This document shows, piece after piece, positions 1 to 41,217 of a DNA stretch of 41,217 bases (its first letter is position 1; each line of letters starts with the position of its first letter). The translations under genes were made by a program, and so were the position numbers. The stretch lies in NCBI GenBank assembly GCA_025455005.1, contig JALONH010000028.1, positions 1 through 41,217 of the forward strand, in the 5' to 3' direction. This DNA comes from Cytophagaceae bacterium (lineage in GTDB: Bacteria; Bacteroidota; Bacteroidia; Cytophagales; Cytophagaceae). The notes under the pieces are model-generated. The model saw nothing but the letters and a program-made list of their open reading frames with translations, did no database searches and was not told the DNA's origin.

Positions 1-1904
1 CAAATAATGTGTATATCTTTAAATAAGCTATAATCCCGAGCATATTTAAGGTTTACTTCGATAATATGATCTTCTTTTAATTGAAGGCGCTCCTTAATTC
101 CAGTTAAAGGGTGTAAGATTCCAGGTTTTATTCGGGGTAAGTTCAATGCACCATGGTCTGAATAACCTACCCAAGAACAATCTCCTGACATTACACTCGT
201 GATGTTTTTCCATAATTGCTTTGGTTGTTCATATATCCAGAAAATCATGGGGTACAATACCATTAGACTTAAGCTAAACGCGACATCTAAGACTCTTTTA
301 TTTCTTAGGTTTTCTTCTTTTAAAATATTCAGATTAATGTTTAAAGTGTAGAAGTCTCCACGTTTGTTCTTACTATTGCTACCGATAATAACATTGCTTT
401 CTTCAGGTACAATTTTAAAATCGATGGCTGTATTGTCTATTTTAGTCATCCATTCTATAATAGTATTAGCAGATAAATCTTTCGAACAAAATATGATTTC
501 TTCTATACCATACATTTGCACTATCTTAGTCAGCTGGTTTATAGAACCTAAATATTTTCCTTTAACATCTTTTTTTAATCCGGATGTGATATAACCTAAG
601 ATATTTAACGGATAGGAGGTGTCTTTTAACAAATCATCAATTCGTTTGCATTCATCATAAGAACCTATCAGTATGGTGGTTTTATTGGTATTACCCATCC
701 ATTTAATTCTATTCCAATTGGAAAAATGTAATACTGCTCTACAGCCAATTAGGAAAAGTAAGGATGCTACACTTCCAACCACCACATACGATTTAGTGTA
801 CGTAACCGGTTCTAAGACATAAGAAGCAGCAGCAATTACAATACTTCCTAACAGCATGGCTTTTAGTATATGGTAAATTTTAACAGTGTTAGAGTACGCT
901 CCATTAATCCACAAACTAAGAAGCCAAACGGTACTCAGAAATAATAGATTTCGAGGAAAAGCATTTGAGCTAATCGGTGACCAAAATTCTAATATGGCTA
1001 AAGGGGTACTGATAGCTATAAAATCAAATAAAGGCAAGTAGGTTGCTAAGAATACTCGATTAACTATAGCCATAGCCGCTCTCAAGTAAATGGCTATGTG
1101 AATCAGAAACGAAAAGATACCTGCATTTTTACTAGTGAAATGTTTCTGAGCAAAAATGATCATGGCTTTATAAAATATAAAGACATAATTGATACTCGTT
1201 TTCTTTGTGCTTTCGCCTTTATAATGGATAATTCTAGTTTCCGGGTAGTAGTAGTTTTTTTTGCCGTGTTTTAATATGCGATACGATAGGTCGATATCCT
1301 CACCGTACATAAAATAGTCTTCATCCAATAAACCGATGGTATCTAACGTGCTCTTTCGAAGTAACATGAAGGCGCCGGATAAAACTTCTACTTGATGTGT
1401 CTTATCTTTGTCTAAATAACCTAAATGGTAATGACCGAATTTTTTTGATTTTGGAAACAAAGCCGAAAGACCAAAAATTTTGTAAAATGCAACCCAAGGA
1501 GACGGTAACCCTCTTTTGGATTCCGGAAGGAAGTTCCCTTTCCCATCTAACATTTTTACTCCTAGTCCTCCTGCTTCCGGATGTTCTTGCATGAATTGAA
1601 CAATTTTGACTAAAGTGTCTTCTTCAATAACAGTATCCGGATTTAATAAAAGGATAAACTCTCCCTTTGACCGACGTATAGCTTGGTTGTTTGCTTTTGA
1701 GAATCCTAAATTTTCCTTATTGTCAATTAACTCAACTTCCGGAAATTTTTCTTTAACCATTTCTACAGAGCCATCGACTGAATTATTATCAACGACGAAC
1801 ACTTCAACCGAAAGGTCTTGTTTGGCTTTATAAACAGAAGTAAGCGTTTGCTCTAAAAAATGACAAACATTGTAATTGACGATTATTATAGATAGTGTCT
1901 TCAA
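1..1904 (-). CDS. Glycosyltransferase family 2 fused to a polyprenyl glycosylphosphotransferase-like module (partial, runs off left edge)
   Basis: Translating the minus strand from a TTG at 1904 gives an open frame to the window edge (634 codons, no stop). The start is fixed by the GT2 strand 'LSIIIVNYN' beginning at residue 4; the TTG overlaps the recR stop as TTGA, implying translational coupling. Residues about 1-250 are a rhamnosyltransferase-like GT2 domain: 'VDNNS', 'NPDT' (metal-binding DxD equivalent), 'GAFMLLRK', and '[16 protein letters not shown]' carrying the ED catalytic region. Membrane helices follow, then a Rossmann/CoA-binding-like part ('[18 protein letters not shown]'), then a sugar-transferase tail ('[18 protein letters not shown]', '[13 protein letters not shown]', '[11 protein letters not shown]'). 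The stretch of the glycosylphosphotransferase that normally carries the KFRSM motif and catalytic acidic pair is absent, so that half is probably not active on its own. Likely role: surface polysaccharide or glycan assembly at the inner membrane. The GT2 call is firm; the substrate is unknown. Confidence 0.85.
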
Positions 1905-2518
1905 TCTTCTTTTGGATCAAATAATGTTCTGGTTGTTATACTTCTACCAAGGGTAATTTCATCCATATACTCTAGTTCTCCCCCAAACGGAATCCCCCTG
2001 GCAATAGTACTTATTTTTAACGGGTAAGCTCGAAGCTTTTTGGTGATGTAAAAGGCAGTAGTATCACCTTCTAAAGTGGGACTTAAAGCCAAAATCACTT
2101 CTCTAATATCTTTATTTTTTTCTATTTTTTCAAGTAATGAGTCTATTTTAAGTTTGTCCGGACCGATACGTTCCATTGGAGAAATCACTCCTCCTAAAAC
2201 GTGGTATTTACCAAAATATTGTCCGGTATTTTCAATAGCTAAGATATCCCTAGTATCTTCTACTACACAAAGGGTTTGACTGTCTCTTCTTGGGTTAATA
2301 CAAATAGTACATTTTTCTTCATCCGATAAACAATGGCAGTCGGCACAAGAGCGAACGTTTAAACGGGCTTTTAATAATGCACCGGATAACAACTCTGTTA
2401 CATATGACTCTTGTTTTAATAAATGTAGAACTAATCGTAAGGCTGTTTTTTTACCAATTCCGGGGAGTTTAGAAACTTCTGCAACAGCCTCTTCTACCAA
2501 ACGAGAAGGAAAATTCAT
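1901..2518 (-). CDS. recR: Recombination mediator RecR
   Basis: This 205-residue protein has the full RecR architecture: an N-terminal helix-hairpin-helix (about residues 10-30, '[17 protein letters not shown]'), a C4 zinc finger (Cys58, Cys61, Cys70, Cys73), a Toprim domain starting near '[14 protein letters not shown]', and the C-terminal '[24 protein letters not shown]' Walker-like segment. RecR acts with RecO (and RecF) to load RecA on single-stranded DNA at gaps. The length is normal for the family. It lies 15 bases downstream of clpS and overlaps the following glycosyltransferase start by 4 bases, so the three genes form one minus-strand transcription unit. Confidence 0.96.
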
Positions 2519-2533
2519 GGACTGTATAGAAAA

Positions 2534-2833
2534 TTAAAGTATTTCAGCAGAGATTCCCTTATCACAAATTCCTTGACGTAGGGGCTTTAAATCTTCCCAT
2601 GCACCTAATTTCACGGTACATTTGCCTTTAAAATGAATAATCCAAGTACATTGTTCTGCTTGTTCGGGTGTATGTTGACACACTTGAATCAAGGTTTGAA
2701 TGACGTGTTCAAATGTATTTACATCATCATTATACACTACTAACTCATTCATTTCAGATGATTGAACGTCATCTAAAAGGACCTCGGACTCTTGTTCCGG
2801 AGCATAAGTGGCAAGTATAGAGGATGTAGCCAT
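2534..2833 (-). CDS. clpS: ATP-dependent Clp protease adaptor ClpS
   Basis: A 99-residue protein of normal ClpS size: a poorly conserved, probably flexible N-terminus (1-30), then the ClpS fold with 'VVYNDDVNTFEHVIQTLIQV' (Asn35, Asp36, Asp37 line the N-degron pocket in the family) and 'WIIHFKGKCTVKLG' with His67. ClpS delivers proteins with destabilising N-terminal residues to a Clp ATPase. No ClpA is present here, but clpC lies in the same window, and in Bacteroidota ClpC is the expected partner (inference). The ATG at 2833 follows a TAnnTTTG promoter box by about 25 bases. First gene of the clpS-recR-glycosyltransferase unit. Confidence 0.9.
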   Translation of the reverse strand: MATSSILATYAPEQESEVLLDDVQSSEMNELVVYNDDVNTFEHVIQTLIQVCQHTPEQAEQCTWIIHFKGKCTVKLGAWEDLKPLRQGICDKGISAEIL

Positions 2834-2863
2834 AGGAAGATTTGGATTACACTATTTCGTTAG

Positions 2864-2871
2864 CAAATGTA
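2864..2871 (-). promoter_or_regulatory. -7 promoter box of clpS (TACATTTG)
   Basis: On the minus strand this reads TACATTTG, an exact match to the Bacteroidota -7 consensus TAnnTTTG, about 30 bases before the clpS ATG. No good TTTG -33 box sits at the usual 19-23 base spacing. The flanking bases are shared with the GH8 gene promoter at 15665-15672. Confidence 0.5.
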
Positions 2872-2912
2872 CAAAAAAATAGGCAATTTGTGCGGCTAAC
2901 TATACATCTAAC

Positions 2913-4355
2913 ATGTCTATTACGTTAATTAGTATACTTTTAGTAGCCTACTTCGGAATTTTATTATGGATGGGATACATAACTTCCGGCAAAGGGGATG
3001 AAGAGGCGTTTTTTTCCGGAAATAAACAATCTCCATGGTATTTGGTAGCTTTTGGTATGATTGGTACTTCCTTATCCGGCGTTACGTTTATTTCTGTACC
3101 GGGTAAAGTAGGAGTGGCTCAGTTTGCCTATTTCCAACTCGTCTTGGGTTATTTAGCCGGGTATCTCGTGGTAGCCGGTTTGTTGATGCCCTTGTACTAT
3201 AGGTTAAATGTAGTATCGATTTATTCTTATTTAGAACAACGATTGGGATGGTGGTCCTATAAAACAGGTTCTACTTTGTTTTTAGTTTCTCGGACAGTAG
3301 GTTCTTCCTTACGACTATTTATAGCCGCAGATGTTTTGCAAACGTTTTTATTTAATAGAATCGGTATACCGTTTATAGTTACGGTAGCGATAACTATACT
3401 ATTAATATGGTTGTATACATTCAAGGGTGGAATAAAAACCATAGTTTGGACGGATACGTTTCAAACTTTTTTTCTGGTAAGTGCAGTAATTATAAGTGTT
3501 GTAGTGATCGGATGGGAATTAAACTGGGGAGCTTTAGAGTTATTTGAACAGGTTCAAAAGAGCTCGTATTCTAGTATTTTCTTTTGGGATGATCCGTTAG
3601 CCAAAAACTATTTTTGGAAACAGTTTATTTCCGGTATGTTCATAACGATTGTCATGACCGGATTAGACCAAGACTTAATGCAAAAAAACTTATCCTGTAA
3701 GAATATATCGGAGGCGAAGAAAAATATGTATTGGTTTTCTTTTGTACTGGTTGTTATTAATTTTCTTTTTTTAACCTTGGGAGCCTTGTTGTTTTTATTC
3801 GCAACGACAAAAGGAATAGAAATTCCAAAGAACACCGATCAATTGTATCCTATTTTAGCATTGAATCATTTAGGCTCTGTGGTCGGAGTATTTTTCCTAC
3901 TCGGTATCATTGCGTCTTCTTATGCCAGTTCAGACTCCGCACTTGCTGCGTTGACTACTTCATTTTGTATAGATTTTTTACAAATGGATAAAAAAGAATA
4001 TAAAAATAAAACTAGACATAGAACGTATGTTCATATAGGCTTTTCGATATTATTTTTTTTAATAATAGTCTTTGTTCATTTCTTTTTAAGGACACAAACG
4101 TTAATTGATACGGTATTAGGTGCGGCCGCCTATACGTATGGTCCACTATTGGGCCTATTTGCTTTTGGAATTTTCACAGATAAAAAGATAGTTGATCGTT
4201 GGGTTCCCTTAGTATGTATTGTTCCTCCTATACTTACGTATTATATTCAGGCGAACTCTACTGTTCTATTATGGGGTTACACCTTTGCTTTTGAGCATAT
4301 ACTAATTAATGCGGGCTTAACTTTTATAGGGCTTTGGATGATTAAGAAGGAGTAA
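2913..4355 (+). CDS. Sodium:solute symporter (SSS family)
   Basis: A 480-residue polytopic membrane protein with about 13 hydrophobic segments. Family signatures are visible: 'GKGDEEAFFSGNKQSPWYLVAFGMIGTSLSGVTFISVPG' in the first loop and helix 2 (the sodium-site region of the LeuT-like fold), 'GGIKTIVWTDTFQTFFL' in helix 6, 'GLDQDLMQKNLSCKN', and 'GIIASSYASSDSALAALTTSF', whose Ser/Ala-rich stretch matches the second sodium-coordinating helix. It should couple sodium entry to solute uptake; the solute cannot be read from sequence. It is divergent from clpS with 79 bases between, and convergent with the T9SS cargo gene downstream with only 21 bases between the stops. No obvious terminator is seen in that gap. 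Confidence 0.9.
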   Translation: MSITLISILLVAYFGILLWMGYITSGKGDEEAFFSGNKQSPWYLVAFGMIGTSLSGVTFISVPGKVGVAQFAYFQLVLGYLAGYLVVAGLLMPLYYRLNVVSIYSYLEQRLGWWSYKTGSTLFLVSRTVGSSLRLFIAADVLQTFLFNRIGIPFIVTVAITILLIWLYTFKGGIKTIVWTDTFQTFFLVSAVIISVVVIGWELNWGALELFEQVQKSSYSSIFFWDDPLAKNYFWKQFISGMFITIVMTGLDQDLMQKNLSCKNISEAKKNMYWFSFVLVVINFLFLTLGALLFLFATTKGIEIPKNTDQLYPILALNHLGSVVGVFFLLGIIASSYASSDSALAALTTSFCIDFLQMDKKEYKNKTRHRTYVHIGFSILFFLIIVFVHFFLRTQTLIDTVLGAAAYTYGPLLGLFAFGIFTDKKIVDRWVPLVCIVPPILTYYIQANSTVLLWGYTFAFEHILINAGLTFIGLWMIKKE

Positions 4356-4376
4356 TCGTTCTCTTTCTTAACTATT

Positions 4377-6797
4377 TTATTGAACAAGAATTTTATCTGT
4401 ATAAATCAATTGAGCTGAAGTAATTTTAACTATGTAGTATCCGGCACTAAGTTCGGGGTTAAAAGAATATTGATTCCCTTGTATTGTATCGACCCATACC
4501 TTTTGACCACCGGTAGTAAGAATTTCAATTGAATAGCTATCTTCAGAAGGTAATGAAATCTGTACAACTGTATGGGTGGATACGGGGTTAGGGTATACTA
4601 CTATCGATGACGAGGTAGGGGTATAAGAAAAAACCGGAGAATGATTTTCTTCACCAGAATAATCGATTTGACGAATTCTGAAATACGCGGTGGAACGGCT
4701 TGCTTCATAGTCCACACTGGAATAGGTACTGATGGAAGAGGAGTTCCCCTTTCCCATTACCGAATCTATCGGGTAATAGAATAAGTTATCATAACTTTTT
4801 TCTACAATAAAGATTCGGTTATTCTCTTCTTTTAAAGTTGCCCATTCGATAACGATAGAATTATTTTGGTTAACAGCATGGTGGTATAACCAGTCTACCG
4901 GAGTTGGGCAATTATAGATGGCTTGTACAGGAATTCGCGCACAAGGGGTACCGGTTTCAATTCTCCAATCAAAAATAGCATGGTAATCGTTCGCATTTGT
5001 ATTACCATTTGTTCTAGAAGAAGTAATCGATACAATACCTGAAGGGGTAGAATTATACGGATGAGAATAAGTACCTGATTGATACCACCCGCCAACAAAG
5101 CCATTAAAACCTGCAAGTTGATTATAGGAATTTACTCGTAAACCTAAATTGGGACCCCATGAAGACTGTATCGTATTTCCTACTGAAAAGTTAAATTGAG
5201 TTAAAGTAGGAGTTGAAGTATGTGTAGTAGTAAAAGTGACGGGATTTGATGTTATTGTACGAACAGGTGATAAAGAACCTCCACTACCATTTAATACTTC
5301 TAGAGTGACTGTTACTTGACCAGTATTATATACTAAAACAGGAATACGTACTGACAATAATCTAAAGTCTTGGTTAGCAGTAAAATTAACTGCAAAATTT
5401 GAGTTTTGCCAATTTTGAAAACTACCGGTATTAGAAGTTGGACCTACATTTCCAGTTGCTGAAGATGCATCTTCAACATAATAAGTGTATCCTGTTGTGG
5501 TAGAAGCAGAGAAAGTATAATTTTCACCACCCGGTCCTGTGTTTTGCAAAACGGTTCCACCTGTAGCGGCAGACCACCAACGGTAGAGTCCACCATTATT
5601 AGGACTTACAGACAAGGTGACATTTTGAGTGGGGCAATAAGTGGCATTGACTGGGGTTACCGATCTATTTGTTACAACTACTTGATCATTTGCCGGTGCA
5701 CAACCCGGTGCTGTAACATCTACTCTATAGGTCCCTGCTGTATTAACAAATAGATTTGGACCGGTTTGACCGGATATAATAGTACCGTTTCTTCTCCATG
5801 TTATACTAGCCGGAGGGGTCGCTATTCCTGTAGCAAGCGTAACAGATGCCGGATTACATAATTCAATATTAGGACCAAGTTCTAAACTAAAAGTATTGAC
5901 TACATCGACAGTATCAGTACGTGGACAACCATTGATAAAGGAATAACATAGATAATACCTTCCGGGTGTTGTAACAGTATGGGTAGGGGTAGTGGCCAGC
6001 GTGGTGAATGAAGCGTTTTTCCATTGAAAACCATACGTTCCGGGAAGTTGTGGGTCCAATAAAGCGGAGCCCCCACCGTTACAAGTAGAAACAATAGAAG
6101 GTAGTAAGCTAGACTGCCCTAAGGAATTCAAATTAGGTATATATTGACAACTGGTGGAGAAGTTGATTTCATCTATCGCCACATCATTACCGTTGGATGT
6201 AGTAATTAAATTTTCCAAACGAATTGGAACCAAACCACTTATTGGGGCTACCCATGTAACAAAAAATTGTTGCCAATCTCTACTAGTAGAACTAGCAATT
6301 ATGTCTGCACCAAGTTGAACACCATTTATTGAAAATTTTAACCTTGAAGGATTCTCGAATGTATTATTAATGTTAGAGACCCAAGCAGAAAAGAAATATG
6401 TAGTACCAGCTATAACATTAACACTCGATCGCCAAGCATCTCTATTTAATGTACCGTCTGCATCAATGATTAAAAATCGTCCACCACCAGGAAATCCTGC
6501 TGGTACCGTTGGATTTGAAAAGAAAGAGTTTACGGATGGGGCGTTTGAGGTAACAGACCATCCTCCTGGGCCTACTGAACCATTTCCACCCGGACAAATG
6601 CTTGTACCTCCATACGAATATTCACTGCTGAATCCATCCGAAACTGCATTTCCAATGACACAACTTTCAAAATTTCCGTTAGTTACTAGATTACCTGCGA
6701 GTGTTGGAGGGCAAACTTGAGCATATAGTTTTGGTGCTATCACCAAAATTATAAATTGTAAGAAAATAAAAATACGAAAGCAGAAATGATTGAGCAT
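4377..6797 (-). CDS. Secreted multidomain protein with T9SS C-terminal sorting domain
   Basis: I start at the ATG at 6797 rather than the in-frame TTG at 6821, because it directly precedes a good signal peptide ('FIFLQFIILVIAPKLYAQ', cleavage after LYA). The mature part of the 806-residue protein begins with a jelly-roll, carbohydrate-binding-like domain ('NLVTNGNFESC' to about residue 220). Several Ig-like/PKD-like beta domains rich in Thr, Gly and Asn follow, typical of adhesins or cell-surface cargo. The last ~80 residues are a T9SS sorting domain ('VVYPNPVSTHTVVQISLP', ending 'KITSAQLIYTDKILVQ'), which directs export through the outer membrane and usually surface anchoring. No catalytic motif is recognised; the most likely role is surface binding or adhesion. 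Single gene, convergent with the symporter. Confidence 0.85.
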   Translation of the reverse strand: MLNHFCFRIFIFLQFIILVIAPKLYAQVCPPTLAGNLVTNGNFESCVIGNAVSDGFSSEYSYGGTSICPGGNGSVGPGGWSVTSNAPSVNSFFSNPTVPAGFPGGGRFLIIDADGTLNRDAWRSSVNVIAGTTYFFSAWVSNINNTFENPSRLKFSINGVQLGADIIASSTSRDWQQFFVTWVAPISGLVPIRLENLITTSNGNDVAIDEINFSTSCQYIPNLNSLGQSSLLPSIVSTCNGGGSALLDPQLPGTYGFQWKNASFTTLATTPTHTVTTPGRYYLCYSFINGCPRTDTVDVVNTFSLELGPNIELCNPASVTLATGIATPPASITWRRNGTIISGQTGPNLFVNTAGTYRVDVTAPGCAPANDQVVVTNRSVTPVNATYCPTQNVTLSVSPNNGGLYRWWSAATGGTVLQNTGPGGENYTFSASTTTGYTYYVEDASSATGNVGPTSNTGSFQNWQNSNFAVNFTANQDFRLLSVRIPVLVYNTGQVTVTLEVLNGSGGSLSPVRTITSNPVTFTTTHTSTPTLTQFNFSVGNTIQSSWGPNLGLRVNSYNQLAGFNGFVGGWYQSGTYSHPYNSTPSGIVSITSSRTNGNTNANDYHAIFDWRIETGTPCARIPVQAIYNCPTPVDWLYHHAVNQNNSIVIEWATLKEENNRIFIVEKSYDNLFYYPIDSVMGKGNSSSISTYSSVDYEASRSTAYFRIRQIDYSGEENHSPVFSYTPTSSSIVVYPNPVSTHTVVQISLPSEDSYSIEILTTGGQKVWVDTIQGNQYSFNPELSAGYYIVKITSAQLIYTDKILVQ

Positions 6798-6946
6798 AAT
6801 TAAAATCTTTGATTTGTACAATTATTTATACGATTAGTATTGAAAAAGGTGTAATTAATCGAAAGAAATTTTTCATTTGTGGATAAATCTGTTGATGTAT
6901 AAATTAAAAAAAAAGGTAAAAATGATGAAAATACCACCAAAAAGCC

Positions 6947-6954
6947 TATTTTTG
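6947..6954 (+). promoter_or_regulatory. Putative -7 promoter box of tRNA-Ser (TATTTTTG)
   Basis: TATTTTTG fits TAnnTTTG and would start transcription near 6961, about 18 bases before the mature tRNA 5' end. A perfect 16-base palindrome (6959-6974) falls in the resulting leader. No -33 TTTG is seen at normal spacing. Confidence 0.4.
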
Positions 6955-6978
6955 CATTCCTTATTCGAATAAGGTCTT

Positions 6979-7065
6979 AGAGAGTTGGCAGAGTGGTCGA
7001 TTGCGGCGGTCTTGAAAACCGTTGACCGTGCGAGCGGTCCGGGGGTTCGAATCCCTCACTCTCTA
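6979..7065 (+). tRNA. tRNA-Ser (anticodon TGA)
   Basis: A full cloverleaf can be drawn: acceptor AGAGAGT (6979-6985) with ACTCTCT (7058-7064); D arm GCAGAGTGGTCGATTGC; anticodon stem GCGGT/ACCGT enclosing loop CTTGAAA with TGA at 7013-7015; a long variable arm as in class II tRNAs; T stem GGGGG/CCCTC with loop TTCGAAT. It reads UCA and wobble Ser codons. CCA is not encoded. The discriminator base as drawn is A (7065), whereas bacterial tRNA-Ser usually carries G. Confidence 0.95.
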
Positions 7066-7242
7066 CATAAAAAAAACTAGTAATCAACATCAAACATGTT
7101 TTTTGCTAGGTTTTTTCATAATATAGAATAGAATCTTTTGATTCTAAACGGCTAAACTTCGGTTTAATTTTCTTTCTATTATCATACTCTCTTTATATTA
7201 TCCCAACTCTAACGCACGAACTGTATCATTAACATATATTCA

Positions 7243-7281
7243 TAAAAAAAGCCTTTCTTGATTATCAAGAAAGGCTTTTAT
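7243..7281. terminator. Bidirectional hairpin terminator
   Basis: A stem AAAAGCCTTTCTTGAT / ATCAAGAAAGGCTTTT with an almost closed loop, flanked by A-run and T-run, sits just past the stop of the minus-strand GH8 locus (stop at 7297). It can serve that gene on the minus strand and the tRNA transcript on the plus strand. Confidence 0.75.
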
Positions 7282-7296
7282 AAAAGCGGAGGATGA

Positions 7297-9858
7297 TTAT
7301 TGTTTTACCACACGCTTCACCGCTTTACCTTCTAAAGCATCAATTTCTACAAAATAAACGCCTTCCGGTAGTAAGCTTAAGTTTAAAGAGGAAGTAGATC
7401 CTGACGTAAAGTTAGACGATGCTTCAGAGAAGACTTCTTCTCCAACGGCATTATAAATTCTAAACGTCACGGATGATAATGGAATAGCAAACTCTATCGT
7501 TACATCTGAAATTGCCGGATTAGGATAGACATCAATGGATCCATTTGCTAAAGCAGCTGTAGTTCCTGTAGCTGTAGAACCGGTTCCGGATATAACAAAT
7601 AGGTAAGGGCCTCCGGAAGTTCCAATAGATACATTTGCATTTCGATTTCCTAATCCGGAAGGAGTAAAGGTAATCGTGAACGTTGCTGTACCTCCTACCG
7701 GTACATTGTTATTAGCGGGAGGCGTTACTACAAAATCACTTAAGTGAGTGCCACTTACTACTATACTTCCTAAAGTAATAGGATTTGCAGACGTATTAGT
7801 AATCGTGAACACTTGAGACGTGGACGGTACATTTTGTTGTTGAGTACCAAAGTTAAATGACCCACCTGAATTAATTACAGTGCCACCTTGTGAAACACTA
7901 ATCGGAGGTGTTGTATTCGTTGAACCGGAACCGGTTAAGGTAAAGGTGTACGGATTTTCATTGCTGTCGGTATTAACAATGGAAACAGTTGCACTTCTTG
8001 AACCACTAACAGATGGAGTAAAGGTGATGGTAAATGTTGTAGATGAACCACCCGTAACAGTACCTGTGGTGACCTGAGTAACACTGAAATCACCTGGATG
8101 TAATCCTCCTAGACTTACTGTACCTACTGTTAAATCAGCTGTACCTATATTTTCAACTGTAAAGGTTACAGCAGCTGAAGAAGATCCTATCGTTCTTGAT
8201 CCGAATCCATAAACTCCTGTACCACTTAAAATCGTTGAAGTACCTTGTTTAACATTAATCTCTGCTGTCGGAGCTGCTGAGGCACTTCCACTTACCACAA
8301 AAGTATATGGGTTCTCATTACTGTCGTTATTAGCAATGGATATCGTAGCCGATCGAGTACCTGCTGCACTTGGAGTAAACACGATGGTGAACGTAGTACT
8401 ACCGGAAGCTGCTACTGTACTATTAGCAACTTGTGTTACAGTAAAGTCGGAAGGATTAGAACCGGCTTTAGAAATAGTACCAATTGTTAAATCTGCACTA
8501 CCACTATTTTGAACCGTAAAGGTAATTGTAGCTGATGGAACACCTTGTTGTTGTGCCCCAAAGCTATACGATCCGGTACCGGAATTAATGGTAGTACTTC
8601 CTTGTAAAACAGCAATCTCTGGTGCCGCAGCAGCAGTGGCTGTGCCACTTACCGTAAACGAATATGGATTTTCATTGCCATCATTATTTACAATAGTTAT
8701 GGTAGCATTTTTAGTGCCTACGCTACTAGGATTAAATACTATAGTAAATGTTGTCGAAATTCCACCACTCACAGAGGCGTTCAGCGCTTGTGTAACTGTA
8801 AACTCTGAGCTGCTGGAGCTAATAGTACCGATGGTTAAGTTAGCCGTTCCGGTATTTTGTATTGTAAAGACTACCGGAGTTGAACTACTTCCACTAGGAG
8901 TCGATCCGAAAGTATAAGTGCCAACACCTGTTAATATAGTTGTTGTACCTTGCATTATATTGATTTCCGGTGACGCTGCGCCTAAACCGGTTACGGTAAA
9001 GGTATACGGATTTTCATCGGAGTCATTATTCGCAATACTAATCGTTGTCGATTTTGCTCCGGCAGATGCAGGAGTAAAGGTAATGGTAAAGGTAGATGCA
9101 CCGGTAGGACCCGCTATACTAGATGAAACTATAGGAGTTACCGTGAATTCTGCGTTAGAAGATGTGATGGTTCCTACCGTTAATGCAGCAGATCCAATAT
9201 TTTCTACTGTGAACGTCAGAGTATTTCCAACACCTATATCACTTGAACCAAAATCAAATGAACCTCCGTTAGCTATAGATGTAGCCACTTGTTTTACATT
9301 TATTTCAGGAGCCGGTGCTGCGGTAGCTGTACCCGTTAATGTAAAGGTGTACGGATTCTCATCTCCATCACTGTTGACAATGGATACGACTGCATTTTTT
9401 AACCCTGCTGTTGTAGGATTAAATGTAATGGTGAAAGTGGTTGTATTTCCTGCCGCAACACTTGTATTGCTAGCCGGAGTAACACTGAAGCTTCCGGCAT
9501 CTGTACCGCTAATACTTATTGTACCAATAGTTAAAGATGCAGCTCCTACGTTTTCAATGGTAAAGCTGATCGGAGCACTGCTAGAACCAGAAACAACAGA
9601 TGGGAAGATATGGTTACCTGTTCCGGATACTATATTATTTATTCCTTGTTTAACATTGATTTCGGCAGCCGGAGCAGCCGTAGCCGTACCTGTAATCGTG
9701 AAGGTATAGGGGTTTTCATCGTTGTCGTTGTTAACGATGGAAACGGTCGCCGTTTTAGCCCCAGCAGTAGCCGGGTTAAAGGTAATGGTAAAGGTAGCTG
9801 TACCGGTAGGTCCTGTTACCGATGTAGAAGAAAGGGTAGAAGCGGTAAAGCTGGCGGC
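7297..9858 (-). pseudogene. 3' fragment of the GH8 surface protein: choice-of-anchor-D-like repeats plus T9SS sorting domain
   Basis: This frame continues the protein encoded by 9776-15604 after a frameshift near 9860. It is open from about 9858; the first usable start codon is a GTG at 9288, so it has no start of its own that looks real. It encodes the second half of one repeat and six further repeats of about 110 residues ('PEINVKQGT...FTVENIG.A.LT.GT....FTVT.....FTITFTP...G...ATISI.NNDS.ENPY.F...G'), the ASH/choice-of-anchor-D type of beta sandwich. It ends with a T9SS sorting domain ('SIDVYPNPAISDVTIEFAIP' to 'EGKAVKRVVKQ'). If the break is real, the upstream product is made without its sorting signal and could not be exported through T9SS; if it is an assembly error, the two parts are one protein of about 2780 residues. 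Confidence 0.8.
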
Positions 9859-12150
9859 ACGAACCGATATTTTCTACAGTAAAGGTAACCGGAGAAGAGG
9901 CAACGGTAGCCGGAGTAGCGGCGAAGTTGTAAGCACCGGTACCGGAAGCAATCACGGTAGTACCTTGTTTTAGGTTCATCTCCGGAGCCGGAGCAGCGGT
10001 AGCCGTACCGGTAAGGGTGATGGTATACGGGTTTTCATCGCTATCATTATTAGGAATAGAAAGCACTGCTGTTTTAGCCCCTACAGTTGCCGGAGAGAAC
10101 GTCACTGTAAAGGTGGTAGTACCGGTAGGTCCATTGATCGAAGTGACAGCAGGCTGAGTTAAGCTGAAGCTGGCAGCATCGGTACCGGAAAGTGTCAGAG
10201 CCGATAAAGTAAGAGCCGCATTACCGATGTTTTCAATCGTGAAGGTGGTCGGAGCGGTAGAAGAACCGGCGATCACGGAAGGGAAAGCATAGGTACCGGT
10301 CGACAGAATGTTCGACGTACCTTGTTTCACATTGATTTCCGGACTGGCGGTAGCGGTAGCTGAAACGGTAAAGGTATAAGAACCTTCATCACTATCATTG
10401 TTCGCAATGGTAACAGTTGCGGATTTAGCCCCGGCAGAAGTAGGGGTAAAGGTGATGGTAAAAGTCGTCGAAGCAGCAGCCGGCACAGAAGTACCGGTAG
10501 TAGTTTGATTGACGATGAATTCAGTTCCTGTAATTTGAACGACAGGAGAACCGGTTAAGTTTAATACAGCATTACCGGTATTTTCAATCGTGAAGGTAAC
10601 GGTAGCACTGGAAGAACCAACAGCAACAGCAGGTGTAAAGGTATACGTACCGGTTCCACTGATTAAGGTTGTCGTATTTTGACGAACATTAATTTCAGGA
10701 GCGGCAGGAGATATAGCCGTACCGGATAAAACTAATGTATACGGATTTTCATCTGAGTCATTGTTAGCAATGGAAATCGTAGCTGTTTTTGCTCCTGCAG
10801 TTGTAGGAACGAATTGTATCGTAAAGGTGGACGTTCCGGCTGCAGCTATTGAAGCGCCGGTTGGTTGTACTATTACAAAATCAGCAGCATTAGCACCAGT
10901 GATGGCCACTATAGGACTACCACTAAGCGTAAGTGTACCGTTGCCGGTGTTTTCTATTGTAAACGTTGTAGCTGGTAGAGGGGAACCAATTGTTGTAGCA
11001 GGGAAGGTAAAGTTACCTGCACTAGGGTAAGAAGTAGTTCCCTGTCTTAAGTTTATTTCAGGATTCGTTACAGCGGTACCGCTAAGGTTGATGACATAAC
11101 TTGGTTCGTCAGTATCGTTAGAGGCTATCGTTAACAGAGCATTTTTAACACCAGCCGTAGTTGGATTAAAGGCAACAGTATAGGTTACATTTAATCCAGG
11201 GTTTACAGAAGCTGTAACGCCTGTTTGTACTAAGGTAAAACTAGCAGCATCTGTTCCGGATAAAACTATTCTATTCGGTGTACCGGTTAAATTTAATACC
11301 CCATTTCCTAAGTTCTCTAAAGTAAAGGTTACCGGAGTTACAGTACTACCCACATTGAAGGTTCCAAAGGAATATGTACTTGCATTTAAATAGTTAGTAG
11401 TACCTTGACGAACATTGATTTCAGGTGTACTACCCGTACCATTGATAGTAAAGGTGAAGGGATTTTCATCGGAATCATTGGTAGCAATTGAAATAGTAGC
11501 CGTTCTAGGACCTGCTGCTGCCGGAGTGAAATTGATGGTAAACGTGGTAGTTTGTGTAGCAGCTGATGTGTCTATTTTTGACTTAGTGGTAGACTCATCA
11601 ATAGTAAAATCAGTTGCATGTAAACCGGAAATAGCAATTTTTGGTGTACCGGTTAATCGTAACGTGTCATCTCCAATGTTTTCTATAGTGATAACAATAG
11701 GGCCTGTACTGGATCCTACATTAGTTAGCGGTACATTTAATATGCCAGTATTTAAAATATTAACGGCAGCTTGGCGAACTACGATTTCGGATGCTAATCC
11801 TCGGCCTGTTAAATTTAATATATAGGGATTAGAAGAGTTATCATTATTAGGAATTCGGATTTGAGCTGTTTTTGCTCCCGGACTTGTTGGGGTAAACGTT
11901 ACTTTGAAACTTGTAGCAGAACCAGAAGTTACCGGAGAGTTCGTTTGCGTTTGATCTATGGTAAACATAGCAGCATCAGTTCCGGTGATTTGAATTCTAT
12001 TTGGAGTTCCATTAAGTATTAAATCATTTAACCCATTATTAATAATAGTGAAGGTTAATTCTGACGAAGAAGACCCTACAGCTATTCCACCCATATTAAA
12101 TGGAGTGGTGTTGCTGGCAATACGAGTAGTATTGTATCGTACCTCCATTC
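7590..12150 (-). repeat. Array of about 13 intragenic repeats of roughly 330-350 bases
   Basis: The same protein module recurs head to tail, and its DNA is also similar: phrases such as GGTAAAGGTATACGGATTTT, CATCGGAATCATTGTTAGCA-like stretches and 'ACCTTGTTTAACATTGAT'-like stretches return at about 340-base steps (for example near 8290, 8650, 9000, 9350, 9700, 10010, 10370, 10740). The region is prone to unequal recombination and to assembly collapse. Confidence 0.8.
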
Positions 12151-15100
12151 TGGGTACATCCGAATATTTTAAATTATCAATAAAATAAGTTCGATCTGTA
12201 GGTGTAGCAGTGTACGCACCCGTTGGATCTATAATTAAATCGATAAACCGAACAGTGGTATTATTTAATACTGCAGAATGATCAAATATAACTTCTTCCC
12301 AAGCATTCGTTGCGGTTGTGGTTACATTGACATCACTTACTGCAGTTCCACCTGCATTTTTTAAGGACATGGTGATAACGGTACCGGGTCTTCTGGAATA
12401 CACCAAGAAGCTAAGTACTGTTTTGCCGGATCCTAAATCCAAGTTATTTCCACAAGATTTGTAACGAATAACGTCGGCAGTGGTAGATGCAGGACGGACA
12501 TATTCTGCTACTGTGGCACTTGTATTAATTCCAACAGAGAATGGATTGGTACGAACATCGTTAAAAGTACCTACCGGTAGGAAGGCTAAATCCAAGTTTC
12601 TATTGTTGTCATAATCATTTAGAATTCTTGTAGCAGGTATTCCGGTTACACAAGGTAATTGATCTGCATATCTGATTTCATCTATATAATAAGTACGAGC
12701 AGCGGCTGAGGAAACAAAAGCCGCATTTGGATCAATAAATAAGTCTATCGCTCTAACCGTGGTATTTCCTTGTATGGCAGTAAAGTCAAAATACATACGT
12801 TCCCATTGATTGGAACGGGTAGTTGTTAAGGTAACACTGGATACTTCTGTAGGTGTTCCGGATGTACCATTTTTCAAGGACATAATGACAGGAACTCCCG
12901 GTTGAGGGGAATATACCATCATACTGATAATGGTTTTTCCAGCTGATAAATTTAATATGCCACAGGTTGAGAAACGAATAATAGGAAAGATTCCGGTAGC
13001 CGGACGAATCCATTGTGCTGCACCCGCAGTAGTATTTATTCCTACAGTACTTGGATTAGCGATAACATCATTCCATGTTCCACTCGGAGGGAAAGGATAA
13101 GCTAGATTTCTGTGATTATCAAAATCGTTTAATATTCCGGAAGCCGGAATATCTGCTATACAAGCAGCGATATCTAATTTGATATCATCTACTAAATAGG
13201 TTTGTGCTCCTTTAGTTCGAAGTGGGTCAATGAATAACTCAATATGTCTGATACCCGTTGCTCCAATGGCAGCAGAGTGATCAAAGTAAATGCGTTCCCA
13301 TTGATTCACTTTTGTTGTAGTAACGGTAACAGAAGATCGGGAAGGGTAGGTTGTCGTATTGGCAACATCGGCGTCTGTTTTCAAATTCATTAATACAGGA
13401 ACGCCGGGTACCGGTGAATATACTAACATACTGATAATATTATCGCTTGCTGTAATATTCACATTATTGGTTGTACCACACAATACATAGCGTACACCAT
13501 TATAATCTCCTAGGGCCGGACGTACATGGCGAGCCACATAGTAGCTGCTATTGCGAGCCGATTCGTATGGATTACGTACTAGTTCTGTCCAAGCCGTGTT
13601 AGCAAACGCTAAAGCTGTGTTGGCATAGTTGCCATCGAAATCTTGGAATACTTTGTTTACGGTTATGGCGGATCCACAGGCAGCTACCGTTGTAGAAAGA
13701 TTTACTCTAAATGCCGGTGCTGTTACATCATCGTTGTTGATTGTTATAAAGCCGTTTAAAGCAGCAGCCGTAGCTGAATTGATTCTTACCCATACGGTAT
13801 CCGTTGCGCCTATCGCTACTATAGTCGGTAGTGGAGCAACAAGCGAATAACCGGTTCCGCTGGCTACAATGCTAGTTATATTTAAGGGTGCATCACCGGT
13901 GTTTCGAACCACAAAAGGTAAGGTTTGATTCGATGTAGCAGAAATGGTTCCTAAAGCTATGTTTGGCCCATTATTGGATACCGGATTACCATTATACGTC
14001 ACTTCTATTTTAGATGCCGTTGCGGTTAGTGTTCCTGTTCCTGTTAAGTTGATCGTGTACGGGTTTTCATTTGGATCGTTAGAGGCTATGGAAATAGTAG
14101 CCGTTTTTACCCCGGTGCTTCCCGGAGCAAAGGTAACGGTAAAGGTAGTGGAAGTATTACCGGCTAAACTGGCTCCAACAGAGGTTTGATTGATGGTAAA
14201 CAAAGCAGCGTTTGGACCAGATATCGCTATACGAGGAGATCCTGTAAGGTTCAATGTGTTAAATCCTTTGTTCTCTACTGTGAAGGTGGCTACTTTATTA
14301 CCCGATTGAATCACATTTTGAAAATCATATGTGCTACCGGACGGAATGTCGAGTGCTGCTTCTCGTATATTAATGTCTTGTTGGGAGGTTGTTCCCGGCT
14401 TCCAAAAGTTACCGGTCATCATAAATAAGGAAAGACAACGTAAGGTATTTCCAAAGTATCCGGATAGTGTTACATTTTGAATCTGGTCTTTCACTGAAAC
14501 AACTCGGGTATACATATCGTTCATTAACGTTTGATTTGTTGCTACCGATCCCATGATGGACATTGCAAACGTTGAAACGAATGTAGCGTTAGCTTGATTT
14601 CCCGGGTATAATGATCCATCTTGATACAATGGACCTCTTACGTTAGAAACTCCTCTAGATGCAACATATGCAGCCATTCTATTACAATAACCTCTTGCTG
14701 TAGCATTGTCATGCCAGATTACTTCTTGGGCCATTCTCCATGGGTTACGACAAGCATCGTATCCATAGCCATCCGTTGGTAGACCGATAGGGGAACCATT
14801 ACAAGTATTTCGAACCCCATTTTGATTACACCAGTCGGAAACTAAACCTGTCGTAGGGTGAGCATTTGCCGCTAATAAAGAATAAGAAGCATTGATAGCG
14901 TTGTTCCACACTCCGGCATCCCCTGGACGTTGGGTGGCAAAAAAACGATAATATGCTGGTGATTGATAACTTGGATTTCGACAGTTGTCTGCAAAGCCCC
15001 ATCCGTCACCATTTATGGTCTGAAAAGAAGAGGGGTGTATTTCCCATTGTCTAACTCTGTCTATTAGCGCATTTGCTTCCGCATTGTAATCATATGGAGA

Positions 15101-15604
15101 ATTAAGCGTCGGCCACTGATTTTCTGCTATTAATAAGGCATACGCAGCATCTAATTCGGCATCGGTTGCACCATTATTCCCACTTACACCGGAACAACCG
15201 TCTATTCTCCAATGCATGATACCTCTACTATTCGAATTCGCTTTATAGTATGCCCATAAGCCATCAAACAACGCTTTATCAGCCGCATAAGCGGATAATA
15301 GCATACCGTAAGCAATACCTTCAGAAACAGTTCTGGATGGATCATCAAATCGTACTCTGAATCCACTCGGACAAGAAGCGACATAACTCGATTTCCATTC
15401 GTTGTATGCATTCGCTGCATCTTGAGAACGGCCATAAGTTCCTCCTGTCGGTAAATTGGTCGGCATAATCCCATATTGATAACTTGGGTTTGCACCAAAT
15501 GGAACTACCGCACCCGACGGTGTATTGATCTGTGCCATGGATAATTGTTGGATACAGCATATCAAACTTATAATCCATAAACTCCATCGAAAACTTCTTT
15601 TCAT
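9776..15604 (-). CDS. Secreted family-8 glycoside hydrolase with choice-of-anchor-D-like repeats (frameshifted, lacks C-terminus)
   Basis: The signal peptide is residues 1-24 ('MKRSFRWSLWIISLICC...SMA'). Residues about 30-400 are a GH8 domain: 'SEGIAYGMLLSAYAADKALFDGL' with general acid Glu95, then 'ATDAELDAAYAL' (146-157) with the conserved Asp residues, and 'GDGWGFADNCRNPSYQSPAYYRFF'. GH8 enzymes are inverting endo-glucanases, chitosanases, xylanases or lichenases; the substrate is not decidable here. Then come two choice-of-anchor-D-like repeats, three tandem ~165-residue modules (about 645-1150, each with 'DFDGN/DNHRNL/DNNRNL' and 'YLVDDIKLD/YYIDEIRY/YFIDNLKYSD', carbohydrate-binding-like), and further repeats. 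In frame up to Ser1915; residues 1916-1942 are out-of-frame tail. A full TTTG/TAnnTTTG promoter precedes it. It would act outside the cell or on its surface. Confidence 0.88.
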   Translation of the reverse strand: MKRSFRWSLWIISLICCIQQLSMAQINTPSGAVVPFGANPSYQYGIMPTNLPTGGTYGRSQDAANAYNEWKSSYVASCPSGFRVRFDDPSRTVSEGIAYGMLLSAYAADKALFDGLWAYYKANSNSRGIMHWRIDGCSGVSGNNGATDAELDAAYALLIAENQWPTLNSPYDYNAEANALIDRVRQWEIHPSSFQTINGDGWGFADNCRNPSYQSPAYYRFFATQRPGDAGVWNNAINASYSLLAANAHPTTGLVSDWCNQNGVRNTCNGSPIGLPTDGYGYDACRNPWRMAQEVIWHDNATARGYCNRMAAYVASRGVSNVRGPLYQDGSLYPGNQANATFVSTFAMSIMGSVATNQTLMNDMYTRVVSVKDQIQNVTLSGYFGNTLRCLSLFMMTGNFWKPGTTSQQDINIREAALDIPSGSTYDFQNVIQSGNKVATFTVENKGFNTLNLTGSPRIAISGPNAALFTINQTSVGASLAGNTSTTFTVTFAPGSTGVKTATISIASNDPNENPYTINLTGTGTLTATASKIEVTYNGNPVSNNGPNIALGTISATSNQTLPFVVRNTGDAPLNITSIVASGTGYSLVAPLPTIVAIGATDTVWVRINSATAAALNGFITINNDDVTAPAFRVNLSTTVAACGSAITVNKVFQDFDGNYANTALAFANTAWTELVRNPYESARNSSYYVARHVRPALGDYNGVRYVLCGTTNNVNITASDNIISMLVYSPVPGVPVLMNLKTDADVANTTTYPSRSSVTVTTTKVNQWERIYFDHSAAIGATGIRHIELFIDPLRTKGAQTYLVDDIKLDIAACIADIPASGILNDFDNHRNLAYPFPPSGTWNDVIANPSTVGINTTAGAAQWIRPATGIFPIIRFSTCGILNLSAGKTIISMMVYSPQPGVPVIMSLKNGTSGTPTEVSSVTLTTTRSNQWERMYFDFTAIQGNTTVRAIDLFIDPNAAFVSSAAARTYYIDEIRYADQLPCVTGIPATRILNDYDNNRNLDLAFLPVGTFNDVRTNPFSVGINTSATVAEYVRPASTTADVIRYKSCGNNLDLGSGKTVLSFLVYSRRPGTVITMSLKNAGGTAVSDVNVTTTATNAWEEVIFDHSAVLNNTTVRFIDLIIDPTGAYTATPTDRTYFIDNLKYSDVPRMEVRYNTTRIASNTTPFNMGGIAVGSSSSELTFTIINNGLNDLILNGTPNRIQITGTDAAMFTIDQTQTNSPVTSGSATSFKVTFTPTSPGAKTAQIRIPNNDNSSNPYILNLTGRGLASEIVVRQAAVNILNTGILNVPLTNVGSSTGPIVITIENIGDDTLRLTGTPKIAISGLHATDFTIDESTTKSKIDTSAATQTTTFTINFTPAAAGPRTATISIATNDSDENPFTFTINGTGSTPEINVRQGTTNYLNASTYSFGTFNVGSTVTPVTFTLENLGNGVLNLTGTPNRIVLSGTDAASFTLVQTGVTASVNPGLNVTYTVAFNPTTAGVKNALLTIASNDTDEPSYVINLSGTAVTNPEINLRQGTTSYPSAGNFTFPATTIGSPLPATTFTIENTGNGTLTLSGSPIVAITGANAADFVIVQPTGASIAAAGTSTFTIQFVPTTAGAKTATISIANNDSDENPYTLVLSGTAISPAAPEINVRQNTTTLISGTGTYTFTPAVAVGSSSATVTFTIENTGNAVLNLTGSPVVQITGTEFIVNQTTTGTSVPAAASTTFTITFTPTSAGAKSATVTIANNDSDEGSYTFTVSATATASPEINVKQGTSNILSTGTYAFPSVIAGSSTAPTTFTIENIGNAALTLSALTLSGTDAASFSLTQPAVTSINGPTGTTTFTVTFSPATVGAKTAVLSIPNNDSDENPYTITLTGTATAAPAPEMNLKQGTTVIASGTGAYNFAATPATVASSPVTFTVENIGSCRQLYRFYPFFYIGNRTYRYSYLYHYL
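9857..9864 (-). other. Frameshift junction in the GH8 gene (probable 41-base deletion)
   Basis: Every complete repeat reads ENIG, about 15 residues, then D-AASF. Here ENIG-S is followed at once, in another frame, by AASFTAS. Measured against the neighbouring repeat, 13 codons plus 2 bases are missing between TCG (Ser) and TGCCGCCAGC. The repeated GCC-GCC pairs at both ends of the missing part are plausible deletion endpoints. Confidence 0.75.
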
Positions 15605-15664
15605 AAGACGTTGATTGGTTAATTTTTTTCTGGTTTTGGGTAAGGATACTTTTTCTTACGTTAA

Positions 15665-15696
15665 CAAATGTAACAGAATATTTAAAATATCTCAAA
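15665..15696 (-). promoter_or_regulatory. Promoter of the GH8 gene (TTTG - 20 - TACATTTG)
   Basis: On the minus strand a TTTG at 15696-15693 is followed after 20 bases by TACATTTG (15672-15665), matching the Bacteroidota -33/-7 consensus and spacing. Transcription would start near 15658, giving a leader of about 55 bases. The preceding 130 bases are very AT-rich. Confidence 0.65.
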
Positions 15697-15826
15697 AAAA
15701 TAATAGATTATATGAGATATGTTATATTCATAAAATGGAATAATTGTATTGTAATACCTTAATTGTTAGTATTATACTTATAGTAAATTGAATTATTATG
15801 TGAACAACTAATAAAAATTATACAAT

Positions 15827-16759
15827 TTATTGGGAAGTTACTTGTCTTCTGGTCTTAGCTATATCAATAGAAGCGTTGATCTGAAATCCTACTAAAATAA
15901 CCAGTGTCGTAATATACAACCACAATAAAACCCCTATCAAAACTCCTATCGACCCATATACTTTATTATAAGAATTGAAATTATCAATATAAAAATTGAA
16001 TCCTATCGTAAACAAAAAACAGATAACGGACGCTATAACGGATCCGGGACTAAAAAATTTCCATCGCTCATGAATAGCCGGGGCCACAAAATATAATACA
16101 GAAATGTTTACCAGGAATAAAAGATATAACGTAATGTATTTACCAAATAATAATAATAGAATATGAAGCTGAAGAACCTCTACATATTCTTTGGAGGTTT
16201 GGATCAAAAAGGAGAAGATAAACTGTAAAAGGGAGCCTCCAACAAATATTAATAGGGCGCATAAGATAATCAGCATACTAATACCAAATTTCTTTAAAAA
16301 AGACCGATTATCTATCGTCTTATAGCAATCATTAAAAGAATCCATTAAGGACATAATGCCATTGTTGGCATTGTATATCGCAAATAGAAAACCAAAAGAT
16401 AATAATCCTTTACGAGGTATACTGATGATATCGGCTATGGTATCTTTAACTGAATCGTACATAGAACCGGGCATATAGTTTTTTAACGACTCTAATATTG
16501 TTGTGTCTAAATCTTGTATGGGTATTAACGGTATTAATGTGAAAATAAAAATAATGGTAGGGAATAGGGATAAAAAGAAACTATAGGTGATGGCTCTTGC
16601 TTTTACAGCGATACTGTCATTACGCAATTTTTTAATAAATACTTTTATAATACTCAAGAAAGGAATTTTATGTTTGCCGATTTCCATTCGGTTCAACTTT
16701 CGTTGTACGAAAACATAATATTTATTCTTTTCTACCGATTCTAGAAGTTTATTGATCAT
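15827..16759 (-). CDS. YihY/BrkB-family inner membrane protein
   Basis: This 310-residue protein has the YihY (formerly annotated 'ribonuclease BN') layout: a basic cytoplasmic N-terminus, then six hydrophobic segments, including 'AITYSFFLSLFPTIIFIFTLIPLIP' (the family's A..YSF..SLFP motif), 'GLLSFGFLFAIYNANNGIMSLMDSFNDCY' and 'YGSIGVLIGVLLWLYITTLVILVGFQINA' (the GSIG..I..L.W.Y motif). Its function is not settled in the family; it is not a nuclease despite older names. It overlaps the upstream thioesterase by four bases (ATGA) and so is translationally coupled in the mltG-thioesterase-yihY unit. Confidence 0.9.
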   Translation of the reverse strand: MINKLLESVEKNKYYVFVQRKLNRMEIGKHKIPFLSIIKVFIKKLRNDSIAVKARAITYSFFLSLFPTIIFIFTLIPLIPIQDLDTTILESLKNYMPGSMYDSVKDTIADIISIPRKGLLSFGFLFAIYNANNGIMSLMDSFNDCYKTIDNRSFLKKFGISMLIILCALLIFVGGSLLQFIFSFLIQTSKEYVEVLQLHILLLLFGKYITLYLLFLVNISVLYFVAPAIHERWKFFSPGSVIASVICFLFTIGFNFYIDNFNSYNKVYGSIGVLIGVLLWLYITTLVILVGFQINASIDIAKTRRQVTSQ

Positions 16760-17163
16760 GATTGAAAATAGGGTGTAAAAATAGTTAATACACTATCCGG
16801 AGGCAGGGTCGGTTTAAATTGGTCGTTAATAAAAACTAAAGTTGTTTCCGCCAGATTTAAAAGAACATTATGTTCATTGTAGACTTCATAATTAAAAGTA
16901 ATGCGTACCCCCGGTTTCTCTTTTATGATGACTTTAATGGATAATACATCATCGTATCGTGCGGGTTTTATAAATTTTGTTTTAAAATCTAAAACGGGCA
17001 TCAGGATACCTTGTGCTTCCATAGATTTATAACTGCATCCTAAATGTCGAAAAGTTTCTACTCGAGCTACTTCGAAATAGGTGGCGTAATTACCATAATA
17101 TACATATCCCATTTGATCGGTTTCGGCGTATCGAACGCGTACTTGAACTGTATGTTCTATCAT
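16756..17163 (-). CDS. Acyl-CoA thioesterase, YbgC/4-hydroxybenzoyl-CoA thioesterase family
   Basis: A 135-residue single hotdog-fold protein. The family active-site segment is clear: 'RYAETDQMGYVYYGNYATYFEVARVETFRHLG', with Asp16 as the nucleophile or base of this class (the usual 'TDxxGxVYxxNY' pattern; here Tyr replaces the common His after VY). These enzymes hydrolyse acyl-CoA thioesters; members near Tol-Pal genes are linked to envelope maintenance, but no tol genes are seen here. It sits 4 bases downstream of mltG and overlaps yihY by 4 bases, so all three are co-transcribed. Confidence 0.92.
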   Translation of the reverse strand: MIEHTVQVRVRYAETDQMGYVYYGNYATYFEVARVETFRHLGCSYKSMEAQGILMPVLDFKTKFIKPARYDDVLSIKVIIKEKPGVRITFNYEVYNEHNVLLNLAETTLVFINDQFKPTLPPDSVLTIFTPYFQS

Positions 17164-17167
17164 GGTA

Positions 17168-18214
17168 TTAATGAATATTTTTTTTAGTTAACTCTTTTCG
17201 GTATTTATTGGCTTGATTCACATGCGAACGATAATCTTCGTTAAAGATATGATATCCCGGTTTATTCTTATCTGCAACAAAATATAAATATTTATGGGAT
17301 TCATAATTTAATACGGCTTCAATACTAACAATCGAAGGCATATTGATTGGGCCGGGTGGTAAACCATTTACTTTATATGTATTGTAAGGTGACGTTGCTG
17401 CTTCTTCGATTAAGTCGTGATTGATTCGCTTGATATCAAAATCTAATAAGGCATATTTTACGGTAGGGTCGGCTTGTAAGGGCATGTTAATATTTAAACG
17501 GTTAATGTAAACACCGGCTATCGTTGGTTTTTCAGAGGCTTTGTTGGTTTCGGCTTCTACTATGGAGGCAAGTATACTAACTTGAATAGGCGTTAAGCCT
17601 GCTTTTTGTGCCCGTTCTAATCGGCTGGTGTTCCAGAATTTTTTATACTCTTGGTACATTCTGTCTACAAACTGGTCGGATTTAGTCGTCCAATACAATT
17701 CATACGTGTTCGGTATAAAAAGAGATAAGATAGTACTGGTATCCATTCCATATTTTTTACAAATAACCGGGTTGTTTAACATGTTCAATAGTGAATCGGC
17801 ACCAAATGAAAATTTTGAACCAACCTTTGAACAAAAATCACTTTTTAATCGGATGGAATTGAAGGTTACGGAAACCGGATCTTGTTGCCCACTGCGCAAT
17901 TTTCGAATGGCATAAAGATTAGTAGAACCTACAGGAAGAACGTATCTACCTGGTCTAATTTTTTCCGGATAGTCTAATAATTTGGCAATAAATCGAAAGG
18001 ATACTTTGTCGCCCAGCACATTATTTTTTTCTAAACTATCCAAAACGTCTGAATAGCTTGCTCCGTTTCGAATGTATAAAACATAATCCTTTTGGTCCAG
18101 TTGTAGTAATAAGTTTGGGGTAAAAAATATTTGATAGGCATAATAGGATAACATGACAAAAGAAACCCCTACTACTGCTACTATTGTTTTAAACCGTTGC
18201 GAACGCATTTTCAT
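17168..18214 (-). CDS. mltG: Endolytic murein transglycosylase MltG
   Basis: 348 residues: a short cytoplasmic start, one N-terminal membrane helix (about 10-30), a LysM-like/YceG N-domain ('DYVLYIRNGASYSDVLDSL'), and the catalytic YceG domain. Glu220 in 'ILASIVEAETN' corresponds to the catalytic glutamate of E. coli MltG; 'GVYINRLNINMPLQADPTVKYAL', 'SPYNTYKVNGLPPGPI' and 'YLYFVADKNKPGYHIF' complete the family signature. It cleaves nascent glycan strands in the periplasm and sets glycan length. First gene of the operon with the thioesterase and yihY. It is divergent from the Sua5-type gene with 50 bases between, which hold a 20-base dyad (18242-18261). Confidence 0.95.
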   Translation of the reverse strand: MKMRSQRFKTIVAVVGVSFVMLSYYAYQIFFTPNLLLQLDQKDYVLYIRNGASYSDVLDSLEKNNVLGDKVSFRFIAKLLDYPEKIRPGRYVLPVGSTNLYAIRKLRSGQQDPVSVTFNSIRLKSDFCSKVGSKFSFGADSLLNMLNNPVICKKYGMDTSTILSLFIPNTYELYWTTKSDQFVDRMYQEYKKFWNTSRLERAQKAGLTPIQVSILASIVEAETNKASEKPTIAGVYINRLNINMPLQADPTVKYALLDFDIKRINHDLIEEAATSPYNTYKVNGLPPGPINMPSIVSIEAVLNYESHKYLYFVADKNKPGYHIFNEDYRSHVNQANKYRKELTKKNIH

Positions 18215-18264
18215 ATTTTTAATCTACATTATTAACGCTAAATTACAAATTCTTTTGTAATCCC

Positions 18265-18888
18265 ATGCCCGCTGAACTGATATACATTCAACCTCCTGTA
18301 GTACCGGATCATATATTGAAAAAGGTACAAACTATCCTGCGTCAAGGGGGGGTAATCATTTATCCTACTGATACAGTTTATAGTATAGGATGTATGATGC
18401 ATCTGCCAAAATCGGTTGATAAATTGATTTCAGTTAATAAAATCAGCTCAGGCAAGCAATTGTTAAGTTTGATTTGTAAAGATTTGGGACAAGTAGCTCA
18501 TTACGTTCGTCCATTATCGAAAGAGATATTCAGAGTATTAAAAAAGTACACTCCCGGTCCTTTTGCTTTTGTATTAGAGGCAAATAGTAATGTTCATAAA
18601 ACACTTCAAAGTAAACGAAAGGAGATTGGTATTCGGATTCCGGATTATTTTTTTATTCAACAACTAGTAGAAGATATGGACTATCCCTTAGCCACTTCCT
18701 CACTCAAAATGGAGGGGAAAGAGTTAGAGTACACAACAGACGATATCGTACGTCAATATAAACATGTAGTGGACTTAATCATACTGTCGGATACCCTATT
18801 GTATGAACCATCCACAGTACTCAAAGCTACAGGGGATACTTGGGAAGTGATTCGAGAGGGAAAAGGAATAGACGAATTTATTCTTTAA
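18265..18888 (+). CDS. L-threonylcarbamoyladenylate synthase-type protein (Sua5/YciO/YrdC family)
   Basis: A 207-residue single-domain protein with the YrdC fold: 'ILRQGGVIIYPTDTVYSIGCMMHLPKSVDKLISVNKIS' (KxR-like entry and the PTDTxYxxGC motif), 'KYTPGPFAFVLEAN' (the tPGP(F/Y)T motif) and 'EIGIRIPDYFFIQQLVEDMDYPLATSSLKMEG' (the RxPxxxxxxxL and tSaN-like region). TsaC/Sua5 proteins make threonylcarbamoyl-AMP for the t6A37 modification of ANN-decoding tRNAs. The C-terminal Sua5 domain is absent, and the 'SSLKMEG' replaces the more usual 'SANxSG', so a YciO-like paralogue is possible. Its end overlaps the convergent acyltransferase by 11 bases. Confidence 0.88.
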   Translation: MPAELIYIQPPVVPDHILKKVQTILRQGGVIIYPTDTVYSIGCMMHLPKSVDKLISVNKISSGKQLLSLICKDLGQVAHYVRPLSKEIFRVLKKYTPGPFAFVLEANSNVHKTLQSKRKEIGIRIPDYFFIQQLVEDMDYPLATSSLKMEGKELEYTTDDIVRQYKHVVDLIILSDTLLYEPSTVLKATGDTWEVIREGKGIDEFIL

Positions 18889-19756
18889 AAGTAGTAGTAC
18901 TTTTTTTGGTCTTGATCACTTTGTGTTTCCAACGTTTATGTGACCATAGCCAATCGGAGGGGGATTCATTTATTTTTTGTTCTAATAACGCCACATACTT
19001 TTCAGTAACGGAATGTTCTTCTTTGGGGATAGGAGGCTCCATCAGTAAGTCAAAGGTTACATGGTAATGTCCTCGTTGGGTTCGTTTCATAGAAGCAAAA
19101 AAGACCGGCCGTTGCATCATAGCCCCTATTTTATCGCCACCTACATAAAAGGGCGTGTATTGGTGTAAAAACGTTTGCCAATACTGAATCTCAGCATGGG
19201 GTGGAGTTTGGTCGGCTACCATGGCGAGTACTCGGGTTTCTTTTCTTGTTTTAATTAAATGTTTCATTACATCTTTCATTTCGACAGGATGAGCACCGAA
19301 TCTACTGCGTAGATTGTAAATCATTTTATCTGCTGAAGCATTATGGGCTTCTTTATATACTCCATCTATGGTAAAATTAGTATACAAAGCACAAGCTTGT
19401 AATAACCACTCCCAATTGCACAAATGACTGGTTAAGACTATTATACCACTCCCATTTTTTAAGTACGATTCCGGATAATCAATATTTTCAAAGGATACCC
19501 GTTTTTGCAGTGCCGCGGGAGTGATAGAAAATAATTTTATACTCTCCAATGTTACATCGCATAAGTTTTTATAAAAAGCATGTTGAAGTTGCTTAATGTC
19601 TGCTGCGCTTTTATTGGGAAAAGAAAGAGTTAGATTTTCTTTTATTACCTTTGAACGGTATCGAATCAGATAATGTAAAATCAAGGCTAAGACATCCGAA
19701 AAAAGATATAAGATTCGGAATGGTATAAAAGAGAATAAGGTTAAAACAATTTTCAT
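18878..19756 (-). CDS. Lysophospholipid/lipid A-type acyltransferase (LpxL/HtrB family)
   Basis: A 292-residue membrane-associated acyltransferase. It has an N-terminal hydrophobic anchor (about 1-30), the catalytic H(x4)E motif 'HLCNWEW' with His111 and Glu116, 'MVADQTPPHAEIQYWQTFLHQYTPFYVGGDKIG' (the DQ and G-pocket motif of the LpxL family), and 'PVFFASMKR'. It transfers a secondary acyl chain to lipid A or a related lipid at the inner membrane. In Bacteroidota some members act on ornithine or other lipids, so the substrate is left open. Its start codon overlaps that of the divergent wbqC (shared CATG at 19754-19757), and its stop overlaps the convergent Sua5-type gene. Confidence 0.9.
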   Translation of the reverse strand: MKIVLTLFSFIPFRILYLFSDVLALILHYLIRYRSKVIKENLTLSFPNKSAADIKQLQHAFYKNLCDVTLESIKLFSITPAALQKRVSFENIDYPESYLKNGSGIIVLTSHLCNWEWLLQACALYTNFTIDGVYKEAHNASADKMIYNLRSRFGAHPVEMKDVMKHLIKTRKETRVLAMVADQTPPHAEIQYWQTFLHQYTPFYVGGDKIGAMMQRPVFFASMKRTQRGHYHVTFDLLMEPPIPKEEHSVTEKYVALLEQKINESPSDWLWSHKRWKHKVIKTKKSTTTFKE

Positions 19757-20420
19757 GGATCAATTAGAAACGTACAAAAGTAAAACTATTGTTGGGATTC
19801 TACCACTCTATTATCTTCCATCGATTGCATATTTTGAACAACTGATTCATTGGTCCATACTTTATTTGGAAGCACACGAGACTTTTCAAAAACAAACGTT
19901 GCGCAATCGTTGTGTTTTATTCAATGGAAAACAACCGTTAGAATTAACCATTCCGATTCAATCCGGTCGATCTCATACTCCCATACAATCTACCAAAATC
20001 GACTACTCCCAATCATGGCGCAGAACTCATTTAGGCGCGATTCAAGCCTGTTATGGTAAAAAACCTTTTTTTGATTCCTTCTATGGGGACATAGAATCGA
20101 TTTTGGGTAAGCAAATAACATATTTATGGGATTTGAATTATGACTTTTTGACGCTATTAATGAAAACCTTACGAGTAGATCTAACTGTTAGTTATACAGA
20201 TGATTATGGAGTAATTCCTATACTCCCTTTTACACAGGATCACTCTGGTTCGGCGGTTAATTCCGATGGTATCGGACAGAATGTCGATACTATTTACTCA
20301 AAAAAGACTGGCAGAGAAATTGTACACAACCTCTCCATTATCGATCTGATTTTTCATTACGGTCCGGAAGCGTATGCTTTCTTACCCATGAAAAAAAGTT
20401 CGAAAGGAAACCAAATATAA
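19755..20420 (+). CDS. WbqC family protein
   Basis: A 221-residue protein with the WbqC signature near the start: 'GILPLYYLPSIAYFEQLIHWSILYLEAHETFQKQTLRNRCVL.NGKQPLELTIPI', then 'KIDYSQSWRRTHLGAIQACYGKKPFFDSFYGDIESIL' and a final 'DLIFHYGPEAYAFL'. Members are linked to polysaccharide or glycolipid modification in some loci, but no reaction is established for this group. In Bacteroidota the gene is usually a single housekeeping copy near signal peptidase or envelope genes. The adjacent acyltransferase agrees with an envelope role (inference). Its ATG overlaps the divergent acyltransferase start, so its promoter must lie inside that gene. Confidence 0.88.
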   Translation: MDQLETYKSKTIVGILPLYYLPSIAYFEQLIHWSILYLEAHETFQKQTLRNRCVLFNGKQPLELTIPIQSGRSHTPIQSTKIDYSQSWRRTHLGAIQACYGKKPFFDSFYGDIESILGKQITYLWDLNYDFLTLLMKTLRVDLTVSYTDDYGVIPILPFTQDHSGSAVNSDGIGQNVDTIYSKKTGREIVHNLSIIDLIFHYGPEAYAFLPMKKSSKGNQI

Positions 20421-20525
20421 GTTATCAACGTTTTACAAATAATATCCTTTTTTTGAGCAGAATTATCAGAAAAAGAATAGATTTACGATAGTTTGAACTG
20501 CAAACAACAACTCTAATATTATCAT

Positions 20526-23081
20526 ATGGAAGCCAAATTCTCTAATCGTGTAAAAGAGGTCATTTCCTTAAGCCGTGAAGAAGCTTTACGCTTAGGGCAT
20601 GATTACATTGGGGCCGAGCACCTGTTATTAGGTATGATTCGGGAAGGTGAGGGAGTGGCTATCAGTTTATTAAAGAAACTTGGCGTATCGCTCGAAGCAT
20701 TAAAAAACTCATTGGAAGAAGCTATAAAAGGTACAGCAACCGGAAATGTTAAAAATCTAACCAATATACCTTTGACGCGTCAAGCGGAGAAGGTGTTAAA
20801 GATAACCTATTTGGAGGCGAAAATCTTCAAAAGTGACCTAATTGGTACAGAACATTTGTTGTTATCCGTTTTACGTGACGAAGACAATGTGGCTACGCAA
20901 GTATTACACAAATATGAGGTGACCTACGATGTCATAAAAGAATTGTTAGAATACCACACGCACAATCCGAAAGCGTCCGATGCAGAAGATGCAGACGATG
21001 ATTCTTCTCGGTTATTTGGCTCCGGAGGTACCGGTCAAACCGGTGCCGGTAAAGATCCGGCTAGAGGAACGGCCGAGAAATCCAGAACCCCGGTGTTGGA
21101 CAACTTTGGTCGTGATCTAACTAAAATGGCGGAAGATGGGAAGTTAGATCCTATCGTAGGTCGTGAAAAAGAAATTGAACGCGTTGCGCAGGTATTGAGC
21201 CGTCGTAAAAAGAATAATCCAATCCTCATAGGAGAGCCGGGTGTAGGTAAAACCGCTATTGCAGAAGGCTTAGCCCTTCGCATTGTGCAGAAAAAAGTAT
21301 CCCGTGTATTATTCAATAAGCGAGTTGTAACCTTGGATTTAGCTTCTTTGGTTGCCGGTACGAAGTACAGAGGGCAGTTTGAAGAGCGGATGAAAGCGGT
21401 GATGAACGAATTGGAAAAATCGCCGGAGGTGATTTTGTTCATCGACGAAATCCATACTATAGTAGGTGCAGGAGGTGCTTCCGGATCCTTGGATGCATCC
21501 AATATGTTTAAGCCGGCATTAGCTCGGGGCGATATACAATGTATCGGTGCCACTACCTTGGATGAGTACCGCCAATACATTGAAAAGGATGGTGCATTAG
21601 CCCGTCGTTTCCAAATTGTAATGGTAGACGCTACCACTCCGGATGAAACTATCCAAATATTGAACAACATTAAAGAAAAATACGAAGACCACCACCACGT
21701 TATCTACACGGAAGAAGCGTTAGCTGCTTGTGTTAAGTTATCCGACCGTTATATAAGTGATCGTTTCTTGCCGGATAAGGCGATTGATGTGTTAGACGAA
21801 GCCGGTGCTCGCGTTCACTTAAATAATATTCATGTGCCTTCTGATATTTTAAAATTAGAAGAAGCAATAGAGAATATTAAAAAGGAAAAGAACAAAGTCG
21901 TTAAAAGTCAAAAATACGAAGAAGCCGCTCAGTTAAGAGATAAAGAGAAAAAACTGATCGAACAGTTGGATAGCGCTAAGCTTCGTTGGGAAGAAGAAAC
22001 GAAGAAGAAGCGATATCATGTAAAAGAAGAAAACGTAGCAGATGTCATTGCGATGATGACCGGTATACCGGCAGCTCGTGTGGCAGAATCTGAATCGCAG
22101 AAATTACTAGCGATGGGAACGGATTTGAAAGCATCTGTTATTGGACAAGATAAAGCGATTGAAAAATTAGTAAAAGCTATTCAACGTACACGAGTAGGGT
22201 TAAAAGATCCTAAAAAACCAATCGGTTCGTTTATCTTCTTAGGACCTACCGGTGTTGGTAAGACGGAGTTGGCTAAGTCATTGGCTAAATATTTATTCGA
22301 CAAAGAAGACGCTTTAGTTCGAGTAGATATGTCGGAGTACATGGAGAAATTCTCTATCTCTAGATTAGTGGGAGCGCCTCCGGGTTATGTTGGGTATGAA
22401 GAAGGCGGTCAATTGACAGAGAAAATTCGTCGTAAACCGTATTCTGTTATCTTATTAGATGAGATTGAAAAAGCGCATCCGGATGTCTTCAACTTATTAC
22501 TTCAAGTTTTAGATGATGGTATATTAACGGATGGTCTTGGTCGTCGAGTGGATTTCAGAAACACCATTATCATAATGACATCCAATATTGGTGTACGTGA
22601 CTTGAAAGATTTTGGAGCCGGAATCGGTTTCAATACTCAAGCCCGCAAAGACAATATGGATGATATGATGAAAGGAACGATTCAAAACGCATTGAGAAAA
22701 GCCTTCTCTCCCGAGTTTTTGAATCGATTGGATGATGTGATTATCTTTAACTCATTAGAACGTCATGATATCCATAAAATTATTGATATTTCCTTGTCCA
22801 AAGTGTTTGCACGTATCACTACATTAGGGTATACGATAGAACTGACAGAGAAAGCGAAAGACTTCTTAGCAGAAAGAGGGTACGATCAAGCATATGGTGC
22901 GCGTCCTCTCAATAGAGCCATTCAAAAGTATCTAGAAGATCCGATTGCAGAAGAAATCTTAAAAGGTGAAGTGCAAGAAGGAGATGTGATCCTGGCGGAT
23001 TATGAAGAAGGAAAAGAAGAGTTGATGGTTCGGAATAAAAAGAATGCCGAAGCATCTAATTCCAATGACCAAACAACGTAA
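20526..23081 (+). CDS. clpC: ATP-dependent Clp protease ATP-binding subunit ClpC
   Basis: The 851-residue protein is a complete class I HSP100 unfoldase. Two Clp_N repeats (about 1-150), a Gly/Asp-rich linker, AAA domain 1 with Walker A 'GEPGVGKTA' (Lys242) and Walker B 'VILFIDEIHT' (Asp307, Glu308), a middle coiled coil with UVR-like motif (about 430-480, 'YEEAAQLRDKEKKLIEQLD'), and AAA domain 2 with Walker A 'GPTGVGKTE' (Lys579), then 'ILLDEIEKAHPDVFNLLLQVLDDG', plus the C-terminal D2-small domain. It unfolds substrates and feeds them to ClpP; in this group it is the likely partner of ClpS (2534-2833). No ctsR/mcsA/mcsB neighbours, unlike Firmicutes. A strong terminator follows. Confidence 0.97.
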   Translation: MEAKFSNRVKEVISLSREEALRLGHDYIGAEHLLLGMIREGEGVAISLLKKLGVSLEALKNSLEEAIKGTATGNVKNLTNIPLTRQAEKVLKITYLEAKIFKSDLIGTEHLLLSVLRDEDNVATQVLHKYEVTYDVIKELLEYHTHNPKASDAEDADDDSSRLFGSGGTGQTGAGKDPARGTAEKSRTPVLDNFGRDLTKMAEDGKLDPIVGREKEIERVAQVLSRRKKNNPILIGEPGVGKTAIAEGLALRIVQKKVSRVLFNKRVVTLDLASLVAGTKYRGQFEERMKAVMNELEKSPEVILFIDEIHTIVGAGGASGSLDASNMFKPALARGDIQCIGATTLDEYRQYIEKDGALARRFQIVMVDATTPDETIQILNNIKEKYEDHHHVIYTEEALAACVKLSDRYISDRFLPDKAIDVLDEAGARVHLNNIHVPSDILKLEEAIENIKKEKNKVVKSQKYEEAAQLRDKEKKLIEQLDSAKLRWEEETKKKRYHVKEENVADVIAMMTGIPAARVAESESQKLLAMGTDLKASVIGQDKAIEKLVKAIQRTRVGLKDPKKPIGSFIFLGPTGVGKTELAKSLAKYLFDKEDALVRVDMSEYMEKFSISRLVGAPPGYVGYEEGGQLTEKIRRKPYSVILLDEIEKAHPDVFNLLLQVLDDGILTDGLGRRVDFRNTIIIMTSNIGVRDLKDFGAGIGFNTQARKDNMDDMMKGTIQNALRKAFSPEFLNRLDDVIIFNSLERHDIHKIIDISLSKVFARITTLGYTIELTEKAKDFLAERGYDQAYGARPLNRAIQKYLEDPIAEEILKGEVQEGDVILADYEEGKEELMVRNKKNAEASNSNDQTT

Positions 23082-23105
23082 TCATAAAGAGTTATTGTAA
23101 AAGTT

Positions 23106-23139
23106 AAAGGGAGCTGACGAAAGTGAGCTCCCTTTTTTT
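23106..23139 (+). terminator. Rho-independent terminator of clpC
   Basis: GGGAGCT (23109-23115) pairs with AGCTCCC (23126-23132) around a 10-base loop, preceded by AAA and followed by TTTTTTT. It lies 25 bases after the clpC stop. Confidence 0.9.
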
Positions 23140-23142
23140 ATG

Positions 23143-23216
23143 GCGCCCGGGCGGGCTTTTCGTTACAATCTTTTGCTCGTACCTCGCAAAAGGATTTCCA
23201 CTTCAATCCCTGGCGC
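23143..23216 (-). repeat. Dispersed palindromic element of the type common between genes in Bacteroidota
   Basis: GCGCC (23143-23147) pairs with GGCGC (23212-23216), and CTTTTGC (23170-23176) pairs with GCAAAAG (23186-23192). The single-stranded flanks carry a characteristic text: on the minus strand AGGGATTGAAGTGGAAATCC before the inner stem and AAAGATTGTAACGAAAAGCC after it. I recall very similar sequences scattered in many Flavobacteriia and related genomes, but cannot check copy number from one window. It immediately follows the clpC terminator. Confidence 0.6.
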
Positions 23217-23246
23217 GGGGGGGAGATGGTATTCTAAGTGTTTATT

Positions 23247-23612
23247 TTAACATATATTTTTGAGTTTGAATACGAAGTAAAGTAGCATTATTATACCTCC
23301 TATTACATATGAAAATACATTGATGAATATAGTACCTAAAAGTATTTTATTAAAGTCGAATTGCCCTTTTAACATTTTGGTATTAATAAGAGTTTCTATG
23401 ACTATACTGCCAATAAATGTTGAAAAGAATAAAAATAAAGTTTTATCAATTCTTATTGCATTATCATAATCTTCAATCGGTATCCAGTTGATTAAATATC
23501 CACCTGAATTATTTTCATCTAAGAGAATGTAGCCAATAATGGTGGTGATAATATTTGAAATTATAACACTAATAAATGATTTATTGTAAATCCAGTACTT
23601 TGATAGTAACAT
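23247..23612 (-). CDS. Unrecognised small membrane protein (about three TM segments)
   Basis: A 121-residue protein starting with ATG at 23612, rich in Ile, Phe and Leu. Three hydrophobic segments stand out: 'SFISVIISNIITTIIGYILL' (about 12-31), 'TLFLFFSTFIGSIVIETLI' (about 58-76) and 'ILLGTIFINVFSYVIGGIIM' (about 90-109). No family is recognised, and no catalytic motif is visible. It stands alone between a dispersed repeat and a 147-base AT-rich gap, with AT-rich codon use. It looks like an accessory gene; coding status rests on the membrane-protein pattern and the length of the open frame. Confidence 0.55.
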   Translation of the reverse strand: MLLSKYWIYNKSFISVIISNIITTIIGYILLDENNSGGYLINWIPIEDYDNAIRIDKTLFLFFSTFIGSIVIETLINTKMLKGQFDFNKILLGTIFINVFSYVIGGIIMLLYFVFKLKNIC

Positions 23613-23735
23613 ACTTTCTGATACTAAAACGAATAATAAAAAAAATAACCAAATATACTTGGCAAAAAGTATCCTACGATAATATCAACTATAATCATTT
23701 GAATTGAATATTTTTTAAACGTTGTAGTAGAGTAA

Positions 23736-23755
23736 CCTCACCTCACCTCACCTCA
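23736..23755. repeat. Short tandem repeat, four copies of CCTCA
   Basis: Four exact copies of a 5-base unit end five bases before the stop codon of the neighbouring minus-strand gene (stop at 23760-23762). A 5-base unit would shift frame inside a gene, but here it lies just outside one. Confidence 0.9.
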
Positions 23756-23759
23756 CATA

Positions 23760-24905
23760 CTAATATTTATATGACCCAATTTTATTCTCTTGCTTTTTTA
23801 AATATCGAATCATGATTCCTAAAGTGTTTAACCTGCCATTTGTAAATTCATTAGGAGTGTAAACACATAATTTCCTTAATTGGAGAAGAACCTCCATGTC
23901 TTGATTGTTTAAACTTAAAAAAAGATTTGCTTTGGCTGCTTCAAAACCAAACAGTTTTGAACTAATTAATAAACTTATAAAAGTTGCTTTTTCAGTTGAA
24001 GTAAAAGCAGAAGGCTTACTTGCTTTTTTCTCATTCAAATACCCTCCTTTTTTAAGCCAATTCATAACTGGTGTAGACGTACAATAAAATCGATAAATGA
24101 AATTTAAATCATTTTTTATAACAGATCCTGTTTTATTATATTTATTTGTATTCGCTTCTAACCATTGAATACTTGTTTCTAATTCTTTTTGAGATTTTGG
24201 TCCTACTGCTTTAATTGATTTTAGTATGTTAATTCCATTATATCCGCTTAGTTCTGTAAAAACAAATAGCGCCTTTTCTTGTATCTCATCATTTTGGGTA
24301 GTGTCGATAATTAGTTTCACAAAAGGAATTGATTGCGGATTCCCAATAAACATTAGTGAACTAATTAGATTAATTTTAATATCTATATTGTTAGTTTCAG
24401 AAATGATATTTTTAATTGAGGGGATTGAAGAATCGTAGACTGCGTATTTATTGAGGTATTTAGCCCAAGTTAATTGCCATTCAATATGTGATGAATTAAG
24501 ATTTTTAATTGCTTGTTGCTCCCCAAACTCACCAGTAAAAATAAATTCCGACCATAAGAAATTAATAATTTCTTTTTTGTCGGTTGGTTTGTTAAGTGCA
24601 ATTAAAAACTCTTTACCTTTTTCAGGGGTATGTATTAGTATATTATGACAAAGTGCTAAAGTATTACTTGTAGGATTGTTTATAATCTCGCCGGAAGAGA
24701 CTAGGGTGTATAAAGCTAACTCATCCTTGATTTGTTCGTCTGTAAAATCTGTTTTTACATTCCCATATAGGGAAGGGTTGTCTGTTTTATATAGTTCGGG
24801 TGGGTGTTTTTCAAAGTGAAGCTGTATTAGACGATCTATAGTGTCTGATTGAGCAAATATATTCCAAGTGAATAAAAATAGAGTTACTATAAGTATACTT
24901 TTCAT
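23760..24905 (-). CDS. Unrecognised secreted protein with helical (HEAT-like) repeats
   Basis: I take the ATG at 24905, which begins a clean signal peptide ('MKSILIVTLFLFTWNIFAQ', cleavage after IFA), rather than the TTG at 24929 that overlaps the upstream stop. The mature ~360 residues are mostly amphipathic helices; segments such as 'SSIPSIKNIISETNNIDIKINLISSLMFIGNPQSIPFVKLIIDTTQNDEIQEKALFVF' look like HEAT/armadillo-type units. No catalytic motif or known family is evident, and there is no T9SS sorting domain, so a periplasmic location is likely. It lies 20 bases downstream of the VWA-like membrane protein gene and is probably co-transcribed. Codon use is more AT-rich than in that neighbour. 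Confidence 0.65.
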   Translation of the reverse strand: MKSILIVTLFLFTWNIFAQSDTIDRLIQLHFEKHPPELYKTDNPSLYGNVKTDFTDEQIKDELALYTLVSSGEIINNPTSNTLALCHNILIHTPEKGKEFLIALNKPTDKKEIINFLWSEFIFTGEFGEQQAIKNLNSSHIEWQLTWAKYLNKYAVYDSSIPSIKNIISETNNIDIKINLISSLMFIGNPQSIPFVKLIIDTTQNDEIQEKALFVFTELSGYNGINILKSIKAVGPKSQKELETSIQWLEANTNKYNKTGSVIKNDLNFIYRFYCTSTPVMNWLKKGGYLNEKKASKPSAFTSTEKATFISLLISSKLFGFEAAKANLFLSLNNQDMEVLLQLRKLCVYTPNEFTNGRLNTLGIMIRYLKKQENKIGSYKY

Positions 24906-24925
24906 ATATTTTGATTGATTATTAA

Positions 24926-26965
24926 TCAATACCCACCACTTTTCTTTCTAATCCACCATTCCAAACCGGCTAAGGTTACAATCAAAAAGAAGATCCACGG
25001 CAATTGAATGATTTCTGTAATTCGTTCTTTAGACTCTATACTCGATTTAAAGTTGTACTTTTTAATCGTATCCGGTAATTGTTGGAGTTGAGCCAAAGGT
25101 AGAAATACACCATTCGTTTGTTGCGATAACTGACGCAGCAAACCAAAATCGGCTTGTGTTTGAAATAATTCCAATTGATTTTTTTCTACGATAAAGGAAC
25201 CTCTCGCGCTTTCTTTTTTTCCATTCAACTGCACCTGCGCCACGAATGTATAGTTGCCCTCCGGAAGTGCCGGAATAGACGCTAGCGGTTGGTGTATGCC
25301 GGCTTGTAAGCGGTAGGTATATTTTTTAATCCCATTCGATACGGTCATGTCTATATCGGAAATCGAAATGCGTTCGAATAATTCGTTATACCCTTCGATT
25401 TCAAAGTTAGGAGTCTCTTGTTCGTAAAATACTGGACGCTCCGGATGTACTCTAAACTTTCGGTCGTCACCGGGAAGCGCCAAGTATTGAATAATCTTTT
25501 CTATAAAGGCATCTATATTATCCGTGTTCTGTTGAAGGGCTTGTTCTTGTAAGCGCCATTGCCAGAAACCATCTCCTAAAAATACCATGGTGCTCCGGTC
25601 GGCGCTTACCGTTAACAAAGGTTTCTTAGTTTCGGTTTTCCCTACTCGTTGATATAAAATAGAGATATGTTCTTTCTTAAACGTGAATTCTCCATAAGGA
25701 CTGCTGACCGGCGGTACTTTTGAAAACAAGGTTTGTAATCCGGAAGGTAAACTAAACCGACTGAATTCAACATTCACTTCCGGAAATACTTGATCCGGTT
25801 GAGCACTTCGTTGTTGAATCTGTAAGAAACCGTTTATACTATTGAACGTGGGGATATGTGTGTTGTTGGTTACAATAAACCATTTGGGACTAGTGTTTTT
25901 TATACACTCCAATACTTCACTCGGCAGTTGATTCAGAGGTGTAATCGGATATTGGTGTATGAGGTATACATCATATTTTTCTTTAGGAAAAGCTTGTATA
26001 CCGGGTATGTACCAGTCGAACCGAATGTTTGCTTTTTCAACTAAGGCGGATTGAATGGCTTTTATATCCGGATGAGGTCCCGGTGCTACAACGAGTATTT
26101 TTTGTTGGTTATCGACAACTTCAATAACAGCTTTTTGACTGTTGTTGATGGTATTGTTTTCTTCTGAAAAGGTAGTACAACGTATAGTATAAACATGTAA
26201 ACCAACCGATGCAGGTTCAATCGAGAAGTTTACGGTAGCTGTGCTGCCGGATAAGGGAATAGACTGTTTGGCTATCAAGGTGGATTTTTCACGAATCTCT
26301 ACATCAATTAATCGATTGTTAAAGCCTTTCTGTTCTACTGTAACTTGTATTGGCGTTTGATTTCCTTTGTAAGATATTTTGTTGTACAAGACCGATTTTA
26401 TTTTAACATCTTTTCTCGGCGTTGTATCTCCTATACCTATAGTAAAAATAGGATAGACATAGGAGGGATAGGTTGGGTGTATTCCGGCGTTGTAGATACC
26501 ATCGGAGAGTAAAACGATTCCACTGAGAGGTCGACGTTGTTGTTCTTGAACATTGCGCAGGGCTTGTGAAATATTCGTAGGAGTAAAATTAAATCGAATA
26601 CTATCCGGTTCGTTAACTTTTGAGGTTAAGGTATGCCACTCTACCTCCAAGCCTTGTTGTTCCAAGGCCTTCGAAACCGTTTTTAATGCCGGAAGTATAG
26701 TTTTGCTGGGATCCGTGTGTGAGCGAATAGAAAGAGAATGGTCTACCACCAAAGCAATTAAGGGTGATTGAATTTTGTTTTCTATAGATCGCATCATAGG
26801 AGCAAAAAGTAGATACACTAAAATAGAGACAAGCGCCCATCTAAGTCCAAAAAGAATTCTATAAAGGTAGGGGTGTTCCCATTGGGTTTTTCTGTACAAA
26901 AAATAAGCATATCCTCCGCCGATGAGCAGACTGACAAGAATAGGAAGGAAAATCGAAGTAGTCAC
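24926..26965 (-). CDS. Membrane protein with VWA-like domain (BatA/aerotolerance-like, function unassigned)
   Basis: 679 residues from a GTG start at 26965. Two N-terminal membrane helices (about 5-24 and 38-56), then a von Willebrand A-like domain with MIDAS-type 'VVDHSLSIRS' (Asp75-x-Ser77-x-Ser79) and 'SGIVLLSDGIYNAGI', then Ig-like beta segments, a GATase1/ThuA-like flavodoxin-type region ('QQKILVVAPGPHPDIKAIQSAL'), and one C-terminal helix ('LPWIFFLIVTLAGLEWWIR') followed by a short basic tail. This is the layout of the large periplasm-facing 'VWA domain-containing protein' common in Bacteroidota; its role is unknown. It is separated from the upstream fabG by a terminator. Confidence 0.75.
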   Translation of the reverse strand: MTTSIFLPILVSLLIGGGYAYFLYRKTQWEHPYLYRILFGLRWALVSILVYLLFAPMMRSIENKIQSPLIALVVDHSLSIRSHTDPSKTILPALKTVSKALEQQGLEVEWHTLTSKVNEPDSIRFNFTPTNISQALRNVQEQQRRPLSGIVLLSDGIYNAGIHPTYPSYVYPIFTIGIGDTTPRKDVKIKSVLYNKISYKGNQTPIQVTVEQKGFNNRLIDVEIREKSTLIAKQSIPLSGSTATVNFSIEPASVGLHVYTIRCTTFSEENNTINNSQKAVIEVVDNQQKILVVAPGPHPDIKAIQSALVEKANIRFDWYIPGIQAFPKEKYDVYLIHQYPITPLNQLPSEVLECIKNTSPKWFIVTNNTHIPTFNSINGFLQIQQRSAQPDQVFPEVNVEFSRFSLPSGLQTLFSKVPPVSSPYGEFTFKKEHISILYQRVGKTETKKPLLTVSADRSTMVFLGDGFWQWRLQEQALQQNTDNIDAFIEKIIQYLALPGDDRKFRVHPERPVFYEQETPNFEIEGYNELFERISISDIDMTVSNGIKKYTYRLQAGIHQPLASIPALPEGNYTFVAQVQLNGKKESARGSFIVEKNQLELFQTQADFGLLRQLSQQTNGVFLPLAQLQQLPDTIKKYNFKSSIESKERITEIIQLPWIFFLIVTLAGLEWWIRKKSGGY

Positions 26966-27030
26966 CGAGAACGATCAAATATGGACCATCTAAAGTAAGA
27001 AAAGCACGGCACAATCTGAAACCATGGGCA

Positions 27031-27056
27031 TAAAAAAGCTCCACAGAGGAGCTTTA
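27031..27056 (-). terminator. Rho-independent terminator of fabG
   Basis: AAAGCTCC (27035-27042) pairs with GGAGCTTT (27048-27055) around a 5-base loop; on the minus strand the stem is followed by a run of T. It lies about 35 bases past the fabG stop. Confidence 0.8.
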
Positions 27057-27086
27057 AGAGTATGGTGTAGTTCGGATATCCGGTTA

Positions 27087-27833
27087 CTACGTTAACATAC
27101 CGCCATCTACTTGAAGTACTTGGCCGGTGATGTAAGTAGAAAGGTCAGAACCCAAGAAAACACAAGCGTTGGCTACGTCGTCCGACTTGCCGGCTCGTTT
27201 CAACGGAATACCGCTTTCCCATTCCGCTTTTACTTTAGGGTCTAATACTTCCGTCATTTCTGTCTCTATGAAACCTGGAGCGACAGCGTTCGAACGAATA
27301 TTACGGGAACCTAATTCTAGAGCAACGGATTTAGTGAATCCGATAATACCGGATTTAGAAGCCGCATAGTTTGCTTGTCCGGCGTTACCTCTTAAACCTA
27401 CAACTGATGTAATGTTGATGATAGAACCGGCTTTGGCTTTCATCATGGGCTTTAGAGCAGCTTTGGTCAGGTTGAATACCGACTTTAAGTTTACTTCAAT
27501 AACAGCATCCCATTGTTCCTCTGTCATGCGCATCAACAAACCGTCTTTTGTGATACCGGCGTTGTTGATGAGTATATCCACTGAGCCAAAATCGGCTAAT
27601 ACTTGATTCATCAAATTTTCAGCTTCATCAAATTTGGAGGCATCCGAGCGATAGCCTTTAGCTTTAATACCAAACGCGGATAGTTCAGCTTCTAAAGCTT
27701 GTCCTTTTTCTACACTGGACAAATAAGTAAAAGCTACATTGGCACCTTCTTGTGCATACCGGAGTGCGATGGATCGACCTATCCCCTTAGATGCACCGGT
27801 AACCAGTGCCGTTTTTCCAGTCAATAATCCCAT
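27087..27833 (-). CDS. fabG: 3-oxoacyl-[acyl-carrier-protein] reductase FabG
   Basis: 248-residue classical short-chain dehydrogenase with every FabG landmark: NADPH-binding 'TGASKGIG' (12-19), 'NNAG' (90-93), catalytic Ser143, Tyr156 and Lys160 ('YAASKSG'), 'NAVAPGFIETEMTEVL' and the C-terminal 'YITGQVLQVDGGML'. It reduces 3-oxoacyl-ACP in each round of fatty acid elongation. It is a single-gene unit with its own consensus promoter and terminator. Confidence 0.96.
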   Translation of the reverse strand: MGLLTGKTALVTGASKGIGRSIALRYAQEGANVAFTYLSSVEKGQALEAELSAFGIKAKGYRSDASKFDEAENLMNQVLADFGSVDILINNAGITKDGLLMRMTEEQWDAVIEVNLKSVFNLTKAALKPMMKAKAGSIINITSVVGLRGNAGQANYAASKSGIIGFTKSVALELGSRNIRSNAVAPGFIETEMTEVLDPKVKAEWESGIPLKRAGKSDDVANACVFLGSDLSTYITGQVLQVDGGMLT

Positions 27834-27865
27834 AAATTAATCTTAGTTTATTTCTATTAAAAGGT

Positions 27866-27898
27866 CAAATCTAAGGAAGGTTGAGGATATTAACCAAA
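27866..27898 (-). promoter_or_regulatory. Promoter of fabG (TTTG - 21 - TAGATTTG)
   Basis: On the minus strand TTTG at 27898-27895 and TAGATTTG at 27873-27866 are separated by 21 bases, an exact match to the Bacteroidota primary sigma consensus. The start point would fall near 27859, giving a leader of about 26 bases. Confidence 0.75.
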
Positions 27899-27988
27899 TT
27901 TTAATTTCAAAAACATGATAACCAAATAGTTATTTAATACTCCCTTTGTTTTTTTACTCACAGTGCGTAGGATTATGCTTATTTCCTT

Positions 27989-27996
27989 TAAATTTG
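27989..27996 (+). promoter_or_regulatory. -7 promoter box of lpdA (TAAATTTG)
   Basis: TAAATTTG matches TAnnTTTG exactly, 23 bases before the lpdA ATG. No TTTG is found at normal -33 spacing. Confidence 0.5.
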
Positions 27997-28018
27997 TTCT
28001 GTATTAATACGTAGAAAC

Positions 28019-29413
28019 ATGTCAAAATTCGATGTGATTGTAATCGGTAGCGGACCCGGAGGTTATGTGGCGGCTATTCGTGCTTCCCAATTAGGGAAAA
28101 AAGTTGCTGTTGTTGAAAAAGCAGAGTTAGGTGGAATTTGTTTGAATTGGGGATGTATTCCTACAAAAGCGTTATTAAAAAGTGCTCAGGTATATGAATA
28201 TATCAAACATGCCAAGGATTACGGAATTGATGTAAAAGGAGCTGAGCCAAACTTTGAAGCTATTATCAAGCGTAGCCGTGATGTAGCAGCCGGAATGAGC
28301 AAAGGCGTTCAATTCTTAATGAAGAAGAACAAAATTGAAATCGTATCCGGATACGGTAAATTGGCCAAAAACAAGCAGGTAGAAGTGACCGATGATAAAG
28401 GTAATAAGACGATGTTATCCGCTGATCATATCATTTTAGCTACCGGAGGTAGAGCCAGAGAATTACCTACCATGAAAATAGACAACACTAAAATCATAGG
28501 TTACCGTAAGGCTATGGTGTTAGAGAAACGTCCGGATTCTATGGTAGTCGTAGGTTCCGGTGCTATCGGGGTGGAATTTGCGTACTTCTATGCAGCGATG
28601 GGTACCAAAGTAACCATTGTAGAATTCATGCCGGGCATTGTACCGGTGGAAGACGAAGAAATCTCGAAACAATTAGAAAAAGAATACAAAAAAATGGGCA
28701 TCAACATCTTGTTGAATTCTTCTGTAGAAGCAGTAGATACAGCAGGTAAAGGATGTAAAGTAAAAGTAAAATCGAAGTCCGGAGAAGAAAGCACCATCGA
28801 ATGTGACATTGTATTGTCAGCGGTAGGGGTGCAAACCAACTTAGAAAACTTAGGATTAGAAGAAGTAGGAGTTGCTACAGATAAAGGCAAAGTCTTGGTA
28901 GACGATTACTACAAAACGAATATTCCCGGTGTGTATGCGATAGGTGATATCGTGAAAGGGCCGGCTTTAGCACACGTAGCTTCCCACGAAGGTATTATCT
29001 GTGTAGAGAAAATCTGCGGATTACACCCACATCCTATGGATTATAACAACATACCGGGTTGTACTTATTGTACACCGGAAATTGCATCAGTAGGATTGAC
29101 AGAAAAAGCAGCGAAAGAAAAAGGATACGAACTAAAAGTAGGTAAGTTCCCATTCTCTGCTTCCGGTAAGGCAAGTGCAGCAGGAGCCAAAGAAGGATTT
29201 GTAAAAGTTATCTTTGATGCGAAATATGGAGAGTTATTAGGTGTACATATGATTGGAGCCAACGTAACGGAAATGATTGCAGAAGCGGTAATTGCGAGAA
29301 AACTGGAAACTACCGGTCATGAAATCATCACAGCGGTGCATCCACACCCTACGATGTCGGAAGCTATAATGGAAGCGACTGCTGCTGCTTACGGCGAAGT
29401 GATTCACTTGTAA
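28019..29413 (+). CDS. lpdA: Dihydrolipoyl dehydrogenase (E3)
   Basis: 464 residues, normal E3 length. FAD-binding 'GSGPGGY' (10-16), the redox-active disulfide 'GGICLNWGCIPTKA' with Cys41 and Cys46, NAD-binding 'VVVGSGAIGVEFAYFYAAMGTKVTIVE', second FAD motif 'YAIGDIVKGPALAHVASHEG', and the C-terminal 'HPHPTMSEAIMEA' with the catalytic His-Glu pair. It reoxidises dihydrolipoamide in 2-oxoacid dehydrogenase complexes and glycine cleavage. It stands alone, not beside E1/E2 genes, so it may serve several complexes. Confidence 0.96.
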   Translation: MSKFDVIVIGSGPGGYVAAIRASQLGKKVAVVEKAELGGICLNWGCIPTKALLKSAQVYEYIKHAKDYGIDVKGAEPNFEAIIKRSRDVAAGMSKGVQFLMKKNKIEIVSGYGKLAKNKQVEVTDDKGNKTMLSADHIILATGGRARELPTMKIDNTKIIGYRKAMVLEKRPDSMVVVGSGAIGVEFAYFYAAMGTKVTIVEFMPGIVPVEDEEISKQLEKEYKKMGINILLNSSVEAVDTAGKGCKVKVKSKSGEESTIECDIVLSAVGVQTNLENLGLEEVGVATDKGKVLVDDYYKTNIPGVYAIGDIVKGPALAHVASHEGIICVEKICGLHPHPMDYNNIPGCTYCTPEIASVGLTEKAAKEKGYELKVGKFPFSASGKASAAGAKEGFVKVIFDAKYGELLGVHMIGANVTEMIAEAVIARKLETTGHEIITAVHPHPTMSEAIMEATAAAYGEVIHL

Positions 29414-29559
29414 TTCAAAGCCATTTTCTTAAAACCTCACTGGCTTTAAATTTTGTAATGGAACAGCTTTGAATAAACGCTTTATTCCACTATAAAGGAA
29501 AACCGGTAAGGTTTAGGATCGTTAACGAAAGGATATTTATTAATCGTTAATAAAAAAAT

Positions 29560-29592
29560 AAAAAAGCCCCGTAGATAATATGGGGCTTTTTT
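29560..29592. terminator. Hairpin terminator between lpdA and galE
   Basis: AAAAAAGCCCC (29560-29570) pairs with GGGGCTTTTTT (29582-29592) around 11 bases. It is symmetrical, so it works on either strand; for lpdA it lies about 150 bases after the stop. A weaker stem AAAGCCA/TGGCTTT (29418-29449) precedes it. Confidence 0.85.
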
Positions 29593-29626
29593 CATTATTT
29601 AGGTTGTTATTTTAACTTCTTTTCGA

Positions 29627-30622
29627 ATGTCTACAACAGTTTTAGTTACCGGTGGTGCCGGTTATATCGGATCCCACGCAGTACGCCAATTAGTACAAGC
29701 CCATTTCAAGGTCGTTGTATTGGATAATTTGGTGTACGGTCATCCTCAAGCAATCGTAGATCCGCAGGTGCAACTGGTTCACGGAGAGATAAACGATAAA
29801 GAGGTGGTGGTCTCTTTAATTAAAGAACATTCGATTTCTATTGTCTTACACTTTGCTGCCTATGCATATGTAGGAGAGTCGGTAACCAATCCTACGAAGT
29901 ATTATCAGAACAACTTAATCGCTTCGATTCAATTATTAGATGCGATGATAGAAGCCGGTTGTAAGAAGATTATATTTTCGTCTACCTGTGCCACCTATGG
30001 CAATCCGCAGTATATCCCCATAGATGAGAAACATCCGCAAGCACCTATTAATCCTTATGGAGCGAGTAAGTGGATGTTAGAGCGCGTGATACAAGATTAT
30101 GCCGTAGCCTATGGATTAGAATATGTATTCTTACGGTATTTTAATGCAGCCGGCTGTTCGTTGGATGGGAAGATAGGAGAAGATCACAATCCCGAAACCC
30201 ATTTGATTCCATTGATATTAAAAGCGATAAAAGGAGAGCGGGACAGTATCACGGTATTTGGTACCGATTATGAAACCCATGATGGTACCTGTGTGCGGGA
30301 CTATATACATGTGAATGATTTAGCCGATGCACATATTAAGGCGATGCATCGTTTGTTAGGAGGCAAAGGGTCTTTGATTTGTAATTTAGGAACAGGCAAT
30401 GGGTATTCGGTAAAGGAGATGATAGAGGCGGCGGAGCGGGTGACCGGGTTGAAAGTACCGGTAGTATATGGAGGGCGGAGAGAGGGCGATCCCCCGTATT
30501 TAGTAGCGAATGCCGAGCGGGCGTTGAACGAACTCGGTTGGAAAGCCTCGATGACGAATATAGAGGACATTATCCGTACGGCGTGGACGTGGGAGAATGG
30601 AGAGCGAAAGGGAAGGTATTGA
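29627..30622 (+). CDS. galE: UDP-glucose 4-epimerase
   Basis: 331-residue extended short-chain dehydrogenase. NAD-binding 'GGAGYIG' (9-15), 'DNLVYGH', 'HFAAYAYVGESV', catalytic Thr120 region 'SSTCATYG' and Tyr144-x3-Lys148 ('YGASK'), 'LRYFNAAGC', 'DYETHDGTCVRDYIHVNDLADAH' and 'RREGDPPYLVANAERALNELGW'. It interconverts UDP-glucose and UDP-galactose (or the N-acetyl forms) and supplies sugar nucleotides for surface glycans. It is the last host-type gene before the island: CCGG and accggt/tccgga words are still frequent here. Confidence 0.95.
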   Translation: MSTTVLVTGGAGYIGSHAVRQLVQAHFKVVVLDNLVYGHPQAIVDPQVQLVHGEINDKEVVVSLIKEHSISIVLHFAAYAYVGESVTNPTKYYQNNLIASIQLLDAMIEAGCKKIIFSSTCATYGNPQYIPIDEKHPQAPINPYGASKWMLERVIQDYAVAYGLEYVFLRYFNAAGCSLDGKIGEDHNPETHLIPLILKAIKGERDSITVFGTDYETHDGTCVRDYIHVNDLADAHIKAMHRLLGGKGSLICNLGTGNGYSVKEMIEAAERVTGLKVPVVYGGRREGDPPYLVANAERALNELGWKASMTNIEDIIRTAWTWENGERKGRY

Positions 30623-30631
30623 AAGGGATAA

Positions 30632-30672
30632 CACCTGCAAGGTTTAAGATTTGCAGGTGCTGTTTTATGATT
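30632..30672 (+). terminator. Terminator of galE
   Basis: CACCTGCAA (30632-30640) pairs with TTGCAGGTG (30651-30659) around a 10-base loop, followed by a T-rich tail (TGTTTTATGATTTTT). It lies 10 bases after the galE stop. Confidence 0.8.
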
Positions 30673-30934
30673 TTTATATACTCATGCTCAAATATCTATT
30701 GTTCAGTAGGTTGGCTCTTTGGTTTGAAATCGGTATCTTAGAAAGTATAAGAAATATATATATATGCATCAGGTGTATGTATATTAATGTTGGCAGCAAG
30801 CCTAAAAAAACGACACAACAACTATAAACGAGACATTGTAACCATCGGACTTTGACATCTTGACCAAGCAACGGACCGACAATTTCGCTGAAACTCGACA
30901 CATACTTATTTGCCGACACTCATACCGACCCAGT

Positions 30935-30978
30935 GGTTTTAAAAATTTTTCCCACCGCACATTTTAAAAAATAATTTT
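30935..30978 (+). repeat. Left copy of inverted repeat flanking the island
   Basis: Two blocks, GGTTTTAAAAATTTTT (30935-30950) and ATTTTAAAAAATAATTTT (30961-30978), recur exactly, in inverted orientation and mirrored order, at 40909-40924 and 40878-40895. The spacers differ (10 and 13 bases) and are not conserved. Confidence 0.8.
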
Positions 30979-30990
30979 CTGCCAGCCCGC

Positions 30991-31055
30991 ATTTTGCACA
31001 TTTGGTTTTGCCCGACACACAAGTCCGACCCTTCGCAAAACCAAAAGAGCAAAAT
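30991..31055. repeat. Long imperfect hairpin upstream of the island operon
   Basis: The 21-base arms at 30991-31011 and 31035-31055 are reverse complements with 2 mismatches, around a 23-base loop. Key blocks are ATTTTGC and TTTGGTTTTGC in the left arm. It ends about 37 bases before the putative operon promoter. Confidence 0.8.
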
Positions 31056-31091
31056 TTCCCCACCACACGGTGACAGTTTCAAAATAAAGGG

Positions 31092-31099
31092 TATATTTG
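31092..31099 (+). promoter_or_regulatory. Putative promoter of the island operon (TATATTTG)
   Basis: TATATTTG matches TAnnTTTG and lies 28 bases before the XRE start codon. No -33 TTTG at standard spacing. Between box and ATG, GACAA (31099-31103) and TTGTC (31120-31124) form an interrupted inverted repeat that could be the XRE protein's own operator (inference). Confidence 0.5.
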
Positions 31100-31127
31100 A
31101 CAAGTCTGTCCAAAACAATTTGTCTAA

Positions 31128-31427
31128 ATGAGCAACGTAACATTCGGGGATTACATTAGGAAACGAAGAGAAGAAAAGGAGCTTCCATTGCGGAAGGTTG
31201 CTGCACATCTCGACATTGACACTTCAACTTTGAGTAAAGTAGAGAGAGGAGAACGACCAGCTTCACCAGACTATCTAAAGCCATTGGCAGAAATACTGGA
31301 ACTGGACTTAAAAGAAGTTCAAACGACTTTCATTGCCGACAAAATCAACAAAGACTTTGGAGGCTTGGAACATTTGCCAGAAGGATTAAAAGAAGCAGAG
31401 AAACAACTTAAAAGAAGAAAAAAATAG
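31128..31427 (+). CDS. XRE-family transcriptional regulator of the island
   Basis: A 99-residue protein with a lambda-repressor-type HTH (about residues 6-62): 'FGDYIRKRREEKELPLRKVAAHLDIDTSTLSKVERGERPASPDYLKPLAEILEL', including the helix 2-turn-helix 3 'RKVAAHLDIDTSTLSKVERG'. The C-terminal 35 residues are helical and basic ('EAEKQLKRRKK') with no sensor domain. The stop codon TAG is directly followed by the helicase ATG, so it is the first gene of the cassette. Such regulators often repress restriction or defence operons until modification is established; here that is inference from position. Confidence 0.88.
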   Translation: MSNVTFGDYIRKRREEKELPLRKVAAHLDIDTSTLSKVERGERPASPDYLKPLAEILELDLKEVQTTFIADKINKDFGGLEHLPEGLKEAEKQLKRRKK

Positions 31428-34400
31428 ATGCCGACTAAGTTTTTTACAAATCAAGACGATAACAGCTTGCTCAAAAAGTTTGAGGGAGTATTTACGAATA
31501 TTGACAGTATTCGTCATTTTGATGCACTCGTAGGCTATTTCAGAACTTCAGGTTATTTTAAGGTTCGTGTATTCCTTGACAAGATTCCACGAATAAGAAT
31601 TTTAGTAGGCATCAACGTTGACCAACTCATTAAGAAGTATCACGACAAAGGACAACTTTACTTACATAACCCCGATGAAACAAAAGCAGACTTTTTAGAA
31701 GAAATCATCAACAACATTCAGGAAGCGGACTATGACGAAGTAACCGAAAAGGGAATCATTCAATTCATTGAAGACCTCATTAGCGGCAAGATTGAATTAA
31801 GAGCACACCCCAAAAAGAAAATTCACGCTAAAGTTTACATTTTCCGAACTGCATCATTCAATGAATATGCTCCATGCGAAGTTATTACGGGTTCATCTAA
31901 TCTGACAGATGCTGGACTTGGTGCAAACCCTGAATCCAATTACGAATTCAATGTAAGTCTTCGTGACTATGAAGATGTAAAATTCGCAACAGAAGAATTC
32001 GAAAGACTTTGGAACGAGTCTGTTCCAATACTTCATGCAGAAGCGGAAGCCATCAGAAAGAAAACCTATTTGCGTGATGACTTCACTCCTTTTGAGCTGT
32101 ATGTCAAAATGCTGATTGAGTATTTCGGCAAACGAGTGGAATACGACCCATTTAACATTGACTTATTACTCCCTGACAAATTCATGCGTTTGAAATACCA
32201 ATCAGATGCAGCGAATCAGGGTTACGCTATCATGATGAAGCACAACGGCTTTATTCTGGCTGATGTGGTTGGTTTAGGTAAAACCATTATCGCCTGCATG
32301 GTAATAAAGAAATTCATTTACGAAAACGGCACTCATTCAAAAATCCTCATCGTAGTGCCTCCGGCATTGGAAGCGAATTGGCGAAGAACCACTGAAGATT
32401 TCCAAATCAAAAATCATTTTGAGTTCATTACGCTTGGTAGTTTGCATAAAATCCTGAATGAAGACAATTACAGCTATTCCAATGCTGACAAGTTTGATTT
32501 GATTGTGGTGGACGAATCACACAAGTTCAGAAACGACTACACTGAAATGTATTTGGCTTTACAGGAAATCTGTAAGAAACCCAGAAGCCGTCCTTCAGAA
32601 AATGGTGACTCAAGAAAAAAAGTTATTCTCATTTCGGCAACACCTCTCAACAATAGACCGCAGGACATTGAAAATCAACTCTACCTGTTTCAAGACAAAC
32701 GAAACAGTACATTAGAAAATATTCGCAACCTCCAAGATTATTTCAAACCGCTGAACGAACAATATAAGAAACTGGCTGCTGAAAAAACACTCAATATCAA
32801 AAAACTGAAATCACTATTCCAAAAATTAAGGGATGATGTTGTTGAACCTTTGGTAATTCGAAGAACAAGAACGGACATAGAAAAGAACAAGGAATATCTG
32901 GACGACATGAAAAGTCAGGGCATCATCTTCCCAAAAGTAGATGACCCCATTTCATTGTTCTATGAGTTAGATGGCAAACTGGCAACCCTGTTTTATGAAA
33001 CTGTTTCCTTAATCACCGGATTGGACGAATACGGAAATGAAACAGACGGCTTGGGTTATTATCGTTACCGTGCCATTGAATTTTTAGCCAACGAGGAAGA
33101 CAAAAAGATATACGGTAACGTAAAATCAATTTCAGGACGCTTAAGTGCCATCATGAAAACGCTATTGGTAAAGCGTTTGGAAAACAGCTTTTTTGCTTTT
33201 GCACAGTCCATCAATCGCTTTCAACGAGCCATTGAAAACATGATTGAAATGTTTGAAAATGATAGGGTATTTGTTGCGCCTGACCTTGACATCAATAAAC
33301 TACTGGAAGAAGGCTTGAGCTATGACCAGATTGAAGCCAAAATAAACGAGAAGGGCGGAAACAATAAGGAGTTTAAAAAATCGGCATTCGATAAAAAGTT
33401 TATTGCACTCCTAAAATCTGATAAAGAAAAAGTGGACGATTTGGCTTTGCGTTGGAGTAAAGTAAAAAAAGACCCGAAACTTGAAGCATTTAGTAATAAA
33501 CTGAAAACGGAATTTTTCAAAAGCAAAAAGCATAATCCAAGCGGACAATTGGTAATCTTTTCTGAATCCAAAGAAACAGCAGAGCAGTTATCCGAGCAAA
33601 TCAGAAAGGACTTCCAATTTCGTGTGTTGACCGTTAGTGCAGATAATCGAAAAACCGTTGAAAACATTCTTAGGGAAAACTTTGATGCTAACCTTGAAGA
33701 AGAAAAATGGAAAAGCGATTATGACATCATCATCACCACAGAGGTTTTGGCAGAAGGTATCAACCTTCACCGAAGCAATTTGATTGTGAACTATGATGTG
33801 CCTTGGAACGCTACACGTTTAATGCAACGCATTGGTCGTGTGAACAGGATTGGTTCAAGAGCGGAACAGATTTTCGTTTATAACTTCTATCCCTCGGCAC
33901 ATGGTGACGAGCAAATCAAGTTGGTAAATAATGCCCTTAGAAAATTGCAATCCTTCCACACCGCTTTTGGTGAGGACAACAAAATCTTCTCCTTACTGGA
34001 AGAAAAGGGTGATGGTGCTTTGTTCGGCAACAAAATTCAAAAAGAAGAAAGCGAGATTCTGAATTATCTCAACGAGTTAAGAGACTTCAAAAAGAAGCAC
34101 CCGAAGCGCTTTGCAGAAATTTCAAAAATCCCAAATAAAGCAAGATGCGGAAGAAAAGCGGACGAAGGACATCAACTTACTCTGGTGGAAGCGGAAATGG
34201 GTGAAATAAACTATCCACTTCAAAGTACTTCACTTACTTATCTGAAAAGCGAAAACCATCCGGGCATTTTCTGTTTGATTACACCTGACTATAACATCAT
34301 TGAATTAAATTTCCTGCAGGCAGTTAAAGTCTATAAAGCAGAAGAAGCAGAAAAGGTAGTTCCGCTGCATGCGCAGCATTACGAGCAAACGGTAAAAGGA

Positions 34401-34787
34401 CTTGATTACTTTAAATCAGAAAAAAATCAGGAGAATGTGCAAACCATTTCCCGCAAAAATCTAAGTCCTGCGGAAAATAAAGCCATCACCAACATTAATG
34501 CTATCATCAAAGTAGCACCTACCGAACAAAAAAGAATGGCTTTGCAACGAGCACTCGACCTGATAAAAAAGGGAACTTATGGCTCCAAAGGTTTACCAAA
34601 ATCAATCAACGACTTTTTTGTTGCCAATGCCAAATTACTTAAAGAACCACCCAGGTTTGTGGAACAACTCTTTATTGACTTGCTTGATAGCTACGACCTT
34701 TCATCCAATGCCGAAGCAAGTGAAGAAAAAAGAAAAGGGCAAGGCATCGTGAATCCTAAAATTGTTTTAACGCAAAGCTTTATTTAA
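31428..34787 (+). CDS. PLD-family nuclease domain fused to SNF2-type helicase (Hma-like helicase)
   Basis: 1119 residues. Residues about 1-200 form a phospholipase-D-like domain with one HxK site, His133 and Lys135 in 'IHAKVYIF', followed by 'ITGSSNLTDAGL'; such single-HKD domains act as nucleases when dimerised. The helicase core follows: motif I 'GLGKT' (282-286), motif II DESH (362-365), motif III 'SATP' (403-406), and motif VI 'QRIGRVNRIG' (Gln800-Arg807 region) after 'TTEVLAEGINLHRSNLIVNYDVPWN'. A long insert (about 430-640) lies between the two RecA folds, and about 250 C-terminal residues are unassigned. It likely translocates on DNA and may cut or remodel invading DNA. No other clear nuclease is seen in the cassette, so the PLD domain is the best candidate effector. 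Confidence 0.88.
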   Translation: MPTKFFTNQDDNSLLKKFEGVFTNIDSIRHFDALVGYFRTSGYFKVRVFLDKIPRIRILVGINVDQLIKKYHDKGQLYLHNPDETKADFLEEIINNIQEADYDEVTEKGIIQFIEDLISGKIELRAHPKKKIHAKVYIFRTASFNEYAPCEVITGSSNLTDAGLGANPESNYEFNVSLRDYEDVKFATEEFERLWNESVPILHAEAEAIRKKTYLRDDFTPFELYVKMLIEYFGKRVEYDPFNIDLLLPDKFMRLKYQSDAANQGYAIMMKHNGFILADVVGLGKTIIACMVIKKFIYENGTHSKILIVVPPALEANWRRTTEDFQIKNHFEFITLGSLHKILNEDNYSYSNADKFDLIVVDESHKFRNDYTEMYLALQEICKKPRSRPSENGDSRKKVILISATPLNNRPQDIENQLYLFQDKRNSTLENIRNLQDYFKPLNEQYKKLAAEKTLNIKKLKSLFQKLRDDVVEPLVIRRTRTDIEKNKEYLDDMKSQGIIFPKVDDPISLFYELDGKLATLFYETVSLITGLDEYGNETDGLGYYRYRAIEFLANEEDKKIYGNVKSISGRLSAIMKTLLVKRLENSFFAFAQSINRFQRAIENMIEMFENDRVFVAPDLDINKLLEEGLSYDQIEAKINEKGGNNKEFKKSAFDKKFIALLKSDKEKVDDLALRWSKVKKDPKLEAFSNKLKTEFFKSKKHNPSGQLVIFSESKETAEQLSEQIRKDFQFRVLTVSADNRKTVENILRENFDANLEEEKWKSDYDIIITTEVLAEGINLHRSNLIVNYDVPWNATRLMQRIGRVNRIGSRAEQIFVYNFYPSAHGDEQIKLVNNALRKLQSFHTAFGEDNKIFSLLEEKGDGALFGNKIQKEESEILNYLNELRDFKKKHPKRFAEISKIPNKARCGRKADEGHQLTLVEAEMGEINYPLQSTSLTYLKSENHPGIFCLITPDYNIIELNFLQAVKVYKAEEAEKVVPLHAQHYEQTVKGLDYFKSEKNQENVQTISRKNLSPAENKAITNINAIIKVAPTEQKRMALQRALDLIKKGTYGSKGLPKSINDFFVANAKLLKEPPRFVEQLFIDLLDSYDLSSNAEASEEKRKGQGIVNPKIVLTQSFI

Positions 34788-34789
34788 AC

Positions 34790-34805
34790 CCCTCGAATTC
34801 GAGGG
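34790..34805. promoter_or_regulatory. 16-base perfect palindrome before the KilA-N gene
   Basis: CCCTCGAATTCGAGGG, perfect two-fold symmetry centred on GAATTC, 2 bases after the helicase stop and 27 bases before the KilA-N ATG. It could be an operator for a dimeric DNA-binding protein or a weak hairpin. It marks the only real gap (45 bases) within the operon. Confidence 0.6.
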
Positions 34806-34832
34806 ATTTACAAAGAGCAAAATAAATCTTAC

Positions 34833-35651
34833 ATGGCAAAAGGGCGAAAAATACAAGTAAAGAAGACCGAGATAACCGTCATTTTTAAAGATGAAACGGA
34901 TTTTATTAGCCTTACAGATATGACTGTGGGATTTAATGAAGGTAGTGGTTTAATCGGGAAGTGGATTACCAATAAAAACACTCTGGAATACCTTGGCACC
35001 TGGGAAAAAATCAATAATCCAATTTTTAATTACCCTGAATTCGGGGTAATTGAGAAAGAGGCTGGAGTTAACCGATTCATCATGTCTGCGGGTCAATGGA
35101 TTGAACGAACCAATGCTTCAGGAATGCTGGTGAGGCCCGGACGCTATGGAGGCACCTATGCTCATCAGGACATCGCTTTTCATTTTGCTATGTGGCTTAG
35201 TCCGGAGTTCCAGATTTACCTCGTAAAAGAATTCCAACGCCTGAAAGAGGATGAAACCAGCCGAAACAAACTCGAATGGAACCTGCAACGCACCCTTGCT
35301 AAAGTAAACTATCGAATCCATACCGATGCTATTAAAGAGAATCTGATTCCGTCTGCATTGCCAAAAGAGAAAATCAACTTTATGTATGCCGATGAAGCCG
35401 ATTTGCTGAACATGGCTTTGTTTGGAATGACTGCCAAACAATGGAGAGATAACAATCCGGATACAAAAGGGAATATTCGTGATGAAGCTACTATTGAACA
35501 ACTTGTGGTATTAAGCAATCTGGAAAGTATCAATGCCGTGCTTATTCATCAGGGTCTATCCCAGCCTGAAAGACTGACGCAGCTCAACAAGATCGCCATC
35601 ACACAAATGAAATCTTTACTTGGCAATAAAAATTTAAAGCAACTGAAATAA
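34833..35651 (+). CDS. KilA-N domain DNA-binding protein
   Basis: A 272-residue protein. An N-terminal KilA-N domain (about 20-125) is recognised by 'DFISLTDMTVGFNEGSGLIGKWITNKNTLEYLGTWEKINNPIFNYPEFGVIEKEAG', then 'ITNASGMLVRPGRYGGTYAHQDIAFHFAMWLSPEFQIYLVKEFQRLK'-type residues typical of phage antirepressor-like KilA-N proteins. The C-terminal half is helical and resembles the ORF6N/antirepressor C-domain seen in Bacteroidota ('INFMYADEADLLNMALFGMTAKQWR'). KilA-N proteins bind DNA, often in phages. Its stop overlaps the methylase start (TAATG), so it is coupled to the methylase. It is not part of the usual helicase-methylase-ATPase core; it may be an accessory sensor, regulator or specificity factor, or a phage-derived decoy (all inference). 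Confidence 0.85.
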   Translation: MAKGRKIQVKKTEITVIFKDETDFISLTDMTVGFNEGSGLIGKWITNKNTLEYLGTWEKINNPIFNYPEFGVIEKEAGVNRFIMSAGQWIERTNASGMLVRPGRYGGTYAHQDIAFHFAMWLSPEFQIYLVKEFQRLKEDETSRNKLEWNLQRTLAKVNYRIHTDAIKENLIPSALPKEKINFMYADEADLLNMALFGMTAKQWRDNNPDTKGNIRDEATIEQLVVLSNLESINAVLIHQGLSQPERLTQLNKIAITQMKSLLGNKNLKQLK

Positions 35652-38600
35652 TGGCTAACAGAATACAAATACAAACCGCTTTACAAAAGCCTTACGACAG
35701 GATACTTTTTGGAAAAGAAGTATTAAGCCCGGTTTTCGGTTCATGCTTCAATTTGAGCAGCAGTACAGTTCCTGCTTCGGTGCAGCCCAATAAATCGGAG
35801 CAAGCCGTTATTCAATCCGTTTCCATTTATGGTACCATCAATCTGGAAGACGGAACGGAAATAACCTGCTATGAAATCAATCTCCAACCCTCGGTTCGCA
35901 TTGAACACAGCAAGGTGGCGATTCAGCGATATGTAAGAAAGTTGCTTACTGCCGGACAAATTGCTTTGGTAAATTTCATTGCTCCGCAAAATAAAAAGGT
36001 TTGGCGTTTGACTTTGGTTGCCAAAGACAGTGAATTGACTGAACAAGGAATTAAAGAAAAAACTACAAATGCCAAACGCTACACGTACCTTTTAGGTCCT
36101 TCGGAAACGTGCAAGACAGCCGCTGAACGCTTTGAATCGCTTAGCACCGAAAAGCAAATCACTTTTCAGGCATTAGTGAATGCGTTCTCCGTTGAAAAAC
36201 TCAGCAAGGCATTCTTTGACGAATACACCCTGCATTACCAAAAGTTTTGCGATTATTTACAGGAATCTAATTTTAGAAAATCGGTTTTCAAAATCACCAT
36301 TCCGGCAAATGCCACTAAAGAAGAAAAAGACAAAGCCTGCAAACCCATTCGGGATTTTGTAAAGAAACTATTAGGCCGTATCGTGTTTCTTTACTTTGTG
36401 CAGAAAAAAGGTTGGCTGGGTGCAAGCGACACCAACTATAAAGACGGACTGACTGATTTTATTAAAAATCTGTTCTCTCAAGCCGGTGGTAACGACACTT
36501 TTTATCCAAACTGGCTCACGGTGCTGTTTTTTGAAACTCTGAACAAAGAACGCAGTAATGATGACTTTCAAATGCCGGACGGCAAAAAAGTAAAAGTTCC
36601 TTTTCTTAATGGAGGTTTGTTTGACAAGGAAGATTATGACGAAGCAGTGCTTTCACTTCCTGCCAAACTTTTTCATCATACCGATTTTGAAGATACCCTG
36701 CTCACCGAAAAGAACAGGGACAATGCAAGAGGCTTCCTCGACTTTTTAGATGCGTTCAATTTTACCGTGCATGAAGACAGCCCTGACGACCATACCGTAG
36801 CGGTTGACCCCGAAATGCTCGGGCATATTTTTGAAAACCTGCTTGAAGACAACAAAGACAAAGGTGCTTTTTACACGCCAAAAGAAATTGTGCATTACAT
36901 GTGTCAGGAAAGTTTAACGGAATACCTGACCACCCATTTAAGCAAGGAATACACGGTTTACAAAGAGATTGGCAACGCACAAGTTGAACTGTTTGGCAAC
37001 GAAATCAAAACAGGGCAATTGAAAATGGTGGAGCAATTGGGCGACAAAGCGCTGAATCGTGATGATGTAGCCTTCATTGTAAAACATAAAGACATTAGCC
37101 ACTTAACCAAAGCCCAATTAAAGAAAATTGACGTTTTGTTAGACATGGTAAAGATTTGTGATCCTGCCATTGGTTCGGGAGCTTTCCCCATGGGTTTGTT
37201 GCAGGAAATACATGCCATAAAAGAAGTAATTGCCTACGAACTGCTACAGACCTGGAAACCGGCTGATGTAAAGGAAAACATTATCCAAAACTCAGTGTAT
37301 GGTGTGGACATTGAAAAAGGTGCTGTTGACATTGCCCGTTTGCGTTTTTGGCTGAGTTTGGTAGTGGACGAAGAAAAGCCAAGAGCCCTTCCCAACCTTG
37401 ATTATAAAATTGTTGTGGGCGACAGTTTGGTGAGCAAGTTTGAAGAAGAGATAATTGAAATTGATTGGGAACGCAAAAGCAGCGTAGGCAAGGCAGACAC
37501 TTTTGTGCAAAACATACAGCGTTTGCTAAAGGAGATTGCCGAAAAGCAAAAGAAATTCTTTAAGCCCGACAACAATGACAAAAAGAAACTGCAAGCTGAA
37601 ATCCGCAATCTGAAACTCGAATTGCTGATTAACCAATTATCCTTTAACAAGGAAAAATTCTTCGCTAGTAATGCAGAGAAAGGGGGATTTGCTCCAACTG
37701 CAAGTGATTTAAGGTATAACGAAGAGCTGAAACAAAAGAAAAAGGATTTTGACAGGCATATTGCCAAACTGCAAAAACTGAAACAAAACGAAGAAGAGCC
37801 GTTTGATCATTTTGATTGGAAACTGGACTTCCCGGAAGTGCTTAATCCTTATCTGGTGAATGGAAATGCAGGATTTGATATTGTTATTGCTAATCCACCT
37901 TATGTTGATATAAAAAATCTTCCCCCAGAACTAGTTGATATTCTTTTTCAAAAATTCAAAACAACAGAGAATAGAATAAATCTTTACTCAATATTTATCG
38001 AGAAAGGATGGGAGATAACAAATTCGAATGGTAACTTATGCTACATAAACCCTAATTCTCTTCTCCTAAATAGTTCTTATAAAAAAGTAAGAAAATTATT
38101 AGTTCAAGACCTTCTTAAGATAATTAAACTACCTGATGACATCTTTATAAACGCAATTGTTGAAACTATCATAATTCAGGCAAAAAAGAATTCCTCATCA
38201 GAATATGTTTTGGGGGCATTTTATAAAAACAATGAAAATATCGATTTTGAAAGACTGAACTTCAAACAGTTTTATACACAGGATTGGGTAAATGATTCTT
38301 CTTGCCGATTTAATATTTTTATCTCAACTGAAGCAAATAAGCTCCTTCAACAAATAGAAAATTCGGAAGTTGAACGTTTAGACAATTATTATGAAATAAC
38401 GCTTGGTATTACTCCCTACGATAAATATAAGGGTCATTCAAAAAAATTAATCGAAGAAAAAGGATTTCATTCTAAAACAAAGATTGACAAATCCTATGTT
38501 CCACTTATCTCCGGAACTAATGTTCTAAAGTATTTTATTGATAGTTCTGTCAATGAATATCTTAGATATGGTGATTGGTTGGGAGCGCCAAGACAAAAAA

Positions 38601-39241
38601 AGTTCTTTACATCCCCACGAGTTATAGTAAGACAAATAATTTCAGGAAATCCACCAAGCATTTATGCTGGCTATACAGAAAAAGAATTGTATCATACTCA
38701 GATTGGGTTTTCAATAATTAAGAAAGAAAAGAGTGAATATTCAGCAAAGCTATTGTGTGCATTATTAAACTCTTCTGTATTAAATTTTTACCACAGATAT
38801 AAATACACTGACCCAGAGAAAAATGTTTTTCAGAAAATTTTAATAGAGAATTGTAAAGAGTTACCGATAAAGAAAAATATTTCAAAGTCACGCATAAAAC
38901 CATTTGAAAGTGTAGTTGACTATATCATTTTTCTAAAATCCCATAAGCTTGATAATCCTTCCGACCAACTCATGCCCACCTACTTCGAGCAAATCATTGA
39001 TGGTATGGTGTATGAGTTGTATTTCCCAGAATTGATTAAAAATCACAAAAGGGAAATCATACAGCACCTTGGCGAGCTGCCGGAGTTTACCGACAAAATG
39101 AGTGATGAGCAGAAAATGAAATTCTGCAAAACGGTTTTTAACCGCTTAAATGACCGTGAGCATCCTGTGAGAGTGAATTTATTTTACATGAGTTCCATTC
39201 CAGAAATCGCAATCATAGAAGGTAAGAATGAGAATAACTGA
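35651..39241 (+). CDS. N6-adenine DNA methyltransferase (Eco57I/PglX-like)
   Basis: 1196 residues. Motif I is 'DPAIGSGAF' (Asp504-Phe512), motif IV 'NPPY' (748-751), separated by a 240-residue charged helical insert ending 'HFDWKLDFPEVL', the usual layout of Eco57I/PglX-type gamma methylases. The N-terminal 480 residues carry the 'GHIFENLLEDNKDKGAFYTPKEIVHYMC' pre-motif helix and no clear PD-(D/E)XK nuclease motif, so it appears to be a methylase only. The C-terminal half has a TaqI-type target-recognition domain ('YYEITLGITPYDKYKG', 'FTSPRVIVRQIISGNPPSIYAG'). It should methylate adenine in a specific site to mark self. From about 37,865 to 38,945 the gene is far more AT-rich than its flanks, suggesting exchange of the recognition region. 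The start overlaps KilA-N by one base; the end overlaps the ATPase by 14. Confidence 0.92.
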   Translation: MANRIQIQTALQKPYDRILFGKEVLSPVFGSCFNLSSSTVPASVQPNKSEQAVIQSVSIYGTINLEDGTEITCYEINLQPSVRIEHSKVAIQRYVRKLLTAGQIALVNFIAPQNKKVWRLTLVAKDSELTEQGIKEKTTNAKRYTYLLGPSETCKTAAERFESLSTEKQITFQALVNAFSVEKLSKAFFDEYTLHYQKFCDYLQESNFRKSVFKITIPANATKEEKDKACKPIRDFVKKLLGRIVFLYFVQKKGWLGASDTNYKDGLTDFIKNLFSQAGGNDTFYPNWLTVLFFETLNKERSNDDFQMPDGKKVKVPFLNGGLFDKEDYDEAVLSLPAKLFHHTDFEDTLLTEKNRDNARGFLDFLDAFNFTVHEDSPDDHTVAVDPEMLGHIFENLLEDNKDKGAFYTPKEIVHYMCQESLTEYLTTHLSKEYTVYKEIGNAQVELFGNEIKTGQLKMVEQLGDKALNRDDVAFIVKHKDISHLTKAQLKKIDVLLDMVKICDPAIGSGAFPMGLLQEIHAIKEVIAYELLQTWKPADVKENIIQNSVYGVDIEKGAVDIARLRFWLSLVVDEEKPRALPNLDYKIVVGDSLVSKFEEEIIEIDWERKSSVGKADTFVQNIQRLLKEIAEKQKKFFKPDNNDKKKLQAEIRNLKLELLINQLSFNKEKFFASNAEKGGFAPTASDLRYNEELKQKKKDFDRHIAKLQKLKQNEEEPFDHFDWKLDFPEVLNPYLVNGNAGFDIVIANPPYVDIKNLPPELVDILFQKFKTTENRINLYSIFIEKGWEITNSNGNLCYINPNSLLLNSSYKKVRKLLVQDLLKIIKLPDDIFINAIVETIIIQAKKNSSSEYVLGAFYKNNENIDFERLNFKQFYTQDWVNDSSCRFNIFISTEANKLLQQIENSEVERLDNYYEITLGITPYDKYKGHSKKLIEEKGFHSKTKIDKSYVPLISGTNVLKYFIDSSVNEYLRYGDWLGAPRQKKFFTSPRVIVRQIISGNPPSIYAGYTEKELYHTQIGFSIIKKEKSEYSAKLLCALLNSSVLNFYHRYKYTDPEKNVFQKILIENCKELPIKKNISKSRIKPFESVVDYIIFLKSHKLDNPSDQLMPTYFEQIIDGMVYELYFPELIKNHKREIIQHLGELPEFTDKMSDEQKMKFCKTVFNRLNDREHPVRVNLFYMSSIPEIAIIEGKNENN
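37865..38945 (+). other. AT-rich segment of the methylase covering motif IV and the target-recognition region
   Basis: Sixty-base samples here have about 23-38% GC (for example 38041 and 38221, each about 23%), against about 47% at 37021 and 40% at 39121 in the same gene. The changes occur just before NPPY and just before the conserved C-terminus. Coordinates of the edges are approximate. Confidence 0.7.
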
Positions 39242-40787
39242 TATTAAAATAACCAACTACCGTGCTTTCTATGGCGAGCATCACATCCAGTTAGACAAGG
39301 ATGGAAAGAATCTCATGCTATACGGTGAAAACGGAAGCGGTAAAAGTTCGCTATTCACCGCCATGAAGGATTTTTTTCTGGCATCAGTAAAAAAGTTGCC
39401 TGAATTGGAAGAAAACATCTTTCTGCCTGCTTCAAAAAAGAACACTGCCAAAATTGAAGTTACCCTAAAAGAAAATTCTGATTCAAGCAAAAACATAGTA
39501 TTTGAACTCAATGCCGTTCAAAAGGAAATTGTAAGTGCCGATAAAATACTGATTTCGGATGCCAACAAAATCAAAGGATTTTTTGATTACCGCAACCTGC
39601 TTAAAACTCACCTTAACCACAAAGCACAGGTTGACCTTTTTGAAATTATTGTCAGTGAAGTATTGTACCATTCCATCAATCGTTTTTCAATAAAGGAAAT
39701 TGGCAAAGAGTGGGAAGCGATAGTTGACGACACTTTCAATAAAACACAAACTAAACGGGTTCAAGAAACTACCAAGAACTATCTCAAAGACAAATTCAAT
39801 CCGGGCTTAAAGGAAATACTGCAATCCATCGAAAGCGATACCAATACGTTTCTAAAATACTTCGGCATCAACCTGAACGTAAAACTTGAGTTTGACAAGG
39901 TGGAGTATTTCGGAAGGCGAATGTTGAAAGGGCAAAACATCAATCTTAAAATTGACTTTTTCACAAAGCACATTCCTAAACACCAGCATTTCCTGAACGA
40001 AGCAAGATTAACAGCATTAGCGATTAGTTTGTATCTCGCATCCATCAAAGTAAATCCGACAAAAGGAGCATTGAAAATCCTTGTGCTGGACGATTTGCTT
40101 ATTGGTTTGGACATGAGTAATCGTTTGCCACTACTTGAAATCCTCAAAAACCACTTCGTTGACGTAAAAGCAGACGACCGCTTTCAAATTATCATGACCA
40201 CTTACGACAAAGTGTGGTATGAATTGGTGAAAAGCTATTTCGGTGAAGAACAATGGAAATTTGTTGAAGTGTATTCCAAACGATTGAATGATGATGACTT
40301 TGAAATTCCCATCATCAAACACGACAATGGTTATTTAGACAGAGCGAAACATTACCTGACAGAAAAGGACTTTAAAGCATCAGCCGTTTACATACGGACA
40401 GAGTTTGAACGCTTGGTTAAAACCATCTGTGACAAACAGAGAATTCCGGTTGCTTATAAGAAGAACCAAAAAGAAGTAACCAGTGACGACTTCTGGACAG
40501 CCATTGAATCACAAGCTAATCTTGACCCTGCATTGGTTAAAGAAATCAAGATTCACAGAGGTGTTGTAATGAATCCATTCAGTCACTACGACCTTGAAAA
40601 ACCTGAGTTTGAAAAGGAGCTAAAGGACACAATAGCTTCCGTAGAGAAACTGAAAGCAGAAATCGGAAACATCAAAAAGGACAAGTCCATTGACAAATTG
40701 GAAAAGGAAGTTGCAAAGCTGAACGGTGAAATTGCGGCAAAAGAAAAAATCATTGAGGGTTTAAGAAACAAACTGAAAGCGAAATGA
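39228..40787 (+). CDS. RecF/SMC-like AAA ATPase of the island
   Basis: 519 residues. The N-terminus 'MRITDIKITNYRAFYGEHHIQLDKDGKNLMLYGENGSGKSSLFTAM' contains an ABC/SMC-type Walker A (Gly33-Ser41). A signature-like helix 'LNEARLTALAISLYLA' (Leu256 on) and Walker B 'ILVLDDLLIGLD' (Asp288, Asp289) follow, with a helical insert between. The C-terminal ~170 residues contain a conserved helical domain ('ASAVYIRTEFERLVKTICDK') and end in a coiled coil ('LEKEVAKLNGEIAAKEKIIEGLRNKL'). There is no long SMC arm and no Toprim (OLD) nuclease domain. It begins inside the methylase end (14-base overlap) and closes the operon. A role as ATP-driven DNA sensor or clamp with the helicase and methylase is inferred. 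Confidence 0.88.
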   Translation: MRITDIKITNYRAFYGEHHIQLDKDGKNLMLYGENGSGKSSLFTAMKDFFLASVKKLPELEENIFLPASKKNTAKIEVTLKENSDSSKNIVFELNAVQKEIVSADKILISDANKIKGFFDYRNLLKTHLNHKAQVDLFEIIVSEVLYHSINRFSIKEIGKEWEAIVDDTFNKTQTKRVQETTKNYLKDKFNPGLKEILQSIESDTNTFLKYFGINLNVKLEFDKVEYFGRRMLKGQNINLKIDFFTKHIPKHQHFLNEARLTALAISLYLASIKVNPTKGALKILVLDDLLIGLDMSNRLPLLEILKNHFVDVKADDRFQIIMTTYDKVWYELVKSYFGEEQWKFVEVYSKRLNDDDFEIPIIKHDNGYLDRAKHYLTEKDFKASAVYIRTEFERLVKTICDKQRIPVAYKKNQKEVTSDDFWTAIESQANLDPALVKEIKIHRGVVMNPFSHYDLEKPEFEKELKDTIASVEKLKAEIGNIKKDKSIDKLEKEVAKLNGEIAAKEKIIEGLRNKLKAK

Positions 40788-40796
40788 GCCCACGCA

Positions 40797-40866
40797 GCAG
40801 TCACACACATACCACAGCCCCGCAAGGCAACCGCACAAACCAAAGCTGTGGTAAGAGTGTGCCTGC
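40797..40866. repeat. Long imperfect hairpin just after the last island gene
   Basis: The 22-base arms at 40797-40818 and 40845-40866 are reverse complements with 3 mismatches (perfect inner block TACCACAGC / GCTGTGGTA), around a 26-base loop. It lies 10 bases after the ATPase stop codon. It has no T-run, so it is not a normal Rho-independent terminator. Confidence 0.8.
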
Positions 40867-40877
40867 CCCACCCAGAC

Positions 40878-40924
40878 AAAATTATTTTTTAAAATTTCCT
40901 CACTTTCTAAAAATTTTTAAAACC
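40878..40924 (-). repeat. Right copy of inverted repeat flanking the island
   Basis: AAAATTATTTTTTAAAAT (40878-40895) and AAAAATTTTTAAAACC (40909-40924) are exact reverse complements of the two blocks at 30961-30978 and 30935-30950. The pair encloses all five island genes. Confidence 0.8.
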
Positions 40925-41009
40925 GCCACCACACAGCCAACAGAGACAGCGAAAATCCATGCAGACAGCGGACTGACAATGAAGGAGGACAGAAGGCCAG
41001 CTGTCAACA

Positions 41010-41121
41010 GCGTGTTGCCTCAATTGGCGGTGACGTGCAAAATTGAAGCTGAGTGCTCCTATCATACTTTTGTGCAGGTTGACAGTGAAGTGCTCCGAAA
41101 TCGCCAACTGCGGCAACACGC
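41010..41121. repeat. Wide inverted repeat at the right end
   Basis: The 20-base arms 41010-41029 and 41102-41121 are reverse complements with 2 mismatches (blocks GCGTGTTGCC and TTGGCG), separated by 72 bases. The interior contains the direct repeat AGTGCTCC (41052-41059 and 41089-41096). Confidence 0.7.
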
Positions 41122-41217
41122 AAACCGTGGTGTGTCTTGAATCAACTGTGACTAGAAGAGTTACAGTATGAATGCTGTAATTAACATGGAAGCGATTATA
41201 GGAGAGTAGAAACGTAT

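What the first reader, a model, noticed from the sequence alone, without database searches (positions are those of the whole stretch)
37865..38945. Methylase is a compositional mosaic: the target-recognition region is far more AT-rich than the rest
GC falls from about 40-47% to about 23-38% exactly over motif IV and the TRD, then recovers for the conserved C-terminus. This pattern fits exchange of specificity domains between alleles by recombination, as in Type I HsdS and some Type IIG/BREX methylases. It suggests the system's recognition site evolves by domain swapping.
Basis: partly seen in the sequence, partly recalled or inferred. Interest (0 to 1): 0.62.

Follow-up and report, generated by a model that had tools for sequence, protein, structure and literature searches.

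The report
Methylase with an exchangeable recognition cassette
A bacterial DNA-methylating defence enzyme keeps its engine but has had the part that reads the DNA target replaced by recombination, and that replaced part is unusually AT-rich, as target-reading parts turned out to be in nearly all the related enzymes examined.

Summary
Observation confirmed. Exchange is strongly supported. A near-identical operon in Flavobacterium caeni matches at about 90-94% DNA identity on both sides, but has no match over 37910-38963 and lacks the KilA-N gene. N-terminal and TRD trees conflict, AU p about 8e-8 each. Of 39 homologue pairs with N-terminal identity of at least 0.84, 35 have TRD identity below 0.35; in 31 of these DNA similarity stops at aa 751-753, at NPPY of motif IV. 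The swapped unit includes motif IV and the end of the catalytic fold, not just the TRD. One inference needs correcting: AT-richness does not mark this particular swap. TRDs are AT-rich at silent sites in 63 of 65 homologues and 57 of 59 Methylase_S (HsdS-type) loci, none with z above 2, and lie below host non-coding GC in 39 of 43 genes. I infer an AT-rich TRD pool; its cause is open. Two more modules: a KilA-N cassette, and a C-terminal tail that goes with a RecF-like ATPase. TRD exchange itself is known.

The parts
35651..37858 (+). methylase scaffold, aa 1-736: N-terminal domain, helical region, catalytic motif I (DPAIGSGAF, aa 504-512), coiled coil
   Evidence: GC3 0.44; 96% aa identity over aa 1-600 to F. 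caeni L030; Pfam Eco57I
37472..37759 (+). coiled-coil segment that also differs between alleles but is not AT-rich
   Evidence: no DNA match to L030 over this stretch; CC identity 36%; family GC3 residual -0.004; helices 614-712
37760..37909 (+). conserved island with motif IV (FDIVIANPPY, aa 742-751): left recombination anchor (role inferred)
   Evidence: 80.7% DNA identity to L030 between unlike segments; similarity ends at aa 751-753 in 31 of 35 close pairs with unlike TRDs
37859..38959 (+). AT-rich exchanged cassette: motif IV, C-terminal half of the catalytic fold, TaqI-like TRD (Pfam TaqI_C at aa 951-1073)
   Evidence: GC3 segmentation; no DNA match 37910-38963 to L030; TRD tree; Pfam
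38960..39241 (+). conserved C-terminal helices and tail: right recombination anchor (role inferred); the long form of this region goes with the ATPase gene
   Evidence: 93.6% DNA identity to L030 resumes at 38964; tail/ATPase association
31428..34787 (+). PLD-like (HxK...GSxN) plus SNF2 helicase, probable restriction effector (inferred)
   Evidence: Pfam PLDc_2, SNF2-rel_dom, Helicase_C; motifs; helicase and methylase both matched in 71 of 78 loci
34833..35651 (+). KilA-N domain gene (PADLOC PDC-S22), cassette present or absent between helicase and methylase
   Evidence: absent from L030, the gap being 34789-35649
39228..40787 (+). RecF/SMC-like ATPase, overlaps the methylase stop
   Evidence: Pfam SMC_N and Walker A GENGSGKS

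Best explanation
The methylase is a conserved scaffold carrying an exchangeable specificity cassette. Homologous recombination between alleles, anchored on the left in the conserved codons around motif IV (FDIVIxNPPY) and on the right in the conserved C-terminal helices, replaces the intervening 1.1 kb (end of the catalytic fold plus the TRD). Shown here: the mosaic structure, the sharp borders, the incongruent trees and the recurrence of the left border in relatives. Inferred: that the recombination is RecA-type and anchored there, that each cassette gives a new m6A recognition sequence, and that the PLD-SNF2 helicase restricts DNA lacking that mark. The low GC of the cassette is best explained by an AT-rich pool of TRDs that turns over faster than host composition can be imposed on it (inferred; cause of the pool's AT bias unknown).
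For: L030 operon: 91.6% DNA identity 30786-34788, 92.1% 35650-37471, none 37910-38963, 93.6% 38964-39590, 89.8% 39666-41011. Aa identity N (1-600) 96%, TRD 22%, C 92%. Conversely the TRD is 52% identical to Methylotenera L036 and 47% to Bacteroidetes L045, whose N-termini are 47% and 46% identical. Trees: win+L030 in the N-terminal tree (SH-aLRT 99), win+L036+L045 in the TRD tree (100); AU p 8.15e-8 and 7.63e-8. N-TRD Spearman 0.09 against 0.49 for N-C. 35 of 39 close pairs have TRD identity below 0.35, with the left border at aa 751-753 in 31 of the 35. Tandem methylases in Dolichospermum L062: 12 differences in 2118 bp, then unlike TRDs, then 94% over 187 bp. For the pool: TRD fourfold GC 0.216 against host non-coding GC 0.334, lower in 39 of 43 and not correlated with it (rho 0.17).
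Against: No second strain of the host species was available, so exchange inside one population is only hinted at: 3 of 11 contigs that end in the gene end within 15 aa of motif IV. The closest TRD found is 52% identical, so no donor is identified. The coiled coil is also unlike L030 but not AT-rich, so at least two segments differ. In 13 of the 35 pairs no DNA similarity resumes inside the gene, so the right border is less constant than the left. Since motif IV is conserved by function, similarity ending there marks the border only to within that motif. TRD GC3 tracks scaffold GC3 (r 0.75) and weakly the other genes of the locus (rho 0.36, p 0.017), so composition is not host-independent. No word of 10 nt or more is shared by the two border regions. 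Methylation and restriction were not tested.
Confidence: 0.92

Rival explanations
1. The TRD diverged in place by rapid point substitution under diversifying selection, without recombination.
For: The TRD columns are mostly poorly conserved across the family.
Against: 92-94% identical DNA on both sides with none between; the TRD's closest relative found is in a Methylotenera genome; AU rejection of a shared win+L030 TRD branch; related TRDs sit on unlike scaffolds elsewhere, e.g. L082/L026 TRD 74% with N 49%, L002/L027 TRD 67% with N 50%.
Confidence: 0.03
2. The AT-richness comes from relaxed codon selection, or from absence of GC-biased gene conversion in allelic DNA without a homologous partner (gene-conversion idea recalled, not taken from a paper read), so TRDs drift to the host's AT mutational equilibrium; exchange is real but not the cause of the composition.
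For: One-sided effect: none of 65 homologues and none of 59 HsdS-type TRDs has z above 2; codon position 2 is unchanged while positions 1 and 3 shift; in the most conserved columns the TRD residual is smaller, -0.041 over 396 sites.
Against: TRD fourfold GC lies below host non-coding GC in 39 of 43; in the other conservation bins the TRD dip is -0.10 to -0.12 while the scaffold is -0.02 to +0.01; the coiled coil and the KilA-N cassette, also variable or present/absent, are not AT-rich.
Confidence: 0.25
3. A single recent import from one AT-rich donor explains the low GC of this allele.
For: Window TRD GC3 0.23 is well below the rest of the operon, 0.40-0.53.
Against: 63 of 65 homologues in hosts of varied GC show the same dip, most with TRDs unlike this one; no close donor found in plasmids, phages, viral contigs or 395 genomes of the phylum.
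Confidence: 0.08
4. The mosaic is an assembly chimera.
For: Some assemblies of this family break near motif IV.
Against: One open 1196-codon frame; the same left border separates the two methylases in the record of L062 and recurs in other pairs. Reads were not available.
Confidence: 0.02

Closest known systems
Allelic TRD exchange and domain movement in Type I S, Type IIG S and Type III M genes (PMC3077401 and PMC3983042, passages read)
   Same: Conserved flanks, non-homologous TRDs, recombination in flanking conserved DNA, expected change of methylation motif.
   Different: One TRD inside a single-chain gamma-class methylase; the unit starts at motif IV and so includes part of the catalytic fold; no word of 10 nt or more shared between the border regions.
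BREX methylase PglX/BrxX (8c45, 9ewz; PMC11341690, passages read)
   Same: Same gamma-class architecture with helical N-terminal part, NPPY and C-terminal TRD; VIA Z 27.7 to 9ewz over 674 residues.
   Different: Below the NCBIfam cut-off (85 of 500 bits for BREX-1); the neighbour here is a PLD-SNF2 helicase.
CamA, M.BseCI, M.TaqI
   Same: Best solved structures for catalytic domain plus TRD: CamA Z 30.5, BseCI 25.1, TaqI 22.4.
   Different: Their matches begin at about residue 374-407 of the model, so the N-terminal third is not covered; operon context not compared.
Type IIG / IIL enzymes (MmeI, DrdV, BpuSI)
   Same: Single chain with methylase and TRD; PADLOC best match REase_MTase_IIG; MmeI Z 25.4, DrdV 23.2.
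   Different: The N-terminal domain only weakly resembles the DrdV N-terminal region (Z 5.5) and shows no D...(E/D)xK pattern; a separate helicase with a PLD domain is present.
DISARM class I / ARMADA helicase-methylase pairs (PMC12458937, passages read)
   Same: SNF2-type helicase next to a PglX-like methylase.
   Different: DrmD match 145 bits against a cut-off of 610; the helicase here carries an N-terminal PLD-like domain.

Membership tests
R-M genes with allelic TRD exchange | abrupt loss of identity over the TRD between conserved flanks | tested here: met
   35 of 39 close pairs with TRD identity below 0.35, 22 of the 35 with DNA similarity resuming after the TRD
R-M genes with allelic TRD exchange | TRD history differs from scaffold history | tested here: met
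R-M genes with allelic TRD exchange | changed methylation motif with changed TRD | not testable with these tools
   no methylome data
DoMo (movement between two TRD sites in one gene) | repeats flanking TRDs inside the gene | tested here: not met
   no word of 10 nt or more shared by 37701-37960 and 38881-39060 on either strand
gamma-class N6-adenine methylase with TaqI-like TRD | motif I, NPPY, TaqI_C domain, fold | tested here: met
   methylation itself not tested
Type IIG R-M enzyme | N-terminal PD-(D/E)xK nuclease in the same chain | tested here: inconclusive
   weak fold match to DrdV residues 2-142, Z 5.5; Foldseek nothing at E <= 0.001; motif scan empty
BREX PglX | score above the curated family cut-off | tested here: not met
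   85 of 500 bits for BREX-1; BREX-2 and BREX-6 models also below cut-off
BREX | PglZ and BrxC partners | not tested
   only 6 proteins of the window were scanned with PADLOC
DISARM | DrmD above curated cut-off | tested here: not met
   145 of 610 bits
DISARM | DrmA, DrmB and DrmC genes | not tested
   only 6 proteins of the window were scanned with PADLOC

The most novel reading that the evidence does not exclude
Target-recognition domains of restriction-modification methylases, in this single-chain family and in HsdS-type subunits, and in two phyla, form a common AT-rich gene pool; in this family their silent sites lie below both the genes and the non-coding DNA of their hosts. TRDs circulate between scaffolds faster than hosts can reshape them. 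In this family a C-terminal tail with its partner ATPase is a further exchangeable module.
Probability: 0.45. Interest if true: 0.72.

Novelty: new variant of a known kind. Interest (0 to 1): 0.52.

Why it matters
The family shows specificity exchange, through a near-constant left border at the catalytic motif, in a helicase-methylase operon that none of the libraries used here named as a whole. It also turns an anecdotal mark (AT-rich TRD) into a testable rule: a silent-site GC step could help locate TRDs and exchange borders from sequence alone, and it asks why recognition domains stay AT-rich in hosts of very different GC.

Tried and rejected
Donor search: the TRD was sought in plasmids (18 records, all below 60% identity, rows 25-29%), phages (19 partial matches covering 22-23% of the query), viral contigs (22 pattern matches, none confirmed) and 395 genomes of the phylum (17 with E <= 1e-20, one being the window's own, the other 16 at 26-36%). 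No near donor. No second copy of the TRD at E <= 0.01 in the own genome.

Conservation (selection for good codons at conserved residues) was tested as the cause of the dip and judged insufficient: in the four lower conservation bins the TRD residual is -0.10 to -0.12 and the scaffold -0.02 to +0.01; only in the top bin (396 TRD sites) is the TRD residual small, -0.041 against +0.032. The per-gene z scores are overdispersed: two halves of the scaffold set against each other gave z below -2 in 26 of 66 and above 2 in 3 (aa 1-367), so single z values are not strict tests; the TRD effect is larger and one-sided.

My first count of tail against ATPase missed ATPases whose open frame began upstream and split tail lengths poorly; one search replaces it.

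Fold of the N-terminal domain: Foldseek gave nothing at E <= 0.001; this is not evidence of a new fold.

Literature: searches listed no paper whose title or abstract start says that TRDs are AT-rich at silent sites. Passages of PMC3751577, PMC5608340, PMC5198162, PMC11001535 and PMC10273834 were read: three give low GC of whole R-M genes or systems as a sign of horizontal transfer, none of the passages shown speaks of TRDs alone. Only open-licence papers are held, so this is weak evidence of absence. No name for the whole operon was found in searches (listings) or in passages of PMC12839542 and PMC12458937.
Full report
OBSERVATION. The gene at 35651-39241 encodes a 1196-aa protein with Pfam Eco57I methylase (aa 547-827) and TaqI_C (951-1073) domains. 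Segmentation of third-position GC puts one low segment at codons 737-1103, 37859-38959: 0.226 inside and 0.446 outside, LLR 27.3, against at most 11.4 in 60 shuffles. Among the 12 longer genes of the window tested, the next best segment has LLR 17.7. The effect is synonymous: amino-acid-matched z = -8.4, fourfold GC 0.52 to 0.18.

EXCHANGE. L030, a Flavobacterium caeni contig, carries almost the same operon without the KilA-N gene. DNA identity is 91.6% over 30786-34788, 92.1% over 35650-37471, 80.7% over 37760-37909, absent over 37910-38963, 93.6% over 38964-39590 and 89.8% over 39666-41011. Protein identity is 96% for aa 1-600, 22% for the TRD and 92% for the C-terminus. In the other direction, the TRD is 52% identical to a Methylotenera methylase (L036) and 47% to L045, whose N-termini are 47% and 46% identical. 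In trees of 25 of the 66 genes the window pairs with L030 for the N-terminal part (SH-aLRT 99) and with L036 and L045 for the TRD (100). AU tests reject win+L036+L045 for the N-terminal part (p 8.15e-8) and win+L030 for the TRD (p 7.63e-8). Cautions: the groups were chosen from identities, before the trees but not before the data; these are quick trees; the program flagged long branches, among them L045 in the N-terminal tree and L023 in the TRD tree.

FAMILY PATTERN. I aligned 66 full-length genes, 65 of them homologues. Over their 2145 pairs (pairs with missing values left out of the correlation), Spearman correlations are 0.09 between N-terminal and TRD identity, 0.58 between N-terminal and coiled coil, and 0.49 between N-terminal and C-terminus. 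Of 39 pairs with N-terminal identity of at least 0.84, 35 have TRD identity below 0.35; the other four are L060/L072b, L064/L069, L021/L024 and L088/L097. In 31 of the 35, DNA similarity ends at window aa 751-753, directly at or after NPPY; the others end at 666 (L036/L071), 735 (L022/L027), 755 (L088/L092) and 759 with a further piece at 820-842 (L022/L024). It resumes within the gene in 22 of the 35: at aa 1082-1122 in 21 and at 1159 in one; in 13 it does not resume. Pairs share genes, so they are not independent. In L062 two tandem methylases differ at 12 of 2118 bp, 10 of them in the last 365 bp, then have unlike TRDs and rejoin at 94% over 187 bp.

WHAT IS SWAPPED. In the AlphaFold2 model (mean pLDDT 82.7) strand 742-747 precedes NPPY and the rest of the catalytic fold follows; the TaqI-like TRD is at about 905-1075 by my reading of the model (Pfam: 951-1073). 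So the cassette contains the C-terminal part of the catalytic domain as well as the TRD. Even between distant members DNA is on average 0.66-0.79 identical over aa 738-749 and 0.58-0.62 over aa 1116-1127 (300 sampled pairs), which could serve as recombination anchors (inferred).

AT-RICHNESS IS GENERAL. Amino-acid-matched TRD GC3 is below the scaffold's in 63 of 65 homologues, z below -2 in 57 and above +2 in none; exceptions are L037 and L049. The z scores are overdispersed: setting aa 1-367 against the rest of the scaffold gives z below -2 in 26 of 66 and above 2 in 3. In 20-aa bins the family residual stays between -0.07 and +0.07 up to aa 740, is -0.07 to -0.15 in every bin over 741-1100, and -0.04 to +0.03 after 1101; the regional means are +0.007 for aa 100-600, -0.004 for the coiled coil, -0.115 for the TRD and +0.001 for the C-terminus. 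At matched conservation the TRD stays at -0.10 to -0.12 in four of five bins and -0.04 in the most conserved bin. Control in an unrelated family: Methylase_S (PF01420, HsdS-type) TRDs against neighbouring genes, in the 30 best loci from each of two searches. They are lower in 28 of 30 loci of the window's own phylum (unnamed by the tool; Bacteroidota by inference) and in 29 of 29 loci from the phylum of the Methylotenera genome (one of 30 dropped for lack of neighbours); none has z above +2. Within these genes, where two TRDs were found, TRDs are below the rest of the same gene in 48 of 52; relative to neighbours the non-TRD parts sit at -0.016 and the TRDs at -0.161, the TRD being lower in 49 of 51. 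In 43 methylase genes with long enough loci (47 tried; the window not among them; two tandem pairs included), TRD fourfold GC (mean 0.216) is below non-coding GC (0.334) in 39 and below other genes of the locus in 40, while the scaffold does not differ from those genes (p 0.22). TRD GC correlates weakly with other genes (rho 0.36, p 0.017) and not with non-coding GC (rho 0.17, p 0.28). This favours an AT-rich pool over drift to host equilibrium, but TRD GC3 does track scaffold GC3 (r 0.75), so some host effect exists. Non-coding DNA was approximated as stretches without open frames of 70 codons.

OTHER MODULES. Methylases with a long C-terminal region (85 aa or more after aa 1103) have a RecF-like ATPase of the window's family directly downstream in 15 of 19 loci; those with 31-59 aa in 0 of 35 (match of at least 100 bits; Fisher 4.5e-10; 11 of 65 dropped for short downstream sequence). 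The four long-tailed exceptions are L049, L080, L021 (with a 40-aa ATPase remnant) and L053. Three short-tailed loci (L051, L090, L098) have a distant ATPase of 27-37 bits downstream, counted as absent. With phylogeny (FastTree, 55 rows, window included), 10 independent pairs, sign test median p 0.008. The KilA-N gene is a clean insertion relative to L030; a homologue lies between helicase and methylase in 5 of 71 loci with both, and elsewhere in L093 and L094. In the window neither the KilA-N gene nor the ATPase gene is AT-rich.

MECHANISM. The operon has a helicase with an HxK...GSxN PLD half-motif and a methylase of CamA/PglX-like fold. Most likely the methylase marks the host at a TRD-defined site and the PLD-SNF2 protein cuts unmarked DNA. 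This is inference from domains. The N-terminal domain weakly resembles the DrdV N-terminal region (Z 5.5) without a D...(E/D)xK pattern, so a built-in nuclease is undecided.

KNOWN OR NEW. TRD exchange is established for Type I, IIG and III systems (PMC3077401 and PMC3983042, passages read). New here, as far as the limited searches listed under Tried and rejected show, are the motif-IV-bounded cassette in this family, the tail-ATPase module and the general silent-site AT signature.

Noticed in passing
34790-34805: Perfect palindrome CCCTCGAATTCGAGGG in the leader of the KilA-N gene (0.01 expected with up to 2 mismatches); the same 16-mer lies inside the KilA-N coding region of L028 and L031, and L035 has a similar piece in its leader. 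Possible operator or attenuator.
   Followed up: partly
L028:9900-10220: The methylase of this MAG shows a frame change right at motif IV; phase variation or assembly error.
   Followed up: partly
L062:7971-14660 and L072:5526-13033: Tandem methylases in cyanobacterial records with similar N-termini (L062 99.4% DNA over 2118 bp; L072 85-91%) and different TRDs, apparently two specificities side by side.
   Followed up: partly
L029, L040, L047 contig ends: 3 of 11 contigs ending inside the gene end within 15 aa of motif IV (p 0.002 against uniform, chosen after seeing the data), perhaps from mixed TRDs in the sampled populations.
   Followed up: partly
37472-37759: The coiled coil between motifs I and IV differs strongly between alleles (36% identity to L030) without AT bias; a second, separate mosaic segment.
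   Followed up: partly
30786-41011: The stretch shared with F. caeni at about 90-94% DNA identity outside the variable segments spans the whole operon and a frame of about 100 codons upstream (from about 31128) that reads like an XRE-type HTH (my reading, no search), suggesting recent transfer as one island.
   Followed up: no
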